DNA of 64,000 bases, from contig JABIBA010000013.1 of assembly GCA_018652955.1 (NCBI GenBank), forward strand, positions 228,253 through 292,252, written 5' to 3'. Position numbers and translations under genes: made by a program. Source of the DNA: Candidatus Peribacter sp. Lineage in GTDB: Bacteria; Patescibacteriota; Gracilibacteria; Peribacterales; Peribacteraceae. Position 1 is the first letter of the stretch. Each line of letters starts with the position of its first letter. Positions 1 to 64,000 of this stretch are shown piece by piece. A model generated the notes under the pieces. The model was not told the DNA's origin. It was given only the letters and a program-made list of their open reading frames with translations, and made no database searches.

Positions 1-1817
1 TCGTTGAGGAGTTCTGTATATATTCCACCAAGTCCTGCCATCACTAGATGTCCGAAGGCTGCATCTCTGGTAGATCCAACAATAAATTCTTTTCCTGCTT
101 CGAGATACTTTTGAATCAGTATCCCTCGGATGTCCGCTTCTGGATGATGCGTGTTTACATTGCTGTGTATCTCTTTCCATGCGGTGCGGACGTCTTCTTC
201 TGTAAGGAGGTGTGCTCGCACTGCTCCAATATCTGTTTTATGCAGAATGTGTGGAGAGGAAATTTTCGCGATAACGGGATACCCAATTTCTGTTGCGATG
301 GCGACTGCTTCCTCCTCTGTGGTCGCTACTTTTTGTGCAGGAAGAGGGATGTTATAGAGTTCAAATAGCTTCTGCACTGCATCTTCTGGGATAAGCCCTG
401 TGTAGTCTCCAAGTAGCGCATTAGCTGATTTGGCACGTTTGGTGTCAGTTTGTACGTTTGTACTGTGTGCTTCGTGATGAGGAACTCTTAGTGCACCAAG
501 CGCGGCAATCGCTCTCTCTGGTGTTTCAAAAGAAGGGATACCTGCCTTTTGAATAGTGAGCTTCGCCTCATGGACATGTTCATCTCCCATAAAGCTCGTG
601 ACCACTGGCATTGTGGTGTGTTTTTTCTGCCATTCAATAATAAGATTCGCGATATCTTTTACAGGAGTCATTACTTGTGGGGTGAGCAATATCGCCACTC
701 CATCGATACCCGGGTCTTCGCCAACTGCTTTTAGTGCTGCTTCATATCTAGCAAGGTCTGCATCGCCAACAACATCAATAGGGTTTGATGTACTGGCAGC
801 AGGTGGAAGAGCGCTTTGTAGTTCGTCTTCTATTTTTTTACTGAGGTGAGGCATTTCGAGTTTCGCTTTTTCTGCAGCATCCGTAGCCAAAATTCCTGGG
901 CCTCCAGCATTCGTAATAATGGCAATGTTCGGAGAGGGAAGTGCAGGGGAAGTGCTGAGGGCTTCGAGAAGATCGACAAACTCCTCCATGTCGTGCGCGC
1001 GTACAGCACCACTTTGTGCACAGAGTGCATCGATAGAAGCATCGGTTCCTGCAAGTGCTCCAGTATGAGAGGCAGCTGCTTCGGACCCGTGTTGCGACAC
1101 TCCAGATTTTAGAATCACAATTTTTTTTGTCGCCCCTACTTCGAGACAGGTTTGTAAAAACTCTCGTCCGTTTGTAATGCTCTCTAAATAAAATCCGATG
1201 ACTGTCGTCTTTTCATCTTCGCCTGCAATCTTCAGAAGATCTGATTCGTTCATCACGGTCTTATTTCCGATACTTGCGATTTGCGAATACCCAATACCAA
1301 GTTCTTCCGATGCATCCATAACGGCTACTGCCATTGCGCCAGACTGTGAGATAAGTGCGACGGATCCTTCGGGTGGAAGGTGCACGGCAAACGATGCGTT
1401 CATGTTGTGGCTTGGTCTTAGAATTCCAAGACAATTAGGACCGATGACGTTCAGGTTTTTCTCTGTCGCTATCTTCTCGATTTCTTCTTCGAGTGCTTTT
1501 CCTTCTTTTGTTCCCACTTCCCCAAACCCTGCACTAATAATGACGATGTTGCTGATAGATTTTTCTGCACATTCATTCAAAACGATAGGGACAATCATTG
1601 CAGGAACAACAATCACTGCAAGTTCCACTTCTCCTTCTATGTCTTTTACGGATTTGTAGGATTTCTTCCCGAGGATCTCTTCGTGTTTTGGGTTGATAGG
1701 GTAGATATCTCCTGCGAACTTCTCTTCTATGAGGTTCTTCAAAATATCATGCCCCACCTTACCTTCTGTGGCACTGGCACCGACTATTGCTATGGATTTT
1801 GGCTCGAAGAGGCTCAT
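1..1817 (-). CDS. Acetate--CoA ligase (ADP-forming), alpha-beta fusion, 3' part outside window
   Basis: Cytoplasmic enzyme making acetate, ATP and CoA from acetyl-CoA (or another acyl-CoA), ADP and phosphate. I translated it from the reverse strand: 605 codons are present and the reading frame runs off the left edge. The N-terminus (MSLFEPKSIAIVGAS) is a CoA-binding Rossmann fold. A SHTGALAG motif near residue 251 matches the phosphorylated-histidine region of the alpha subunit. After about residue 480 an ATP-grasp-type beta region begins (ALLGDYTGLIPEDAV). The start is the ATG at 1815-1817, preceded by AGGAA and a possible -10 TATACT. It is divergent from the flavodoxin and 2-oxoacid oxidoreductase genes, which would supply acyl-CoA. 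The family is common in archaea and fermentative bacteria. The family call is firm; the substrate is inferred. Confidence 0.9.
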   Translation of the reverse strand, partial: MSLFEPKSIAIVGASATEGKVGHDILKNLIEEKFAGDIYPINPKHEEILGKKSYKSVKDIEGEVELAVIVVPAMIVPIVLNECAEKSISNIVIISAGFGEVGTKEGKALEEEIEKIATEKNLNVIGPNCLGILRPSHNMNASFAVHLPPEGSVALISQSGAMAVAVMDASEELGIGYSQIASIGNKTVMNESDLLKIAGEDEKTTVIGFYLESITNGREFLQTCLEVGATKKIVILKSGVSQHGSEAAASHTGALAGTDASIDALCAQSGAVRAHDMEEFVDLLEALSTSPALPSPNIAIITNAGGPGILATDAAEKAKLEMPHLSKKIEDELQSALPPAASTSNPIDVVGDADLARYEAALKAVGEDPGIDGVAILLTPQVMTPVKDIANLIIEWQKKHTTMPVVTSFMGDEHVHEAKLTIQKAGIPSFETPERAIAALGALRVPHHEAHSTNVQTDTKRAKSANALLGDYTGLIPEDAVQKLFELYNIPLPAQKVATTEEEAVAIATEIGYPVIAKISSPHILHKTDIGAVRAHLLTEEDVRTAWKEIHSNVNTHHPEADIRGILIQKYLEAGKEFIVGSTRDAAFGHLVMAGLGGIYTELLN

Positions 1818-1886
1818 TTCCTAATATTTTACAGTATATTCGCTATTTTCTCAATTGGGTAAGTCAGCGTACAATGCCTCTCGACT

Positions 1887-2357
1887 ATGCCTTCTCTCCA
1901 TATCATATACGCCTCCACGAGCGGTAATACCGAGCACGTGGTAGATACGCTAAAAGAGCACCTTTCTAGTGCTCAGGCGGATCTGACGGTGACTGTTCAG
2001 AGGGCGGAAGAAGCAAAAGCAGATGACATAGAGAAGGGAGATGTACTGCTTCTTGCGTCATCTACCTGGAATTACGATGCTGTAGAAGGATATTTAAACA
2101 TGCACATGCGGGAATTTCTGGAGAAGCGTGCGAAAGATGCAGACCTTGCAGGTAAGCCTGTTGGACTGATTATCTTAGGTGATGATAGATACTATTACAC
2201 GGGCAGAGGAACTGAGAGGTTTATGCAGTATCTTATGAGCCATAATGGAAAGAGTTGTACTATGCCACTCATCATCATTAATGATCCGTATGGACAGGAA
2301 GAAAAAATCAGAGAGTGGAGTGAGAAGTTAATGACCTGTTTCAATTCTCAATCATGA
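1887..2357 (+). CDS. Flavodoxin
   Basis: Small FMN electron carrier of 156 residues, normal length for a short-chain flavodoxin. The N-terminal beta strand leads into the phosphate-binding loop ASTSGNTEHVV (residues 9-19), and later segments (LLASSTWNYDAVEGY, LGDDRYYYTGRG) match the isoalloxazine-binding loops. It overlaps the start of the next gene by 4 nt, so it is probably co-transcribed with the 2-oxoacid:ferredoxin oxidoreductase and a likely electron acceptor for it. The start ATG follows TACAAT by 11 nt without a Shine-Dalgarno sequence. No ferredoxin gene is visible nearby, which favours flavodoxin as the partner; that is an inference from context. Confidence 0.88.
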   Translation: MPSLHIIYASTSGNTEHVVDTLKEHLSSAQADLTVTVQRAEEAKADDIEKGDVLLLASSTWNYDAVEGYLNMHMREFLEKRAKDADLAGKPVGLIILGDDRYYYTGRGTERFMQYLMSHNGKSCTMPLIIINDPYGQEEKIREWSEKLMTCFNSQS

Positions 2358-4087
2358 GTCGTATTTCATTTAAAGTCACTGGCGCACAAGGACAGGGTAT
2401 CAACTCTGTAGGTGAGATGGTGGCCAAGGGTCTTAAGCGTGCGGGGCACCATGTATTTGGTTACCGTGAATATAATTCTGTGATTAAAGGAGGACACAGT
2501 AGTTACCAGCTAGATATCTGTGACTGTCACATTGAGTCATCTGAAACCAAAGTCGATATGTTGGTGTGCTTAAACTACATCGGACTGAAGCGTGACCTTG
2601 GATCTATCAAAAAAGATGGAGTGCTGTTGCACCTTATTCCTGATTGGAAGTTCTCTGCGGAAGACCAAAAACTTCTCGACGATAATAATGTGAACGTGTT
2701 GTATCTTCCGATGGAAAAAATCTTAAAAGAACATGGCAGCAGGCCAATCGTTGGAAACATGTGTGTGACTGCTGTTGTCTGGGGACTTCTTGGTCGCAAT
2801 TACGACACACTAAAAGACATGGCGGCAGAGCAGTTTGCACACAAGGGAGAAAAAGTGATCAAGTTAAATCACGATTTCATCGATGAAGGAAAGAAGTTTA
2901 AAGAAGAGAGTGCAAGTGAAGTAGTGATTGATGTACCTGCTGCTGATTCAAGTCGCACAGATGACCTACTCGTTACCGGAAGCGAAGCGATGGGTATGGG
3001 AATGGTGCACGCAGGGTGTCGCATGTACTGCGGATATCCGATGACTCCGTCTTCACCTCTGCTTAAGTACATTGCTGATAATCAAAACGAAACGAAGATG
3101 GTCGTAAAGCAGGCAGAAGATGAAATCACTGCGATGCAAATGGTATCGGGAGCTATGTGGATGGGGACGAGAGCAGCGACTGCTACTTCTGGTGGAGGGT
3201 ATGACTTGATGTCCGAGACATTGTCTCTCAACGGGATTATCGAGAATCCTTCTGTGATGGTTTTGGCTATGCGCCAAGGTCCTTCTACGGGTCTTCCGAC
3301 ATGGAGCGGACAGGGAGATATGTTGCTGTCGATCTTTGGATCGCACGGAGAATATCCTCGCCTTGTGATGAGTGTGAGTGACGCACAAGATAGCTTTGAT
3401 TTGATGCCAGAGGCCTTTAACTACGCTGAGGAATATCAGCTTCCTGTAACGATTCTCACTGATAAACACATTGCAGAGGGCTTATACATGCAGCCGCAGT
3501 ATGACCTTAAAAAGGCAAAGATCCGCAGAGGAAATCTGGTCACAGATCAGAAGGAGCTCGATAAATTAGTCAGTGCAGATCGCTATAATCCAAGCGCAAA
3601 AGACGGTGTTAGCCCAAGGTGGTTACCAGGATCTAAGGCTGTAACATACTGTGCACAGGGAGATGAGCACGACGGTGAAGGAAATGTGGAAGAGGGAGGA
3701 GAAAATGCTGTGCAGCAGATGGATAAGCGTATGAAGAAAGTAGAAGCGATGAAGGCTGCTCTCCCAGATCCAGAACTTTTCGGAGATGAAAACGCAGAGA
3801 CACTTATTGTGAGTTGGGGAAGTAACAAGGGATGCATTCTTGATGCGATAAAGAATCAAAAAGGAATCGCGTATCTGCATTACTCATACTTGTGGCCACT
3901 AAAGACTGAAAAACTTGAGGCACTTGCAGCGAAGGCAAAGAAAACTATTTTTGTAGAGGCTTCGTATCAAGGACATCTTGCAAAACTTATTAAGATGGAG
4001 ACAGGCTTAAGCTTTGATCATCAGATATTAAAATACGATGGACGACCATTTTTCTTCGATGAACTTCTTCCGCAACTTGTGTCATGA
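2354..4087 (+). CDS. 2-oxoacid:ferredoxin oxidoreductase, fused gamma-alpha subunit
   Basis: Large subunit (577 residues) of a thiamine-diphosphate-dependent enzyme that oxidatively decarboxylates 2-oxoacids to acyl-CoA and passes electrons to ferredoxin or flavodoxin. Residues 1 to about 190 form the gamma domain (GAQGQGINSVGEMVAKGL). The alpha domain starts near 205 with GYPMTPSSPLLKYIA, the pyrimidine-domain signature. The gamma-alpha fusion is typical of KorA/VorB-like enzymes. Substrate choice (pyruvate, 2-oxoglutarate or branched-chain) cannot be read from sequence. It overlaps the flavodoxin by 4 nt and the beta subunit by 4 nt, indicating translational coupling. No separate ferredoxin-like delta subunit lies nearby. 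Confidence 0.92.
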   Translation: MSRISFKVTGAQGQGINSVGEMVAKGLKRAGHHVFGYREYNSVIKGGHSSYQLDICDCHIESSETKVDMLVCLNYIGLKRDLGSIKKDGVLLHLIPDWKFSAEDQKLLDDNNVNVLYLPMEKILKEHGSRPIVGNMCVTAVVWGLLGRNYDTLKDMAAEQFAHKGEKVIKLNHDFIDEGKKFKEESASEVVIDVPAADSSRTDDLLVTGSEAMGMGMVHAGCRMYCGYPMTPSSPLLKYIADNQNETKMVVKQAEDEITAMQMVSGAMWMGTRAATATSGGGYDLMSETLSLNGIIENPSVMVLAMRQGPSTGLPTWSGQGDMLLSIFGSHGEYPRLVMSVSDAQDSFDLMPEAFNYAEEYQLPVTILTDKHIAEGLYMQPQYDLKKAKIRRGNLVTDQKELDKLVSADRYNPSAKDGVSPRWLPGSKAVTYCAQGDEHDGEGNVEEGGENAVQQMDKRMKKVEAMKAALPDPELFGDENAETLIVSWGSNKGCILDAIKNQKGIAYLHYSYLWPLKTEKLEALAAKAKKTIFVEASYQGHLAKLIKMETGLSFDHQILKYDGRPFFFDELLPQLVS

Positions 4088-4974
4088 GTATCCCTCTAGA
4101 AAAAAGCGGCAAGCCAAACGTGCATGACTACTTCTGTAAGACAGAATGTACATGGTGCGATGGTTGTGGTGACTATGGAATCATGGCGGCGACTAAGCGT
4201 GCTCTTGTAGAGCTAGAGATTGCACCGCACGAGGTAGCACTGTGTTTTGATATTGGTTGTCACGGAAACACTTCAGACAAGATGCTTGGATACAGAGTGC
4301 ACGGTTTGCACGGTCGTATTTTGCCGTTTGCCTCTGGTGCGAAACTTGCAAACCCGAACATGCCAGTTCTTGCGTTTGGTGGAGACGGTGCGAGTTTCTC
4401 AGAAGGTGTGAACCACTTAGTACACAGCATTCGCAGTCACTATCCCATTACATTCGTACTGCACAACAATGCAAACTACGGACTGACAACAGGGCAGGCG
4501 AGTAGCCTTACATGGCAGGACCAACCAATGAACACATCACCAAATGGAATTCCAGAAGATACGATTCGCCCGATGGACTTTATCTTCTCCTTGCAGCCGA
4601 CCTTTGTAGCGCGTACGTGGAGTGGAGATATTCCACAGATGACACGTGTCCTTAAGGCGGCTATACAGCACAGAGGCTTTGCCTTCGTCGATATCCTTCA
4701 AGCATGCCCAACGTACAATAAGTTCGCTACGCACGAATGGCTTCTAGAGAAATGCTATGACGCCAATGCAGATGGACATGACCCTTCAGATCTGGTGGCT
4801 GCAAAAAAGATCGCGTGTGATACTTCAGAGAAGGTCTCCTGTGGGATTCTGTATCAGAACGAAGACCGTCCACACTTCTACGAGAAGCTCGTTCCAAGGC
4901 AAGGAGTAAAGACTACGGCTGTAGAAGAGGTAGAGATTACGGATGTATCGGGGCTTATGAAGGAGTTTGTGTAG
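4084..4974 (+). CDS. 2-oxoacid:ferredoxin oxidoreductase, beta subunit
   Basis: Thiamine-diphosphate-binding beta subunit of 296 residues. The N-terminal CTWCDGCGDYG carries cysteines expected to ligate a [4Fe-4S] cluster. FDIGCHGNTSD and the GDGASFSEGVNHL segment form the TPP/Mg site (GDG...N; the HNNANYGLTTGQ segment carries the usual N-x-YG-TGGQ-like pattern). It is translationally coupled (ATGA overlap) to the alpha-gamma subunit and completes a two-gene enzyme. With the divergent ADP-forming acetyl-CoA synthetase it gives a short route from 2-oxoacid to acyl-CoA to ATP. Exact substrate unknown. Confidence 0.93.
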   Translation: MSIPLEKSGKPNVHDYFCKTECTWCDGCGDYGIMAATKRALVELEIAPHEVALCFDIGCHGNTSDKMLGYRVHGLHGRILPFASGAKLANPNMPVLAFGGDGASFSEGVNHLVHSIRSHYPITFVLHNNANYGLTTGQASSLTWQDQPMNTSPNGIPEDTIRPMDFIFSLQPTFVARTWSGDIPQMTRVLKAAIQHRGFAFVDILQACPTYNKFATHEWLLEKCYDANADGHDPSDLVAAKKIACDTSEKVSCGILYQNEDRPHFYEKLVPRQGVKTTAVEEVEITDVSGLMKEFV

Positions 4975-5032
4975 AAATACCTCTTTTATCCTTGATTCAG
5001 TGGGGAAGATTTGTAAAATCTCCTCAACATTT

Positions 5033-5350
5033 ATGAGTTGTCCTCAGAAAGAAACATTGGCAGACACTACATCAACTGCTGCAAAGCTGGAAGCGGCATG
5101 TGATCGATATAATGAAGCTGTTGGTGCTGAAGCTCGAGAGTTGATCCGTAGAGAGCTTTTTGATCTGCGTGCCCAGTTAAGTGCAGTTACCAGCATAGAC
5201 AGTGATGAGCATGATGAATTGTTTGCTCGGGCTACCAAAGCCATTGAACCACCAAAGCAACCAAAGCCTGCTCGAAATGGATTCCCAGGAACGTCGAAGA
5301 GGAAAACTGGTTATGACGGAGGACACGTTGCCGCAAAATACAGTAAGTAA
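5033..5350 (+). CDS. Hypothetical protein, small and charged
   Basis: I do not recognise this 105-residue protein. An upstream non-ATG start at 4967 is possible but would overlap the oxidoreductase beta gene, so I chose the first ATG, MSCPQKETL. It is hydrophilic and predicted helical (AAKLEAACDRYNEAVGAEAR), with a basic Gly/Lys-rich tail (GFPGTSKRKTGYDGG) that could contact nucleic acid, though nothing proves it. There are no membrane segments. Its stop directly abuts the stop of the convergent glycosyltransferase gene. Confidence 0.55.
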   Translation: MSCPQKETLADTTSTAAKLEAACDRYNEAVGAEARELIRRELFDLRAQLSAVTSIDSDEHDELFARATKAIEPPKQPKPARNGFPGTSKRKTGYDGGHVAAKYSK

Positions 5351-6301
5351 TTAACGCAGTTTTTTTGCGAGCGCTTTCACAAATCCAACTCCCACAACTA
5401 TTGGATGACGGAGAACGAAGTGCACTACCTGCCCACTTCCTTTTTTGGATGTGCCTTTGCCGTGCTTCACGCGGTTTAAAAACTTCTCGATCATATCCTG
5501 TACAGATCGGTTGCGAGATTTGATGGCGACTTTCTTTAGAGGTCCGTGCAGTGCTTTGATCAACTGTTCAAATACTGTAAGTCGATCGTATAACCCTTCT
5601 CCAGACTCATTGTTCTTTGCACTTGCTGCATCACCGTGTACACGGAAGGCTCCGTGTGATTTCTTTTCATAGTACCAATTGGTGTGCTGCAAACAGCGCA
5701 GCCAGTATTCGACATCTAAAAACTGTGGCATGTTTTCGTTAAACGGTCCGACTTTTTCCATGAGCTCTCTGCGAAGGACAACAAACGGTGGTTCTCCAAT
5801 AATGTTTGGATGCATGTTGCGCTTTAGCCACCACTCTAAGATTTCACTCCCCGGTTGTGCACCTGGCATCAGTTCTTTTTGTACTTCTTTAACAAGTTCA
5901 TATCCTTCTTTGGTCCAGAGGTCATCGTCGTACTGATACTTGTGATGCATGGAGATGAGTCCGACGTCCTGATGTTCAGAAAAAATCTTAAGAGCAGTCT
6001 CTAAATAGTCCGGTTCCCAGAGGTCATCTTGGAAGAGGCAAGCGATAACTTGGCCTGAAGATTTCTGAAAGCATCGGTTCCAGTTTCCTCCTATTCCGAG
6101 GCATTTTTCATTCTTATAAAACTTGAATCTCTCATCGACCATGTAGTCTAAGATCAATGCATGAGTGTCGGTGTCTGTGGGTTCATCGCAAATTATGCAC
6201 TCCCAGTCGGTTTCTGTCTGTCCACGCAGGCTCTCAAGAGACTCAGAAAGATGGAGCTCTTTTGGCTTGTAGGTGGGGACTAAGACGGATACTTTTGGCA
6301 T
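5351..6301 (-). CDS. Glycosyltransferase family 2
   Basis: A GT-A fold glycosyltransferase of 316 residues that transfers a nucleotide-sugar unit to an envelope polysaccharide or lipid acceptor; the acceptor is unknown. The N-terminus VSVLVPTYKPKE is the classic nucleotide-binding start of GT2. The metal-binding DxD equivalent is FQDDLWEPDY, around residues 91-100. EYWLRCLQHTNWYYEKKSHG is the usual region ahead of the catalytic base. There is no transmembrane segment. It starts one base after the stop of the small upstream gene (6303-6536), so the two probably form an operon. Confidence 0.88.
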   Translation of the reverse strand: MPKVSVLVPTYKPKELHLSESLESLRGQTETDWECIICDEPTDTDTHALILDYMVDERFKFYKNEKCLGIGGNWNRCFQKSSGQVIACLFQDDLWEPDYLETALKIFSEHQDVGLISMHHKYQYDDDLWTKEGYELVKEVQKELMPGAQPGSEILEWWLKRNMHPNIIGEPPFVVLRRELMEKVGPFNENMPQFLDVEYWLRCLQHTNWYYEKKSHGAFRVHGDAASAKNNESGEGLYDRLTVFEQLIKALHGPLKKVAIKSRNRSVQDMIEKFLNRVKHGKGTSKKGSGQVVHFVLRHPIVVGVGFVKALAKKLR

Positions 6302-6302
6302 G

Positions 6303-6536
6303 CTACTTAGGATTAATCATTTCTAGTACATCGTTATAAGCTGCTTCCACTGCACGTTCTACAATCTCCGGTGTCATTGTTTCAGCACTTTCTGATACTC
6401 CTTGTTCTATGCAGCGTCTTTGGAGGGCAAACGTGAATTCAGCACCAAGTTCTGAGACACGTTGAATGTGTTCAGGTGTTGCTTGAATGGAACCATGCGT
6501 AGGCTTTTCTTCAGTAGTAGATTCAGGGGCACCCAT
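6303..6536 (-). CDS. Hypothetical protein, 77 residues
   Basis: Not recognised. A short acidic, probably alpha-helical protein (TPEHIQRVSELGAEFTFALQ; TPEIVERAVEAAYNDVLEMI). The helix-strand-helix spacing with two TPE helix caps loosely recalls a histone-like fold, but no conserved signature supports that. It lies immediately upstream of the GT2 gene in the same direction, with 1 nt between them, so it is probably its operon partner. The start lies 68 nt from the divergent trmD start. Confidence 0.55.
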   Translation of the reverse strand: MGAPESTTEEKPTHGSIQATPEHIQRVSELGAEFTFALQRRCIEQGVSESAETMTPEIVERAVEAAYNDVLEMINPK

Positions 6537-6604
6537 AGGAAATAGTGGTAAATACTAAGTGTTTCGCTACATATAGTACCGCATATTCGGCTAGCATAGT
6601 ACTA

Positions 6605-7279
6605 ATGCGAATCGATATTCTCACACTTCACCCGGCGATGTTTCAGGGGCCTCTGACAGAGAGCATCTTGGGACGCGCACAAGAGGCAAGCAAGCTAGAG
6701 GTGCATACGCATGACCTTAAAGAATTTGGACTCGGAAACTACAGGCAAGTAGATGACGAGCCGTATGGAGGAGGAGCGGGAATGGTGATTAGAGTAGACG
6801 TTGTTGTACCTGCGATAGAAGCAGTAACGAAAAGTGGAAAACTGAAAGTGGAAAGTGGAAAAAGTCCTCATCGGATATATTTGTCAGCGAGGGGAGAGAC
6901 ATTAAGACAAGAGAAGGTAGAGTCACTATCTGCAGAGCACGATTGGTTGATTCTTCTTTGTGGACACTATGAAGGGATCGATCAACGAATAGTAGAAGGA
7001 GGGTGGATCGATGAGGAGATCAGTATTGGAGATTATGTTCTTACTGGAGGAGAGCTTCCTGCGATGGTACTTATCGACAGTGTTGCACGTCATATTCCAG
7101 GAGTGCTTGGCAAGGAGGCAAGTGCACACGAAGAAAGTTTCTCAGAGGAGCTCGATCGCAAGAAAGAATATCCACACTACACACGTCCCGACGAATACGA
7201 GGGACTTAAGGTTCCTGATGTGTTGCTTAGTGGGCACCATGCAGAGATAGAGAAGTGGAGAAGAAGTCAGCTTAGCTAA
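6605..7279 (+). CDS. trmD: tRNA (guanine37-N1)-methyltransferase
   Basis: SPOUT-class methyltransferase that makes m1G37 in tRNAs and prevents +1 frameshifting. 224 residues from the ATG giving MRIDILTLHPAMF, which matches family starts; a longer in-frame start at 6545 adds 20 unrelated residues and was rejected. The trefoil-knot SAM site is visible: LLCGHYEGIDQRI and EISIGDYVLTGGELPA, followed by the Asp-containing SVARHIPGVLG and YTRPDEYEG segments. A stretch around 6830-6865 has repeated GTGGAAA units, encoding KSGKLKVESGKS in a variable loop. It is followed 1 nt later by a DUF167 gene. Confidence 0.96.
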   Translation: MRIDILTLHPAMFQGPLTESILGRAQEASKLEVHTHDLKEFGLGNYRQVDDEPYGGGAGMVIRVDVVVPAIEAVTKSGKLKVESGKSPHRIYLSARGETLRQEKVESLSAEHDWLILLCGHYEGIDQRIVEGGWIDEEISIGDYVLTGGELPAMVLIDSVARHIPGVLGKEASAHEESFSEELDRKKEYPHYTRPDEYEGLKVPDVLLSGHHAEIEKWRRSQLS

Positions 7280-7280
7280 T

Positions 7281-7547
7281 ATGTTAGAAACACATCGCAA
7301 AGAACTGGCCGCAAAAAATACGGTGCAGTTTTACGTGCGGGTTCGCTCTGGTATGAGCAAGACCGAGGTACAGAGCATTATGGATGATGGCAGTATTAAG
7401 ATCCACGTTGGAGCAAAGGCTATTATGGGAAAAGCAAATGCAGAGCTAAAGAGATATTTAGCTGAGGAGTTTGGGGTATCAAAAGAGAATGTAAAGATGC
7501 TTTCTGGTGCAAGCAATAGAGTTAAGTTGATGAGGATTGTTACATAG
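7281..7547 (+). CDS. DUF167 (YggU/UPF0235) family protein
   Basis: 88 residues, the usual size for this widespread family of unknown function. Diagnostic features are the N-terminal beta strand FYVRVRSGMSKTEV, a central IKIHVGAKAIMGKANAELKRYLAEEFGV and the ending VKMLSGASNRVKLMRI, matching the family pattern of a GKAN helix followed by SG..SR.K. It starts 1 nt after trmD and is probably co-transcribed. The 3' end overlaps the convergent DsbA-like gene by 8 nt. Confidence 0.88.
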   Translation: MLETHRKELAAKNTVQFYVRVRSGMSKTEVQSIMDDGSIKIHVGAKAIMGKANAELKRYLAEEFGVSKENVKMLSGASNRVKLMRIVT

Positions 7548-8196
7548 CTTCCTCTATCATCCCCCGCAAATCTGCGTAGTGCGGCAGTCCTTCAGACTTT
7601 TCTCCGTTTAAGAAGAAGGTTGGAACGAGTGTGACATCGAGTGTGCGTGCGAGAGACTTTTGTCGCTCGATAGTTTTTAAGGTGTCAGGACTTTTAAGAC
7701 ACTGTGCGAATAACTCTTGGTCGAGCTCTAGTGTGGCCGCTTCACTCATGAGTGTATCGTGATCTTTCGCTCCTAAGGTAAACAGGAGTTCATGCATTGG
7801 GATGCCTTTTCCTTGGGTAGCTGCACACAAAAGGCCGAGTGCAGCATTTTGACTGTGTATGTATTTACGCAGTGGCAAGATTCCTATCTGCAGTTTTAAT
7901 GTACCTTGATTGATAAACTCTTCTACAAGAGCGCCGAAGTGTTCGTTGTAAAAATCTTTGCAGTAACGACAGTGATGTTCGGTGAACATCAAAAGAACAG
8001 TGTCTGCATCGCGGTCACCAATTTCTATGAGGCCAGAGGGGAGCAGCCTCTCTACGATTGTAAGTTTTTGATCTTCTGTTGCTTCCACCTCTAGCTCTTC
8101 TCCAAAATCTTGCTCTGGTACATCTTGTGGTGCATTTTCTACAGGTACGCAGGCCGTGAGAACTGCAAAGCTACAAAAAAATATAAAGCGCTTCAT
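7540..8196 (-). CDS. DsbA-like thioredoxin-fold lipoprotein
   Basis: Extracytoplasmic thiol oxidoreductase or disulfide isomerase candidate. From the ATG at 8196 the protein (218 residues) begins MKRFIFFCSFAVLTAC, a lipoprotein signal with lipobox LTAC. The start six codons upstream is less likely because a -10 box (TACAGT) lies exactly 6 nt before the chosen ATG. The DsbA-like domain has MFTEHHCRYCKDFYNEHFG with a CRYC active site, an inserted helical region, and the cis-proline loop VTLVPTFFLNG. The next upstream gene encodes a Cys-rich anchored protein, a possible substrate. The partner for reoxidation is not known; CcdA and a double thioredoxin lie at 23-25 kb. Confidence 0.85.
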   Translation of the reverse strand: MKRFIFFCSFAVLTACVPVENAPQDVPEQDFGEELEVEATEDQKLTIVERLLPSGLIEIGDRDADTVLLMFTEHHCRYCKDFYNEHFGALVEEFINQGTLKLQIGILPLRKYIHSQNAALGLLCAATQGKGIPMHELLFTLGAKDHDTLMSEAATLELDQELFAQCLKSPDTLKTIERQKSLARTLDVTLVPTFFLNGEKSEGLPHYADLRGMIEEAM

Positions 8197-8202
8197 GCAG
8201 TA

Positions 8203-8208
8203 ACTGTA
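8203..8208 (-). promoter_or_regulatory. -10 box of the DsbA-like gene, leaderless layout
   Basis: TACAGT on the minus strand, exactly 6 nt before the ATG at 8196. With normal -10 geometry, transcription would begin at the A of the start codon. Confidence 0.5.
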
Positions 8209-8218
8209 GCGCATTTTA

Positions 8219-8587
8219 TTACTGACAGATAGCGCCGTCGGCGGTTTCTACACACGCAACCGAACAGAACAGAAACCGTGCTTTTCCAGATTCTTCGTAG
8301 CACCTAAGCACCTGTGGCTGACTACAATCGCAGGTTGGATTTGTAAGCTCTACACACTTGCCAGCTTTGCCACAGACCGTGGTTGGCAGTGGGCAATCGC
8401 TATTGAATTTACATTGCGGAAGTGGCTGCTCAGGCGCAGGAATTTGTTGTACCTGAGCGGTTTCTCCGTTAATTACTACAGTTGTTGCTTGAGTTGGGCC
8501 AAAGGATTCTCCGAGCATGAGCATTGCGACCAGTCCTCCGAAGAAGCCGATAGGAAGCAGAACTCTGATGGTAGATTGTTCGAGCAT
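8219..8587 (-). CDS. Membrane-anchored Cys-rich hypothetical protein
   Basis: Unrecognised 122-residue protein. Residues 7-27 (IRVLLPIGFFGGLVAMLML) form an N-terminal signal anchor, followed by an extracytoplasmic part with ten cysteines in patterns such as CKFNSDCP, VCGKAGKCVEL, TCDCSQ and CSVACVET. This spacing resembles small disulfide-knotted domains. Together with the DsbA-like gene 22 nt downstream in the same direction, this suggests a disulfide-bonded surface protein and its folding factor. The start shares a 29-bp divergent promoter region with the WecG-type gene. Confidence 0.7.
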   Translation of the reverse strand: MLEQSTIRVLLPIGFFGGLVAMLMLGESFGPTQATTVVINGETAQVQQIPAPEQPLPQCKFNSDCPLPTTVCGKAGKCVELTNPTCDCSQPQVLRCYEESGKARFLFCSVACVETADGAICQ

Positions 8588-8593
8588 GTTACG

Positions 8594-8599
8594 AGTATA
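8594..8599 (-). promoter_or_regulatory. -10 box of the Cys-rich protein gene
   Basis: TATACT on the minus strand, 6 nt before the ATG at 8587. It sits inside a 29-bp divergent spacer that also holds the opposite promoter. Confidence 0.55.
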
Positions 8600-8602
8600 T
8601 CG

Positions 8603-8608
8603 TATACT
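8603..8608 (+). promoter_or_regulatory. -10 box of the WecG-type gene
   Basis: TATACT on the plus strand, 8 nt before the ATG at 8617. It lies 3 bp from the opposing -10 box at 8594-8599, so the two polymerases would compete. Confidence 0.5.
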
Positions 8609-8616
8609 ATTTATCT

Positions 8617-9333
8617 ATGCAGCGCGTACGAATTCTCGGCGTTCCTCTAGACCCTGTCACACAGGACGAAGCTGTGGCACGTATTTCACAAATGCTGAGT
8701 GACGGAGGAAAGCACCATGTCATGACTCCGAATAACGAGATGATCGTAAAAGCACAGAGCGTACCCGTGTTTAAATCGCTACTGCAGACATCCGAATTAA
8801 GTCTTCCAGATTCAACGGGACTACTGTGGGCGGCTGCGCGTACGGGTCAGCATCTTCCTGAGAGAGTAACCGGCGTAGATACTGTAAAAAGAATACTGCT
8901 AACGTGTAGCGACCAGACTCCTGTCTTTTTCTTAGGAGGACGAAAGGGAGTAGGACAAAGAGCATTGGAGGCAATGCAAAAAGAGAATCCTCGACTGAGA
9001 GGTGAGGCATTCGAGGGCACACCGTCTGAAGAAGATGCAGCGGAAATTATCAATAAAATAAATGATTCAGAGGCAATACTTTTGCTTGTTGCATACGGAG
9101 CACCGAAGCAAGACTTGTGGATAAATCAGCATCTTCTCAATCTCACCTCTGTAAAAGTAGCCATGGGAATCGGCGGGACATTTGATTTTCTATCGGGTTC
9201 TATTAAAAGAGCTCCTCAATGTATGCAGCGTGCTCGACTTGAATGGCTCTGGCGTTTGATACAGCAACCATCACGTATTGGAAGAATCTATACAGCGGTT
9301 ATTCGGTTTCCGCTTCTGGTTCTTCGGGGGTAG
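8617..9333 (+). CDS. WecG/TagA/CpsF family glycosyltransferase (GT26)
   Basis: Transfers a UDP-N-acetylhexosamine-type sugar (ManNAc or ManNAcA in characterised members) to a polyprenyl-linked intermediate at the inner face of the membrane. 238 residues, the usual length. Signatures: ILGVPLDPVTQDEAVARI at the N-terminus, HHVMTPNNEMIVKA, LPDSTGLLWAA (catalytic Asp region), FFLGGRKGVGQRA, VAYGAPKQDLWI and the C-terminal MGIGGTFDFLSGSIKRAP. The UDP-GlcNAc 2-epimerase 1 kb downstream could supply UDP-ManNAc. The 3' end overlaps the convergent gene by 35 nt. Confidence 0.92.
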   Translation: MQRVRILGVPLDPVTQDEAVARISQMLSDGGKHHVMTPNNEMIVKAQSVPVFKSLLQTSELSLPDSTGLLWAAARTGQHLPERVTGVDTVKRILLTCSDQTPVFFLGGRKGVGQRALEAMQKENPRLRGEAFEGTPSEEDAAEIINKINDSEAILLLVAYGAPKQDLWINQHLLNLTSVKVAMGIGGTFDFLSGSIKRAPQCMQRARLEWLWRLIQQPSRIGRIYTAVIRFPLLVLRG

Positions 9334-9652
9334 GTGCGACGTGTAGTTTTTCGATGTGAGACACGTACCATTCTGTCTCTCCTTTTTTAAGAATAATAAA
9401 CTTTGGTCCATCTTTACTCTCTGCCATGTAGTGCCTTTCTGTTTCTTCTTCCTTGAGTACTTCGATACTCCTCAGTCCTTCGTCGGGTAGCAAAAGATAG
9501 ATTGCAATGTCGGGTTTATCGGTAAGGGCAGCACCAAGGTTCATTGTTGCTCTTCCTATTCCTGCAGCAGCACCGACAACAATTATACTCGCCATTAGCC
9601 CCCATCCAACAGTGTGAAGAAATTTGCCTCTGGAGAGTTTGTGGATTTCCAT
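9299..9652 (-). CDS. Hypothetical single-pass membrane protein
   Basis: Unrecognised, 117 residues from the ATG at 9652; the longer frame from 9742 would overlap the phosphoglycerate mutase start and lacks a promoter. One transmembrane helix (residues about 15-36, VGWGLMASIIVVGAAAGIG) is followed by an extracytoplasmic domain with a short beta-like core (KFIILKKGETEWYVSHIEKL) and an acidic tail. A -10 box TATACT stands 9 nt before the start. It overlaps the 3' end of the WecG-type gene by 35 nt in the convergent orientation. Confidence 0.6.
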   Translation of the reverse strand: MEIHKLSRGKFLHTVGWGLMASIIVVGAAAGIGRATMNLGAALTDKPDIAIYLLLPDEGLRSIEVLKEEETERHYMAESKDGPKFIILKKGETEWYVSHIEKLHVAPTPEEPEAETE

Positions 9653-9697
9653 CAGGCGTGAAGTATACCAAACGTAGCTTCTAAAGAGAAGCTGTGG

Positions 9698-9703
9698 TAC
9701 TTT
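9698..9703 (+). promoter_or_regulatory. -10 box of gpmA, supports a GTG start
   Basis: TACTTT lies exactly 6 nt before GTG at 9710, the spacing seen at many ATG starts in this window. It would be only 1 nt before the alternative TTG at 9704. Confidence 0.45.
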
Positions 9704-9709
9704 TTGTCT

Positions 9710-10375
9710 GTGGGAACACTTATTGCAGTTCGGCATGGTCAATCTCAGTGGAATTTGGAGAACAAATTTACTGGATGGACAGATGTTCCTCTGACAGAAC
9801 GCGGAAGCAGTGATGCTGCTTTGTGCGGAGAAGTGCTACGCGGTTTTACATTTGATAATGCATTTACCTCGAAGCTTATGCGAGCAACGGGAACGTTGGA
9901 TGTGATTTTAGAGACTCTTGGACAGACCCCTCCTGTTATTGGAGATGAAGCGCTCAATGAACGCAGCTATGGGGATTTGCAGGGACTCAATAAGGCAGAA
10001 ACTGTAGAGAAACACGGAAAAGAGCAGGTGCAATTATGGCGCAGAAGCTTTGATACGCGGCCTCCAAATGGAGAAAGTATGGCTGATTGCGAAAAGCGCA
10101 CATGGCCGTATTTCGTGGAGAACATTCTTCCTCTTCTTGCAGAAGGAAAGACAGTGTTGGTTGTCGCTCATGGCAACAGCTTGCGTCCAATTGTGAAGAA
10201 TCTTGAGAACTTAACTCCAGAGGTAACTGCTGCGCTAGAGATAGGGCTCTGTACTCCGTACATTTATAAATTCGAAGGTGAAAACATGGTAGAGCATGAA
10301 ATTCTGCATGTTGAAGGGATTGTTACAAAAGGAGCTTCCACGAAAGATAAAAGTGTAGAAGAAGGAAGGGTGTAG
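9710..10375 (+). CDS. gpmA: 2,3-bisphosphoglycerate-dependent phosphoglycerate mutase
   Basis: Glycolytic enzyme interconverting 3- and 2-phosphoglycerate; also possibly a broader histidine phosphatase. The phosphohistidine motif VRHGQSQWNLENKFTGW is at the N-terminus, with LNERSYGDLQGLNK and a second histidine in VVAHGNSLRPIVK. About 221 residues, slightly shorter than E. coli GpmA. No ATG is available in frame upstream of the RHG motif; GTG at 9710 (VGTLIAVRHG) or TTG at 9704 must start it, and the -10 spacing favours GTG. The divergent membrane-protein gene starts 57 nt away. Confidence 0.9.
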   Translation: MGTLIAVRHGQSQWNLENKFTGWTDVPLTERGSSDAALCGEVLRGFTFDNAFTSKLMRATGTLDVILETLGQTPPVIGDEALNERSYGDLQGLNKAETVEKHGKEQVQLWRRSFDTRPPNGESMADCEKRTWPYFVENILPLLAEGKTVLVVAHGNSLRPIVKNLENLTPEVTAALEIGLCTPYIYKFEGENMVEHEILHVEGIVTKGASTKDKSVEEGRV

Positions 10376-10416
10376 TAATTCGCACTTTTCCGTAGATTAC
10401 AGCTACTAAGTTCGGC

Positions 10417-10422
10417 TATGCT
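10417..10422 (+). promoter_or_regulatory. -10 box of the 2-epimerase gene
   Basis: TATGCT exactly 6 nt before the ATG at 10429. This spacing supports that ATG over the upstream TTG at 10423. Confidence 0.5.
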
Positions 10423-10428
10423 TTGTGC

Positions 10429-11751
10429 ATGCAAGAGATTACCTACCGCTCTGACGGCTTTTACGACGAGGTTGCTGCAAGTGACCAGAAGAACGTGCAT
10501 CTTATTATGATCGCGACAAAGCCAGATATTATTAAACAGGTTCCTCTCTACAAAGAGTTACAAAACAGAGGGCACTTGGTTTTGCTCGGTCACACAGGTC
10601 AGCACTACGATGAAAACCTTTCTGGAGGAATGCTAAAAGAATTTGGAGTAGAGCCTGATTTCAACTTGAATGTTCGAGGAGCTGCTCACGAAGTAGTGAG
10701 TCAGATTATCGGTCGGCTTGGTCACGTAATTGGAGAACTTAAAGAGCGCGGCAAGATCGTGATCCCGTATGTTCACGGAGATACGACAACATGCATGGCT
10801 GCTGCAAATGCAGGATACTGTCATCGGTTTGGTGCAGTACACGTCGAGGCAGGTATTCGAACACTGACACCAAAGTTTGCTGACTTTGGACTTTCTGATG
10901 AAGGTTTTGATTGCAAAGCTTGGAGAGAGTTCCAGATGGATCGTAGTAACTGGGAGAGTGGTTCACAAGAGCCATTCCCAGAGCAGTTTAATACGCGCTG
11001 TGCAGAGGCTGCGACGGGTATTCACTTGGCACCTGTAGAACTTGATCGTGAATTTATGTTGAACGAAGGATACTGCGATGATCGTATTTTCGTTGTCGGA
11101 AACTCTGTAGCCGATGCAACGCACGAAGCTTTGGGACGAGCAGAGAGCTCGACTGTATTTGAGCGTCACCCAGAGCTCGCCGACGGAGACTTTGTACGGT
11201 TCTGTATTCACCGTGGAGAAAACTGCACAAACGAAAAGCGCTTCCGTGCAATTTACGATGCAATGAAAATGATGATAGAAGATGGTCGAAAGGTTCTTCT
11301 TATCTCTCTCTTTAAAACAGAGTCAGCTCTAAAAAACTTTGGACTCAAAGAAGAGGTCGATGCGTTGAATGAGAAGCATGATAACTTTATCTACTCACCT
11401 GTGTGGGCAGAGTACGTTGATGTTATTGCTGCGATGAACAAGGCTGCAGTAGTTGCAACTGACAGTGGAAGCATGCAGGAAGAGATGAACGTGATGGGTG
11501 TGCCATGTGTAACCCTTCGCTTTGGATCTGATAGATCTGAGTCTGCAATCAACGGAGGAAACCTGATCGCTCCTCCTATTGATGCAAACCTTATTAAGAG
11601 CATTGTGGAGTTTGCATGGGACAATCAAGATATGCGAAACGCTCCAAAGATCTACGGAGAGAACGTCAGCAGCAAATGTATTGATGCTGTAGAAGAAGTG
11701 CTCGAAAAAGGTGATCCATTTAGAGCAGAGGAAGAGAGAATTGGATTGTAG
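10429..11751 (+). CDS. UDP-N-acetylglucosamine 2-epimerase-like enzyme
   Basis: Interconverts UDP-GlcNAc and UDP-ManNAc (WecB-type, GT-B fold) for surface polysaccharide synthesis. 440 residues versus about 370-390 typical; the extra length lies in an N-terminal extension (MQEITYRSDGFYDEVAA) and an insert after VEAGIRTLTPKFADFGLSDEG. Family landmarks: MIATKPDIIKQVPLYKEL, GHTGQHYDENLSGGMLKEF, VHGDTTTCMAAANAG, VHVEAGIRT, FCIHRGENC and ATDSGSMQEEMNVMGVP with the active-site Asp/Glu. It precedes the O-antigen ligase-like gene and probably feeds the WecG-type transferase at 8617. Confidence 0.87.
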   Translation: MQEITYRSDGFYDEVAASDQKNVHLIMIATKPDIIKQVPLYKELQNRGHLVLLGHTGQHYDENLSGGMLKEFGVEPDFNLNVRGAAHEVVSQIIGRLGHVIGELKERGKIVIPYVHGDTTTCMAAANAGYCHRFGAVHVEAGIRTLTPKFADFGLSDEGFDCKAWREFQMDRSNWESGSQEPFPEQFNTRCAEAATGIHLAPVELDREFMLNEGYCDDRIFVVGNSVADATHEALGRAESSTVFERHPELADGDFVRFCIHRGENCTNEKRFRAIYDAMKMMIEDGRKVLLISLFKTESALKNFGLKEEVDALNEKHDNFIYSPVWAEYVDVIAAMNKAAVVATDSGSMQEEMNVMGVPCVTLRFGSDRSESAINGGNLIAPPIDANLIKSIVEFAWDNQDMRNAPKIYGENVSSKCIDAVEEVLEKGDPFRAEEERIGL

Positions 11752-11782
11752 ATTCTAGTACTTAACTTGTAGGATATCTCTG

Positions 11783-13087
11783 ATGCAAAGATTGAGAGAA
11801 TTATTAACGATTGTATTACTTGGGCTCCTTCCGCTTCACGCCTTTTTTGTAACGGTTGGGACAAATGTACTTGCAGGACCAGGGCATGCACCTCTTACGG
11901 TTCTCGCACTCTGGAAAGAGGCAGTGCTTGGGGTAATACTCCTTATAGCACTTATTGAATGGCTTAAAAAACCACGCTTCTCTCTCGATATCCTCGACTG
12001 GATTATCCTAGGGTTACTTGCCCTATCCGTTATCGTCACTGCAAGGACGCATGCAGATTGGAACGTGTACCTCATTGGGTTTAAGTATGACTTTGTCCCG
12101 CTTATTGCATTCCTTGCTTTGCGAAGAGTGGAGTGGTCGGATCAGTTTAGTAGTCGGTTGCTCAAAATACTCTTGATCGTTGCTGCCGTAGTTTCTGTAT
12201 ATGGAATTTTGAGTATGTATATGCATCAACAGTTTTTTACGTGGCTTGGTTACAGTGATTTGCATTCTCTTTATCAGCCAGATGCACCACTTGCTGCATT
12301 CCAAAAGATTGGCGGCACTGCTATCCGACGTATTCAGTCGACTATGAGCGGGCCGAACCAGTTAGGACTGTGGTTACTCATCCCTCTTAGTATTGCCCTT
12401 GTCCGCAAAAATGCTGTCGGTGTGTTTATCGTATTTGCAATGATGCTTACACTTTCTCGGTCTGCACTTCTTGCTGCAGGTGTATTCATTGCAGTGATTC
12501 TTTGGCGGCAGCTTCCACGAAAAAAATTCTTTCAGTTTGCAGCCGCGATGTTCTGTCTTTCGTTTGTACTATCTATCGTCGCATACTTTTTTGCCGCAGA
12601 TATTATTGTACGTAAGGCATCGACGAGTGACCACATCAGTAGGCCGCTTGCTGCTATCCAGATCATAAAAGAAAATCCTTTAGGTCTAGGACTAGGAACT
12701 GCAGGACCTGCAAGCAATCGTACGAGTGATACCTGTGTGTTCTTGAGCGAGGGGAGTGATGCTTCGTGGGCACAGGTGCACACGAACCTGTGTGTGTTTG
12801 TCGGAGACGTCCAAGTACAGCCAGAAGACAAAGCCTGTGCGTGCCCTGTCCTTCCAGAAAACTGGTACTTACAAATAGGGCTCGAGATGGGAATACTCGG
12901 GTTTGCTCTCTTCATCGCACTAGTAATACTGATACTAAAAAAACTTCCAAAGAACAGCCCTGTATTCTTGGCATTCCTAGGAATATCTATAGCCTCACTT
13001 TTCTTACATGCTTGGGAAGATGCTGCAGTCGCGTATACCGTGTGGGTTTTGGCCGCAGTTATGCTGCGCAAATCTACTAACTATTAA
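11783..13087 (+). CDS. O-antigen ligase/polymerase-like membrane protein
   Basis: Polytopic protein of 434 residues with roughly ten hydrophobic segments, beginning LLTIVLLGLLPLHAFFVTVG, and a large extracytoplasmic loop near residues 300-360 before the last helices. This is the topology of Wzy polymerases and WaaL-type ligases. The loop has several cysteines (SDTCVFLSEG, TNLCVFVGD, KACACPVLPENWYLQIGLEMG), unusual for this family and compatible with disulfides. It follows the UDP-GlcNAc 2-epimerase by 31 nt. A -10-like TAGGAT lies 7 nt before the ATG. Polymerase versus ligase cannot be decided. Confidence 0.78.
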   Translation: MQRLRELLTIVLLGLLPLHAFFVTVGTNVLAGPGHAPLTVLALWKEAVLGVILLIALIEWLKKPRFSLDILDWIILGLLALSVIVTARTHADWNVYLIGFKYDFVPLIAFLALRRVEWSDQFSSRLLKILLIVAAVVSVYGILSMYMHQQFFTWLGYSDLHSLYQPDAPLAAFQKIGGTAIRRIQSTMSGPNQLGLWLLIPLSIALVRKNAVGVFIVFAMMLTLSRSALLAAGVFIAVILWRQLPRKKFFQFAAAMFCLSFVLSIVAYFFAADIIVRKASTSDHISRPLAAIQIIKENPLGLGLGTAGPASNRTSDTCVFLSEGSDASWAQVHTNLCVFVGDVQVQPEDKACACPVLPENWYLQIGLEMGILGFALFIALVILILKKLPKNSPVFLAFLGISIASLFLHAWEDAAVAYTVWVLAAVMLRKSTNY

Positions 13088-13655
13088 ACCGTCTTTTTAT
13101 TGCACTGTCAGCAGAACTGCTCGCGTCTCCTGATTTTTTTGGTTGCTTTGGAAGTGTCTGCGGTTCTTGTTTTTTGAGTTCTTCAATGATTTTTGCAGCA
13201 GCACTTGTGGACTCTGTTTCTCCTGTGCTTCCAGTATGTTCTACCAGGTCTGCTACAGGGGCTTCAGGTTCTAGGACATCATCTCCGAGTACTGTTTCGC
13301 CAGAGACATCTACTGGAGGAGGGGTGTAATGCGCTTTTTCATTGCCTTCTGAAAGCCATCCCGCGACATCATCTTCTGTTACCCCCTGTCCAGATGGCCT
13401 CGGTGCAGGATAGATTTGCTCGTCGCCTCTCTTGCAAATAGAAAGTATGAGTGCTGCACTGCGCCTTGTTACTCTTATTGTAGTAATACCAGTTAGCGTA
13501 CCCGTAAGTTCTGGGTCATTGTTTACAACAATGTCTACAGGTTGCTTTGGTGTAATATCTTTTGAGTTGTTGTTTGGTAGTTTTGCTAATCCCTGTTCCA
13601 ATGTATTGCTTGAAATTATTAATTGTTCACCGACTTTGGAAGTGCGTAGAGACAT
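13077..13655 (-). CDS. Hypothetical protein, soluble and low-complexity C-terminus
   Basis: Unrecognised, 192 residues. The ATG at 13655 is chosen over the in-frame TTG at 13661 because an extended -10 (TGTTATAAT) ends exactly 6 nt before it. The N-terminal half has beta-like segments (QPVDIVVNND, TGTLTGITTIRVTRRSAAL). The C-terminal half is Pro/Glu/Ser-rich and probably disordered. There is no signal or membrane segment. It is the last of three minus-strand unrecognised genes (13077-14990) and overlaps the O-antigen ligase gene by 11 nt. Confidence 0.55.
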   Translation of the reverse strand: MSLRTSKVGEQLIISSNTLEQGLAKLPNNNSKDITPKQPVDIVVNNDPELTGTLTGITTIRVTRRSAALILSICKRGDEQIYPAPRPSGQGVTEDDVAGWLSEGNEKAHYTPPPVDVSGETVLGDDVLEPEAPVADLVEHTGSTGETESTSAAAKIIEELKKQEPQTLPKQPKKSGDASSSADSAIKRRFNS

Positions 13656-13661
13656 AGTCAA

Positions 13662-13667
13662 ATTATA
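13662..13667 (-). promoter_or_regulatory. Extended -10 box (TGTTATAAT)
   Basis: TATAAT on the minus strand with an upstream TG, 6 nt before the ATG at 13655. The box contains the TAA stop of the upstream gene (13663-14064). Confidence 0.55.
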
Positions 13668-14064
13668 ACAAAATATTTAGCCCTCCTTCTAAGTCATCAT
13701 CATTTTTTGCAGAATTCTCAGCAGGAGTATTCGTAGTATCTGATGCCCCCGAGAGAGATAGAATATATGCAGCTGATGCAACATGCCTGTCTCGAAGATC
13801 TAATACATCTCTAGTAGCAGACTCGAGATGTATGCTGCGATATTCCGTGCCAAGACTATCCATAAGACGAGCGATTGCTGACTTATCTCCTTGGCTACAT
13901 GCAAGAGGCATTAATATTCTATTTGCTGCACTAAGTGTTGTTAGATGTGTTGCAGCTCTGTTGGGTTCAGCGGCGCAGGCTATAAAATCTGCAATAAGTT
14001 GTTCTTTTGATAGGGTTGGTCTTTGGCTTGGAGTTACCTCAGAAAGTTTTGATTGATACACCAT
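13663..14064 (-). CDS. Hypothetical protein, helical
   Basis: Unrecognised, 133 residues, soluble and probably mostly helical (KEQLIADFIACAAEPNRAA, NRILMPLACSQGDKSAIARL), ending in a short acidic tail. No signal peptide, metal site or catalytic motif is visible. Its stop codon is part of the -10 box of the next gene. It lies 44 nt downstream of the 293-residue gene in the same orientation, so the three may be expressed together while the last also has its own promoter. Confidence 0.55.
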   Translation of the reverse strand: MVYQSKLSEVTPSQRPTLSKEQLIADFIACAAEPNRAATHLTTLSAANRILMPLACSQGDKSAIARLMDSLGTEYRSIHLESATRDVLDLRDRHVASAAYILSLSGASDTTNTPAENSAKNDDDLEGGLNILL

Positions 14065-14108
14065 AGTAGTCTTTTGTACTCCTAGCGAAGTTCCTTTGTC
14101 AACAATTC

Positions 14109-14990
14109 TTAAAGCCCTTGGGCATATGGCAATACTAGGCGCAAGCCTGTATCCGATTTTTGCACACGTGGCTCTCCCATTGCCGTTGCAGATTCAACTT
14201 TTTCTTTTGCAGCTTTTAAGAGTGCTATTGTCTGCGTTACATGATCTTGGTCGAGATATGCAAAACCCTTTTTAGCTTCTTCTTCCTCCAACATTTGTTC
14301 AATAGTGTGTGCAAACAATGTGCGTACTTGTGCGTCAGAAACGTCTGTCAGTAATGCACGAGAGATTCGATGTGCAAAGCTCAATTGACTCCCAGCGAGA
14401 ATCAGGCGTCGCTCTTCTTCGTCCATGCTCTCTTCATATACTGGTTGAATTTCAGAATTATTTACGTCGAGGTCTACAATTTTTTTGCCAATAAGTGCAG
14501 ATAATTTGAGCCGTAGACCATATGTCATTAAGAAGCTCTCTCCAGGGTGTAAGCCAATATCTTTTACAGTATTTGGTCTGCTTACTTTCTCTCTAGGAAG
14601 AGAAACAGTACTTGTTCTTGATCCCATTTTTACTCCTACATGTTCATTCAGATTTGTAATCATTTGATCACGCAATGGCTCAGAAGTACTTTGACGTCTT
14701 TCATATGCTGTCATGCGTAGCGAAAATTCTTCACATGCTTGTTCTAAGACTTGTTGTATTTCATCACTGTTATCACTGTCTACAGAATGATGTACTTCTA
14801 AAATATCATGTTTAAACTTATCCTCTGCACCGAACTCAAAACTCCATCTTCCTGCTCCTATCTTCCCTGTTTGCTTTCGTAGCCAATTTACAGATGCTTC
14901 TGCAGATCTGCTGCTTTTCTCGTTTCTATGCTCTGGAATAGGTCCATTATTTTCCCTATCCCATTGTATGTATTCTGCTGTGTAACTCAT
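14109..14990 (-). CDS. Hypothetical protein, 293 residues
   Basis: Not recognised. Soluble, charged, largely helical. Segments that stand out are EIQQVLEQACEEFSLRMTAYERRQ (coiled-coil-like), a central LHPGESFLMTYGLRLKLSALIGKK and a helical C-terminus (TQTIALLKAAKEKVESATAM). No membrane segments or known motif. TAAAAT stands exactly 6 nt before its ATG. It begins a three-gene run of unknowns, and a 98-bp AT-rich spacer separates it from the divergent guaA. Confidence 0.55.
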   Translation of the reverse strand: MSYTAEYIQWDRENNGPIPEHRNEKSSRSAEASVNWLRKQTGKIGAGRWSFEFGAEDKFKHDILEVHHSVDSDNSDEIQQVLEQACEEFSLRMTAYERRQSTSEPLRDQMITNLNEHVGVKMGSRTSTVSLPREKVSRPNTVKDIGLHPGESFLMTYGLRLKLSALIGKKIVDLDVNNSEIQPVYEESMDEEERRLILAGSQLSFAHRISRALLTDVSDAQVRTLFAHTIEQMLEEEEAKKGFAYLDQDHVTQTIALLKAAKEKVESATAMGEPRVQKSDTGLRLVLPYAQGL

Positions 14991-14996
14991 TGATGT

Positions 14997-15002
14997 ATTT
15001 TA
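14997..15002 (-). promoter_or_regulatory. -10 box of the 293-residue gene
   Basis: TAAAAT on the minus strand, 6 nt before the ATG at 14990, in an AT-rich divergent spacer shared with guaA. Confidence 0.5.
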
Positions 15003-15076
15003 AATCATTTTTTATATATGTCAAATACAAAAAACGATTCAAACAGCTTTTATTTGCCGAATAGAGGCAATATTTC

Positions 15077-15082
15077 TACACT
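15077..15082 (+). promoter_or_regulatory. -10 box of guaA
   Basis: TACACT exactly 6 nt before the guaA ATG at 15089, predicting a leaderless transcript. The folB gene at 29697 has the same hexamer and spacer length. Confidence 0.55.
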
Positions 15083-15088
15083 GCATCT

Positions 15089-16870
15089 ATGGAACACAAT
15101 AAATCCATCGTTGTCCTCGATTTCGGAGGACAGTACGCGCACCTCATAGCGCGTAGAGTACGTCAATGCGGCGTATATTCGGAGATTAAGGATGCAGAGA
15201 CTTCCGCAGAGGAACTCAAAGGCGCTGCAGGAATCATCCTCTCTGGAGGGCCTCAAAGTGTGTATGACCCAAAAAGTCCTCAGGGAGATCCTGCACTATT
15301 TGATCTTGGCATCCCAGTACTTGGTATTTGCTATGGATTGCATTGGATGACAAAGGCACTAGGAGGAGAGGTTTCTGAGGGGAAGACGAAAGAGTACGGA
15401 AAGACAAAGATACATATAGAAGATAGCGAGTGGAGTGAGGCTGACGGTATTCCACAAGATTTGACAGTCTGGATGAGTCACGGAGATGAGGTATCTAAAC
15501 TTCCTGATGGGTTTACGCGCGTAGCTACATCCGATGCGTGTGCAAATGCAGGATTTACTCACAAAGAAAAAAAATTCTTTGCAGTACAGTTTCATCCAGA
15601 GGTAACGCATACGGAATACGGAGAGCAAATGCTCGCAAACTTTGTAAAGCAATGTGATGCTGATCCGTGGAGTATCAAAAGTTATACAGAACACATTGGA
15701 GAGTACCTCAAAAAAGAAGTGGGAGATCGCAAAGTATTTATGCTGGTGTCTGGTGGAGTAGATAGTACTGTCGCATTTGTATTGCTCAATAAAGTTCTTG
15801 GAGAAGATCGTGTACAGGGGCTGTATGTCGACACAGGAATGATGAGGAAAGATGAGACAGTGCAGATCAAGAAAGCCTTTGATGCACTAGGAATTAATAA
15901 TCTTCGTATCGAAGATGCATCAGAATACTTTATTAAAAAACTTACCGAAGTGTATGAGCCAGAAGCAAAGCGATGGATTATTGGTGATGCATTTTTGTCA
16001 GTACAAAAACGAGTGAGTGAAGAGATGAATTTAAAAATGGAAGATGGATGGATGCTCGGACAAGGAACAATTTATCCTGATACGATCGAGACAGGGGAGA
16101 CTAAGAACGCGGATAAAATTAAAACACATCACAACAGAATTCCTGAGATTCAAAAAATGATGGAAGAAGGATTTGTTGTAGAGCCACTTCGAGAACTCTA
16201 TAAAGATGAAGTACGTGCACTCGGGGAAGAGCTTGGCTTGCCGCATGATCTTGTATGGAGGCATCCGTTCCCAGGTCCAGGTCTAGGGGTGCGTATTCTC
16301 TGTGCCAAAGAAGCAGAGCACGCCACTGATACATTAGATATTTCTATCGCACATGCACCACTTCCTATTAAGTCTGTAGGAGTGCAGGGTGACGGAAGAA
16401 GTTACCGGCACGCTGTTGCACTCTTTAACGATCAGAAATTTGCAAATGCGGAGTGTTGGGATCTTTCGACATCTATTCCGAATGCATCAGAAGATTTCAA
16501 TCGCGTACTTATGTGTACTTCGCATACGAGTGCTCCGGAGTTTGTGTTTTCTCCAGGATACATCACTGCATCTCGAGCAGAAATATTGCGTGATGCCGAT
16601 GCCATTGCTCACGAAGAGATGGTGAAGGCAGGACTCTATGAATCTATCTGGCAGTTCCCTGTGGTACTGCTCCCATTTGGAACAACCGAAGGAGGAGTGT
16701 CGATTGTACTGCGGCCTGTAGAAAGCCAAGAGGCGATGACGGCGAATGCTGTAGATCTTCCAAAAGAAGTAGTAGTAAGCATGACGAAGCGATTGCTTTC
16801 CCTAGACGGCGTCGACATCGTATTTCAGGATCTTACGCATAAGCCACCAGGGACCATAGAATGGGAGTAG
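15089..16870 (+). CDS. guaA: GMP synthase (glutamine-hydrolysing), long form
   Basis: Makes GMP from XMP, glutamine and ATP. Order: class I amidotransferase (VLDFGGQYAHLIARRV; nucleophile Cys81 in GICYGLHWM; His169 and Glu171 in FHPEVTH), ATP-pyrophosphatase with P-loop VSGGVDSTVA near 220-228, then a C-terminal dimerisation region ending KPPGTIEWE. At 593 residues it is about 70 longer than the E. coli enzyme. The extra part follows HPFPGPGLGVRIL and contains LPIKSVGVQGDGRSY ahead of a second LRDADAIAHEEM...FPVVLLPF segment. This order resembles eukaryotic GMP synthetases, with two dimerisation subdomains, rather than the short bacterial form. The sequence is continuous, so this is not a frameshift artefact. 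Confidence 0.95.
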   Translation: MEHNKSIVVLDFGGQYAHLIARRVRQCGVYSEIKDAETSAEELKGAAGIILSGGPQSVYDPKSPQGDPALFDLGIPVLGICYGLHWMTKALGGEVSEGKTKEYGKTKIHIEDSEWSEADGIPQDLTVWMSHGDEVSKLPDGFTRVATSDACANAGFTHKEKKFFAVQFHPEVTHTEYGEQMLANFVKQCDADPWSIKSYTEHIGEYLKKEVGDRKVFMLVSGGVDSTVAFVLLNKVLGEDRVQGLYVDTGMMRKDETVQIKKAFDALGINNLRIEDASEYFIKKLTEVYEPEAKRWIIGDAFLSVQKRVSEEMNLKMEDGWMLGQGTIYPDTIETGETKNADKIKTHHNRIPEIQKMMEEGFVVEPLRELYKDEVRALGEELGLPHDLVWRHPFPGPGLGVRILCAKEAEHATDTLDISIAHAPLPIKSVGVQGDGRSYRHAVALFNDQKFANAECWDLSTSIPNASEDFNRVLMCTSHTSAPEFVFSPGYITASRAEILRDADAIAHEEMVKAGLYESIWQFPVVLLPFGTTEGGVSIVLRPVESQEAMTANAVDLPKEVVVSMTKRLLSLDGVDIVFQDLTHKPPGTIEWE

Positions 16871-16916
16871 AGTGTCAAGATTAAATGCGTAACGCTGGAC
16901 CTATTTAGTCGTTTGT

Positions 16917-17522
16917 ATGTTAGAATATGGCATCTCTATGAATGATATTGATATTCAGCAAAAGGTTCTCCCAGAGTACGTACGACGTGCTCAGGAAGGC
17001 TGTACGGAGTCTTTTAGTAAGATCTACGATATGTATTTCTTGCAGGTGTACCGCTATACTGCCTTTAGAGTGCCAAACGAGGTAGCTGAGGACTTGGTAG
17101 CAGACATCTTTGTAAAAGCATGGGAAAAGCTCCATACGTACCAAGAACGTAAGAATGTGCCATTTGCGGCGTGGTTATTCCGTATTGCCCGCCACAAGGT
17201 TATCGACTCCTATAGAACACACCGTGGGTTTGAGGAAATCCCAGAAGAGCTGATAGATAGAGATGTCTTTAATAAAGCTGATACAAAGGTAGGACGTGAT
17301 GAGATGCTCAAGATGGTTAATGCTTCTATGGAGCATCTACCTGCTAGATACCGTGAAGTACTCCTCTTGTCGTATATGGCAGATCTTCCTCACAGCGAAA
17401 TAGCTCGTGTATTGCATATTACAGAGGGTGCTGTGCGCATCCTTAAGCATCGAGCCCTTAAGAAGCTCGAAGTTCTTTTGCCAGAAAATATCAAAGAATA
17501 TCGTGCTGTTTATGCCATTTAA
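16917..17522 (+). CDS. RNA polymerase sigma factor, ECF-type sigma-70
   Basis: Extracytoplasmic-function sigma factor of 201 residues (or 194 if started at the second ATG, 16938, MNDIDIQQ). The sigma2 region is SFSKIYDMYFLQVYRYTAFR...EDLVADIFVKAWEKLHTY with FAAWLFRIARHKVIDSYR. The sigma4 helix-turn-helix is LPARYREVLLLSYMADLPHSEIARVLHITEGAVRILKHRAL. It is followed 39 nt later by a FecR-type membrane protein that probably acts as its anti-sigma factor. Both genes look co-transcribed. Confidence 0.92.
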   Translation: MLEYGISMNDIDIQQKVLPEYVRRAQEGCTESFSKIYDMYFLQVYRYTAFRVPNEVAEDLVADIFVKAWEKLHTYQERKNVPFAAWLFRIARHKVIDSYRTHRGFEEIPEELIDRDVFNKADTKVGRDEMLKMVNASMEHLPARYREVLLLSYMADLPHSEIARVLHITEGAVRILKHRALKKLEVLLPENIKEYRAVYAI

Positions 17523-17561
17523 TGTGTAACAGAAGCCAATTAACCTCGTTATAACTATCAC

Positions 17562-19484
17562 ATGACTCCAGAAAAGTTCCTCAAAGGCCTCCAAAAAGAT
17601 CTTCACCCGAGTGCAGATCTAAAAGCCAGAATACAGAAGTCTGTGCAGTCACGTATTACATCTGAAAGTCCGCTGTTTTCAGATCTTCGATCTGCTGTTA
17701 CACCTAAAAAGGTATTACAGAAAACAGTATGGAGTCGTATCTCTTCTCAGATTGAATTACCTCAAGCAGATACGTTTACACGTATCAAGATTGCCTTCCA
17801 GCCATCTGCAGAACTTAAAGAACAGATCAAGGCACGCGTCCTAGCAAGCCTTGAGCCTGTGCAACAAATTGCATACTGGCCACTGACGCTCAAATGGACT
17901 GCTGCGTTTGCGCTCTTTGGGATTCTAGTCCGCATTAGCCCAATGCTCTTTATAGCTTCTCCTACTGTTGCTGACACAGAGGCGTTACTTATCCCTACTA
18001 CAGGTAATGTATATGTTTCTGTCGAAGGAATGCAGGTAGAGGTTGAAAGACAGATGACACTTTTACCGGGGATGATGATTCAGACCGGTGAAGGTGAGGT
18101 AACGTTTATTTTAAATGACGATGGCGCAGCGCGACTTGCTCCTTATACAACAGTAACAATTAATGATGTTTCTGACAGACTTGAGGTCGCGTCGGAAATA
18201 TTACCAAGCATTACATTACATAGTGGTAAATTGTGGATGTATGGCATCACGCCAAAGCCAACACGTCAGCTTGCAGTAAAGACTCGTAATGGTTTGGTTG
18301 CTGTTAACGAAGGAAGTGTATCGATTGCTGTTGAGGATGAGGTTGCGGTAGAAGTATTTGATAGAAGCGCTACTGTGTATCGCAATGGAGAGCCAACATT
18401 TTTAACATCTGGTGAACGTATTGCACTTTCTGATGACAAGGTTCTTCTTGTTAAGAAAATTCCAGCCAAATGGTATCAGTACACTTGGGCAGATCAGAAC
18501 CTTAAACGTGATGCGGTACATCGTCATGACATCGCACAGATGCAGCACGAGCGTCGTATTGCACAGGCGGGCATTCTGCCAAGTTCTCCTATGTACAATG
18601 TAAAACGTTTTGCAGAGCTCATGGATTTGTGGATGACATTTGGCCAAGAAGAGAGCTTGAAAAAGCAGTTACAGGTAGCAGAGAACAGACTTAATGAAGC
18701 TGCAGCACTTATCTACAATGGAGATGAGGCAGGTATTGTTCTCGAGGAATACCGTGACACATTGCAGGCTATTGCTGGTGGTGAACATCACGGAAGCCTC
18801 GCAGAGTTCCTCGTTCAACGTGCACTCGTAGAATCTGCAGCGCAGATGTCTGCAGCACTTCCTGGAGATGAGTCGTATGTTATTAAAAAGATGGTATTAG
18901 AAACAAGTGCAGAACTATCTGACGGTCTTGCAAGGCAAGAAGACGCTCAGGGAACACTACTGATTGATGGACTAGCTGTCATGATGCGATCTGCAGATGA
19001 AGGACGTATTGATCTTGTACAGTCTGTGTGGTCTGACTTGCACCCGTACGTATTGACGCTAGAAAATGAAGAGCTCTCACTAGACCCTGCTATCTATAAA
19101 GAAGCAAAAATGCTTCTTTCGTTCTTAGCATCGTCTCTGCATATTGCTAACAAGCGTGGAGCTTCAGTAGATCCAGAACTTCTTGATGATATTGCGATGT
19201 ATCTTCCTGCACCTAAAGACACTACAGATGTTTCTCTTTCCGAAGAGGAGGTAATGCATATTGTTATGACGATCAAAGAAAAGATTTTTGTGTACCACAT
19301 GACACAGTCTCGTATTAATCAGTTCATTGCAGAGATCAAGGCATTGAATGGTCACCCAGACCAAGGGCGTATCTTGCGTCGATTGGCACTCAACTTGCCT
19401 GATGGACCAGAAAGCTTCCCTCAGAGGGTATACAAAGAGATCGTGAAGCTACGATGGGAATATGCAGCGGGAGAAGTCATATAA
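17562..19484 (+). CDS. FecR-domain membrane protein, probable anti-sigma factor
   Basis: 640 residues. The cytoplasmic N-terminus (about 1-100) has three helical repeats beginning PEKFLKGLQKDLHPSADLKARI, with LKARIQKSVQSRI and LKEQIKARVLASL echoing each other. A single transmembrane helix follows near 107-128 (WTAAFALFGILVRISPMLFI). A FecR-like beta domain spans about 145-300 (GNVYVSVEGMQVEVERQ, LLPGMMIQTGEGEVTFIL, TVYRNGEPTFLTSGERIAL). The C-terminal part has a DUF5667-like helical segment (MYNVKRFAELMDLWMTFGQEESLKKQL). The layout fits a membrane anti-sigma factor for the preceding ECF sigma factor; what it senses is unknown. Confidence 0.82.
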   Translation: MTPEKFLKGLQKDLHPSADLKARIQKSVQSRITSESPLFSDLRSAVTPKKVLQKTVWSRISSQIELPQADTFTRIKIAFQPSAELKEQIKARVLASLEPVQQIAYWPLTLKWTAAFALFGILVRISPMLFIASPTVADTEALLIPTTGNVYVSVEGMQVEVERQMTLLPGMMIQTGEGEVTFILNDDGAARLAPYTTVTINDVSDRLEVASEILPSITLHSGKLWMYGITPKPTRQLAVKTRNGLVAVNEGSVSIAVEDEVAVEVFDRSATVYRNGEPTFLTSGERIALSDDKVLLVKKIPAKWYQYTWADQNLKRDAVHRHDIAQMQHERRIAQAGILPSSPMYNVKRFAELMDLWMTFGQEESLKKQLQVAENRLNEAAALIYNGDEAGIVLEEYRDTLQAIAGGEHHGSLAEFLVQRALVESAAQMSAALPGDESYVIKKMVLETSAELSDGLARQEDAQGTLLIDGLAVMMRSADEGRIDLVQSVWSDLHPYVLTLENEELSLDPAIYKEAKMLLSFLASSLHIANKRGASVDPELLDDIAMYLPAPKDTTDVSLSEEEVMHIVMTIKEKIFVYHMTQSRINQFIAEIKALNGHPDQGRILRRLALNLPDGPESFPQRVYKEIVKLRWEYAAGEVI

Positions 19485-19523
19485 TTAGTGGATCATCACC
19501 ATTAAATAGTGAATACTGTGATT

Positions 19524-20084
19524 ATGTACTCAATCGCAGAACTTAAGAAAGGCCGAGCAATCATAGTAGATGGAGACCCGTATCTTATTACGTGGAATCA
19601 GTTTTCTAAAGCTGCTCGTCAGGGTGGTGTGATGGCGACGAAGATGAAGAACCTTAAGTCAGGTTCTGTTATTCAAAAAACATTCCAGGGAAACGATAAG
19701 CTTGCACCTGCGGATGTTGGGTATCGTAAAGTGCAGTATCTATACGGAGATGGATCGAGTTTTACTTTTATGGATCTCAGTTCGTATGATCAGTTTGAAC
19801 TTACAGAGGATATGCTAGGTGATAGTGTAAAATTCCTCTCCGAAGGACAGGAGTTAGATGCAATGGTGTTCGAAGAAATTCCAATCGGGATAAAATTACC
19901 TCCAACAATTGATGTAAAGGTAGTCGAGACTATTCCAGGAGTTAAAGGAGATACAGCAACTGGCGGAACAAAGCCTGCAACGCTAGAGTCTGGAATTACG
20001 GTAAACGTTCCTTTGTTTATTAACGAAGGAGACAACGTCAAAGTAAACACAGAGAGTGGTGAGTATATGAGTCGAGTAGACTAA
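19524..20084 (+). CDS. efp: Elongation factor P with arginine at the modified-loop tip
   Basis: EF-P relieves ribosome stalling at polyproline stretches. 186 residues from the ATG at 19524 (MYSIAELKKGRAIIVDG); a GTG at 19509 adds five residues and is less likely. All three beta-barrel domains are present, ending VPLFINEGDNVKVNTESGEYMSRV. The tip loop reads QFSKAARQGGVMATKMKNLKSG. By ungapped alignment to E. coli EF-P, the residue in the place of modified Lys34 is Arg32. Pseudomonas EF-P also has an arginine there, which is rhamnosylated by EarP; no EarP gene lies in this window. The 3' end overlaps gatB by 4 nt. Confidence 0.93.
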   Translation: MYSIAELKKGRAIIVDGDPYLITWNQFSKAARQGGVMATKMKNLKSGSVIQKTFQGNDKLAPADVGYRKVQYLYGDGSSFTFMDLSSYDQFELTEDMLGDSVKFLSEGQELDAMVFEEIPIGIKLPPTIDVKVVETIPGVKGDTATGGTKPATLESGITVNVPLFINEGDNVKVNTESGEYMSRVD

Positions 20085-21517
20085 ATCTTCTTCTTTAAGA
20101 TCTCGTTTACTTTTCCAGGGTTCGCTTGGCCTTTTGATTCTTTCATGACAAAGCCAACAATAGCTCCGAGGGCTTTCTCGTTACCACCCTTGTAGTCCTC
20201 AATGGCTTTAGGATTCGCGTCGATAGCTTGCTGTACAAGATCTTCGATCGCTCCGTCATCAGAGATTTGCTGCATGCCTTCTGCTTCAATAATCGTAGAG
20301 GCATTCTTGCCAGTCTCTACCATCTTCTGAAGCACGTCTTTTCCTGCATTAGAGGAGATAGTTCCATCATCGATCTTTCCTACAAGCTCGAGCATTGCAT
20401 CTGCATCTGGGCCTTCGGCTACTTCTTTTTCTGCAGCATTTAAGAATCCTAGAAGCTGAGTAAGCACCAAGCTTGATGCACGCTTTGCGTCTGTCTTGCT
20501 GCGGATAGCTTCGAACATTGTTTGTAGTGTAGATTGATCTATTAGCTGTAGAGCCTGCTTCTCATCGAGTCCTAGGCTTATGTATTCATCTTTAAGCTCT
20601 CTTGGAAGCTTAGGCAGCGATGCTGCAATCACATCGATTTCTTTTTGATCAAACTCGAGTGGTGGAATATCTGGTTCTGGGAAGTATCGGTAGTCATCTG
20701 CGGTTTCTTTATCACGCAGCATCTTTGTTTTACCTTCGTCATCTATCCATCCAACAGTGATATCACCTGGCAGTGGACCATCTGTATCCCAGTGTTTTCG
20801 CAGCCTCTTTTCTTCGTATTGCAGAGCACGCTCGAGAGACTTAAACGAGTTGAGGTTTTTAATTTCACTTCGTGGGTTTAGCTTCTCAGTTCCTTTTTCT
20901 CTTAAAGAGATCGATGCATCAAAACGCATCATTCCTTTAAACATATCTGCTTCAGAAGCTTTAACTGCGATTAGTATTCTTCGTAACTCCTGTGCGAAGG
21001 CAACAGCCTCATCTGCACTGCGGAGATCTGGCTCAGTCACAATTTCCATAAGCGGTGTTCCTGCACGGTTGTAGTCACAGAGAGTTGTACTTCCTTTGTG
21101 CGTAAGTTTTCCTGCATCGTTTTCCATGTGGAGTCTCGTGATGCCACATTCTTTACTTTCGGTTACGTTTCCTGATGTATCAAACATGTCATATGTAACA
21201 GCTCCCTTACTAGAGAGTGGGAAGTCATACTGAGAAATCTGAAATCCCATTGGAAGATCTGGATAGAAGTAGTGCTTACGATCAAAGTGATTACTTAAGT
21301 TGATACTGCATCCAATCGCGAGTGATGCCTTGATAGCTTTTTCTATAGCAGTAGCATTTGGAACAGGAAGAGTACCGGGGTGTCCCATGCAAATAGGGCA
21401 GACAGTTGTATTCGGTTGCTTTCCGAATGCATCGTTATCACACCCGCAGAACATCTTCGTCTTTGTGCTCATCTGGGCATGTACTTCTAGGCCAATGATT
21501 ACTTCCAAGTCAGACAT
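20081..21517 (-). CDS. gatB: Asp-tRNA(Asn)/Glu-tRNA(Gln) amidotransferase subunit B
   Basis: tRNA-binding and kinase subunit of GatCAB, which amidates misacylated Glu-tRNA(Gln) or Asp-tRNA(Asn). 478 residues, normal length. N-terminal EVIIGLEVHAQMSTKTKMFCGC, the CPICMGHPGTLPV motif with zinc-ligand-type cysteines, the LPMGFQISQYDFPLS segment and a C-terminal YqeY-like tail (NPKAIEDYKGGNEKALGAIVGFVM) are all present. The start overlaps the stop of def by 1 nt (TAATG), giving an exonuclease-def-gatB operon. gatA and gatC are not in the window. Confidence 0.96.
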   Translation of the reverse strand: MSDLEVIIGLEVHAQMSTKTKMFCGCDNDAFGKQPNTTVCPICMGHPGTLPVPNATAIEKAIKASLAIGCSINLSNHFDRKHYFYPDLPMGFQISQYDFPLSSKGAVTYDMFDTSGNVTESKECGITRLHMENDAGKLTHKGSTTLCDYNRAGTPLMEIVTEPDLRSADEAVAFAQELRRILIAVKASEADMFKGMMRFDASISLREKGTEKLNPRSEIKNLNSFKSLERALQYEEKRLRKHWDTDGPLPGDITVGWIDDEGKTKMLRDKETADDYRYFPEPDIPPLEFDQKEIDVIAASLPKLPRELKDEYISLGLDEKQALQLIDQSTLQTMFEAIRSKTDAKRASSLVLTQLLGFLNAAEKEVAEGPDADAMLELVGKIDDGTISSNAGKDVLQKMVETGKNASTIIEAEGMQQISDDGAIEDLVQQAIDANPKAIEDYKGGNEKALGAIVGFVMKESKGQANPGKVNEILKKKI

Positions 21518-21957
21518 TATTTGTAGTCTACAATTAAAATTCCATTAAGGTGATCAATTTCATGCTGAACTACACGAGCATCTAAGTCATGAAGCTTACG
21601 TTCTTGTTCTACTCCTTTTTCGTCGATATATCGGACTGTTATCTCAACTGGGCGAGTAACATCCACATTGATCTTTGGAAGGCTGAGACACCCTTCCTCC
21701 ATAGTACTCGTCTCTTCACTCTTCCAGATAACCTTTGGATTTACGAGGGGAGTCATCTTTCCATTAAAATTTGCAAGACAGAGACGAATGGATTTGCCAA
21801 CCTGAGGTGCTGCAAGCCCAAGCCCTTCTGCTTTTTTTACGGCTTGTTGCATGTCTTTAATAAGGTTTTTAACCTCTTTGGTAACCTGAGGGATCTTAGC
21901 GGCAACTGTCCTTAGTACCTCAGTATCCTGGCCTGTGACTATACGAAGTTTAGCCAT
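21517..21957 (-). CDS. def: Peptide deformylase
   Basis: Metallohydrolase that removes the formyl group from nascent N-terminal Met. 146 residues. All three family motifs are visible: GLGLAAPQVGKSIR (motif 1), EEGCLSLP (motif 2, metal-ligand Cys) and VQHEIDHLNGIL (motif 3, HExxH). It starts on the last base of the exonuclease stop codon and ends on the first base of gatB, so the three genes are translationally coupled. This is a housekeeping gene with nothing unusual in the active site. Confidence 0.96.
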   Translation of the reverse strand: MAKLRIVTGQDTEVLRTVAAKIPQVTKEVKNLIKDMQQAVKKAEGLGLAAPQVGKSIRLCLANFNGKMTPLVNPKVIWKSEETSTMEEGCLSLPKINVDVTRPVEITVRYIDEKGVEQERKLHDLDARVVQHEIDHLNGILIVDYK

Positions 21958-22538
21958 TACGCCACCATTCTCTGTTTTCCAGCGAGTTTTCGCAACTGTT
22001 CTGGGGTGTTTATATTATTGTCTTCTATCATCTTTAATAATGCCTGAGCGGTCATAAGGACATCTGGCATCGCTCTGTGACGGTCTTTGGGCATAGGAAT
22101 AGAGAGTCTTGCTGCAAGAGAGTCGAGGTTATGACGGAATTCACTTGGGTAGAGGCAGCGACTAAGGCGCATTGTGCAGAGACATTCTGGCATTTCGATG
22201 TATCCCCAGCAGAGCTCTTTTTCTGTGAGTAAGAAGTTCATATCGAAATCACAGTTATGCGCTACTAAGATAGAGCCTTTTGCAAATTCTAAAAACTGCG
22301 GTAGCACTTGGTCGATTGTTTGCGCTCCCGCAACGTCACTATCTTCAATGTGGTTAACGCGTTTTGCTTCCCATGGAATGCTCCGCTCGGGGTTTACGTA
22401 TTTAACAAAAGAAAGATCTTCACGAATAACACCATCTTCGATGCGCACTCCTGCAATCTCAATAATTTTGTCGCCCTTACGAGGGTCGAGCCCAGTGGTC
22501 TCTGTATCGAATACGGTGAACGAAGGTAGTTGTGACAT
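21957..22538 (-). CDS. DnaQ-like 3'-5' exonuclease (DEDDh)
   Basis: 193 residues, a stand-alone exonuclease similar to the DNA polymerase III epsilon proofreading domain. The DEDDh motifs are clear: FTVFDTETTGLDP (Exo I, Asp and Glu), LVAHNCDFDMNFL (Exo II) and HRAMPDVLMT (Exo III with catalytic His). It could proofread replication or trim RNA; that cannot be resolved. It is the first gene of the operon with def and gatB; TATAGT on the minus strand (22548-22553) stands 9 nt before its ATG. Confidence 0.88.
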   Translation of the reverse strand: MSQLPSFTVFDTETTGLDPRKGDKIIEIAGVRIEDGVIREDLSFVKYVNPERSIPWEAKRVNHIEDSDVAGAQTIDQVLPQFLEFAKGSILVAHNCDFDMNFLLTEKELCWGYIEMPECLCTMRLSRCLYPSEFRHNLDSLAARLSIPMPKDRHRAMPDVLMTAQALLKMIEDNNINTPEQLRKLAGKQRMVA

Positions 22539-22642
22539 CGGTGATTTACTATATCTGATTTAAGCTGTGACGCTAGCGAGTTTGGTTGACGTTCGACATG
22601 TAATGGTTGGAAGGTTTGGTGCTTTGATGGTTTAATCTTCTC

Positions 22643-23341
22643 ATGTCGCAAGAACCTATCACGACTGTTTCGATTGTTAGCAAATTGTCGAAACGGTATC
22701 CGGCAGCCGAATGCACACTCGATTGGAATACGCCGCTAGAGTTACTGGTGTCTACCATGCTTGCTGCACAGTGCACAGACAAGCGTGTGAACCAAGTTGG
22801 TAAAACGTTGTACCAGAAATACAAATGCCCAGAGGACTTTTTAAAAGTTTCTCAGGAGGAACTTGAAGTGGATATTCATTCATGTGGTTCATTTCGCGTT
22901 AAAGCGCGAGCCATTCAGGAGACGTGTACTACAATCATAAATGACTTTGACGGAGAAGTTCCGCGTACCATGAAACAGATGCTGACATTACGCGGTGTCG
23001 GTCGCAAGACTGCTGCGGTCGTGTTGCATACTGCCTTCGGTGTCGTCGAAGGCATTCCTATTGATACACATAACATTAGACTTCTTAACCGTCTTGGACT
23101 TGCAGATTCTCAAAACCAAGACAAAATTGAGCTGCAAATGATGGAGACAACTCCGAAGAAAGATTGGCCAAAACTTTCACATTTATTAGTGGCTCATGGA
23201 CGTGCTGTTTGCAGTGCTAGAAACAGGGATTGTCCAAATTGTCCTTTCCAAGAAAATTGCCCTTCTTCGCAAACACAAGGTAAAACAGACCTATGGAAAG
23301 GTAAAAAAACATCAAAAGTGAGGAAGATTACAACTCGGTAA
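22643..23341 (+). CDS. nth: Endonuclease III
   Basis: Base-excision DNA glycosylase and AP lyase for oxidised pyrimidines. 232 residues. The helix-hairpin-helix LTLRGVGRKTAAVVL contains the catalytic lysine, and GIPIDTHNIRLLNRLGL carries the catalytic Asp. The C-terminal [4Fe-4S] cluster ligands follow the exact C-x6-C-x2-C-x5-C spacing (CSARNRDCPNCPFQENC). A basic tail (WKGKKTSKVRKI) follows. It starts 104 nt from the divergent exonuclease gene. Confidence 0.96.
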   Translation: MSQEPITTVSIVSKLSKRYPAAECTLDWNTPLELLVSTMLAAQCTDKRVNQVGKTLYQKYKCPEDFLKVSQEELEVDIHSCGSFRVKARAIQETCTTIINDFDGEVPRTMKQMLTLRGVGRKTAAVVLHTAFGVVEGIPIDTHNIRLLNRLGLADSQNQDKIELQMMETTPKKDWPKLSHLLVAHGRAVCSARNRDCPNCPFQENCPSSQTQGKTDLWKGKKTSKVRKITTR

Positions 23342-23350
23342 AAAGCGCAC

Positions 23351-23378
23351 TTGATCTGATCTCAGATCTCCATACAAT
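23351..23378 (+). promoter_or_regulatory. Promoter with overlapping palindrome upstream of the thioredoxin-ccdA genes
   Basis: TTGATC (23351-23356) and TACAAT (23373-23378) are separated by 16 nt. A 7+2+7 inverted repeat, GATCTGA-TC-TCAGATC, lies at 23353-23368, over the -35 and spacer, where a repressor could block polymerase. The bound regulator is unknown. Confidence 0.45.
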
Positions 23379-23404
23379 GACGATATTCAATACCCCATAT
23401 TTTT

Positions 23405-24205
23405 ATGAAAAAGTCCGTAGTAGCACTTTCAGTTCTCGCAATAACATTGACCGCTTGTGGCCACACTGGTGGTACAGGAAAAGAGGAAGCAAAATCTAAA
23501 TCTCAGAAAGAGCAGCAGATGGCAGCAAACAGTTTTGTCGGAGATTATCAGGCATACGAAGCTTCTGTCGTTGGAAACGGAGAGAGTAGTGTGCTCTTCT
23601 TCTTTGCGGCTTGGTGTCCTACTTGCCAAGACAAAGATTCAAATCTTCATGATTGGTACTCTTCTGCTGAATTTCCAGTAAAGACATACCGTGCAGACTT
23701 TGATACTGAGGATGCTCTTAAAAAGAGATACGGTATCACTATGCAAGATACATTTGTGCTGATTGATGGAACAGGAAAGATCATTAAGAAAGAGGTCGCT
23801 CCTTCACTCTCTGAGCTTAAGAGGTTGTTGTACCAAAATGTAGATGAAGCTCAGGCAAAAGACTCTGTAAAAGAAGTAGTAGCAGAGATTCCACAGGTTG
23901 CATCAGAAGGTTCTTACTCTCAGTACGCACCTGGAGTTATTGGTAACGGAAAGCAATCAGTTCTTTTCTTTCATGCAACATGGTGTCCTAAGTGCAAAGA
24001 GAATGATGGTCGTCTAAAAGACTTCTATGGATCTGCTGATTTCCCTCGCTCTGTGTACAAGATCGATTACGATGCAGCGACAGATCTTAAATCTCAGTAT
24101 GGAATTACAGGACAAGATACCTTTGTTCTTATTGATGAGAATGGAAAAGAGATCAAGCGCGTACGATTTCCTTCAAAGGATGCACTTCGTGACCTTTTGG
24201 GTTAA
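23405..24205 (+). CDS. Tandem thioredoxin-domain lipoprotein
   Basis: 266 residues with a lipoprotein signal (MKKSVVALSVLAITLTACG, lipobox LTAC). Two thioredoxin-like domains follow, each with a WCPxC active site: AAWCPTCQ near residue 70 and ATWCPKCK near 197. The two halves are clearly duplicated: both have VGNG/IGNG, SVLFF, a YGIT.QDTFVLID segment and a similar end. Probably an extracytoplasmic thiol-disulfide carrier. The next gene, 18 nt downstream, encodes a CcdA-like electron transporter that would keep it reduced. Confidence 0.87.
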   Translation: MKKSVVALSVLAITLTACGHTGGTGKEEAKSKSQKEQQMAANSFVGDYQAYEASVVGNGESSVLFFFAAWCPTCQDKDSNLHDWYSSAEFPVKTYRADFDTEDALKKRYGITMQDTFVLIDGTGKIIKKEVAPSLSELKRLLYQNVDEAQAKDSVKEVVAEIPQVASEGSYSQYAPGVIGNGKQSVLFFHATWCPKCKENDGRLKDFYGSADFPRSVYKIDYDAATDLKSQYGITGQDTFVLIDENGKEIKRVRFPSKDALRDLLG

Positions 24206-24211
24206 AGCCGC

Positions 24212-24217
24212 TACTCT
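24212..24217 (+). promoter_or_regulatory. -10 box of the ccdA-like gene
   Basis: TACTCT exactly 6 nt before the ATG at 24224. It could give a separate leaderless transcript within the thioredoxin-ccdA pair. Confidence 0.42.
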
Positions 24218-24223
24218 ACTTTT

Positions 24224-25081
24224 ATGACAAGTCTTTATATTACGATGTTTGCAGCGGGAATGCTGACGATCTTGCTGCCGTGCATCTTGCCTCTTGTGCC
24301 AATAGTACTAGGTGTAAGTATTGCAGGGCGCAGTAAATGGCGACCGCTCTTTACGATTGCAGGAATGCTCGTGAGCTTTGTAGGATTTACGTTCTTACTG
24401 ACGCTTGTCTTAAATCAATTTGTAGAACTTGCAGATTACATTCGCATCTCTACCTACTACGTCTTACTGCTATTTGGATTTGGTTTTATAACACACAACA
24501 AGACACTGCAACTTACGGGTGCGGTTCTCGGTGGATTTTTCTACTACGAACACGGATGGATAATAATGACTATCGCGCAGACTATCGGAGCTACTCTCAT
24601 GGAAGTTGGTGGATGGGTCGCTACGCGTATTCAACAGCTCGGTTCTAACGTTCAGCAAAAAGCAGTAGGGGAGCTTGGACAAGACAATCCCATCACTGCA
24701 TTTCTTATCGGACTGACTATGGGTCTTGTATGGGTACCTTGTGCAGGTCCGGCACTTGGCTTTGCTCTTACTCTTGTTCAAGAACAACCAGGTCTCGAGG
24801 CAGCTGCATTACTGCTTACGTATGGACTAGGTACTGCAGTCCCGCTGCTTCTTATTGGATACGGAGGACAGGCTGCAATGCATTCTTCTCGAGCACTCTC
24901 GAAGTATTCAGGACGCATCAAGCAGATCTCTGGAGGTATTCTCATCGTTACAGCACTTGCACTGAATTATCACTGGCTCCGTGCCTTAGAGACATATCTT
25001 GTCTCTAATACTTCTTTTGGAAATATTGGTGTAGAGCTAGAGGAGAAGTTGTTTGGAGAAGAGATAGTGGTGCCAGAATAA
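24224..25081 (+). CDS. CcdA/DsbD-type transmembrane thiol electron transporter
   Basis: 285 residues, about seven to eight transmembrane helices. Two cysteines sit in the expected helices: LPCILPLVPIVLGVS (near Cys20) and WVPCAGPALGFAL (near Cys172), the pair that moves reducing equivalents across the membrane in CcdA/DsbD. An inserted stretch between helices (EVGGWVATRIQQLGSNVQQKAVGEL) is polar. Context supports electron delivery to the tandem thioredoxin lipoprotein encoded just upstream; cytochrome c assembly genes are not seen. Confidence 0.87.
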   Translation: MTSLYITMFAAGMLTILLPCILPLVPIVLGVSIAGRSKWRPLFTIAGMLVSFVGFTFLLTLVLNQFVELADYIRISTYYVLLLFGFGFITHNKTLQLTGAVLGGFFYYEHGWIIMTIAQTIGATLMEVGGWVATRIQQLGSNVQQKAVGELGQDNPITAFLIGLTMGLVWVPCAGPALGFALTLVQEQPGLEAAALLLTYGLGTAVPLLLIGYGGQAAMHSSRALSKYSGRIKQISGGILIVTALALNYHWLRALETYLVSNTSFGNIGVELEEKLFGEEIVVPE

Positions 25082-25086
25082 TCTGC

Positions 25087-25092
25087 TATAGT
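25087..25092 (+). promoter_or_regulatory. Extended -10 box of thyA
   Basis: TGCTATAGT (TATAGT with upstream TG), 8 nt before the thyA ATG at 25101, giving a leader of two nucleotides at most. The preceding TC gives the same TCTGCTA start seen at 40256, 51984 and 57111. Confidence 0.5.
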
Positions 25093-25100
25093 GCTCTCCT

Positions 25101-25931
25101 ATGAACACAGCAGACCTCCAGTACCTAAAACTCCTCAAGTCCGTTATGGATGATGGGTCTACAAAAGATGATCGTACAGGGACTGGTACTGTTAGTATCT
25201 TTGGTGCACAGATGCGGTTTAACTTACAAGAAGGCTTCCCATTACTTACAACCAAGAAGGTGCACATGCGGTCGATAGTGCATGAGCTTTTGTGGTTTCT
25301 TAAAGGCGATACGAACATCAAGTACCTTCAAGACAATGGCGTAAAGATCTGGGACGAATGGGCTACTCCTGAGGGAGACCTTGGTCCTGTATATGGAAAG
25401 CAGTGGAGAGATTTCTCTGGAGTGGATCAGATCTCTTGGGTGATTGATGAGATCAAAAGAAATCCTACGTCACGTAGGCTCATTGTCTCTGCATGGAATC
25501 CATCTGTATTGCCAGATATTTCTATTGCTCCAGATCAAAACGCAGCAGCAGGAAAGATGGCTTTGCCACCGTGTCACTGCCTTTTTCAGTTTTATGTTCT
25601 CGACGGTAAGTTAAGCTGCCAATTGTATCAACGCAGTGCAGATATCTTCTTGGGTGTGCCGTTTAACATTGCATCGTATGCGTTGCTTACACATATGATG
25701 GCACAAGTGTGCGACCTTGAAGTTGGAGACTTTGTACATACGTTCGGAGACCTTCATCTCTACAGTAATCACATGCAGCAGGCACTTACACAACTTGAAC
25801 GAACACCAAAGGCATTACCTACACTTAAGCTTAACCCTGATGTTACAGATCTCTTTGCGTATTCCTATGAAGACATCGAAGTGTGTGATTACGACCCGCA
25901 CCCTGGGATAAAAGCACCAATAGCTGTATAG
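25101..25931 (+). CDS. thyA: Thymidylate synthase
   Basis: Converts dUMP and methylene-tetrahydrofolate to dTMP and dihydrofolate. 276 residues. Motifs include [17 protein letters not shown], the phosphate-binding [11 protein letters not shown], the nucleophile cysteine in [33 protein letters not shown] and [10 protein letters not shown]. The downstream folA recycles the dihydrofolate; its -10 box overlaps the thyA stop codon. Part of a scattered folate set with folE, folK and folB. Confidence 0.97.
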
Positions 25932-25932
25932 T
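25927..25932 (+). promoter_or_regulatory. -10 box of folA overlapping the thyA stop
   Basis: TATAGT exactly 6 nt before the folA ATG; its middle TAG is the stop codon of thyA. Confidence 0.5.
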
Positions 25933-25938
25933 CTGCGC

Positions 25939-26469
25939 ATGCGCATTAGCATTATAGTTGCGGCATCAGAAAATAATGTAATTGGTCGAGACAATAGTAT
26001 CCCGTGGCATTTGCCTGATGATTTGAAATATTTCAAAAAAAAGACAGAGCGACATCCAGTTATTATGGGGCGAAAGAACTTTGAATCGATCGTAGCTGCT
26101 CTCGGTAAGCCACTTCCCAATCGTGACAATATTATTGTGACACGTGATGGGGCATATACAGCTGCTGGCTGTCAGGTGTCATCTTCTTTGGAAGAGGCAA
26201 TCATGTACGGGCATAAAGATAATGATAAAGAAGAGATATTTATCATTGGAGGAGGAGAAATTTACAAACAAGCCATGGACCTTTGTAACTACATTTACCT
26301 CACACGGATTCATGCGTGGATAGCAGGGGATATTACTTTTCCAGAAGTAGACCCGCAGGTATGGGAAGAAGTAGAAAGAGAGGAGCACCCAGCAGATATC
26401 AAGCACAAGTTTGGATTCACATATCTGACATATAAGCGCAAAAATAGACTACATTTCGAAGATCAGTAG
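25939..26469 (+). CDS. folA: Dihydrofolate reductase
   Basis: NADPH-dependent reduction of dihydrofolate to tetrahydrofolate. 176 residues. Start MRISIIVAASENNVIG; the active-site acid is in IPWHLPDDLKYFKKKT; the NADPH site is VIMGRKNFESI and IFIIGGGEIYKQAM. The C-terminal beta hairpin TFPEVDPQVWEEVER is standard. It lies 7 nt after thyA, a common pairing because ThyA produces dihydrofolate. Confidence 0.96.
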   Translation: MRISIIVAASENNVIGRDNSIPWHLPDDLKYFKKKTERHPVIMGRKNFESIVAALGKPLPNRDNIIVTRDGAYTAAGCQVSSSLEEAIMYGHKDNDKEEIFIIGGGEIYKQAMDLCNYIYLTRIHAWIAGDITFPEVDPQVWEEVEREEHPADIKHKFGFTYLTYKRKNRLHFEDQ

Positions 26470-26480
26470 CATCGAGATTT

Positions 26481-26496
26481 TGGCTTAAATAAGCCA
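26481..26496. terminator. Hairpin after folA, weak terminator candidate
   Basis: TGGCTT-AAAT-AAGCCA forms a 6-bp stem with a 4-nt loop, 12 nt after the folA stop. It is followed by TTAATTAG rather than a T-run, so termination would be weak. Confidence 0.35.
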
Positions 26497-26588
26497 TTAA
26501 TTAGTATAGTATCTACTTCGATCCTTGTTTCGGGTGCGCTAGTTTTGTCAGTGCTCTTTACTGTGCACAACAACTTCCCCCCAGCATT

Positions 26589-27293
26589 ATGAGCAGCTTA
26601 GAAACAGAAGAGATCATTGTAGAAGGAGCGATAGAGGAAACCCAAGAAGCAACGGGTACTGTCACTGCAACAGAGTTCCAAAATCAGGTTGAGCAACGTG
26701 TCGAGGCAACGACTTCTACACTGCAAAATGAATTCGGAGATGCTGCAGATGATCTTATCGGAGATGTCACTATTACCATGTCGACATGGAAGCAGAGTAT
26801 GAATGATTTGGTAGGACCAGACTCGGTAGGCGACACAGAAGAAGAAGGCGCAGCTGCATACGTAGAGAGAGCCAGTAAAAAGAAGGTAACGAGCAAACAG
26901 GCTACAGATTTACACGTAGAAGATCGTCCATACTGGGAGCGAGTAAAAGAGCACGAAGAGGTGCATCAGTTTGATCAAGCAACGGATTACAGTGCACAGA
27001 CGGTAACCTACATGGATGACTCAAATCAGATGCAAGAGGTCACAGTTGTAGGAGACCTAACGGAATGGCAGGCAATAACAGTTCCAGATCAGCCAGATAG
27101 CGACTTAACTACTGGGTACATAGAACACAAAGCCAATGGGAATGCGGTAGCGGAAATAGCTGGTGAAGGCGCTGTGACCAGCACACTTGCTTCTGGAGAC
27201 GTAGAGTCTTTACAGCGAACGATCATCGAAAAGCAGCATGACCAGATGGTAGAACTTGTGCTTGCTGGTGAAAGCTTAACCGACGAGTCGTAA
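26589..27293 (+). CDS. Hypothetical acidic protein with a HEEVH motif
   Basis: Unrecognised, 234 residues, strongly acidic and without membrane segments. Residues 122-126 read HEEVH inside [16 protein letters not shown], which matches HExxH of zincin metallopeptidases and recalls DUF4157-like HELxHxxQ helices. The rest gives no second ligand I can identify, so enzymatic activity is speculative. Upstream, 119 nt hold the folA hairpin and a TATAGT with a long leader. The 3' end overlaps folE by 18 nt. Confidence 0.55.
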
Positions 27294-27815
27294 AAACTCT
27301 TCACGCGTCTTCGGGTCCTTCTTTATAAGACCTTTAACAGCAGAGGTAATACAGCTTGAGTGCTGCTTCTCTACTCCTCGCATCATCATACAGAAGTGTT
27401 CTGCCTCTATAATAACGCCGATACCTTTGGGCTTAAGTGTCTCATCTATAGCATCACAGATCTGTTGAGTAAGCCGCTCTTGTGTCTGGAGCCTGCGGGC
27501 GAACATATCAACTATGCGGGCAACCTTAGAGAGTCCTAAGATATGTTGATCTGGGACATAGGCGACGTGTACTTTTCCTGTAAAAGGGAGGAGGTGATGC
27601 TCGCAGAGGCTGTAGCATTCAATATCCTTAACAATCACCATTCCGTCTGTCTCTGCGTCAAATAGTGCTCCATTTACCAATGTTTCTAGATCTTGGTCAT
27701 AACCTACTGTTAGGTCTTTCATAGCCTCAGCCCAGCGCTTAGGGGTCTTTATAAGGCCCTCACGCGAAGGATCTTCGCCGATCTCTTTAAGCACATGAGC
27801 AATAGCATCTTCCAT
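27276..27815 (-). CDS. folE: GTP cyclohydrolase I
   Basis: First enzyme of folate (dihydroneopterin triphosphate) synthesis. 179 residues. Zinc ligands and catalytic residues are in [19 protein letters not shown] and in the C-terminal [44 protein letters not shown] is the core helix. TATAAT stands 8 nt before the ATG. folK and folB lie on the same strand about 1-2 kb upstream, separated by an unrecognised gene, so folate genes are clustered but not in one contiguous operon. Confidence 0.96.
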
Positions 27816-27823
27816 AGAACCAT

Positions 27824-27829
27824 ATTATA
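27824..27829 (-). promoter_or_regulatory. -10 box of folE
   Basis: TATAAT on the minus strand, 8 nt before the folE ATG at 27815, implying a leader of about two nucleotides. Confidence 0.5.
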
Positions 27830-27870
27830 TGGTCACAAGAAGATGTATTACACTCTATTAAGAGACTTTC

Positions 27871-28839
27871 TTACGCTAATGCTGGATCTCCTTCTATCAA
27901 ACGAGCACTTGGATCACTAGATCTAATTGGTGTTTCGAATCGAACTGTACGAATATTACGCTTAGCTAGTGCTACATTCATAGCATTAACACGATACGTA
28001 GGATCTGCAGGAGTTCTTGATTTTGATTGCTTAATATATTTTCTATACTGTGTCATGATCTCTTTTTGCTGTATTGGATTTAGAACCCCAAAGTCAGGAG
28101 GAGTCTCACCCAATTTGTAGGTCATGAGTCGTGCAGTTCCATCGGGTGTGTTAGTAACACGGTACTGTGATCCCTTTTCAGCAAGCCGCTTATTGTATTT
28201 TACAATACGCTCTTGCTTAAAGGCACGTACATTTGCATAGGCTCTTGATGGAATAATATCTGGATTAACACTTCTTTTTCGTAGAACTTTTGCTAAACGA
28301 GCAAGTCCTGCATTCATCTCTTTTGTATACTCGGTTGTCATGCTACGAATAAGAGCAGTATCTTCTGCCTCACTTAACCTTGGACCTGATGCTGCCCTTT
28401 TTTGTGCAGTTGCGGGTTGTGCTAGATTTACCGTTACATTGTTCTGATTTGTGTTGGTATTCACATTAATATTTCCTGCCCCTACTCCGCCTCCTGTTCC
28501 ACCAGGAGTTCCCATTATTTCTTCATATACTTCGTCTGACTTGCTTTCATCTGTCTTTTTAGATTCTTCTTCTTTCTTTTCTCGCCCCTCTTTTTTTGCA
28601 GCTTTTTCTTTTTCTGTTTTCTTTAGTAATGCTTCTATCCTCTTTTTTTCTTCGATACGACTTTTCGGAGACTCTTCTGCTCTCCCCCACTTTCTTAAGG
28701 TCTGCAACTTATCCAACTCTTTTTGAGAATACTTTTTTCCTCTTGCATTATCCATATTGGATTCCTTCTTTTCAGAGGCGGCACCCTTTTTGTCTTCTGG
28801 CCCTTTAAAGAATTTCATTACTCCTCCGAAATTTCCCAT
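27871..28839 (-). CDS. Hypothetical highly charged protein
   Basis: Unrecognised, 322 residues. The N-terminal third is very Lys/Glu-rich and probably coiled-coil (LKKTEKEKAAKKEGREKKEE). A Gly/Asn/Thr-rich linker follows (GTGGGVGAGNINVNTNTNQN, residues about 117-136). The C-terminal half is basic with possible helices (DTALIRSMTTEYTKEMNAGL, LNPIQQKEIMTQYRKYIKQ). No signal peptide or membrane helix. Composition resembles the soluble parts of the giant genes at 52-64 kb, but no homology can be claimed. Confidence 0.6.
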   Translation of the reverse strand: MGNFGGVMKFFKGPEDKKGAASEKKESNMDNARGKKYSQKELDKLQTLRKWGRAEESPKSRIEEKKRIEALLKKTEKEKAAKKEGREKKEEESKKTDESKSDEVYEEIMGTPGGTGGGVGAGNINVNTNTNQNNVTVNLAQPATAQKRAASGPRLSEAEDTALIRSMTTEYTKEMNAGLARLAKVLRKRSVNPDIIPSRAYANVRAFKQERIVKYNKRLAEKGSQYRVTNTPDGTARLMTYKLGETPPDFGVLNPIQQKEIMTQYRKYIKQSKSRTPADPTYRVNAMNVALAKRNIRTVRFETPIRSSDPSARLIEGDPALA

Positions 28840-28903
28840 AATAATTTGTGTGTAGTATGTATTTATATTTATTGTACCACATTTTCATAATAATAGCAAT
28901 TCC

Positions 28904-29353
28904 CTACATATGCATCTCTATAGTTTCACAGTGTTGATCTAGAGTTTTTTGGAGCTGCTCTTTCCAAGAATTATCAAGCTCACAGAGGGGTTCAAGGACA
29001 AATCTGCGTTCTTGCATTCTTGGGTGGGGGATGGTCAGGTTTGGGGTATCAATCTCGATGTCATCGTAAAGCAAGATGTCTAGATCTATGGTTCTAGGGC
29101 CTTTTTCGTAAGGAGGGTTTTTCTTCTGATCTTCCTCTATAGATTTTAATGCGTAGTGTACTTCTTCTGGAGATTCATCAGTTTCGATCTTTGCGACTGC
29201 ATTATAAAAATCATCTTGGTCTACAGCATCGCGTGCTGCGGTCTTGTAGACAGAAGAGAAAGTAATATACGGGAAGTCATCACGTAAAGCTCTTGCGCAC
29301 ATCTGCATGTTTTCTACTGCGTTTATATTGCTGCCAATACCGATATAACACAT
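28904..29353 (-). CDS. folK: 6-hydroxymethyl-7,8-dihydropterin pyrophosphokinase
   Basis: Transfers pyrophosphate from ATP to hydroxymethyl-dihydropterin. 149 residues from the ATG at 29353, giving MCYIGIGSNINAVENM, the usual family start; a longer frame from 29413 would overlap folB. Motifs: SSVYKTAARDAVDQDDFYNAV and the ATP/Mg signature GPRTIDLDILLYDD followed by IPHPRMQERRFVLEPL. It starts 2 nt after the folB stop, so the two are one operon. Confidence 0.94.
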   Translation of the reverse strand: MCYIGIGSNINAVENMQMCARALRDDFPYITFSSVYKTAARDAVDQDDFYNAVAKIETDESPEEVHYALKSIEEDQKKNPPYEKGPRTIDLDILLYDDIEIDTPNLTIPHPRMQERRFVLEPLCELDNSWKEQLQKTLDQHCETIEMHM

Positions 29354-29355
29354 TG

Positions 29356-29697
29356 CTATGGCCGCATGATGGTAACGGATACTCCTTCTGTATCTGGGAG
29401 GATAAATTTCCATACTGTGACAATTACACGATCTGGTTGAAAGTCTTTTAGCACCATCTGAGCAGTATCTTCTGCAAACTTCTCAATGGTATTGCGTTCC
29501 GTGCCCCCTAAGGCTTTTACAGACTCAGCAACTGCTGCGTAGTCTATGGTGTCTTGTACGTCGTCACTTTTACAGACTGCAGAAAGATCTGTTTCTATAT
29601 CGATAGAAACTTTAAGTGTCTGCACAGAAGAACGCTCCTCTTCTGTTATTCCGATAGAGGTTGGGACTTCGAGGTTATGTATAAAAATGCTAGCCAT
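29356..29697 (-). CDS. folB: Dihydroneopterin aldolase
   Basis: Cleaves dihydroneopterin to hydroxymethyl-dihydropterin, the substrate of FolK encoded just downstream. 113 residues. Family features are IFIHNLEVPTSIGITEEERS at the N-terminus, DTIDYAAVAESVKAL, NTIEKFAEDTAQMVL and the final VTVWKFILPDTEGVSVTI with the typical KP/KF turn. Its ATG follows TACACT by exactly 6 nt, as in guaA. Confidence 0.93.
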   Translation of the reverse strand: MASIFIHNLEVPTSIGITEEERSSVQTLKVSIDIETDLSAVCKSDDVQDTIDYAAVAESVKALGGTERNTIEKFAEDTAQMVLKDFQPDRVIVTVWKFILPDTEGVSVTIMRP

Positions 29698-29703
29698 AGG
29701 TGC

Positions 29704-29709
29704 AGTGTA
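29704..29709 (-). promoter_or_regulatory. -10 box of folB-folK
   Basis: TACACT on the minus strand, exactly 6 nt before the folB ATG at 29697; the same hexamer and spacer length as guaA. Confidence 0.55.
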
Positions 29710-31545
29710 TCAATTTGTCTTAAAGAATGGCTCCATAATCTTTCGTTTCGCAGGACTACCATCAAGAGGTATTTTTAGTTGTTGCTTGTTGATATGCCTA
29801 AAAGAGGTAGTGCGTACAGATGTAGGTTGTGCATCTAATACATATTCTTGGTTTACTACTCTTTGTTCAATTTTCATGCGTCTCTCTTTATGTGCCATTT
29901 CCTTACCGTCGTTATCGAGAAACTGAATAGCAATATCATCGGCCATTCCATACGTAAATGTATCTGAAGCATGAGGAGTTGCAGGCCACGGTAATGCACG
30001 TTCATATGCTCCGATACGTACGTTTGCAATAACCTTTTTGGTCTTTGGATCTTCGGTAAGTGTAATAGCGAAATCATGAGGACCATTATCATTAAAATGT
30101 GCCATTCCATCCTTTACCTTTATCTGTTGCGTTAACGGAAACTGCGCTATCCAGGCTTCGATAGTTAGGTTTCCTGCATCTTTTGGATCTGGTGCTTTCG
30201 CCATTTGGGATCTTTTAGCAGGGACTCCACTGGAGTGTTTAAACTTCCATTTTGGCTTTTGCCCAATTGCTACATTTGCCTCTTTTGTATTTAGTCCTGT
30301 GCCAGTAGCGGAATCGAGTTGGACAAAGGTGTAACTAGGATCTGGCAGTAGCTCTATGGTATCTGCCCCCTCTTTGCTTGGAGTAACGACGGCGATCATT
30401 CCATCAAGCGGGAGTATCGTCTTTCTGTGTTCTTTATCCTGATAATTTAGGACTACTCTATGCGGATGACCATCCATTGCAGGATACGTATTTGTCTTGT
30501 GGCATATTTGGGCAATGATATCTGTATAGCTTCTGGAACCACGAGTAAGATCGATAGATACTTTTCCAAGTGAGCCTGCAAACATAGGGCTCAATCGAAT
30601 ATTTGCTCCCATTAATCTGTGCATATCTCCCATGACACTATCAGCAGATGCTTTTATTGGGGGTAATACATACGGTTGCGTTCCAGGAGAGTTAGCAATT
30701 TTGTAAATAGTTTCAAGACGTGTGTATGTTTCATAGTCTGCTTTCCTCTTTTCTGGATCTGGTTTGAAGACTTCGAGGATCACAGGTGGCAAAGGGTTTA
30801 CATAGCCTCGTAGCTCTGTAATAAGAGTAATTAAGCGTGTGGTGGCCGCTTCTCGTTTGAAGAAATCATCATCTTGAAATCCTAGGATTTCACGGCGTAT
30901 ATTTGTTAATAAACTTTTTACCCCTTTATGCTCTTCCCATTTCTGTAGAGATTGTACAGAACCAATGTCATTGAGAGGTTCGGTAATGTTACTGACATCT
31001 GGTGGTCTGTATCTTGGATCTTCTGCTCTGTTGCCTTTGAAGTGTTCGTCTAAGATTCGCCGAGCTCTTTCTCGGATATGGAAGTTTTTATCCTGTAACC
31101 ATTTTTCATGGAGTTCTGTAGCTGCTTTTTCAGAAGCAGTATGATTTTTACCCGCAAGCTTTTTTTGCAGAGCGGTTACCGTTAATTCTCCAATAAGCTT
31201 TATGCGTGTGGTATTTATCATCTCGCAATTTGGTCTTTCCTTTTTAAGTCTAGCCTCTAATGCTTCGAGTGCCTTAAAGCGCACGGCATCATCCTTAGAT
31301 GATGTCTTTTCTAAAATAGGCATTAAGCTCCTCAGGAAATCATCTTTGATATTACTATAAGGATCATTCTCTGGCAGTGGCGGTGGTGGCGGAACGGATG
31401 GATCTTCTTTAGCTGTGGCAGGTTTTTGTTCTGGCAAAGGCGGCATAAGAGGGTCACCCATAGCTGCTTCTGCTATAACGAAGCTCCCTAGTGCTACTGC
31501 ACTTCTTCCGGCTTTACCTAGCCAAGAATCGTTCATACGCTGCAT
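29710..31545 (-). CDS. Hypothetical exported protein with helical repeats and STN-like segment
   Basis: Unrecognised, 611 residues; the start could also be the fourth codon (MNDSWLG). A short hydrophobic stretch (SAVALGSFVIAEAAMG) may be a signal peptide, followed by a proline-rich linker (SVPPPPPLPENDP). Residues about 65-260 look like HEAT-type helical repeats (DDAVRFKALEALEARLKKE, NFHIRERARRILDEHF). A later part, ANIRLSPMFAGSLGKVSIDL and RSYTDIIAQICHKTN, follows the pattern of the STN/secretin N0 domain. Function unknown; a cell-envelope role is inferred. The downstream neighbour is folB; secD lies 40 nt upstream on the same strand. Confidence 0.6.
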   Translation of the reverse strand: MQRMNDSWLGKAGRSAVALGSFVIAEAAMGDPLMPPLPEQKPATAKEDPSVPPPPPLPENDPYSNIKDDFLRSLMPILEKTSSKDDAVRFKALEALEARLKKERPNCEMINTTRIKLIGELTVTALQKKLAGKNHTASEKAATELHEKWLQDKNFHIRERARRILDEHFKGNRAEDPRYRPPDVSNITEPLNDIGSVQSLQKWEEHKGVKSLLTNIRREILGFQDDDFFKREAATTRLITLITELRGYVNPLPPVILEVFKPDPEKRKADYETYTRLETIYKIANSPGTQPYVLPPIKASADSVMGDMHRLMGANIRLSPMFAGSLGKVSIDLTRGSRSYTDIIAQICHKTNTYPAMDGHPHRVVLNYQDKEHRKTILPLDGMIAVVTPSKEGADTIELLPDPSYTFVQLDSATGTGLNTKEANVAIGQKPKWKFKHSSGVPAKRSQMAKAPDPKDAGNLTIEAWIAQFPLTQQIKVKDGMAHFNDNGPHDFAITLTEDPKTKKVIANVRIGAYERALPWPATPHASDTFTYGMADDIAIQFLDNDGKEMAHKERRMKIEQRVVNQEYVLDAQPTSVRTTSFRHINKQQLKIPLDGSPAKRKIMEPFFKTN

Positions 31546-31585
31546 ACTCCATAATTACTCTTTTTGCCCCCAAACATCAAGGACT

Positions 31586-33994
31586 TTAATAAAAGAGCTT
31601 AGTCTTCTCGGCTATTGGCATTGTACTTACTTTGCGTAACAACCATCTGGTAATAACAATCGCTGAGAACATCGACATCAAGACTCCCATTCCAAGAGTG
31701 ATGGCGAATCCACGGACGATAGATGTTCCAATTACGAAGAGAATAGTACAAGTGATAAGCGTAGAGATGTTTCCATCACGGATACTTGGCCAAGCTCTAG
31801 TAAATCCTGTTTCTGTTGCAGTCTTGAGCATCTTTCCTTTGCGGAGCTCTTCTTTCATACGCTCAAAGATCAGCACATTCGCATCTACAGCCATACCAAT
31901 ACTTAGAATGATACCAGCCATACCTGCAAGAGTAAGAACGATGTAGCTACTACTAAAGAGGAAGAGTGGAAGCTTTAAGATAGCGAAGAATAAAATAGCG
32001 TATGCACTAAGGGCAATATCTGCAATGAGTCCTAGCATGCGGTACATCAGTATCATGTACGCCATAAGGATAAGCATTCCAATAAGGGCTGCCTTTATAG
32101 AAGTCCGCAGTGCCTGCGCACCGAGAGTCGCTTCTACTGTGCGTTGTCCTGCGAGGTAAATAGGAGCAGGGATAGCACCAGTATTAAGGTCTTGTGCGAG
32201 GGTGTTTGCCTCATCAAAGTTCTGACTTCCAGTAATCACTGCAGTACCTCCAGAGATCTCTGCTTGTACGGTAGGTGCTGAGACCAGTTGTCCACCAACG
32301 AAAATAGCGAGTCTCTTACCAATGTTTTCTTTCGTGAGTTCTTGGAAGAGCTTTGCGCCTTCGTCATCGAATGCAATTTGAACAATAGGAATATTCGTCG
32401 TTGGATCTAAAGTAACTGTTGCAGAGCGGAAGTGCTTACCGTCTAAGTATGTGTCTTTCCATCCTGTAGGAAGGAGAGAGAAGAAGACAGTTCGCAAGAA
32501 GACCATGCCTTCGATTGATTCAATTTCTCCACGTTGCAACTTACCAATGAGTTCAATAGAACGGTCTGTTGCGTCCTCTCCAGAGATAGCAAGAACTTCG
32601 TAGCTTGCTGTGTCTTTGTTGAGTGTTGGTACGCGATCTGTTCGGATAATGTGGTATCCGAATTGTGTTTCTGTTGGAGTAGAAATCGATCCCCTTGTTT
32701 GGCTTGCAGCCACTTGTTCAAATACAGGAACCATTGTTCCAATACCGAAAGCACCAAGGCTACCACCATCTTTACCAGATGGACCGTCGCTGTATTGACG
32801 TGCGAGAGTTTCAAATCGGCTTCCTCCATCGAGCTTTGTCTTAAGTTCGTTTGCGAGAGTTAGAGCTTCTTCTTTGGATCGCGTTACATCGTCTCCTGCA
32901 GAGGATGCTCCTTTGTAAGACACTAGGATGTGACTCGCTTCCATGTCTGTCTGTCCAGGGATGTATTTTCGAAGGAAGAGAATACCAGAAGTACTATCTT
33001 CAAAGTTTACTGCTCTCAACTCTCCAGGCTGCATGCTGCCAAGTGCGTTACGCACAACCTGTGGAACGCTATCAGCAAGTGTGCGTTCGTCCCATGTGAC
33101 GTGGTTAATGTTACGGTCACCTGTTTCTAGGATCTCAAATGCCTTAGAAGCTTCGTTCACAAGTCTTCCAGTCTGCGTACGCGGACGAAGAACTTCTACA
33201 AGGAATACACCAGGCACTTCGGTTGTTGTTGGTTGTCCAGCGCTATCTTGTGAGCTTACTTCGATCGATGCATCGTATTGCATGATGCCGTTGTTTGGAG
33301 TCTTGTTCCATATTCCGTCTAGTCCTTCAGGGAGTTGGTCGCGGAACATACGACGTTCAAAGTTATAATGAACACCGATATCAGATCCTAGATCTTCACC
33401 GATCTTTTCGAGTGAAACTTCTGGGTCCTTAAGCTGTGCTCGTACTTCTTTTACGTGAGCTCGTACTTCTGATTCGTATTCATCAGTAGGCTCTGTAAAT
33501 TCTTCTTTAAATTCTAGCTGGATAGTCTTTCCAACAGTGTTGATACATTCTTGAGTATCTACAACACCAGGACATTCTACGAGAAGGTGCTTTTCGTTTC
33601 CAAAGTATGACGGAGTGATTACCGCTTCACTTACACCCAAAGCGTTAATACGCCTTTCGAGAACAGTGCGAATAGCTTCGACAACATTTTCATTCTGCTG
33701 CTCTACACTTAAAAGCTGGTTTTGTAGTGCGATGATCTTATCACTGCTTGCTCCACGTGCTTCCATTTGTGCGATCTCTGTTTTAAGAGTTGTGATTTGT
33801 TCTAGGATTTCTTTTTCTGAAATACGGAAATCCAACTGTGTACCTCCTGCAAGGTCGAGACCAAAGTGCAGTGAAGGATTTTTAATAAAACCTGGTGCCC
33901 ATTGCTTAGCGCTTTGAGGCAGAGCTGTTAGCCCTGCGAACACAGCAATAAGTATTGTAAATGTGGGCCAAGTGAGAGCGCGATTTCTTTTCAT
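31586..33994 (-). CDS. secD: SecD-type translocase subunit with embedded parvulin PPIase domain
   Basis: Membrane subunit that uses proton motive force to help exported proteins leave the Sec channel. 802 residues versus about 615 in E. coli. Order: TM1, SecD motif FGLDLAGGTQLDF (44-56), first periplasmic part (VLERRINALGV), then a complete parvulin-like rotamase domain at about 352-455 (ASHILV, SRFETLARQYSDGPSGKDGG, GSLGAFGIGTMVPVFE, QFGYHIIRTDRV), then the rest of the SecD P1 domain (IAFDDEGAKLFQELT) and five TM helices from about 631 with VDANVLIFERMKEEL. An upstream SecD-like lipoprotein gene ends 2 nt before its start. No secF gene is adjacent. Confidence 0.92.
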   Translation of the reverse strand: MKRNRALTWPTFTILIAVFAGLTALPQSAKQWAPGFIKNPSLHFGLDLAGGTQLDFRISEKEILEQITTLKTEIAQMEARGASSDKIIALQNQLLSVEQQNENVVEAIRTVLERRINALGVSEAVITPSYFGNEKHLLVECPGVVDTQECINTVGKTIQLEFKEEFTEPTDEYESEVRAHVKEVRAQLKDPEVSLEKIGEDLGSDIGVHYNFERRMFRDQLPEGLDGIWNKTPNNGIMQYDASIEVSSQDSAGQPTTTEVPGVFLVEVLRPRTQTGRLVNEASKAFEILETGDRNINHVTWDERTLADSVPQVVRNALGSMQPGELRAVNFEDSTSGILFLRKYIPGQTDMEASHILVSYKGASSAGDDVTRSKEEALTLANELKTKLDGGSRFETLARQYSDGPSGKDGGSLGAFGIGTMVPVFEQVAASQTRGSISTPTETQFGYHIIRTDRVPTLNKDTASYEVLAISGEDATDRSIELIGKLQRGEIESIEGMVFLRTVFFSLLPTGWKDTYLDGKHFRSATVTLDPTTNIPIVQIAFDDEGAKLFQELTKENIGKRLAIFVGGQLVSAPTVQAEISGGTAVITGSQNFDEANTLAQDLNTGAIPAPIYLAGQRTVEATLGAQALRTSIKAALIGMLILMAYMILMYRMLGLIADIALSAYAILFFAILKLPLFLFSSSYIVLTLAGMAGIILSIGMAVDANVLIFERMKEELRKGKMLKTATETGFTRAWPSIRDGNISTLITCTILFVIGTSIVRGFAITLGMGVLMSMFSAIVITRWLLRKVSTMPIAEKTKLFY

Positions 33995-33996
33995 AA

Positions 33997-34668
33997 TTAG
34001 GGGTTTGTGAAAATCATATGTATTCCGACATTCATGTCATCTGCAAAGATCTTAGCAATTTCTCCTGATGGAAGCCCCTCTATTACAAGGACTTTTTCAA
34101 ACTCGCCATCTATTTGGACAGCTGCGGTAAGACGACCTCGTACAAAGAGACCAATGGTGTTACCAGCTTGCTCTGTAAAGAGTGTCTGAACTTGTTCTGC
34201 AGAGTCATCGGTAAATCCAATAAGTACTCTTCCACGATTGAGTGGTGGCTCTGTTGTTTGTCCTACTACCCAGTCCACATAGCTTTTATCGATTCCTGTG
34301 GCACGGAAACTACCAGCGCCTTCTACAGTAATATCTCCCTCCTCCGCTTCTTCTACAAGGTAGCGTACTTCAAAGGTGAATGGAGTGATCATTTCTTCAT
34401 TTAAAACTGCTGCTGCTTTTGCATTATCTACTTCCACTTCGATTGTTGTTGCTTTTGACTCTTCATCGTAATCAATATCGTAGTCGATAAGGTTACCCTC
34501 TAAACGACTGAGTCGACGCTCTACTACGTGACGGGTAGCCAAAGAGAGGTCTGTCATACGGCCACTATCCTCTGTAGTAAAGGTGACGTTGTAGGTAAGA
34601 GTCGTTGGAATGTCACCGCAAGCAGCGAGAAACAGCGCGAAAAGTGCCGGAGCAATAAGTTTTTTCAT
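33997..34668 (-). CDS. SecD periplasmic-domain-like lipoprotein
   Basis: 223 residues with a lipoprotein signal (MKKLIAPALFALFLAACG, lipobox LAAC). The mature part aligns by eye with the periplasmic domain of the SecD encoded directly downstream: RHVVERRLSRLEG matches AIRTVLERRINALG, the next TIEVEVDNAK...FTFEVRYLVEE matches LLVECPGVVD...IQLEFKEEFTE, and VLIGFTDDSAEQVQTLFTEQ with GLFVRGRLTAAVQI matches VQIAFDDEGAKLFQELTKEN with AIFVGGQLVSAPTV. It has no transmembrane helices beyond the signal. Probably a lipid-anchored partner of SecD. TAGACT stands 8 nt before the ATG. Confidence 0.75.
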   Translation of the reverse strand: MKKLIAPALFALFLAACGDIPTTLTYNVTFTTEDSGRMTDLSLATRHVVERRLSRLEGNLIDYDIDYDEESKATTIEVEVDNAKAAAVLNEEMITPFTFEVRYLVEEAEEGDITVEGAGSFRATGIDKSYVDWVVGQTTEPPLNRGRVLIGFTDDSAEQVQTLFTEQAGNTIGLFVRGRLTAAVQIDGEFEKVLVIEGLPSGEIAKIFADDMNVGIHMIFTNP

Positions 34669-34679
34669 AGGCTGCCAGT

Positions 34680-35630
34680 CTAGGGGAGAATAGTACCTTC
34701 TCGTAGCATTTTTCCTGATAAATCTATTCCTCTTATCTTACACCCTTTATCGAGGACACAATTGCTTAAAACACAGTCTTCTATGACACAGTCCTCGAAT
34801 ATTACGACATCAGTCAATTCACTGTCGCTCACTGAAGACCTTTCTCCTATAACCACAGATCCATTACACTCAGTCTTCTCTATAGAAGATCCTTCCTCTT
34901 CTATTACTCTACCTCCTACCAACTCTTTGGTCGCCTCTATGTATGCATCGAATGATCCAATATCAAACCATGCTTCGGTGAAGCTAAAGCACTCGATAGG
35001 TTTTCCTCTATTAAGTAGCTCCTCAAATACTCCGCCAACATTATCCGGATGCTCTTTGGCATGGTCGATGACAATTGGAAGAACGGATTTTGGTAGTAAC
35101 GAACACCCTGTATTTACCAAGGTAGTCTTTGGTTCTTTTGGTTTCTCTTCAAATCCTACGACATGAGAGGAGTTATCTTTTGTTAGTACTGTTCCAAATG
35201 CTTTTGCAAGTTCTAAATCTTTAATGTCATGTACGGCAATCAATGTTGTGTCTGGACTTGCTGCAGCCAAAAAGGCATCAAAAGAAAATCCACAGTAGTT
35301 GTCTCCAGTAAGGAGTAAGACATCGTCATTAATCTTTGCTTCAGAAATCCATTGTGCAGTTGCTCCAAGAGCTCCGAGTTTTTGGTCGTCACTTTTTACA
35401 TCTTCTATAAGGATTTCTACGTTAGATCTGTTCAGGCTATTTGCCCAGTCTTCGAATGCTTCTTTAAAGTTTGCGTTTGTACTGATGGTGACAGGAACAT
35501 CTTCTGGAATATCCCGTACGAGATATTCAATAAGTGGAATACCCGCAAGTGGAAGCAGTGGCTTAGCGCGCTTTTCTGTAAGAGGCCAAAGCCTTGTTGC
35601 AAATCCGCCGGCGAGAATAAATGCGTGCAT
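34680..35630 (-). CDS. Sugar-1-phosphate nucleotidyltransferase
   Basis: Makes an NDP-sugar, for example GDP-mannose, dTDP-glucose or UDP-sugar; the exact substrate is unknown. 316 residues. N-terminal nucleotide-binding signature MHAFILAGGFATRLWPLTEKRAKPLLPLAG, metal-binding LLLTGDNYCGFSF, substrate loop VVGFEEKPKEPKT and EAWFDIGSFDAYIEA. A C-terminal tail has hexapeptide-like repeats (VVIGERSSVSDSELTDVVIF, CVIEDCVLSNCVLDKGCKI) forming a short left-handed beta helix. It is followed on the same strand by the SecD-like lipoprotein and preceded 1 nt away by a truncated glycosylphosphotransferase. Confidence 0.88.
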   Translation of the reverse strand: MHAFILAGGFATRLWPLTEKRAKPLLPLAGIPLIEYLVRDIPEDVPVTISTNANFKEAFEDWANSLNRSNVEILIEDVKSDDQKLGALGATAQWISEAKINDDVLLLTGDNYCGFSFDAFLAAASPDTTLIAVHDIKDLELAKAFGTVLTKDNSSHVVGFEEKPKEPKTTLVNTGCSLLPKSVLPIVIDHAKEHPDNVGGVFEELLNRGKPIECFSFTEAWFDIGSFDAYIEATKELVGGRVIEEEGSSIEKTECNGSVVIGERSSVSDSELTDVVIFEDCVIEDCVLSNCVLDKGCKIRGIDLSGKMLREGTILP

Positions 35631-35631
35631 A

Positions 35632-36432
35632 CTATTTAAAGAACCACATTAATGCGTTCTCTTTTGGTCCTACCATTGTGACGGGTTGTCCTTCGAGAGA
35701 TTCTACTTTCTCATCACGCTCTACAATACCGAGTACAGAGGGAAGCAGCATGTAGGTAATCTTGTTTTGCCTACAGGCACTAAGAAGATTGAGAGATTGC
35801 TCTAGGTCACTACACTGAATGAGATGTGTAACACCTTCGCTAAGTACGTCTTCTAGCTTGTTAAGTTTTCCGCGAACGGGGACTCCATCTATCTCAGCAT
35901 CTTTGCATCCCTTGCCATCAAGTATGGCTACAGGCTTTAAAGGATTAGATCCCTTATTTAATTTAGTGATTAGCGCTCTTGATTCTCTGGTTACTCCGAC
36001 GATTAATGTAGGAAAGACTGGAGGGTTTGCTCGCAGCATTTTTCTTTGAAACATGGAATACAACAGGTGCCATATCCAAATTACTACTGTAGAAATAACA
36101 AGTGAATACAGAAGCAACATGCGACTAAAGAAGAGTCCGTAGAGGAAGTAATACCCAAGCGCGAAGAGTGCAGTTCCAACGAGAGAGGAGTAGATGATGT
36201 ACGCGAGGTTGCGTACGCTACTTTGAGATCTTGTCAGTGCAAATGTACGTGTTGTTATTAGGACGATAAGCCAGAGCGGTGCAGTAATAGCAACGACTGT
36301 GATGTATGGCTTAAAGGGGAAGTCTGTAGAAAGGATCCACCCAACTCGTAAGAAGTATGCGGCAGCATATGATCCAATAAAGACTGCGAGGTCTGTAAGG
36401 AGCCAGAGAAGAAGTAAACCTTTGTAACGCAT
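35632..36432 (-). CDS. Polyprenyl glycosylphosphotransferase-like protein lacking the catalytic domain
   Basis: 266 residues. Four N-terminal transmembrane helices (from LLLLWLLTDLAVFIGSYAAA) are followed by a Rossmann-like domain (FPTLIVGVTRESRALITKLN, VAILDGKGCKDAEIDGVPVRG, GVTHLIQCSDLEQSLNLL). This is the N-terminal half of WbaP-like initiating transferases. The C-terminal sugar transferase domain is absent; the protein stops at the point where it would begin and no remnant follows. It could be regulatory or a scaffold. It is coupled with the nucleotidyltransferase gene (1 nt apart). TACACT stands 7 nt before the ATG. Confidence 0.75.
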   Translation of the reverse strand: MRYKGLLLLWLLTDLAVFIGSYAAAYFLRVGWILSTDFPFKPYITVVAITAPLWLIVLITTRTFALTRSQSSVRNLAYIIYSSLVGTALFALGYYFLYGLFFSRMLLLYSLVISTVVIWIWHLLYSMFQRKMLRANPPVFPTLIVGVTRESRALITKLNKGSNPLKPVAILDGKGCKDAEIDGVPVRGKLNKLEDVLSEGVTHLIQCSDLEQSLNLLSACRQNKITYMLLPSVLGIVERDEKVESLEGQPVTMVGPKENALMWFFK

Positions 36433-36439
36433 TGGAGGT

Positions 36440-36445
36440 AGTGTA
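36440..36445 (-). promoter_or_regulatory. -10 box of the glycosylphosphotransferase-like gene
   Basis: TACACT on the minus strand, 7 nt before the ATG at 36432. Confidence 0.42.
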
Positions 36446-36483
36446 CTAGGGAATACTGTTTTCTGACTAGTGATTGAGTTTGC

Positions 36484-37446
36484 TTATTTCTGAACGACTG
36501 TCTGTATTGGATGCCAAGCGTATTTAAGCTTAGTGGTATCCCAAGGAGCTTTTCCTTTGTAGACAGATTTTCCAGAGGCAATGTGTGGAACCTGACCATT
36601 AAACAATGTGTCACGGAACCAAATGTACTTAGCGGCAATTGCTGCATTGTCTTGAGCACGTTCTGCGAATACCGCATTTTGTAGTACGAAGTACGCAAAG
36701 CTTTCTGCGAAGTCTTCGAAGATGTCGTAGCTAGCGTATCCAGATACGAAGTCTTCCGGGTTTGAATTACTACGCTGTACAGAGCTTGTGATCCAAGAGA
36801 TGTTATAGAAGCCAAGGCTTGGGTCATTCTTGTAGATAGCAGCATCTCCATCTGAGAAGTTACTCTTTCCAGCGTCTTTAGTACCCTGCAGGCAACCAAG
36901 GTCCCAGTTGTGCCCACTCTCGTGAACGAATAGAGCACGGAACTCTTCGTCTGGAACGGTTCCATCAAGGATAAGAACACTCTTTCCAGCAAGACCACGG
37001 TGCTTCTGCTTCTCATATTTTACGTAGAAGTTCTTGAGTGTATCGCGACACTTAGAAGGAAGCGCCAAAAGTACTTCGTTAGCGATCTCCTTATGCTTAG
37101 TCTGGATATCTGCTGCAGCAATTGCAGCAACCATTCTCGGCTTAGGAGCAACGGCTACCTTAGAGGTAGGTGCAGCAGCAGCCTTGGTTACGACACGGCG
37201 TAGTGGCTGACGACGCATTCTCTCAATCTTTCTCTTCGCTACATTCTCGAATGCAGCATGTTCAGCAAGATCAATATCATTGTGGCTATGGTCGTGGGCA
37301 ACTCCCATACTTAGAAGGGAAGCACTCTCTATACCCATATGGCTTGCAGGACTCTCAGAACCTGCTAGACTTTGCTTCTGCACATTGAGTGAGAGCATTC
37401 CGAGGACAGACATAAGGCCGATGAAGAGGATGGTTGGACTTCTCAT
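36484..37446 (-). CDS. Exported putative zinc metallopeptidase (HESGH)
   Basis: 320 residues with an N-terminal signal sequence (TILFIGLMSVLGMLSLNV). A His/Ala-rich and basic linker precedes a zincin core: FRALFVHESGHNWDLGC gives HExxH at residues 175-179, and a downstream helix DIFEDFAESFAYFVLQ (241-256) provides a glutamate as third zinc ligand, as in gluzincin-type putative zinc-binding peptidases. Substrate unknown. An ending KYAWHPIQTVVQK suggests a complete C-terminus. It is transcribed away from rlmD; the 45-nt spacer holds both promoters. Confidence 0.7.
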   Translation of the reverse strand: MRSPTILFIGLMSVLGMLSLNVQKQSLAGSESPASHMGIESASLLSMGVAHDHSHNDIDLAEHAAFENVAKRKIERMRRQPLRRVVTKAAAAPTSKVAVAPKPRMVAAIAAADIQTKHKEIANEVLLALPSKCRDTLKNFYVKYEKQKHRGLAGKSVLILDGTVPDEEFRALFVHESGHNWDLGCLQGTKDAGKSNFSDGDAAIYKNDPSLGFYNISWITSSVQRSNSNPEDFVSGYASYDIFEDFAESFAYFVLQNAVFAERAQDNAAIAAKYIWFRDTLFNGQVPHIASGKSVYKGKAPWDTTKLKYAWHPIQTVVQK

Positions 37447-37491
37447 ATTGTGTCGGAAAAAGGAGAGTATTTATACTATATTTATTGATAT

Positions 37492-38961
37492 ATGTCAACA
37501 GTTCAAAATGAGCCTGAGAAGGTTCCAGATGGCATAAAACCGGGCCAGGAGCACACTGTGTCCATAGAGAAGCTCACCTTTGGTGGAGCTGGACTTGCTC
37601 GTATTGATGGCCAGACCGTCTTTGTGCCAGGGGCTATTCCTGGGCAAACGGTGCAGATTTGTATTACAAAGAATAAAGGGAGATACCTAGAGAGTAGGCT
37701 AGTGAAGGTGATAAAGAGGGCAATGGAGGAGATTCAGCCTCGATGTGAGCATTTCCATGACTGTGGAGGTTGTACGTGGCAGAACCTGCCGTATGACAAG
37801 CAGATTGATTACAAGGAGCAGATTATCCGTGAAACATTAGAACATTTGACCCCTGTAGATGAGGAGCTCCGTAAGCAGCTAGGAGGCAGAGTGCTTAAGA
37901 TCATTCCTAGTCCTCAGGTATTCCACTATAGGAATAAGCTAGAAATGAGCTTTGGATACGAGACTATGAGGGCGCAGGAGCGTAATGGAAAGCGTATATA
38001 CCTCGATGAAAACCCTACTATTGGGTTCCATCAGCCAGGAAACTGGGAAACAGTGCTTCCTGTGTCTGAATGTCACCTCTATGACGAGCAAATAGGGCTA
38101 TTATTGCAGGATGTGAAGCGGTTCATGCAGGAGACTAATCTGCCTGTCTATAACCCAAAGACCCACAAAGGAATGCTTCGATCCCTACTGCTTCGTCGTG
38201 GGGTCCAAACAGGGGAACAGATGATCGCCTTTGTCGTAAAGGCACGGAAGAAGGAATTAGAACCTCTATTTCAGCACTTTATGCGCTTTGGAGGTCGTAG
38301 CGGACTAGCTTCCCTTATGGTGATAGAGAACCATGGTCAGGGTGAGAGGCCAGAGCAGCCGAAAGTACATACGCTTGTAGGACAGCCTTCTATTAAAGAG
38401 AGGCTTTTCGATCTTGAGTTTGAGATCTCTCCGTTCTCGTTCTTTCAGACAAATACGCTGGGGGCAGAAAAGCTCTACCAGGCAATTGCTACAGCAGCAG
38501 ATCTTTCTCAGAGTGACATCGTGCTTGATGCCTATTGTGGCATGGGAACAATAGGACAATATCTTGCTCGCTACTGTGACAAGGTTGTCGGAATAGAAAG
38601 CCACCCAACAGCTATAGAAGATGCATTGAAGAGTGCAGGTAAAAACCGCATTGCGAACATTACCTTCTATAAAGGACGAACAGAGCAGGTGCTCAGCAAC
38701 CAAGTGAAAGCAGGAGGGAAGTATAAGTTCTCCGTTATTGTTGTAGACCCTCCTCGTGCAGGTCTGCACCCTAAGGCACGAGAGGCAATGCTTGCGCACG
38801 CTCCAGAGAAGATCGTCTACGTATCATGTAACATGGCTACTTGTGCGAGAGACATGGGAGACTTCTTAAAAGCTGGTTACGAGCTGAGGTCTGTACAGCC
38901 TGTAGATCTCTTCCCGCACACAGCACACATCGAGACTGTATCGGTCTTACAGAAGAAGTAA
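37492..38961 (+). CDS. rlmD: 23S rRNA (uracil-5-)-methyltransferase, RlmD/RumA family
   Basis: SAM-dependent methyltransferase for m5U in 23S rRNA (U1939 in E. coli). 489 residues. An N-terminal TRAM domain (EHTVSIEKLTFGGAGLARID) precedes the [4Fe-4S] cysteines CEHFHDCGGCTWQ and later a Rossmann domain with VLDAYCGMGTIGQYL, the catalytic cysteine segment VSCNMATCARDM and DPPRAGLHPKA. Family members also modify tRNA U54 (TrmA/RlmCD), so the position modified is inferred. The stop overlaps the start of rlmH by 1 nt (TAATG). Confidence 0.9.
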   Translation: MSTVQNEPEKVPDGIKPGQEHTVSIEKLTFGGAGLARIDGQTVFVPGAIPGQTVQICITKNKGRYLESRLVKVIKRAMEEIQPRCEHFHDCGGCTWQNLPYDKQIDYKEQIIRETLEHLTPVDEELRKQLGGRVLKIIPSPQVFHYRNKLEMSFGYETMRAQERNGKRIYLDENPTIGFHQPGNWETVLPVSECHLYDEQIGLLLQDVKRFMQETNLPVYNPKTHKGMLRSLLLRRGVQTGEQMIAFVVKARKKELEPLFQHFMRFGGRSGLASLMVIENHGQGERPEQPKVHTLVGQPSIKERLFDLEFEISPFSFFQTNTLGAEKLYQAIATAADLSQSDIVLDAYCGMGTIGQYLARYCDKVVGIESHPTAIEDALKSAGKNRIANITFYKGRTEQVLSNQVKAGGKYKFSVIVVDPPRAGLHPKAREAMLAHAPEKIVYVSCNMATCARDMGDFLKAGYELRSVQPVDLFPHTAHIETVSVLQKK

Positions 38962-39410
38962 TGAAGATAACGCTCATTGCCGTTGGTTCCCTAAAGACCC
39001 CTTGGGCAAAAGCAGGGTGCCAGCAATACCTTGATCGTCTTTCGATAGACCTTATAGAAGTGTCAGCTTCTAAGCAGAAAGACCCTACAAAACAACAAGA
39101 GGAAGAATCAGCTTCTCTTATAAAGAGGCTAGAGAAGATAGAGGGAAAGATATGGGTACTTGATGAACGAGGGGAGGCGCTGACTTCAGATACTCTCTCA
39201 AAGGACCTAGAGAAGGTTGGTGATATTGGAGATTCAGTCGTCTTTGTATTGGGTGGTGCCTATGGCTTAAGTGATCTAGTTCGCAAAAAAGCAGATCGTA
39301 TTATACGGCTTAGTGATATGGTATTACCGCATGAGCTATGCAGAGTAGTGCTTTTAGAGCAAATTTACAGATCTGAGCAGATAACAAAAGGGACAGGATA
39401 TCATCATTAA
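38961..39410 (+). CDS. rlmH: 23S rRNA pseudouridine-1915 N3-methyltransferase
   Basis: SPOUT methyltransferase acting on helix 69 of 23S rRNA. 149 residues from MKITLIAVGSLKTPWAKAG; a longer open frame from 38841 lies inside rlmD and is rejected. The knot region is VFVLGGAYGLSDLVRKKADRII, and the C-terminal signature is LPHELCRVVLLEQIYRSEQITKGTGYHH. It is translationally coupled to rlmD, so two 23S rRNA methylases form one operon. Confidence 0.95.
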   Translation: MKITLIAVGSLKTPWAKAGCQQYLDRLSIDLIEVSASKQKDPTKQQEEESASLIKRLEKIEGKIWVLDERGEALTSDTLSKDLEKVGDIGDSVVFVLGGAYGLSDLVRKKADRIIRLSDMVLPHELCRVVLLEQIYRSEQITKGTGYHH

Positions 39411-39415
39411 ATCTA

Positions 39416-39443
39416 TTGACCTTGGTGCTAAAACGCCTATTCT
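39416..39443 (+). promoter_or_regulatory. Canonical promoter for the zinc-ribbon gene
   Basis: TTGACC (39416-39421), 16-nt spacer, TATTCT (39438-39443). It predicts a leader of nearly 80 nt before the ATG at 39528, unlike the leaderless genes around it. Confidence 0.55.
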
Positions 39444-39492
39444 TTGCCCATCCTTCGAGAGGAAGACTCGATTTACTAAAGAGACACGCTTT

Positions 39493-39521
39493 GAGAAGGA
39501 TTTGTACTTATTTTCCTTCTC
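39493..39521 (+). promoter_or_regulatory. Leader hairpin just before the zinc-ribbon start codon
   Basis: GAGAAGGA and TCCTTCTC are perfect complements (8 bp, 13-nt loop) ending 6 nt before the ATG. In a transcript from the upstream promoter it would lie next to the initiation site and could control translation or stability. Confidence 0.4.
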
Positions 39522-39527
39522 ATATCC

Positions 39528-39809
39528 ATGGCTGATCAGGATATCACATGCCGCGATTGCGGTGCTACATTCGTCTTCACAGAAGGCGAGCAGGAGTTCT
39601 ATAACTCCAAGGATCTCAGCGCTCCTCAGCGTTGTAAGGATTGCCGTGCTGCGAAAAAGAACGCACGCATGGGTGGTCCACGAGAAATGCACGATGCCGT
39701 TTGCGCAAAGTGTGGTTCAGACTGTCAAGTTCCATTCAAGCCTCGTCCAGAGGAAGAAGGTGGAAAGCCAGTTCTATGCCGCGAGTGCTTCTCTGCTGAG
39801 CGCGGGTAA
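39528..39809 (+). CDS. Small zinc-ribbon protein
   Basis: 93 residues with two zinc-binding units. The first is ITCRDCGATFVFTEGEQEFY...PQRCKDCRAAKK, matching the probable zinc-ribbon family in which CxxC pairs flank a FTxGEQEFY stretch. The second is AVCAKCGSDCQVPFKPRPEE...VLCRECFSAERG. The function is not known; such proteins may bind nucleic acid or ribosomes. It has its own canonical promoter and a strong terminator, suggesting high, independent expression. Confidence 0.82.
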   Translation: MADQDITCRDCGATFVFTEGEQEFYNSKDLSAPQRCKDCRAAKKNARMGGPREMHDAVCAKCGSDCQVPFKPRPEEEGGKPVLCRECFSAERG

Positions 39810-39829
39810 TTTAACTCGATCTCTAAATC

Positions 39830-39858
39830 AGCCGATCGCATCTGTGGTCGGCTTTTTT
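39830..39858 (+). terminator. Rho-independent terminator after the zinc-ribbon gene
   Basis: AGCCGATC and GGTCGGCT form an 8-bp stem (one T-G wobble) with an 8-nt loop, followed directly by six T residues. It ends 17 nt before the next ATG. Confidence 0.85.
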
Positions 39859-39862
39859 GTGT

Positions 39863-39868
39863 TATTCT
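39863..39868 (+). promoter_or_regulatory. Extended -10 box (TGTTATTCT)
   Basis: TATTCT with upstream TG, exactly 6 nt before the ATG at 39875 and immediately after the terminator. Confidence 0.55.
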
Positions 39869-39874
39869 AGATTT

Positions 39875-40240
39875 ATGAAACTTAAAGAAATCCTCAAGCT
39901 TACATGGCTTCCAGTTGTCGGAGCATCACTGTGTTGTCTTAGTCCTGTCATCATCGTATTACTCGGTTTAGGAACAGTGTCGTTTGGTACGTCTCTTGCG
40001 GATTCATTTTATGGAGATTATAAGTGGGCGTTCCGCGCCTTTGGTGCAGTACTTCTTTTGCTCAGTATTATCTTTTATTATCGTGGCAAAGGAGTGTGTT
40101 CGTTAGATCAGGCAAAGAAGCATCGTAATGAAATTATCAATACCGTACTCATTTCACTTCTTGTTGGAGTACTTGGATACGTGTTCTTCTTGTATGTCGT
40201 CGTCCACTACATTGGAGTGTGGATGGGGCTTTGGGTGTAG
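39875..40240 (+). CDS. MerT-like membrane protein
   Basis: 121 residues, three hydrophobic segments: TWLPVVGASLCCLSPVIIVLLGLG, FRAFGAVLLLLSIIFYYRG and ISLLVGVLGYVFFLYVVVHYIG. The vicinal cysteines CC in the first helix and a further cysteine in KGVCSLDQAKKHRN resemble the metal-passing cysteines of mercuric transporter MerT. No merA, merP or merR-like gene lies nearby, so mercury transport is doubtful; another metal or a thiol role is possible. Chosen start is the ATG after the extended -10 box. Confidence 0.65.
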   Translation: MKLKEILKLTWLPVVGASLCCLSPVIIVLLGLGTVSFGTSLADSFYGDYKWAFRAFGAVLLLLSIIFYYRGKGVCSLDQAKKHRNEIINTVLISLLVGVLGYVFFLYVVVHYIGVWMGLWV

Positions 40241-40260
40241 ATGATTTGAATCTATTCTGC

Positions 40261-40266
40261 TAATCT
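40261..40266 (+). promoter_or_regulatory. Extended -10 box (TGCTAATCT)
   Basis: TAATCT with upstream TG, exactly 6 nt before the ATG at 40273. Confidence 0.5.
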
Positions 40267-40272
40267 GAATTA

Positions 40273-40608
40273 ATGAGTTCTATAGAGAAAGGAAACGCAG
40301 CAAATGCAGAGGATTTTGGAGGGTGGTTTATGGGTCACTTCTTACCAGAAGATTCTTTGATGAGTACGTCTGGCTTAGAGGTAAAATGGAGTCAGTTAAA
40401 AAAAGGAGAGACACGTGATGAGTGGGCACCTGTTATTGATAGAAAAACAGTAGCTGTATTAATCAGAGGACATTTGATTGTTGAATTTCCAAATGAGGAA
40501 GTTGAGTTACGTTCAGAAGGTGACTATGTTATTTGGAAAGATGTCTCTCATAATTTTAGGACAATAGAAGATAGCGTTGTTCTCACAATTCGTTGGCCAT
40601 CGATATAA
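40273..40608 (+). CDS. Cupin-like small protein
   Basis: 111 residues, soluble. The pattern of short beta strands (LEVKWSQLKKGETRDEW, KTVAVLIRGHLIVEFPNEEVEL, EGDYVIWKDVSHNFRTIEDSVVLTIRWP) fits a single cupin barrel, with histidines in GHLIVEF and SHNF as possible metal ligands. Similar small proteins exist in many bacteria without known function. The left repeat of the putative tRNA-Glu element begins 9 nt after its stop, so this gene is the last host gene before the element. Confidence 0.6.
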   Translation: MSSIEKGNAANAEDFGGWFMGHFLPEDSLMSTSGLEVKWSQLKKGETRDEWAPVIDRKTVAVLIRGHLIVEFPNEEVELRSEGDYVIWKDVSHNFRTIEDSVVLTIRWPSI

Positions 40609-40616
40609 AATATGTT

Positions 40617-40629
40617 TGGTAGCCCGTAG
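40617..40629. repeat. Putative att repeat, distal copy
   Basis: TGGTAGCCCGTAG, identical to the 13 bp at the 3' end of tRNA-Glu (42139-42151), in direct orientation 1522 bp away. Flanking bases differ on both sides. Confidence 0.65.
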
Positions 40630-40765
40630 TAGTCTTATTACGAACTCTATTATAGAGGAGATGATCAACTGGTATAAGGTGCTGAAAGACCTCCCTATGA
40701 TGCAAGAAGTGCAGCTACAGAGCGAAAAGGCTTTTGCTATTGTTTAGTAGAACTATATGTATAAA

Positions 40766-40800
40766 GTAGTCGCTGCCTCCAGAATGGAGACAGCGACTGT
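40766..40800. other. Long interrupted hairpin inside the putative element
   Basis: AGTCGCTG (40768-40775) pairs with CAGCGACT (40791-40798), extended by two wobble pairs; inside, CTCCA pairs with TGGAG around a GAA loop after one mismatch. No T-run follows on the plus strand. It could be a structured RNA, a recombination site or a terminator remnant. Confidence 0.45.
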
Positions 40801-40868
40801 GCGCTTGTTCTTTATTGCTATGGATCGGAGCTGAACTCAGATGAAGACTGAGCTTCAACTAAACCAAA

Positions 40869-41129
40869 CTAATCTCTCCATACAGATGATCCAGTTGTCG
40901 ATTCAAATTTGGAGATAATCTTTATTACAGATTCAAACATGATATCTCCCCATCTTTTACGCAGCCTTCTCTCCAACTCCTCATCCTTACCCTTGCAGTC
41001 GGTAAGAACAATCATGACCTGAGCATACAGAGCAGGTTTAATTTTAGTTCGAAGTCCTTGAATGTTTTTGATGATCTCCGTTTCTGTTGTCACAACCTGA
41101 CTAAGATCGACATTGACATGATTTATCAT
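40869..41129 (-). CDS. Hypothetical protein in the tRNA-Glu element
   Basis: Unrecognised, 86 residues from ATG at 41129 (MINHVNVDLSQVV). That start is preceded by GGGAGAA at good spacing, one of very few convincing Shine-Dalgarno sites in the window, so it is preferred over the frame start at 41174. Soluble and helical, with LRTKIKPALYAQVMIVLTDC and a basic KDEELERRLRKRWGD. No motif is known to me. The different initiation signal supports foreign origin. Confidence 0.55.
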   Translation of the reverse strand: MINHVNVDLSQVVTTETEIIKNIQGLRTKIKPALYAQVMIVLTDCKGKDEELERRLRKRWGDIMFESVIKIISKFESTTGSSVWRD

Positions 41130-41299
41130 CTGATTTTCTCCCGATAGTGGCAAAGAACAAACTACTAGCAACAAGCTAGGTTGTTCTCAACCTATAGTTG
41201 ACTAGATTTAAATATCCTATTGTAGTAAACATATATATTCAACATATCAGATAAAGTATGGTATGATATTATCCGAAGTAGATAATTACCAATTTGGAT

Positions 41300-42133
41300 A
41301 TGGCTACCTTCAATCCGCTCCACCCACTAGAAAGTTCAATAATAGAACTTATAGCATCTCACAAAGGTATTACCATTAGAGATGTACACGAGAAAATCAA
41401 TTCAGAAGGTGTTTCTGTATCTTTAAATGGAATCTATAAGCCTATCAATCGCATGCTGGATTGTCAGATGCTTGTTAAGGCAGAAGGTGAACTATTTATA
41501 AATAGTGTTTGGCTTCAACATATTTCGCAGTTCAATTTGACTGCTGGGCAAAATCATTTGCCCACTCGTTCAGACGATATTTCATTGCCACTTAAAGAAG
41601 GTCAAAGGCATGATTTTCATGCAGATTCATTACAGTCATTGGATAGCATTTGGAATCATTTAGTGACAAAGCTCACTCCAATTCTCAAAGATGATAGTTG
41701 GTATGTTTATAACTCACACCCATGGCACTCGCTTGGAATGAGGGATACTGAGCAGAGATTATATGAAAGTATTATTAGTCATGGAAAAGAAGTATTTATG
41801 GTATTTGGAAATGAAACTTTTTTGGATACATATGGACAAAAGCTCGTTACTGCAAATGGCTATCACACAACAATAGTTTCTGATTCACCTTTTTTGCAAG
41901 ATGGGTATGCATTATGGGTTTGCGATGATCACATAGTAGAGTGTATTTTTCCTGAAATAATTTCTCGTAACTTTTTATTTTTCTTTCAATCGGTACAGAA
42001 CATATCTAATTTTAATCAGACCTTATTTTCTGATGTATTCAAAATGAAATGTAACTGTAAAATTACAGTCCGCTGTGATACCAAAGAAGCTAACAGAATC
42101 AAATCATTGTTTAAAGGTATTTTGGCTTCATAG
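41300..42133 (+). CDS. Winged-helix-like protein in the tRNA-Glu element
   Basis: 277 residues from the ATG at 41300 (an in-frame TTG at 41294 adds two). Residues about 10-60 read as a winged helix: LESSIIELIASHKGITIRDVHEKI followed by SVSLNGIYKPINRMLDCQMLVKAEG. The remainder (from about 85) has alternating strands and helices with DSWYVYNSHPWHSLGMRDTEQRLYESI and resembles the effector part of some one-component regulators, but I cannot name a family. It ends 5 nt from tRNA-Glu. It is AT-rich in base composition compared with flanking genes. A DNA-binding regulator role is inferred. Confidence 0.6.
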   Translation: MATFNPLHPLESSIIELIASHKGITIRDVHEKINSEGVSVSLNGIYKPINRMLDCQMLVKAEGELFINSVWLQHISQFNLTAGQNHLPTRSDDISLPLKEGQRHDFHADSLQSLDSIWNHLVTKLTPILKDDSWYVYNSHPWHSLGMRDTEQRLYESIISHGKEVFMVFGNETFLDTYGQKLVTANGYHTTIVSDSPFLQDGYALWVCDDHIVECIFPEIISRNFLFFFQSVQNISNFNQTLFSDVFKMKCNCKITVRCDTKEANRIKSLFKGILAS

Positions 42134-42138
42134 AGCCA

Positions 42139-42151
42139 TGGTAGCCCGTAG
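42139..42151. repeat. Putative att repeat within the tRNA-Glu 3' end
   Basis: TGGTAGCCCGTAG on the plus strand is the reverse complement of the last bases of tRNA-Glu including CCA; it matches 40617-40629 exactly. Confidence 0.65.
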
Positions 42152-42213
42152 GGGAATCGAACCCCTGTTTCCAGGATGAGAACCTGGTATCCTAACCACT
42201 AGATGAACGGGCC
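42139..42213 (-). tRNA. tRNA-Glu (anticodon CTC)
   Basis: Read on the minus strand, the acceptor stem GGCCCGT pairs with ACGGGCT (one G-T), followed by discriminator A and an encoded CCA. The anticodon stem CCAGG/CCTGG closes the loop TTCTCAT, giving anticodon CTC for codon GAG. The T arm CAGGGGTTCGATTCCCCT... is canonical, with GTTCGATTC. 75 nt including CCA. Its 3' end carries the repeat that bounds the putative element. Confidence 0.95.
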
Positions 42214-42278
42214 ACGAAGGCCAGTATAAGCACAGTAACGCTTTGTGCAATGAAAATAGTTCCTCTATCATAAGATAC

Positions 42279-42872
42279 ATGCGTATCCTTGCTCTAGAGA
42301 CCGATGCAGAGAAGATTAAGCAGCAGTGCTTATCTGAAGGGGAAAAGGAGGTACTTATGACGTATTACCATGCTCTCAGCTTCTTCTTTGCTTCTTTGCG
42401 AGAGATCCTCTTTACGATCATTATCTTTATTGTAGGAATTTCTCTTTGGTACATCGGAGCACCGGTTTTGTGGGTATTAGGTGGTTTAACTGCAGTATGG
42501 TTCTTCTTCATCTTCTTTAATATCCTTAAGGCGTGGATCGATTGGCGATACGACTTTATCTTGGTGACAACAGATAAATTAGTACTTGTAGATCAGACTT
42601 CTATTATTCACCAGAAGGTTAATCCGATTCATCTAGAAAACATCGGAAGCATTGCCGCAGAAACGCAGTATTGGAATATCTTTGGATTTGGAAAAATTGT
42701 TATTAATCTCAAAGAAGGAGAGGGGGGTCAGGCGATTACATTACATTTTGTACCAGATGCATCGGCTGTCGCATCAAAAATATCCCAGACTGTTACATAC
42801 TATCAACGCTATGTGGATGGATCACAAGTTCCCCCTCAAGGCGGCGAGTTGAGCGGCGGACAGAATTTGTAG
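42279..42872 (+). CDS. Bacterial PH-domain membrane protein
   Basis: 197 residues from the ATG at 42279 (MRILALETDAEKI); an upstream start at 42243 is less likely. Two transmembrane helices lie at about 48-95 (ILFTIIIFIVGISLWYIGA, LWVLGGLTAVWFFFIFF), followed by a PH-like domain: YDFILVTTDKLVLVDQTSIIHQKVNPIHLENIGSI and IFGFGKIVINL. Such proteins are common membrane proteins of unknown role. The 3' end overlaps uvrC by 51 nt, the longest convergent overlap in the window. Confidence 0.72.
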   Translation: MRILALETDAEKIKQQCLSEGEKEVLMTYYHALSFFFASLREILFTIIIFIVGISLWYIGAPVLWVLGGLTAVWFFFIFFNILKAWIDWRYDFILVTTDKLVLVDQTSIIHQKVNPIHLENIGSIAAETQYWNIFGFGKIVINLKEGEGGQAITLHFVPDASAVASKISQTVTYYQRYVDGSQVPPQGGELSGGQNL

Positions 42873-45059
42873 TAGTTGCTCATCGGACGCATCTGTAATT
42901 ACGTCGACTGATCCAAACTTCTGTAGGAGTTCTTTTTTGGTTTTCTCGCCGATACCATCGACTTCATCGAGTGCAGAACCGACCATTGTTTTTGCGATGC
43001 GTTTTTCTCTGTGGGCATTGGCAAACCTGTGCGCTTCGTTACGTAGTCTTTGGAGTAAGAAACTTGCTTGAGAATTGCTTGGAAGATCTACTGGGAAACT
43101 TTCCCCTGGCAAAAACACTTCTTCTTCACGTTTTGCGAGACCTATAACAGGGATATCAAGCTTTAGATCTTTAAGCACTTCTACCACTGTGCTGAGTTGC
43201 CCCTTACCTCCATCAATAACTAGAAGATCCGGTCTTGATTTGAGAGAAAAGTCTTCTGTTGTTGACCTTCTGTGTAACACTGCTTTTTTACCTGGTTTAA
43301 AGTCATCAGGGATTGGCTTTGCAGACTTCGAAAGCCCATGGATAAAAGCAAGATCTTCAGAAATATCGCACTGTACATACCATTCAAGTTTTCCAGCTTT
43401 GTCTTCTAGCATGTCGAGAGCTGCATGTTGCAAATCACGATCTGTTGCGTGAAGAGTGAGCGTTCCGTAGATCATTTTTCCTTTTGAGGATTTCCTCGCG
43501 TCGAGTGTGAGGAGGTCTGCTTCTCCTTTAGAGATAACGATCACTTCTTCTCTCCAATCTTTTGGAATTTCGAGGCGATCTTTTTGCGTCTTCGCCCAGA
43601 GGTCTCGTTCTTTCTTTTTAAGCCGAGATATACTGATAGATTCATCACGCTTTTCTAGATACTTCAGTCTTCTGCCTAGTACTTCTTTGAGTGCTTTATA
43701 GTCATCGACCTCTCCTTCTTTTACGGTGCGAACCGTAAAGGATCGATACTCTTTATTGGCAGGCTTTCCGTTTTTGATGACGACCATAGAGCCGACAGTT
43801 TCTGTTCCTCCGAGGTGTGAGATGTCGTACCCTTCGATACGTTTAAAGGTATTATCAGATCCTAGTACTTCCTGAAGCTCTTTGAGGGCAGTGTCTATGT
43901 TTTTGGCAGCAGCTTCCCACTTTGCAAACTGCTGCGATACCTTTTGCTTCGCATTACTTTCTGCGAGGGCGAGTAGCTTAGATTTCTTTCCACGTTCTGG
44001 TGCGCGAATCTCCACTTGCCTCTCCTTGATCTGCGCGAGCCATGCTTCGAGCAACTCTTGGTCTTCAATCTCTTCTTGAATCAATATCAAATCAGGAATA
44101 TCTGTTTCGACTGAATAATATTGCGGCATGAGTTCTGCGAGTACAGCACCGATGTTGTCTGCCTCTCCAGCAAGTGCGATGCTACGCTCTTCTACAAGTC
44201 GTCCGTTACGTTCTCGCAGCACAACAACCTGTGCTTTTCCGCTTTGCAATGCGATTCCTATTGCGTCAGTGTTTTCTCGTGACGTATCAGAAACAACCTG
44301 TGGTACATCGAGTGATTCTATATACAAAAGAGTGTCACGGAGCTTTGCTGCTCTTTCGAATTTATTATGCTTCGCTGCTGACTCCATCATGTCCTTAAGT
44401 GCAACAACTGCGTCAGTGTGATCTCCTTTTAAAAATCTCATTACTGCTTCTACCGATTCGTTGTATTGTTTTTCGGTAACATCTCCGACACACAGTCCGT
44501 TGCATTGTCCGATCTGATACTCGAGACATGCACGTTCTGGTTTTTTGTCGCGATTGAGTGCATCAGTAGAAAGAGCGCAGGCCCTAAAGCGAAATACGTC
44601 GTGCAATGTATTAAGTGTGCGCTTGATATTGTACGCACTGAGGTACGGTCCGAAGTATCTTGCATCATCATCTTCCATTTGCCGTACAACACTTAAGACA
44701 GGGTAGGCATCTTTTGTGATACGCACATACACATAGTTTTTATCATCTTTCATCAGTACGTTGTATTTTGGCTTTACCTCTTTGATCATGTTTGTCTCGA
44801 GAATAAGAGCCTCCAGTTCGTTCTGGGTTATCGTGACGTCGTAGTCTGTAATGTGTTTTATAAGAGAGAGCTTCCATGGACCTAGTGCTTTGTCGGGTTC
44901 TTTTTGTACGTAACTCTTTAGTCTATTTTTTAAGTTCTTTGCTTTACCAATATAGAGCACATCGCCTTTGGCATTGAGCCAACGATAGATACCAGAGCTG
45001 GTTGGAGCTTTGGCGATCCGCTTACGAAGTTCTTCTAGATGTGTAGAGTTCTCAGGCAT
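42822..45059 (-). CDS. uvrC: Excinuclease ABC subunit C with inserted region
   Basis: Makes both incisions in nucleotide excision repair with UvrAB. 745 residues versus about 600. The GIY-YIG domain is at the start (SSGIYRWLNAKGDVLYIGKAKNLKNRL), then the Cys-containing segment, a UVR-like motif (ALKDMMESAAKHNKFERAAKLRD), the RNase H-type endonuclease (IEGYDISHLGGTETVGSMVV, DLLVIDGGKGQLS, NEAHRFANAHREKR) and C-terminal HhH (DEVDGIGEKTKKELLQKFGS). About 135 residues are inserted at roughly 470-608, between LGRRLKYLEKR and the DGGKGQ catalytic segment. The ATG is 20 bp from the divergent glycosyltransferase start. Confidence 0.95.
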   Translation of the reverse strand: MPENSTHLEELRKRIAKAPTSSGIYRWLNAKGDVLYIGKAKNLKNRLKSYVQKEPDKALGPWKLSLIKHITDYDVTITQNELEALILETNMIKEVKPKYNVLMKDDKNYVYVRITKDAYPVLSVVRQMEDDDARYFGPYLSAYNIKRTLNTLHDVFRFRACALSTDALNRDKKPERACLEYQIGQCNGLCVGDVTEKQYNESVEAVMRFLKGDHTDAVVALKDMMESAAKHNKFERAAKLRDTLLYIESLDVPQVVSDTSRENTDAIGIALQSGKAQVVVLRERNGRLVEERSIALAGEADNIGAVLAELMPQYYSVETDIPDLILIQEEIEDQELLEAWLAQIKERQVEIRAPERGKKSKLLALAESNAKQKVSQQFAKWEAAAKNIDTALKELQEVLGSDNTFKRIEGYDISHLGGTETVGSMVVIKNGKPANKEYRSFTVRTVKEGEVDDYKALKEVLGRRLKYLEKRDESISISRLKKKERDLWAKTQKDRLEIPKDWREEVIVISKGEADLLTLDARKSSKGKMIYGTLTLHATDRDLQHAALDMLEDKAGKLEWYVQCDISEDLAFIHGLSKSAKPIPDDFKPGKKAVLHRRSTTEDFSLKSRPDLLVIDGGKGQLSTVVEVLKDLKLDIPVIGLAKREEEVFLPGESFPVDLPSNSQASFLLQRLRNEAHRFANAHREKRIAKTMVGSALDEVDGIGEKTKKELLQKFGSVDVITDASDEQLLQILSAAQLAALRGNL

Positions 45060-45079
45060 TGCACTGGTATAGTACCTGC
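45060..45079. promoter_or_regulatory. 20-bp bidirectional promoter between uvrC and a glycosyltransferase
   Basis: The whole ATG-to-ATG spacer is 20 bp. It holds TATAGT on the plus strand (45068-45073, 6 nt before ATG 45080) and TACTAT on the minus strand (45069-45074, 9 nt before ATG 45059), inside a near-palindrome GGTATAGTACC. The boxes share five base pairs. Confidence 0.55.
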
Positions 45080-45880
45080 ATGTCTCAACCTCTGGTATCC
45101 GTACTTATCTTAAACTACAGAAACCCCAATGCGGCGGTTGCTTGCGTCCGTACGTTCCTTGAGCAGACTATTGTAGAAAGAATAGAGATTCTGGTTATTG
45201 ATAATCATTCTGATGATGAGTCTGTCGGAGTGCTTCGTAATCAGATAGGGGACCACCCTCAAGTACGTATTATAGAAACACCGGGCAATCACGGGTTTGG
45301 TTATGGATATAACAGTGGATCAAAATATGCATCTGGAGAGTATCTGCTTATTAACAATCCGGATAAAACCATGCCTCCAGACGGGGTAGAGAAGCTGGTT
45401 GAAAGCTTTGAGTCAGATCCTTCTACTGGAATTATCGCGCCAAAGCTTACACATCCCGACGGTTCTTACCGCCTCTCTATCAGGCGTTTTCCGCATATTA
45501 TAGACATAATCTCTCGGAGGAGCATTCTAGGAAAACTCTGTCCAAAATGCCTCAAGCGGTACTTGATGATGGATAAGGACATGGATAAGAAGCAGGAGGT
45601 AGATTGGGTTGTTGGTGGCTGTTTTATGATCCGTAGAGATGTATTTACCCAGCTTGGCGGGTTTGATGAGCGGTTCTTCCTCTTTTTTGAGGATACAGAT
45701 CTCTGCAGGAGGGTCGGTTTGGCTGGGAAAAAAGTGCTGTATGACCCACGTATCGTCGCTGGAGACAAAAAACGTCGCCTTTCTGGGCAGAGCTTCTTGG
45801 ATCTATTCTTTAAGAAAACTGGAAGAATCCACATATCGAGCGCCCTAAAGTACTTCTGGAAATGGAGGGCTAGTACTTGA
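45080..45880 (+). CDS. Glycosyltransferase family 2, rhamnosyltransferase-like
   Basis: 266 residues from the ATG giving MSQPLVSVLILNYRNPN; a frame start at 45059 overlaps uvrC and is rejected. GT-A features: NYRNPNAAVACVRTFLEQT, ILVIDNHSDDESVGVL, GNHGFGYGYNSGSKYASGEYLLINNPD (DxD-like NPD), VGGCFMIRRDVFTQLGGFDERFFLFFEDTDLCRR. The last two are typical of WbbL-like rhamnosyltransferases acting on cell-wall or capsule polysaccharide; the sugar is inferred. It shares a 20-bp promoter with uvrC. Confidence 0.88.
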   Translation: MSQPLVSVLILNYRNPNAAVACVRTFLEQTIVERIEILVIDNHSDDESVGVLRNQIGDHPQVRIIETPGNHGFGYGYNSGSKYASGEYLLINNPDKTMPPDGVEKLVESFESDPSTGIIAPKLTHPDGSYRLSIRRFPHIIDIISRRSILGKLCPKCLKRYLMMDKDMDKKQEVDWVVGGCFMIRRDVFTQLGGFDERFFLFFEDTDLCRRVGLAGKKVLYDPRIVAGDKKRRLSGQSFLDLFFKKTGRIHISSALKYFWKWRAST

Positions 45881-45905
45881 CCTCTAATGCACCATACCGT
45901 AGCCT
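45877..45905 (+). promoter_or_regulatory. Promoter of the bL25 gene
   Basis: TTGACC (45877-45882), 17-nt spacer, TAGCCT (45900-45905). It overlaps the end of the glycosyltransferase gene and leaves a leader of about 9 nt without a Shine-Dalgarno sequence. Confidence 0.45.
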
Positions 45906-45920
45906 TCTCCAGCAAATTCC

Positions 45921-46592
45921 ATGAAAATGCTATCCCTACAAACAGAGGCACGTCCAGAGGCTACCGCTAAGACTATTCGAGCGGATGGCAAGGTTCCATG
46001 TGTTCTCTATGGAAACGATGTAGAGCACACGCAGGTTGCTTGTGACTACAGTGAATTGTACCGAACATACGCAAAGGCTGGTGAGAGCGTACTTGTAGAG
46101 CTTGATATTGCTGGAAAGAAAGTCCCTGTGCTCTTCCATGAATTACAGTTTGAGCCCGTTAGTGATGCGATTGTTCACGTGGATTTCTTTGCTGTAGACA
46201 TGAAGAAAGAAATCGAAGCTCGTGTTCCATTGCACTTCCTTGGTGAGGCGCCTGCTGTAAAAGAACTTGGAGGTGTACTTGTTTCTGTTATGGATCACGT
46301 ATCAGTGAAGTGTCTCCCTACAGCTCTTCCTTCACACCTTGAAGTAAGTATTGAAAAACTAGAAACATTTGCAGATTCAGTAATTGTTTCTGACGTTACT
46401 ACTGCAGATGGAGTAGTTATTACTGATGATCCAGACTCTATGATCGCAACTGTTCAGGAGCCACGTAAGGATGCAGAGCCAGAGCCTACTGAGGCTGCAG
46501 AAGGAGAAGAGACTCCAGCAGGTGAAGATGGTGAAAAGAAAGAAGAAGGTGGCGAAGCTGCTGCTGAAGGCGGTGAAGACAAGAAGGAATAA
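45921..46592 (+). CDS. rplY: Ribosomal protein bL25 (Ctc form)
   Basis: 5S-rRNA-binding large-subunit protein of 223 residues, the long Ctc/TL5-type with two domains. The N-terminal L25 domain is LSLQTEARPEATAKTIRADGKVPCVLYGNDVEHTQVACDY and the C-terminal beta domain VPLHFLGEAPAVKELGGVLVSVMDHVSVKCLP. The end is a low-complexity Glu/Gly/Ala/Lys tail of about 45 residues (PEPTEAAEGEETPAGEDGEK). The gene lies between a glycosyltransferase and a DUF3048 gene, not with other ribosomal genes. Confidence 0.94.
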   Translation: MKMLSLQTEARPEATAKTIRADGKVPCVLYGNDVEHTQVACDYSELYRTYAKAGESVLVELDIAGKKVPVLFHELQFEPVSDAIVHVDFFAVDMKKEIEARVPLHFLGEAPAVKELGGVLVSVMDHVSVKCLPTALPSHLEVSIEKLETFADSVIVSDVTTADGVVITDDPDSMIATVQEPRKDAEPEPTEAAEGEETPAGEDGEKKEEGGEAAAEGGEDKKE

Positions 46593-46603
46593 TACATAAT
46601 CTT

Positions 46604-47644
46604 ATGCTCTCGAAAACACTTTCTGGGCTTATCCTCGTACTCACAATCCTTAGTGGAGTGGTGATCCTTTCTTCGGTACCGAAGTTTGAAGGAGAGGAAG
46701 CCCCTCGTCCTTCTCAGAAAGTTGCAGAGGAACGTCGCCGTCTTACATCTCTTCCTTCAGGGATTCTTTCTCGGTTTAGCTTGTTTCCGAACTCGCTCAA
46801 GAAGCCTATTCCACTTGCGGTCATGATTGAAAATCATGAGCACGCTCGTCCGTATCACATTGGAATCGATCAGGCGTTAGTTATTCAGGAGTTCCTGGTT
46901 GAAGGATTTATTTCTCGGTTTGTTGCTATCATTGATGCTCGCAATCTTCCAAAGGAAATTGGCCCTGTTCGCAGCTTGCGTCCATATTTTCTCGACGCGA
47001 TAAAGCCATGGTCACGCACCGTGTTTCATGCAGGTGGAAGCCCAGAAGCTCTTAAGCGTGTACAAGAAGGATCAGAGTTTTATGCACTGAACTTACTCTA
47101 CTTTGATGATAAAAATGGTGAGTATGGTTCATTCCGTAAAGATGGTCCTCCTGCTCCTCATGATTTATTTTTGAAGAAGAAAGTCTTTAAGAGTTTTCTT
47201 GAAGAAGTCCCAGAGCGATTACTCCAGCAGGTTTCATGGCCTCCATATACAATTGGGATCCCAGATGGCGGAGAGAATGCGAGTGACATCCGCGTAAACT
47301 TCTTTAATGCACTGCACAATGTCTCTTTTGAATACCTTCCCCTCGCACAAAAGTATCAACGAACAAATGGAGGTGAGGTAAGCCCTGCACGACCGAACAC
47401 TATTGCTATCATGGAAGTTCCTATCGATTACATTGGTGAATATGGACGACTATTTATGACGCTAGAGGGTTCTGGAAATGTGCAGATATTCCACTCTGGA
47501 AAAGTATGGGAAGGGCGATGGAGCAGAGGTGTAGATACGCAGAAATTTACGTTTACGAATGCCGATGGAGAAGAGATTCCATTTAAAGCAGGTCAATTGT
47601 GGATGATGGTGTTGCCGACACTAGAGCGAGTCTCGTACGAGTAA
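46604..47644 (+). CDS. DUF3048 (YerB-like) anchored protein
   Basis: 346 residues with an N-terminal signal anchor (TLSGLILVLTILSGVVILSSV). The DUF3048 core is recognised from LAVMIENHEHARPYHIGIDQALVIQEFLVEGFISRFVAII, IGPVRSLRPYFLDAI, VFHAGGSPEALKRVQEG, FRKDGPPAPHDLFL and the C-terminal EYGRLFMTLEGSGNVQIFHSGKVWEGRWSR. Lipoprotein relatives such as YerB occur in Gram-positive bacteria without known function. It starts 11 nt after the bL25 gene and ends base-to-base with the convergent ATP-grasp fusion. Confidence 0.85.
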   Translation: MLSKTLSGLILVLTILSGVVILSSVPKFEGEEAPRPSQKVAEERRRLTSLPSGILSRFSLFPNSLKKPIPLAVMIENHEHARPYHIGIDQALVIQEFLVEGFISRFVAIIDARNLPKEIGPVRSLRPYFLDAIKPWSRTVFHAGGSPEALKRVQEGSEFYALNLLYFDDKNGEYGSFRKDGPPAPHDLFLKKKVFKSFLEEVPERLLQQVSWPPYTIGIPDGGENASDIRVNFFNALHNVSFEYLPLAQKYQRTNGGEVSPARPNTIAIMEVPIDYIGEYGRLFMTLEGSGNVQIFHSGKVWEGRWSRGVDTQKFTFTNADGEEIPFKAGQLWMMVLPTLERVSYE

Positions 47645-50017
47645 TTATTCTCGTAGAAAGTTCGGGAGGATGAGTGGCTCTTTAAGGTCAGGAAGTTTTT
47701 CGATGGTCTCTAAATCTTCTAAGGCAACTTTTCCAATGTAGAGTCTCTGCAATGCGTTTCCGTCATCTACAAACTTTTGTATAGCGAGCAGTCCTCGAAG
47801 ATAGACGACGCTTTTGGTAAACCCACCAGCATCAGACGTATCTCCAAGTCCGCGTTTCATGGCAACGCTTTGTTGTACGGCTTTCTCTGGGGTGCATCCA
47901 AGTTCTGTTTCTAGATAGGTCCTTGTTTGCGCTAGGGAATGCTGCAAACTGTACTCTAGTCCAAGAATATTTTTATAGGGGTTGAAGTGTTTTTCGGAGT
48001 GAGGACTGAGTACTTCTTGTTCATTGTAGATGGCTAGTCCCTCTTGGGTATCAAGATAATCTGCACATCCGCGTCGCAGAATTTGGTAGGATTGGTGACT
48101 TCCATTTTCTGATGTAAGCACGTGTGTTTCTATCTCATGTGCAATCAGAGAGGCTATATCACTTTCACTAAATATGGCATCTTCACGAATGTATACTTTC
48201 TTTCCTCCAACAGTGATGCGAGCAATAAGCTTTGAGCGAACGCTCACCTGCCAATCATGTAACCCGTATGCTTCTAGAGCTTTTTCAAAACGTTCTACTG
48301 CAGTAGCAGCAGTAAGTACTTCTTTTCCTTGGGGTTTTAGGTCACATGCAGCTCTAGTGGCTAATTTCTTTTGTGCGACTGTGATGAGTTTGTTTGTCGG
48401 CTTTCCAAAGAGTGCAACAGATGCTGCAGTGAACTGCTCGTTATGACCACGGGATTGCAGGAGGGTGATACGTTTTAAGAGTTCCTTCCTCTTTTTTTCG
48501 AGAAGAGTTCCAAGAGCGGAGTCATCGGTAATCTTTTCGTGGAGTCGTTCTTTTGCATCATCTAAATCTGAACCAATCTCTGAGTAAGTAAATGTTGGAT
48601 TGTAGAGCTCATCTTCGAGTAGTCGTTCCATTTCTTCCTCGAGGTTTAGTGGCTTGATGTGCTTAAGAAGTAGTAGGTCTTTATCAATTTTACTGAGCAG
48701 GCGATCGAGTGCTCGTACATCAGTCTTTTTTACCATACTTTTCTTTTCTGTTACCTTCATCTTCTTTGTTGGATCGATGAGGAATCCATTCAGATCCCTA
48801 GAACCAATTATCACTCTATGAGATCCCGTCTCTCCTGACTTCACCAGTGTTTGAATCTTCTTACCTCCCAGAGAGAATTTTACGCGATATAACCCCTCTG
48901 TTTCATCGGGTTCTGCTCCGTGCTTTTCTTGCAGCTCATCGATAAGCTTTTTGCTAAATGTCGTACGCTCTTCACCGCTATCGATTGTTGCTACAAGTTC
49001 AAAGGTAGAACCCTCTCCTAATGTAACTTGGATAGATTCCTCTAGTCCGAGTGTTGGCTTTCCATTTTCGAGGTCTGCGTCTTTCTTCTTTGTCTTGCTT
49101 CCAAATAAGTCCTGTCCGATACGTACTCCTTTTTCGGGTGACTCTACTGTAATTCCTTGCACACGATCTAGACGTGCCCTTAGAGGAGCAAGGTTTGCTA
49201 TTTGTACCTGCAAACCAGCTCTTGCATTTACTTCGAGTAGCGCAGGTCCCATCTGTTCATCGATAGCGATATCTACTGCGAGATATCCGATATTGGTAAT
49301 TTGTTGTATCCGAGAACAAATTAACAAGATTTCATCCCAGTAGGGGATGCGGTGGCCTGCTATCTCACCTCCGTGTGGTAGCTCTTCTATGATGTTGCGG
49401 TATTGCACACCATAGGTTGTTTCTCCTTTGGCAATGTCCAAACCTACTCCTATTCCTCCTAGGTGAATATTAGCCTTTCCGTCACTGTCTGCAGTTGGGA
49501 TACGCACCATTGCCATCACAGGTACTAGGTTAAAGACAATGATACGAATGTCAGGCAGTCCTACAGGGCGAAACCGTGCAAAACAGCTATGTGGCTTTAG
49601 GATCTGTTCAAAGAAAGCAGTGTCCATCATTCCTTTTAGAGAAAACTTTCCATCGAGGATATCTTCGATGTGCTCTCTTAACTCTTGGTCTGTAATTGGA
49701 GTTTTTCCATTGCGGAGGAACTCTCCTTTTTTATTACGACCACGCAATACAATAATTCCTTCACCACCAAATCCATGGTTTGGCTTAAGAACACATTCGT
49801 TGGGGAGCTGTGCAAAATCAAATTCCCACACTTGATCACGGTTTTCTATACGCCCGTAGAGCTTGGCTACAGGTATGCCACGTGCAGCGAGATAGGCTTT
49901 TGTTCGTAGTTTGCTATCGGCTAGAGCTGTAGCTTTTTTCGGATTAAACGGCCTGATGTATAGCAGCGTGCGCGCATTTAACCCAAGTACGCCGCGATTG
50001 GAGAAAAAAGGAAACAT
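47645..50017 (-). CDS. ATP-grasp / retropepsin-like / DUF1704 metallopeptidase fusion
   Basis: 790 residues, three modules in one chain. (1) About 10-290: ATP-grasp of the alpha-L-glutamate-ligase-like type (LRTKAYLAARGIPVAKLYG, ECVLKPNHGFGGEGIIVL, PALLEVNARAGLQVQIANL), expected to form amide bonds. (2) About 335-418: retropepsin-like fold of the ATP-dependent zinc protease family (ELVATIDSGEERTTFSKKLI, HRVIIGSRDLNGFLIDPTK) with DSG as the possible catalytic site. (3) About 430-790: DUF1704 with IAHEIETHVLTSENG (HExxxH at 627-632) and the QEGLA motif (658-662). In other bacteria these are separate neighbouring genes. It lies 6 nt downstream of a PKD-7TM protein gene. Role inferred: making and cutting peptide-like conjugates. 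Confidence 0.82.
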   Translation of the reverse strand: MFPFFSNRGVLGLNARTLLYIRPFNPKKATALADSKLRTKAYLAARGIPVAKLYGRIENRDQVWEFDFAQLPNECVLKPNHGFGGEGIIVLRGRNKKGEFLRNGKTPITDQELREHIEDILDGKFSLKGMMDTAFFEQILKPHSCFARFRPVGLPDIRIIVFNLVPVMAMVRIPTADSDGKANIHLGGIGVGLDIAKGETTYGVQYRNIIEELPHGGEIAGHRIPYWDEILLICSRIQQITNIGYLAVDIAIDEQMGPALLEVNARAGLQVQIANLAPLRARLDRVQGITVESPEKGVRIGQDLFGSKTKKKDADLENGKPTLGLEESIQVTLGEGSTFELVATIDSGEERTTFSKKLIDELQEKHGAEPDETEGLYRVKFSLGGKKIQTLVKSGETGSHRVIIGSRDLNGFLIDPTKKMKVTEKKSMVKKTDVRALDRLLSKIDKDLLLLKHIKPLNLEEEMERLLEDELYNPTFTYSEIGSDLDDAKERLHEKITDDSALGTLLEKKRKELLKRITLLQSRGHNEQFTAASVALFGKPTNKLITVAQKKLATRAACDLKPQGKEVLTAATAVERFEKALEAYGLHDWQVSVRSKLIARITVGGKKVYIREDAIFSESDIASLIAHEIETHVLTSENGSHQSYQILRRGCADYLDTQEGLAIYNEQEVLSPHSEKHFNPYKNILGLEYSLQHSLAQTRTYLETELGCTPEKAVQQSVAMKRGLGDTSDAGGFTKSVVYLRGLLAIQKFVDDGNALQRLYIGKVALEDLETIEKLPDLKEPLILPNFLRE

Positions 50018-50023
50018 GAGATT

Positions 50024-51529
50024 CTATTCTTCTTGCAGGTGCTTAAAGACTTCTTGGAATCTAAAGTATTCCACGAGCCGAAGACCTGTCCATTTACCAA
50101 GGAAGACATTGATGACTATCGTAATTAAAATCAGTTCAGGGTACGCAAGGATAAGGGATTGCAAGAATGAAAGTTGAACGATGTAGACACAGAAGAGTGC
50201 AGCCATCACTGTTTCACCAATACCAAAGAGCGCTGCTTTCCAACCTTCCTCTGTTTTTACATTGAGGAAGCTCTCTGCAAGGGTAGACATAATAAGGAGT
50301 ACAAAGATAGTGTCTCCAGAAAGTGTAATATCCTGATACGCTCCAATGCCAAGCAATACGAGTAGCGTTAAGCTCACTACCGTAAGAATAATGGCAACCT
50401 TTGGAATATACAGTAGGCGCCAGCGCTTCATTATTTGTCTGGTCGCATATCCTGTAACAAGGATAAAGACGAGGAACAGAAGTCCTAGCCCCCACCCCAA
50501 AGCCAAGAAGCTTAGAGCAAGGATAGATGGCGTATACAAGCCAAAAGTAGTGATTCCAATGACCTGCTTAAAGAAGGCCAAGATGGTCGCAATAAGCGGC
50601 AACATCAGAAGAAGAATAACTGTCTGAGAAGACACTCCATGTGTCAGCATTGAGTTTACCAGTGACGATAGAATGTTCCACGGTCGAATACCTGTTGTGG
50701 ATTTATCAACAACAAGAAAATCGATATCGCGTTGTGTAAGTTCTACGATAAAGCTGTCGATATCTTCTGCAGACATGAGCGGGTTCACTGCTTCTTTACG
50801 TGTTACTAAAATTTGATGTGGTTGGATAACAGTAAACGGACCACCAGCAGTACGCGCCAATGTGCCGAGTCCACGGTCTGTAATAAGGACGATCGTTTGG
50901 TTGTGAATCGCTTCGAACCTATCAGGGTTTCCTTCGACTGCACGCATGAGTGCTTGTAATCCTTTGACTCCTTCGGTCCAAAGCACAACAGCTTCTGCAC
51001 CGTTGAGTGTCCCACTCTCTTCGCTAAGCATAGCAAAGATAGACTCCTCGACGCCTAAGGGAATTGTAGATTCTTCTGGTTGTAACAATCGCAAATAGAC
51101 TCCCGCTTCTGCGGCAGCTACAAGGTGCAGGTTGAGCTTGTCGAGTGGAATAGAGCTATCTGCAATCAGTACGATTTTCCGATCGTAAACGGTAATAGAT
51201 CTCGTCGTTTCTGTTACCTCTCTTACTCCATCAATAATTGTAGAAATACTGAGTCGCATAGTTACGACACCTGGTTTGTCGGGAGTGAATACCGCTTCTA
51301 CAGATCTACTGATTGGCACAGTGCTTTCTCCTCTATACCAAATGTATTGGGTACTGTTCCCGAGTCCGTGACTTGCAGATGCATCGAGTACGATGGTTCG
51401 CCCTACTGGTACTTCGTCGGGTCCTGTAATAATTGCACTGAGCGGTTCTGCAGTTGGAGCCTCCTGTGCAAATGAGGAGAGGGGAAGTACAAGGAGAAGT
51501 GCTGCTATGGTTAACGTTCTAAATTGCAT
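50024..51529 (-). CDS. PKD-domain and seven-transmembrane protein of amidoligase neighbourhoods
   Basis: 501 residues. Signal peptide about 1-21 (TLTIAALLLVLPLSSFAQ), a PKD-like domain about 30-115 (VGRTIVLDASASHGLGNSTQ, FTPDKPGVVTMRLSI), then an alpha/beta region 116-290 (KIVLIADSSIPLD, GAEAVVLWTEGVKGLQALM), and seven helices from 302 to 478. The 7TM part (GITTFGLYTPSILALSFLALGWGL, RRW-like basic loop then LLYIPKVAIILTVVSL) matches the 7TM domain usually fused to an inactive transglutaminase and encoded next to ATP-grasp and retropepsin genes. No transglutaminase domain is seen here. TACACT stands 8 nt before the ATG. Confidence 0.75.
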   Translation of the reverse strand: MQFRTLTIAALLLVLPLSSFAQEAPTAEPLSAIITGPDEVPVGRTIVLDASASHGLGNSTQYIWYRGESTVPISRSVEAVFTPDKPGVVTMRLSISTIIDGVREVTETTRSITVYDRKIVLIADSSIPLDKLNLHLVAAAEAGVYLRLLQPEESTIPLGVEESIFAMLSEESGTLNGAEAVVLWTEGVKGLQALMRAVEGNPDRFEAIHNQTIVLITDRGLGTLARTAGGPFTVIQPHQILVTRKEAVNPLMSAEDIDSFIVELTQRDIDFLVVDKSTTGIRPWNILSSLVNSMLTHGVSSQTVILLLMLPLIATILAFFKQVIGITTFGLYTPSILALSFLALGWGLGLLFLVFILVTGYATRQIMKRWRLLYIPKVAIILTVVSLTLLVLLGIGAYQDITLSGDTIFVLLIMSTLAESFLNVKTEEGWKAALFGIGETVMAALFCVYIVQLSFLQSLILAYPELILITIVINVFLGKWTGLRLVEYFRFQEVFKHLQEE

Positions 51530-51537
51530 AGAGGTGG

Positions 51538-51543
51538 AGTGTA
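51538..51543 (-). promoter_or_regulatory. -10 box of the PKD-7TM gene
   Basis: TACACT on the minus strand, 8 nt before the ATG at 51529, between the hibernation-factor stop and this gene. Confidence 0.45.
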
Positions 51544-51549
51544 GGAGAA

Positions 51550-51897
51550 CTACTTTTTGTGCTTTCGCATCATCTGAACGCGACCTTTTGCTTGGTGTAG
51601 TTCCTTATATTTCTTTAGCTGACCAGTAAGTTTTTCGACACACCGATCAATACCTTCAACGGCATCAGGCTTTCTGGATTCAGCTCTCAGTACTTTTTTT
51701 GGCAATGTTATCGTGACGGATACCTTCATGGCATCACGCTTTTTTTCCGTTTTCCTATTTTCTGCATCGATGCGTATAAGACTACTTTCATCTTTGATTC
51801 TTTTGCAGTACGTAGCCAATTTCCCAACTTTACGTGCTACGACAAGCAGCTCTTTATCGTTGTAGTGGAATCCTTTCTCGAAATGTTGAATATTCAT
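51550..51897 (-). CDS. hpf: Ribosome hibernation promoting factor (HPF/RaiA family)
   Basis: 115 residues, the short form lacking the C-terminal dimerisation domain. The N-terminal fold is recognised by IQHFEKGFHYNDKELLVVARKVGKLATYC, the central RKTEKKRDAMKVSVTITLPKKVLRAE and AVEGIDRCVEKLTGQLKKYKE; the end is basic (QAKGRVQMMRKHKK). It binds the 30S decoding region in stationary phase. It starts 122 nt from the divergent giant-gene cluster and shares that spacer. Confidence 0.88.
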   Translation of the reverse strand: MNIQHFEKGFHYNDKELLVVARKVGKLATYCKRIKDESSLIRIDAENRKTEKKRDAMKVSVTITLPKKVLRAESRKPDAVEGIDRCVEKLTGQLKKYKELHQAKGRVQMMRKHKK

Positions 51898-51964
51898 TAC
51901 AATTAGGGGGAATGAAGCAGAAATACACTCATATCATAGCATGTCTTAGGGGATAGGTAGCAAA

Positions 51965-51994
51965 TTGGAAATTTAGGCTCAAATCTGCTATAAT
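51965..51994 (+). promoter_or_regulatory. Promoter of the giant-gene cluster
   Basis: TTGGAA (51965-51970), 18-nt spacer, TATAAT (51989-51994) with an extended TGC before it. It predicts a leader of about 19 nt before ATG 52020. The 11-mer TCTGCTATAAT recurs at 57111. Confidence 0.6.
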
Positions 51995-52019
51995 AGTTAG
52001 AATTTTCAAAAACAAACAT

Positions 52020-53339
52020 ATGCCTCCTCCAGTATCTCCAAGTGGTGCTCCACTTACGCCAGACCAAAAAGCACAAGAGCTTAAAAACCTCTTAGTAAAA
52101 TTGCGTACAGCACCTGCTGCACCAATTAATCCTGCGAGTGCTGAAATTAAGGAGCTGAAGAAAAAGATCGAAGATACTAACCGAGTAGACATTCTTAAGG
52201 CATCTCAAGTTGAACTAGATTCATTGAAAGTTGAGGTTGAGGCGGCAAAGAATAATAAGGATATTATGGATGCTCTCGGTACAGAGAAGGTAAATCTTGA
52301 AAAGATGAATCTTGATATTACGACCCAAATTAATAAGACTAGATCTGCTGCCAGTACTGTTTTACTAACAGACATCAAAGATGATGTTCTACAACTTGGT
52401 AAAGATTCCATTCCAGAAGAGAAAGGAGATGTGATCAGTATGGTTCAAGGACTAATGCTTAAGTTTAATAAGCTTAAGTTGATGTTTGAGAAAATGACTA
52501 CCTTTTCTGCCGCAGGAAAAGCAGAGATTGCTAAGAAAGAGAAACAGCTAGCTGTAGATGAATTCGGCATGCTCGGACCACGTGGATTGCGTGATAAGTT
52601 TAAAAAGAAAGGAGCAGACTATGGTGTGAGTATCCGAAATGGTATTCGTGATAAGACTGCATTTAATAAGTATGTAGAGAAGTTTAAGAAAGGCGACATT
52701 CTGAATATCGATGAGTTTGTTGATCAAGAACTTGCTATTGCATCTCCTCAACTTAATGCTTCTACTGGCGCTCCAAAAGAAACTACCATGTATGGACTGT
52801 TGGCTCTTAAAGGACAAGAGACAAAGCTTGCATCAGCAATGGGTAAAGAAAGAGAATTGATGTATGAAGATGGTCTTGAGAAGTATGGTGTGAAGTTTGA
52901 GAATAATATTCTCACTGTACGAAACCTTGTTGATAGTAAGACGTATAACTACACACTGTCGACAGGTGCAGACGTACCTGCAGCAGCACTAGCGGCTGCT
53001 AAAAAGGCAGGTGCACCGGGAATATCTCCGGATGTCATGGGATTACTTGGTGCTTCTAAAGGAGTGAAATTTACATCCGCAGACATAGAAGACCAAGGAG
53101 ATGGTAAAAACGATAAGGTGATGGGATTTGCGTTCCAAGGTACTGCAGGCCCTATGGGCCTTTCGAAGCATCGTGGAAATGTCTCTCTCGATAACGCTAC
53201 TCTTCGAAGCGTTCTTAAGGAGCTTGGTGCAGGAGATGCAACAGGACTAAAGAAACTCGTTGATCGTAAAATTGTTTCTAAAGGCATATTTGCCAAAATA
53301 AAAGGAGATATTGAATTCAAAATCGAAAAATCTAGCTAA
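52020..53339 (+). CDS. Hypothetical coiled-coil protein, first gene of the giant cluster
   Basis: Unrecognised, 439 residues, soluble. The N-terminus is Pro/Ala-rich (PPPVSPSGAPLTPDQKAQEL), followed by coiled-coil about 35-115 (ASAEIKELKKKIEDTNRVDI, ELDSLKVEVEAAKNN), and a mixed C-terminal region from about 230 (LNIDEFVDQELAIASPQ; ENNILTVRNLVDSKTYNYTL; RKIVSKGIFAKIKGDIEFKI). No signal peptide or membrane helix, so it is probably cytoplasmic. It starts the co-directional run and the next gene follows after 12 nt. No Shine-Dalgarno sequence. Confidence 0.65.
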   Translation: MPPPVSPSGAPLTPDQKAQELKNLLVKLRTAPAAPINPASAEIKELKKKIEDTNRVDILKASQVELDSLKVEVEAAKNNKDIMDALGTEKVNLEKMNLDITTQINKTRSAASTVLLTDIKDDVLQLGKDSIPEEKGDVISMVQGLMLKFNKLKLMFEKMTTFSAAGKAEIAKKEKQLAVDEFGMLGPRGLRDKFKKKGADYGVSIRNGIRDKTAFNKYVEKFKKGDILNIDEFVDQELAIASPQLNASTGAPKETTMYGLLALKGQETKLASAMGKERELMYEDGLEKYGVKFENNILTVRNLVDSKTYNYTLSTGADVPAAALAAAKKAGAPGISPDVMGLLGASKGVKFTSADIEDQGDGKNDKVMGFAFQGTAGPMGLSKHRGNVSLDNATLRSVLKELGAGDATGLKKLVDRKIVSKGIFAKIKGDIEFKIEKSS

Positions 53340-53351
53340 CCCTCTTTTACT

Positions 53352-56300
53352 ATGGCCCCTTCAGCAATTGATCTTCTCAAGAGTAAACTCAAGATAGGGC
53401 TCGCAGTACCTGATGCCACTTTGAAGCATCAGAAATTACTAGATGCTATCAAAGAAGGGACACCAGGATTTGATACACCTGTTCATCGTCAATCTCGAGT
53501 AGATCGTGCTCGGCTTGCTATTCAATTCATGAAACATGATGAGATTCGAACTGCAGGTATCCAAGTTATCGATGAAGCGATTGCTAAAGTGGCAGCGGAT
53601 AAGGCCAAAGCAAATAAAGAGAAATTAACTCCAGGAAAGACAGCTGCAGAGAAAACAGTGATAGATAATAATATTGCGGCACTCGAAGCAGAGAAGCTTG
53701 AATATATTGGAGCACGTAAAGAAGCAGAGGCAGCAGTGCAGGCTGCAAAAGCTGCTGCAGCAAAACCAACGCCAAAAAAACCAGTAACAAAGCCAGGTAT
53801 TGTTGGTACTCTCGCAGGCGTTACTGATGCAGTATTACCGAAAGAGATGTCAGAGAAAATGAGCAAAGAAGCTAAAGCTCTAGCTGCAGTTGTTACAGGG
53901 GCTGCTCTTGTTGCAGGACTTGTGTGGTTGTTTAATCGTGGTAAGGATAAGGCAAAGTCTGCTGGTAAGACATTGTTGATTGCTGGAGGAGTGGTGCTTG
54001 CAAGTATTTTTGGTTTAAAGCTTTTTGCTGATCTTAGGAAATTCGGAAGTATCAATAAAATGATTGATGCTAAATTGAAAGAGCGACAGGCAAAAAAGGA
54101 GCCATGGATAAAGTTCGGACTTACAGAAGATGATTACAAGAAAGCAGACGATATTTATCATGAAGAAGGCGAAGCTGGTAACGATAAAATTCGTGCATTC
54201 TTTGGATTAGCTCCGGGGGCAACCAATATAAAATACGAAGCGTACATGGAATTTATTCGAGGAAAGTACGAAACTGTTGAAAAAAATGGCATTACATATG
54301 CTCGTGCGGAAGTGGCATTACAAAACTACGAAGATAATATTGGCACTGCTGTAAAAGAGTTGGCACGTTGGGTAAAAGATAACTATGTAAAGGTAGCCGT
54401 GGGTACGTACATCGCTTCGCGATTAGGTATTCTTCGTGCAATTCTTTCTGGTGCGGGTACTATTGCATCTAAAGCTGGTCAACTAGCAAATGCCATGCGT
54501 AAGTTTGGATGGAAACATCCTATTATTGCTATTTTTGCTTTGGGAGGAGCTGTTATTGGTATTCGTAAGGCTATTTCAGCCGGAAAAGATGTCATGCTAC
54601 CGGAGAACTTACCAATGTTTTCTACTGCTGTTGCAGCAAAGAAACCTGTATCACATGGCCCGTTGGATGTTTCATTGGCAGGCCCTCTGGATACACTGAG
54701 TAAAAGTGTAGAGGAACTTGGTGTGATAACTGGGGACTTTGCAACATGGGTAGGTACTGAATTTATGGATTTTGTGAATTACATTGATAAAAAGGCACCA
54801 GAATCATTCCGTAATAGTGACCCGGAGATTATCATTAGCAGAAACATGGCATGTATAGATGCTCTTCGTGATTATTTGGATCGCAGAAAAGGGAATGCAC
54901 CCACAGCGAGAAAAAAAGTGAATGCAGGTAAAGGTGCTGACTATACAACTGCTATAGCACTTCTCGATGCATACGAAAGCTCATTTATTTTGCATAGGTG
55001 TGAAAATGTTACTACCAATAAAGAGCCACAAGAAGCATATAAGAAGCTAGAGGGCGCTTTAGCAAAAGTGCAATTACTCGTAACGACAGAAGGGGATGTT
55101 GTGTATTGGCAGCCTGCTGATAAAAGCGAAGTGCGTCGTGCACTCTGCGTACATCCTTCTGTAACGGATAAGGATAAGCTCCTAGAGCTTTCTAAACGGT
55201 TATTTCATGGAGAGGGTGATGATGTATATGTAGTAAATCGTGTTAAAGAAGAATTAGGAAAACAGCTAGGTAAGAATATGGATAAGCTCGAAGGTTTCCC
55301 TTTGGGCAGTAAGGGGTTTGCCATGATAATTGGAAATTTCTTGTACTTTATAGAGTTTGATCTCAGTAAAGGATTTATAGACTGGGAAAATATGAATAAC
55401 TGGGCAAGAGCCCCGTTGAGTATCATGTTCTCAGAAGATGGTAAAGATCGTGATTGGCGAGAGTGGTCGGCAGATGTAGGGATTGGCGTTATGCATACGG
55501 CACTATTTGCATTGAGCGCAGGGACTCTTGGATTGCTAAAGCAGGCAGCTATTGGTGGTGGACCACTTCCAGGAAGAGGTAAGTTTAAAACTCTAAAGAA
55601 GATAGCAGTAAACATCACACCTGGTGTCTCTCATGCGAATGTTATAAAAAATACGTATCGTACATACTTTGATTTTAAGATGATGTATCACTTTCCTATA
55701 CGAGGAAGGGGGTTCAACAATGTTTTCCAAGAAAGTGGATTGCGTCCTGAGTGGATACGTAGCATCGAAAATTCTGGTAACGGGTATTTGGCTAGATGGA
55801 AACTAAGACGCATTGCAAAGAAAGCCAATATTAGAGTAAAAGCTGCACGAACTGCACAGCAATTACGTACTACGTTGCGTAATGGATTTGTTACTCGTTT
55901 AAACTTGTCAAATGCCAATGGACAAATAGGAGCTGATGGGGATTCTATGTACGATAATGTTCGTGATGCTTTTGCGCCAGGTGCGGATGCAGAAACGGAT
56001 ACAGTAGCAGAAGGATTGGAAACAGAAGAAGATAACGCACGCGTTGAAACATATAAACAAATGCTCGATCAAGGAAGGTCTGTGACTGAAATGGTAAAGA
56101 ACGGAGCACACGTAGGAGACTTACTCAAGGCAGATGCAGATCCTGATGAGACACTAAAGGCTGTACAGGGACTTGCTGACGAGGATCTCCGTGCTGAAGG
56201 ACTAGATGCCTTGAAAGCTGCTGGAGTAGATACAACACCAAAACCAGTTGCACCAAAGCCAGCTGCAAAACCAACATTTACCGAGCAGCAAATTAAAGAC

Positions 56301-57089
56301 ACGGTGAAGGCAACAGAGTCAGGAAAACTTAGCCTCGATAAAAAAACACAGATCTATTCTGACTTGATTAACAAGAACAAAATTCCTTATCAAAGCCTTA
56401 TCAAGGCTGGTGCAGATCCAAAAGCTCTCATAAAAGCTGGAGTTAGTCCGGCAGAGGTAGCGCTTCATACGCCGAAGCCAGCACCTGCTAAACCTGCTGC
56501 ATCAAAACCTGCAGCTACTAAACCTGCTGCGAAGCCACCAGCTCCTACTAAGCCTATTCCTGCTAAACCTGCTGCACCAAAACCAGCTTCAACTGCTGCA
56601 CCAAAGATTACTATTGCGCAATTGCAGAAGGAGCGAGGTGCGATAGAGAAGTCTATTACTGAAACAGTAGCAGAAGTGCGCCCTGCTAAAGGGCAAGCTC
56701 GAGCGAAGCTCCTTGCGAAGCTAGAGGCGGATTTCGAGGCACAGGCTAAGAACTTGGAGTCGCAAGTAGCACTGGATCCGAAATTGGATGCTAAGTTAGC
56801 TCCTCGTATCGCAGAGGCACGAGCCATGTCTGGAAAAATGGGTAAGCAATTAGCTTCACTTAAGAGCAGAATGTCTAAAAATGCTGCTTCTCAAAGTCCA
56901 AAAGGCCGTAAAGATAAGGTTTCGTCAAGGCAAAAAGGTACTGGTGATACAAGTGTTTCACCAGGTACGCCTGGAGCTGTGCATGAAAACAGGTCAGGAA
57001 CGGATACTGTGGTAGATCTACAAAACCCAAAAAATCAGGTCGGAAAACGTAAAAAAGGAGGCGGTGCTAACGTAAAGGTGGTTAAGTAA
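53352..57089 (+). CDS. Giant hypothetical membrane protein, 1245 residues
   Basis: Unrecognised. N-terminal soluble helical part; two adjacent hydrophobic helices near 178-225 (VVTGAALVAGLVWLF, LLIAGGVVLASIFGLKLF); a further one near 385-405 (HPIIAIFALGGAVIGIRKAI); another near 710-730 (GVMHTALFALSAGTLGLLK). Between them are large soluble domains. The C-terminal quarter has helical repeats (LIKAGADPKALIKAGVSPAEV), a Pro/Ala/Lys linker at about 1035-1085 (KPAAPKPASTAAPKIT), a coiled coil and a basic Gly/Lys tail (KGRKDKVSSRQKG). No cleavable signal. It may be an inner-membrane scaffold; no enzymatic motif found. Confidence 0.7.
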   Translation: MAPSAIDLLKSKLKIGLAVPDATLKHQKLLDAIKEGTPGFDTPVHRQSRVDRARLAIQFMKHDEIRTAGIQVIDEAIAKVAADKAKANKEKLTPGKTAAEKTVIDNNIAALEAEKLEYIGARKEAEAAVQAAKAAAAKPTPKKPVTKPGIVGTLAGVTDAVLPKEMSEKMSKEAKALAAVVTGAALVAGLVWLFNRGKDKAKSAGKTLLIAGGVVLASIFGLKLFADLRKFGSINKMIDAKLKERQAKKEPWIKFGLTEDDYKKADDIYHEEGEAGNDKIRAFFGLAPGATNIKYEAYMEFIRGKYETVEKNGITYARAEVALQNYEDNIGTAVKELARWVKDNYVKVAVGTYIASRLGILRAILSGAGTIASKAGQLANAMRKFGWKHPIIAIFALGGAVIGIRKAISAGKDVMLPENLPMFSTAVAAKKPVSHGPLDVSLAGPLDTLSKSVEELGVITGDFATWVGTEFMDFVNYIDKKAPESFRNSDPEIIISRNMACIDALRDYLDRRKGNAPTARKKVNAGKGADYTTAIALLDAYESSFILHRCENVTTNKEPQEAYKKLEGALAKVQLLVTTEGDVVYWQPADKSEVRRALCVHPSVTDKDKLLELSKRLFHGEGDDVYVVNRVKEELGKQLGKNMDKLEGFPLGSKGFAMIIGNFLYFIEFDLSKGFIDWENMNNWARAPLSIMFSEDGKDRDWREWSADVGIGVMHTALFALSAGTLGLLKQAAIGGGPLPGRGKFKTLKKIAVNITPGVSHANVIKNTYRTYFDFKMMYHFPIRGRGFNNVFQESGLRPEWIRSIENSGNGYLARWKLRRIAKKANIRVKAARTAQQLRTTLRNGFVTRLNLSNANGQIGADGDSMYDNVRDAFAPGADAETDTVAEGLETEEDNARVETYKQMLDQGRSVTEMVKNGAHVGDLLKADADPDETLKAVQGLADEDLRAEGLDALKAAGVDTTPKPVAPKPAAKPTFTEQQIKDTVKATESGKLSLDKKTQIYSDLINKNKIPYQSLIKAGADPKALIKAGVSPAEVALHTPKPAPAKPAASKPAATKPAAKPPAPTKPIPAKPAAPKPASTAAPKITIAQLQKERGAIEKSITETVAEVRPAKGQARAKLLAKLEADFEAQAKNLESQVALDPKLDAKLAPRIAEARAMSGKMGKQLASLKSRMSKNAASQSPKGRKDKVSSRQKGTGDTSVSPGTPGAVHENRSGTDTVVDLQNPKNQVGKRKKGGGANVKVVK

Positions 57090-57110
57090 TACTGTCTTGA
57101 AACGGCTATT

Positions 57111-57121
57111 TCTGCTATAAT
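57111..57121 (+). promoter_or_regulatory. Extended -10 box before the third giant gene
   Basis: TCTGCTATAAT, identical to the box at 51984-51994, with similar flanks (GGCT upstream, TAGA downstream). It leaves about 24 nt to ATG 57146, so this gene may have its own start of transcription. Confidence 0.5.
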
Positions 57122-57145
57122 TACTAGATTTAAACGTATCTAATT

Positions 57146-60013
57146 ATGGCAGAAAATACATCTAATAATCGGGATTCCTCCCAAGCTTCTCCAGAGAAGG
57201 TGAAGATGGATAAACTGTATGACGAGTACATAGACAATCTTGCTGAATTTGCTAAATCGACAGATAAAAAAGAGGAGTTGCTGATAGGTATTCTTGCAGG
57301 ATTTGAAAATAAGCCAGTGGATCTAGACTCGACATCTGGAAAGGGGAAAAGCTTTTTATCTGCTCAACGCAAGCTACTTGAGGAAGAGCAGAACAACTTT
57401 AATGACGCAGTGGGTAATCTTACACTTGGGCTGACGGCTAATGAAAAAAAGAACCTGTTGAGCATCGTTCAGTTTCCGAAGAAGGCACATGCATTTAACA
57501 AGATGGTATCGTTCTTCAGCGAGTTTGATTTAAAGGGAACAAGTGCGACTCCTCTTTCGAAACATGCACCGGCATCATTACTGGAAGCACAGGCGAGACA
57601 TAATACTGACTATTCAAAGATTACAAGAATGTTTGAGAGCAGTAAGAATGGAGCTTCTTTTAGTAAAGAAGAGTGGGAAAAGGTAACTATAATGGCTGCT
57701 GAATTCAAAGCATTCGATGAGCCTTTCCAGGCACACATAAAAGACGTGATGCGTTATGATGATGAGCAGACAAAGAAGTACGTTCTAAAGAACCCCCCTT
57801 TATTTGATCTGAAAACAAAGGAGGCAAATATGGATTTACTTGAAGTAATTGGATTTGAAGATGTATTAAAACCAGAGCAGTTTCAGAAGATGATGGAGGA
57901 CATTTCTTCTCCACTTCCTCAGATTGCTAACCTCTCAAAGAAATCGAGTGCTCAAAAAAATGCGATCGAAGCCTATCGCGTTCGTGTGATGAATGATCTT
58001 GCTGACCATAAGTCAGCTTATGATTATCAGATATATCTAGCCAATGCTAATGGGAAAAATTCTTTAAGTGCAGAGGATAGAGAAAACTTTAGAACAGCTA
58101 CAGTGCGAGCGCTCATGCAGCGTGCTCAGTATGAGCAGTATCTTCAAGCTCCAGATGACAAGAAGTTGGGTATCCATTGGCTTAAGTCCACATTAAACAT
58201 GATGCTCATTGAAGGAGTAGAAGAATTTGTAGAGGGAATACATGATACAAAAATGCTCCACATTTCTAATGCAAGACTTCTGGAGTCATTTGGCAGAATG
58301 TCACCTGTTATGCAGCAGACAGTTCTTAAGACTCTAGGGTCACACTTAGCTAAAGATGGAGTGGTCTTTGTAGAAGGATTAAATGCTCTTTCAGAGAAGC
58401 AGCTTGGGTCACTTCTTAAGACATTAAATAAAAACCTTCCCCCAGAGGGGCGGTATACGATTAGTGAAAAGTTGAATAAAGTGCAGATGCGTCAGCTTGC
58501 TCAGAAAATGCTAAAGGTGCCGAGAGGTAGCTCAAAGTTTGTTAAAGAAATTGCGGATTTCTCCGAGCTTTCACCTGAGGTGCGTAAGCAACTGTTGAAC
58601 GGGTGGAAAAGCATCGAAAAAGAATTGATTAGAAACAAGGTGCCGCCAGCACGTATTGCAGAAATCCGTAAAAATCTTAAAGCACTACAGAAAAAAGGAT
58701 TCTTCAGAGATACATTAGAAATGGCACGCAACCCAGTGACTGTCATGATCTTCGCGATCTATATCTCTGAACATCCAAACAACATTCAGGCAGCACTTAA
58801 CTGGGCTGGGTTTATTGGAATTAGTAAAACAATAAGTGGCGGTTCAGGTCTTCTTACCAAGTCAAAATTTCTCAATAAGAGATTTCCACGGATTAAAGGA
58901 ATAAATCATCCTATTATACAGTTTCTTGTTGTAATGGGAGTACTAATGGGACTTGGGAAAAAAATAAATGAAACAACAAGTTATATAGATGAACGCTTCC
59001 CTGATAGTCAGTTTAAGGAAGGGGTATATGCAACGTTTGGAGCCTTGGAAATGCCGGGGCGTATGATTGGAGATATTGGTAGAACTATCGGCTGGAACAG
59101 GAGTGATAATTTTAAGAGCTGGTCAGAGTACTTAACAGAAGAGAAGACAGCGGATGGATGGACACCGGAACGTGCTTTTTATAGAGGACGCAAAGATTGG
59201 AATACTGCTCTCGATGGTCAAGTTAAGCTGCATCCACACAACAAAGAAGGAGTAGCTAGGCTTGAGGCAGATAGAATTAATAAAGATTGGGGATTGCGTC
59301 AGAATGTGGATCTCGTTGGAAAGATAGCTACGCTAGATATCTATCGTGAAGATTTTCTTCAGCTCTATTCAGAAATGAAGGCAGAAGATGACAATCTTCC
59401 ACTTACTGTAGAACAGTTTCGTGCATCCCTAGAAGCAGGAGAAGAGGCAGCAATAGCGGATACTAAAGATATAGGAGGACAGGATAGAAATGATCAGTAT
59501 ATTGCTAGGCTCTTCGATGGCACAGTTACACTCACGGGGTATGAAGAGGACAAGCAGGAAACATTAGGCAACCTTCACACTGCTTTTACGTTTATGGAGA
59601 GGGGTAATATGAAAAGTCCTTCCGAAGAAGCATTACAAAAGATAGCCAGTGGGAAGCAAAAACCTACCTCTTTACGAGATACAGAGAGGTTGCGTATGTT
59701 TTGGGATACGTACACAGGTCAACTCAAACATGTTGCGACTATGGTGAGCTTGTTTAAGCACCTTACACTTCCAGATAGCAAAGGAGTGGAGCACCAAATG
59801 TACGACCGTCACACATGGCTTGGCAATGGAACAAAGGAGCAAAACAAAGTGTTTACAAAACGTATAGTTGATGGACAGATGAGCCACATCTTACTGATGC
59901 TGAAACTCGAAAGGCTTGCTCCATATTCACTCAATACTAAAGCCACAGAAGAGCTAACTCGGTTAGGGGGTAAAAAACCAAAGCCTTCTATTCCTATTCA
60001 AGAACTTCCTTAG
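57146..60013 (+). CDS. Giant hypothetical membrane protein, 955 residues
   Basis: Unrecognised. Mostly helical and soluble, with two hydrophobic stretches: NPVTVMIFAIYISEHP with ALNWAGFIGISKTI near 527-560, and INHPIIQFLVVMGVLMGLGKKI near 585-606. The second resembles HPIIAIFALGGAVIGIRKAI of the preceding gene, at a similar place after a helical stretch. The N-terminus (MAENTSNNRDSSQASPEKVK) is disordered and similar in style to the next gene. No signal peptide, active-site motif or known domain. The next gene starts 2 nt after its stop. Confidence 0.7.
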   Translation: MAENTSNNRDSSQASPEKVKMDKLYDEYIDNLAEFAKSTDKKEELLIGILAGFENKPVDLDSTSGKGKSFLSAQRKLLEEEQNNFNDAVGNLTLGLTANEKKNLLSIVQFPKKAHAFNKMVSFFSEFDLKGTSATPLSKHAPASLLEAQARHNTDYSKITRMFESSKNGASFSKEEWEKVTIMAAEFKAFDEPFQAHIKDVMRYDDEQTKKYVLKNPPLFDLKTKEANMDLLEVIGFEDVLKPEQFQKMMEDISSPLPQIANLSKKSSAQKNAIEAYRVRVMNDLADHKSAYDYQIYLANANGKNSLSAEDRENFRTATVRALMQRAQYEQYLQAPDDKKLGIHWLKSTLNMMLIEGVEEFVEGIHDTKMLHISNARLLESFGRMSPVMQQTVLKTLGSHLAKDGVVFVEGLNALSEKQLGSLLKTLNKNLPPEGRYTISEKLNKVQMRQLAQKMLKVPRGSSKFVKEIADFSELSPEVRKQLLNGWKSIEKELIRNKVPPARIAEIRKNLKALQKKGFFRDTLEMARNPVTVMIFAIYISEHPNNIQAALNWAGFIGISKTISGGSGLLTKSKFLNKRFPRIKGINHPIIQFLVVMGVLMGLGKKINETTSYIDERFPDSQFKEGVYATFGALEMPGRMIGDIGRTIGWNRSDNFKSWSEYLTEEKTADGWTPERAFYRGRKDWNTALDGQVKLHPHNKEGVARLEADRINKDWGLRQNVDLVGKIATLDIYREDFLQLYSEMKAEDDNLPLTVEQFRASLEAGEEAAIADTKDIGGQDRNDQYIARLFDGTVTLTGYEEDKQETLGNLHTAFTFMERGNMKSPSEEALQKIASGKQKPTSLRDTERLRMFWDTYTGQLKHVATMVSLFKHLTLPDSKGVEHQMYDRHTWLGNGTKEQNKVFTKRIVDGQMSHILLMLKLERLAPYSLNTKATEELTRLGGKKPKPSIPIQELP

Positions 60014-60015
60014 TC

Positions 60016-63000
60016 ATGGCCGAAAAACAATCCAGTAACGGCGGATCAAATAATACAGATAACCTGAGAAAGAATCCTTCTGCATCTGAAATTACGAATA
60101 AAGATATCTCTACTGCACGTCTACGTATTGGAACATTCGAGGAAGATAAGGGTCCTACTAGCGTATCGAAATTAGAAGGCCAGACTAGTACCGCAAAGCA
60201 TAATGTAACGGTCATCGGTACATATAATCATTTAATGGGTAATGAAGATCGTTTGGATGCACTCAAGCTTATAAAGGAATCAGGACAGGAGACTAAGGTG
60301 ATATACCTTCAGGAGAGTGCTTCTATGAGAGAAATGATGGCAAGGGATATGCATTCGTACATGAAGGTTATTGAGCTCTATCATGAGGTAAATGCTCTTG
60401 CTACTAGTGAAGGCGTGCCACTCTCAAAAGATCAGGAAAAGCTGAGAGGTCAGACTCGTAATCATTTTGCAGCGGTAAATAGTGCAAGTGAGGAGTTTAC
60501 GTCAGCACAAAAAAGAATCATCGCTATTCTCAAAGAGAATACCAAGCTTAAAAAAAGCACAGATGCCGGAGCGCCCGCAAGACGAGAGCAGCTTAAGGAT
60601 GCTTACAAAATAGCTCAGCAAAATCGCATAGAAGCAGATAAAAAACTCGATGCACTTCTCAGTTGCAGGTCAGATGTACCCGGAGGTAGCCCAGAAGGAA
60701 TAATGCCTGCAGGAAAACTGACACTTTCTCTTCTTACAAGTTTGAATGAGTTGTACAAGCGTAAGATGGACACTCTCAGTAAGACAGGGGACCGGTTGCG
60801 CAAACTGTCTCAGGAAAACCAGAATGACATTGCCAATAAAGATCCTCTAAATCGTCGAGATGCATTCAGAGAATTACAGGAGAAGATGCAGGTGAGCCTC
60901 CAGAAGTATTTACGTTTGAGCGGCCTGATGGGACGTCACCATGCAGATCGTGCGAAGCTAGGAACAATTAAGAAAATATTTGGAGAGCAAATGGATACTA
61001 GAGATATAGATGGAGTAGCAAAAACAACAGTCGACCCTGAGCGTAAGGAGCAAATGGAGGCTATGCTAAACGAACGTGCAGATGCATCGTTGCAGAATAT
61101 CTCTACGCATCTAAGTATTACAAAAAAAGAAGCTGTTACTAGGGCAAGTGCCGAAGATCAGTTTGTAGCAAACCTTGCTGAGAGACTTGCACATTTACAT
61201 TCGGCACAGTTTCCGCCAAACCTTGCTGGGATGAAGTTAATACGTAGTGCGATAAAAGGAAGGTATCGCGACAACGTGTATGCTGTTATCGGATGGCCTA
61301 TTATTGGCGGCGAGCCTGCTCCATTTACTTCGCTTCATCCAGATCTACAGCGAGATATCTCTAGAAAGCTTCAAAGCATTCGTTTGAAATATGAGAACTT
61401 TGTCGCAGCAGACGAAATGGGCAACTTGGAAGAGTCTCTTGCTGCTACCAGAGAAATTTTGTTTAGAATAAAAGGAAAACGAGCAGGTTGGAGCAATAGA
61501 GAATTGTATGCTGTTGGGTCAGTACGCTCAAGTGGAAAACGCATTACCCTTGCGGACGTAGAGGCATCGGGGGAAGACCCAAGACACACACGCATTTTGG
61601 TACAAACTGCTTTTGAACAATTGCGAAATGACTGGGATGGATATCACACATTACGATCGCAGCTTCTGGCTGAAGTACATGAAGTGATTGGTTTGCACTT
61701 TGAATTAAAGGGAGAAGAGAATATGCATGACTTTGAAATGAAAGAGGCAGGCGACTTGATGGATAATGCTATTCAGTTTGGAATTGCGGGATACTTCATT
61801 AAACGAGGTCTTTCTCCAAAAACTCAAGAAAGTCAGCAGCTAGCAAAGGTTATGCGTGGCAAGTGGAGAACTGCTATGAGAGCAGAGCGTAATTTAGCAT
61901 CTACATCGAAGTTTGCGAGAATTAAAGGTCTCTTCCAGTGGATTCGCTCTGGTAGAAATGCAAAATATATTTCAGAATTACTGAAGAGATCTGGATTTAA
62001 TCCAGCTCAAGTTTCTCAGCTAAAAGGGGCTAAGTCTGCGACAGAATTTATGAAGAATTTGAAAAATGTTGCGAAGCAAGGAGGAAAAAGTGGAGATGAA
62101 GCTACTGCAATAATGCGCGCTGTAATGAAAGGAGATGCAGCCGGTGCAAAGGCTGGACTAAATACAACAAAAGCTGCTGCTAAAAGCAGTTCTCGACTTG
62201 GAAAATTTACGGGTCGTGCAGTTCCTTTGCTTATTGCTGCGTACTACCTATACGAGATAACACAGAAATTTGGTGAGGCAACAGAAGAAAATGATCGTGG
62301 CAAAGATGTCATGGAAGCTATGGGAAAAGATATGGAAAAGGCCGGATTCGTAAAAGTAGAAGGCTCGGATTATGTCTATAAACACAAGGAAACCAATACA
62401 AAGGTAAGCCTAAAAACCATACAAGAAGGTTTTGACCATAATGTGAATACTAAATACCTTGAGGCTGCAGGTCTTGGAGTAGGTCTTGCTATTTTAGGGT
62501 TGTCTTTTGCTGTTGGAGGTCCGTTGGGAGTAGTGATTGCTATTGGAGGAGTTATTATTGAGGTAGTTATCGAATGGGCTATTGGTGAGTGGCAAGATGT
62601 AGATACCCGTGACCTTCTTGCAGATATTCCACCATGGCTAATCGTCCCCTTTGATGTTCTTGCTTCAGTGAACAAAGATCGCGATGCCTTTGCGGCGTTA
62701 CATGAAATATCTTCTGGGATTAATTTAACTGATGGTATTGAACGTGCCACCTTTAGCAAAAGGTCTCCAGAAGAATTTGATAAAATTCGAGATAAGGCAC
62801 TCTTTAGTGTCGCGATGAGTGACTTGCGTACACAGGCACCCACTGTATTAAGAGAACTTTTTGCCGCAGGCAAAAAGAATGATGTGGAGTTTGTAAATCA
62901 GTTCTTTGAAGCAGACTTCCGCAAAGTCATTGTGCCTGCATTCTACAAAGCACTGCGTCATGAAATGATAGAAACTAATCTTGAGGGATTTAACACAAGC

Positions 63001-64000
63001 AATCTGCATAGCAGGATAAAAGCTAGAGACCTCCTAACAAAGAAAACACCAAAAACTCTTATTACACGTTCCATGCGTAATGTTATGGTTCTCTATCTTG
63101 CCAACCTTAAAGAGCAGCGGTTTGTTGGTGCCTACCAAATGAAAAAGGATGCAGAGAGGATCCTTGCTTTGCAAGCAAGGCCCATGGAGCAGTTGAGAAT
63201 AGATCTATATACGAAACAAGATCAAATAGCTGCCTTACATAAGGACGAAGCTTCAAAAGATGATATAGGAAAAGCAAATGCCGAATTAGAGGTTATTTCT
63301 ACGAAGATAAATATATTAGATAGAGAACTTACTACGTATCGTGAAGCTGTAGTAGCTGCGAATAGTCTTCTTACGCGCATGGGAGAAGATAAATTATTTG
63401 GTGTAAAACTTTCTGAACTCGACCCAGAAAAATTGAGCACTCATAATTCAAGAGCAATGACGATACTCTTAAAGCTTGGTGATAATGAACGATCAAAAAT
63501 TCGAACACCTGGTCGAACAAAAAGCATTGCAACGGACTACCTCAGCGATGTTGATAGGGCTCTGTGGAAGAAGATGGATATCGTCAATCCTACAAAAGAT
63601 GGACCAGTAAAAGGATCATTCTCCTTTACCTCCGCTGCTGAGCGTAAAAATGCGTATGGGTATCTAACCGGAGACCCTGTACTTGGATGGGAGGTTGGGA
63701 AGCTGTATGCCATGGATCCTAAAACACCAGGATATAAAAAAGTATCTTCTGGTACAGAGTACGCTGTTGCCAGTTTGGCATTTGCATCTGCTGGTGTTGG
63801 TGAGAAGAAGCATAGGCAAGAGCTCTTCTCTCGTGCGTATGGAAATCTTACGTCAGCTGAAAGGAGCGCAAACCCTACGAGAGCTGAGCAGATTGAAAAG
63901 TGGTACGTGAAGGGTCTTCCTGCGGGGTACTCTAGAGAGCGTGTTACCCAAGCTGCTGAAAACTTCTTCCGTATACGTGGGGATGAATCCTTTAGACGAA
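60016..64000 (+). CDS. Giant hypothetical membrane protein, 3' part outside window
   Basis: Unrecognised; at least 1328 codons, open to the window end. I translated it from ATG at 60016 (MAEKQSSNGGSNNTDNLRKN). Long helical and coiled-coil region 1-700, a hydrophobic helix near 730-750 (GRAVPLLIAAYYLYEI), and a glycine-rich pair near 815-858 (AAGLGVGLAILGLSFAVGGP, VVIAIGGVIIEVVIEWAIGE). More soluble domain follows, with a coiled coil near 1070-1120 (LEVISTKINILDRELTTYRE). The 2-nt gap to the previous gene implies co-transcription. Composition and layout match the other two giants. Confidence 0.7.
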   Translation, partial: MAEKQSSNGGSNNTDNLRKNPSASEITNKDISTARLRIGTFEEDKGPTSVSKLEGQTSTAKHNVTVIGTYNHLMGNEDRLDALKLIKESGQETKVIYLQESASMREMMARDMHSYMKVIELYHEVNALATSEGVPLSKDQEKLRGQTRNHFAAVNSASEEFTSAQKRIIAILKENTKLKKSTDAGAPARREQLKDAYKIAQQNRIEADKKLDALLSCRSDVPGGSPEGIMPAGKLTLSLLTSLNELYKRKMDTLSKTGDRLRKLSQENQNDIANKDPLNRRDAFRELQEKMQVSLQKYLRLSGLMGRHHADRAKLGTIKKIFGEQMDTRDIDGVAKTTVDPERKEQMEAMLNERADASLQNISTHLSITKKEAVTRASAEDQFVANLAERLAHLHSAQFPPNLAGMKLIRSAIKGRYRDNVYAVIGWPIIGGEPAPFTSLHPDLQRDISRKLQSIRLKYENFVAADEMGNLEESLAATREILFRIKGKRAGWSNRELYAVGSVRSSGKRITLADVEASGEDPRHTRILVQTAFEQLRNDWDGYHTLRSQLLAEVHEVIGLHFELKGEENMHDFEMKEAGDLMDNAIQFGIAGYFIKRGLSPKTQESQQLAKVMRGKWRTAMRAERNLASTSKFARIKGLFQWIRSGRNAKYISELLKRSGFNPAQVSQLKGAKSATEFMKNLKNVAKQGGKSGDEATAIMRAVMKGDAAGAKAGLNTTKAAAKSSSRLGKFTGRAVPLLIAAYYLYEITQKFGEATEENDRGKDVMEAMGKDMEKAGFVKVEGSDYVYKHKETNTKVSLKTIQEGFDHNVNTKYLEAAGLGVGLAILGLSFAVGGPLGVVIAIGGVIIEVVIEWAIGEWQDVDTRDLLADIPPWLIVPFDVLASVNKDRDAFAALHEISSGINLTDGIERATFSKRSPEEFDKIRDKALFSVAMSDLRTQAPTVLRELFAAGKKNDVEFVNQFFEADFRKVIVPAFYKALRHEMIETNLEGFNTSNLHSRIKARDLLTKKTPKTLITRSMRNVMVLYLANLKEQRFVGAYQMKKDAERILALQARPMEQLRIDLYTKQDQIAALHKDEASKDDIGKANAELEVISTKINILDRELTTYREAVVAANSLLTRMGEDKLFGVKLSELDPEKLSTHNSRAMTILLKLGDNERSKIRTPGRTKSIATDYLSDVDRALWKKMDIVNPTKDGPVKGSFSFTSAAERKNAYGYLTGDPVLGWEVGKLYAMDPKTPGYKKVSSGTEYAVASLAFASAGVGEKKHRQELFSRAYGNLTSAERSANPTRAEQIEKWYVKGLPAGYSRERVTQAAENFFRIRGDESFRR

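Follow-up and report, generated by a model that had tools for sequence, protein, structure and literature searches.

In the rloABC operon of Pseudomonas aeruginosa (PMC12239564), adjacent genes encode an RloB-type 7TM protein, the TIGR02291-like ATP-grasp protein RloC and a retropepsin of the RloA/RimB family; a substrate for RloA has been sought, but none was found (PMC12239564). In rimABK and the RimBK hybrid, a cytoplasmic retropepsin is coupled, or even fused, to a glutamate-ligase ATP-grasp enzyme, RimK, which attaches Glu to a protein C-terminus (PMC11957791). Enzymes of the MATCAP family trim tubulin C-terminal tails, with deglutamylation occurring in the family and an EEG motif as putative third metal ligand (PMC10499314). 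The former DUF1704 is now Pfam MATCAP (PF08014), the family of the tubulin tyrosine carboxypeptidases, and a search of the open literature for the function of bacterial DUF1704/QEGLA proteins returned nothing, the only studied relatives found being eukaryotic tubulin-processing enzymes.

Parts related to all of these are encoded by two adjacent genes (Table 1) in the stretch of 64,000 nucleotides from Candidatus Peribacter sp. that we analyzed (the window); the host group is the tiny uncultured Patescibacteria. Like rloABC, the locus combines 7TM, TIGR02291-like ATP-grasp and RloA/RimB-family retropepsin parts in adjacent genes, but RloA is a separate, secreted and active protein and its operon has no described MATCAP member (PMC12239564). 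The RimBK hybrid shares the fusion of retropepsin and ligase and differs in that its active RimB domain lies N-terminal to RimK, its target is ribosomal protein S6, and it has neither a MATCAP domain nor a 7TM partner (PMC11957791). With the MATCAP/TMCP tubulin carboxypeptidases (PMC10499314; PDB 7z5g) the locus has in common the HExxxH fold, the EG motif and a KRG.tDTS..G.F.K..VY segment, while here the enzyme is bacterial and ligase-fused, there is no tubulin, and the proposed substrate is the tail of a membrane protein.

Table 1. Features of the two-gene locus (positions in the window)
Feature	Position	Strand	Residues	Basis or remark
Triple-domain fusion gene	47645..50017	(-)	790 aa	ATP-grasp, pseudo-retropepsin, MATCAP/DUF1704
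MATCAP/DUF1704 metallo-carboxypeptidase domain (predicted)	47654..48706	(-)	438-788	
QEGLA motif	48032..48046	(-)	658-662	E659 is the putative third metal ligand
HEIETH metal-binding/catalytic motif	48122..48139	(-)	627-632	
Pseudo-retropepsin domain	48758..49060	(-)	320-420	Profile-profile alignment; active site not conserved
DSG relic of catalytic motif	48974..48982	(-)	346-348	Glu in place of the Ala of D[ST]GA (DSGE)
ATP-grasp ligase domain	49100..49966	(-)	18-306	RimK-like
7TM partner gene	50024..51529	(-)	501 aa	Signal peptide, PKD, alpha/beta domain, 7TM_transglut
C-terminal Glu-Glu tail	50027..50032	(-)	500-501	Proposed acceptor/trim site
7TM region	50090..50632	(-)	300-480	PF14402, hydropathy
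Extracytoplasmic alpha/beta domain	50675..51184	(-)	116-285	Predicted secondary structure, alignment
Extracytoplasmic PKD domain	51185..51433	(-)	33-115	Foldseek 2y72

The gene pair and its distribution

The open reading frames of the window place the 7TM_transglut/PKD gene upstream of the fusion gene with a gap of 6 nt, and these bounds, the length of the fusion and the positions of its HEIETH and QEGLA motifs were exactly those of the original prediction, whose ATP-grasp, DUF1704 and 7TM assignments also agreed with the profile searches (Pfam ATPgrasp_ST, MATCAP and 7TM_transglut). The AlphaFold2 model of the fusion had a mean pLDDT of 88.7. The partner matched 7TM_transglut (PF14402) at residues 293-494 (5e-25). 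Its PKD domain reached a Pfam E-value of only 0.13, and its fold was confirmed by a TM-score of 0.82 to the PKD domain of ColG (2y72). The rest of the ectodomain is the alpha/beta domain, in the place where RloB has an inactive transglutaminase domain, and the RloB profile NF052267 scored 47 bits against a cut-off of 900 in a match limited to the 7TM part. The C-terminus of the partner is predicted to be cytoplasmic (hydropathy, positive-inside loop).

A survey of related genomes, proposed with the original prediction, found the triple fusion in 56 of the 74 genomes of the source family and at all 80 of the 80 named Peregrinibacteria-type loci fetched. Since the same triple-domain frame, 780-850 aa in length, is present in dozens of genomes, a frameshift or assembly error behind the fusion is ruled out. 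Within the source family (n = 74), 55 genomes had both the fusion and the 7TM gene, 18 had neither and one was discordant, so that both genes were missing in 18 of the 19 absences; the 7TM gene was detected by HMM at 91 of 99 triple-fusion loci. The view that the modules occur elsewhere as separate neighbors proved too simple, as two-domain ATP-grasp-retropepsin proteins are widespread in the phylum and RimB-RimK hybrids have been published (PMC11957791).

Domains of the fusion protein

The ligase domain was matched by Pfam ATPgrasp_ST at residues 18-287 (2e-58) and aligned with the full length of TIGR02291 at residues 7-307 (3.9e-74); the score of 249.5 bits is below the curated cut-off of 314.2, and the domain is therefore related to this family rather than an equivalog member. 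Its fold matched RimK (5zct, E 4e-8), the closest solved ATP-grasp enzyme, and ArgX (3vpb). The ATP-grasp catalytic residues are essentially invariant in the triple fusions, with K78, E137, D156, R158, R172, N183, D249, E262 and N264 conserved in 75 of 75 relatives. ArgX and LysX use the Glu at the C-terminus of LysW as acceptor. These enzymes (PDB 3vpb, 3vpd) have a RimK-related ATP-grasp fold, and ArgX was solved with the carrier LysW and Glu; they differ from the fusion in that their substrate is ligated to LysW in biosynthesis.

By itself, the retropepsin segment gave no match in Pfam, its profile alone gave none among PDB sequences, and direct comparison with RloA was weak. The profile from the fusions aligned with that of intact two-domain relatives (hhalign probability 99.7, E 4e-27), which match PF05618 above its cut-off and RloA-type proteases with a probability of 98.6. 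By way of these relatives, the segment shares ancestry with RimB and RloA. The retropepsin-like assignment thus stood as to descent, but not as to a working DSG active site across the family: D[ST]GA was intact in 0 of 99 triple fusions versus 45 of 56 two-domain relatives, D[ST]G was kept in 12 of the 99, and the catalytic Asp was replaced by A, N, S, T or R in more than half, with NSG and ASD at this site in close relatives of the window protein. RloA coordinates poly-Glu through Arg residues that the fusions have likewise lost (R114 equivalent in 2/71 fusions versus 37/37 intact proteins, R137 equivalent in 1/71 versus 36/37), which disfavors a role of the dead domain as binder of an acidic tail. 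Judged by these residues, the retropepsin in the triple fusions is a pseudo-protease that would no longer cut, and only the ligase and the carboxypeptidase are therefore expected to be active. The window protein retains DSG and the IIGSRDLNGFLIDP segment, as would suit a chain in which ligase, aspartic protease and metallopeptidase cooperate as three active enzymes; given the loss of both motif and Arg residues among its relatives, we regard such cooperation as extremely improbable. The locus is still best read as a cycle making and removing a glutamate-type modification at the membrane, although joint action of three activities does not follow from the fusion.

The MATCAP profile (PF08014) matched residues 472-777 (1e-52; 179.8 bits against a cut-off of 27) and TIGR02421 matched residues 438-788 (2.5e-57), under its curated cut-off. 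H627, E628, E630, T631 and H632 as well as E659 and G660 were invariant in the family alignment, giving the HExxxH with downstream EG expected of a member. Human MATCAP (7z5g) was matched both in fold (E 9e-10, target TM-score 0.68) and by sequence profile (E 5e-10). The carboxypeptidase domain of the fusion thus appears intact and of the tubulin-trimming type.

The Glu-Glu tail and a proposed cycle

Linked 7TM proteins ended in EE in counts of 68/70 and 87/91, versus 5 of 522 neighbor genes; four tails at triple-fusion loci ended in a single E. The pair is fixed at the stop codon, while the residues before it vary in identity and length. This tail had been overlooked in the first reading of the locus. 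A Shine-Dalgarno origin of the EE codons is excluded because EE was present at 20 of 20 loci with a gap of at least 40 nt and GAGGAG occurred in only 3 of 69.

That the partner almost always ends in two Glu suggests a bacterial cycle of addition and removal at this tail. We put at roughly 55% the probability that the locus is a two-gene Rlo/Rim-type module in which ligase and carboxypeptidase oppose each other at the -EE terminus of the 7TM partner; its substrate, added amino acid, trimming direction and physiological role are as we infer them. The ATP-grasp domain would ligate at least one amino acid, most likely glutamate, to the encoded cytoplasmic -Glu-Glu C-terminus, and the MATCAP domain, as a metallo-carboxypeptidase, would strip residues from it, as human MATCAP/TMCP does on tubulin. 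The carboxypeptidase may have replaced the aspartic protease as trimming enzyme, leaving the dead retropepsin, presumably a remover of poly-glutamate in ancestral-type relatives, as a structural link from ligase to carboxypeptidase. The state of the tail could then tune a membrane protein with a PKD and alpha/beta outer part.

The strict co-occurrence of the two genes would also fit a module for the synthesis or recycling of a small peptide or of polymeric glutamate, rather than of a protein tail, which is exported or sensed via the 7TM protein, with EE only a docking signal recruiting the fusion to the membrane. RimK also produces free poly-Glu, stimulated by RimB (PMC11957791), and deletion of rloB or rloC rescues rloA mutants of P. 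aeruginosa, in line with a role of RloB in export or assembly (PMC12239564). We consider this unlikely, as a docking motif need not sit at the terminal carboxylate, yet EE is anchored at the stop codon, and both enzyme families include members acting on Glu-rich protein C-termini. The kinship with RimK could point instead to modification of ribosomal protein S6, the 7TM gene being a mere neighbor. However, S6 tails in the family are mostly of the -ISDD..L type with EE in 0 of 30 fetched frames, a few of which are not S6. The 7TM gene also comes and goes together with the fusion, and the tail was still EE in two genomes in which the genes are unlinked; S6 as target is thus unsupported and very unlikely.

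Under the opposing-enzymes reading, the Patescibacteria series would offer the C-terminus of the 7TM partner as candidate substrate for Rlo-type ATP-grasp/retropepsin/7TM systems, and a possible biological context for bacterial DUF1704/QEGLA proteins. More tentatively, and with considerable doubt on our part, it might represent a reversible C-terminal tail code in bacteria that resembles the cycle of tubulin tyrosination: an ATP-grasp ligase (TTL superfamily) and a MATCAP enzyme, joined in one polypeptide, would write and erase residues on a membrane-protein -Glu-Glu end, and the MATCAP enzymes of eukaryotes could have a prokaryotic source in such a module.

Retropepsin state, MATCAP and tail among relatives

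Where the retropepsin was intact, the EE tail was found in 0 of 45 cases and MATCAP in 11 of 45 genomes; where it was broken, these counts were 22/29 and 28/29. At some loci, MATCAP is linked although the retropepsin is intact and the tail lacks EE. The 7TM tails of the two-domain relatives are not EE, though a substrate is needed there too, nor are the gammaproteobacterial RloB tails examined (RloB relatives in the plasmid collection, Aeromonas and Legionella records only). In an independent-pairs test, only 2-4 pairs were informative. Every one of them agreed with expectation, but with a median p of 0.25-0.5 the test did not reach significance because independent events are too few. The combination of broken retropepsin, MATCAP and EE arose in at least three clades and would be a natural case of replacement, the MATCAP carboxypeptidase assuming the role of an aspartic protease that decays in place.

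Layout and predicted folds of the gene pair

The two genes of interest in the window are separated by 6 nt and encode the PKD-7TM protein and the fusion of ATP-grasp, retropepsin-like and MATCAP domains. The AlphaFold2 model of the fusion (mean pLDDT 88.7, pTM 0.53) shows three well-folded domains with short linkers between them, both of low confidence (residues 309-318 and 423-431); given this pTM, the relative placing of the domains is unsure. Its top solved fold matches were human MATCAP (7z5g, E 9e-10) and RimK (5zct, E 4e-8), followed by ArgX/LysX. In the 7TM protein, the PKD domain matched that of ColG (TM 0.82), and hydropathy together with a positive-inside loop predicts a cytoplasmic C-terminus. 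Also in the window, a 439-aa protein without a Pfam match (52020-53339, plus strand) immediately precedes a 1245-aa protein (53352-57089).

Features of the 7TM and fusion genes in the window
Feature	Position	Strand	Content or match
7TM partner gene	51529-50024	minus	501 aa; signal peptide, PKD, alpha/beta domain, 7TM region (PF14402)
Fusion gene	50017-47645	minus	790 aa
ATP-grasp domain of fusion	residues 7-307		ATPgrasp_ST 2e-58; TIGR02291 3.9e-74
MATCAP domain of fusion (previously named DUF1704)	residues 438-788		MATCAP 1e-52; TIGR02421 2.5e-57

Recurrence of the fusion and its 7TM partner

The survey of related genomes, proposed as a check in the original note, found that the fusion recurs and is genuine. 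PF08014 matches were present in 56 of the 74 genomes of the window's family, in most of them within frames of approximately 790-850 aa, and all 80 named loci from the genome contig collection, titled mostly Peregrinibacteria, Peribacteria or Gracilibacteria, aligned with all or most of the fusion. The 7TM gene adjoined the fusion in 70 loci according to BLAST clustering, and an HMM search detected it in 91 of the 99 loci with a triple fusion, with no HMM match in the locus sequence searched for the remaining eight. Within the family, 18 genomes lacked both genes and a nineteenth lacked only the 7TM gene; gain and loss of the pair go together.

The component parts and their association are of kinds already known from Rlo/Rim modules, with RimBK hybrids as a precedent. 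The MATCAP fusion, the in-place protease decay and the Glu-Glu (EE) tail of the 7TM partner were not found described in the searchable literature, which did not cover the comparative-genomics paper likeliest to mention the fusion.

Two loci titled Kiritimatiellales (L035) and Nitrospirota (L080) carry a Patescibacteria-type fusion and are probably misnamed or mixed bins. Telomere-like GGTTAGGG / GGGCTAGGG arrays lie between the 7TM and fusion genes in L037, L067, L098, L035, L053 and L109; these intergenic arrays of Peribacteria loci are possibly a dispersed repeat.

Decay of the retropepsin-like domain

For the retropepsin-like segment, the predicted ancestry held up and the protease function did not. 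The profile of the fusion middle domain aligned to the C-terminal domain of two-domain proteins (ATP-grasp-retropepsin without fused MATCAP) from other Patescibacteria with 99.7% probability (E 4e-27), four of five such proteins scanned exceeded the curated PF05618 cut-off (the fifth, without a match above it, is decayed), and their retropepsins as a profile aligned to RloA-type proteases with 98.6% probability. The catalytic D[ST]GA was kept in 45 of 56 two-domain relatives versus none of 99 triple fusions, 12 of which, including the window's with DSGE, retain D[ST]G without the Ala; the window's nearest relatives have NSG and ASD. Among 75 full-length fusions the catalytic position was occupied by D (24), A (20), N (14), S (10), T (6) or R (1), while nine ATP-grasp positions and the first His of HEIETH were invariant and the Gln of QEGLA was present in 70. 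Equivalents of R114 and R137, the RloA residues coordinating poly-Glu (PMC12239564), were found in 37/37 and 36/37 intact domains versus 2/71 and 1/71 fused ones. In RimB even the conservative change D31E at the catalytic Asp abolishes activity (PMC11957791). Judged from its sequence, the middle domain is a pseudo-protease. The two-domain proteins of L177 and L198 are extended to approximately 860-920 aa; in L177 the region beyond the retropepsin resembles a second ATP-grasp-like region.

In 80 further Patescibacteria loci, the EE tail was found in 0/45 with an intact versus 22/29 with a broken retropepsin, and MATCAP anywhere in the genome in 11/45 versus 28/29 (Fisher p, uncorrected for relatedness, 4e-13 and 2e-10, respectively). 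A 98-row tree built from the ATP-grasp domain placed the combination in three separate clades or more. One is the main clade of triple fusions; in another (L166, L172, L173, L184 and L191) MATCAP is encoded by its own gene and Asp is changed to Asn; a third is L214/L222, whose tails are a single E and EE, respectively. L207 (DTGE) is a fourth, partial case. The direction in an independent-pairs test was always as expected, with 2-4 events, too few for significance; the link of broken retropepsin, EE tail and MATCAP is therefore strong but not proven causal.

The Glu-Glu tail and a proposed mechanism

An EE end was present in 68 of 70 linked 7TM proteins and in 87 of the 91 with a closed frame from all triple-fusion loci, the four exceptions having just one terminal E, compared to a background of 5/522 neighboring conserved genes. 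Since the preceding residue varies (Q, E, I, T, A, H, S, M, V or D) and the terminal Glu run ranges from 1 to 4, the constraint belongs to the C-terminus itself. In two genomes where the 7TM gene is unlinked and the fusion is encoded elsewhere, the EE end was likewise present. A ribosome-binding site within the EE codons was ruled out, as EE persisted in 20/20 cases with gaps of at least 40 nt to the next gene and both Glu codons are used.

RimK attaches Glu at the S6 C-terminus, while RimB strips poly-Glu and stimulates RimK (PMC11957791). None of the S6 tails sampled in the window's family has an EE end, which makes S6 improbable as a target of the fusion. In P. aeruginosa RloA cuts poly-Glu, its loss is rescued by losing RloB or RloC, and a search for its substrate found none (PMC12239564). 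MATCAP/TMCP enzymes trim tubulin tails, with deglutamylation occurring within the family and TMCP1 both removing the terminal Tyr and producing the delta-2 form (PMC10499314). For the 7TM protein as target, we infer that in this lineage the ligase domain would extend the EE tail and the MATCAP domain would trim it; the retropepsin, presumably once the remover and now dead, may be retained as a linker or ligase-coupling domain.

Several genomes (G027, G047, G019, G020, G021 and G028) encode an extra stand-alone MATCAP of approximately 350 aa besides the fusion.
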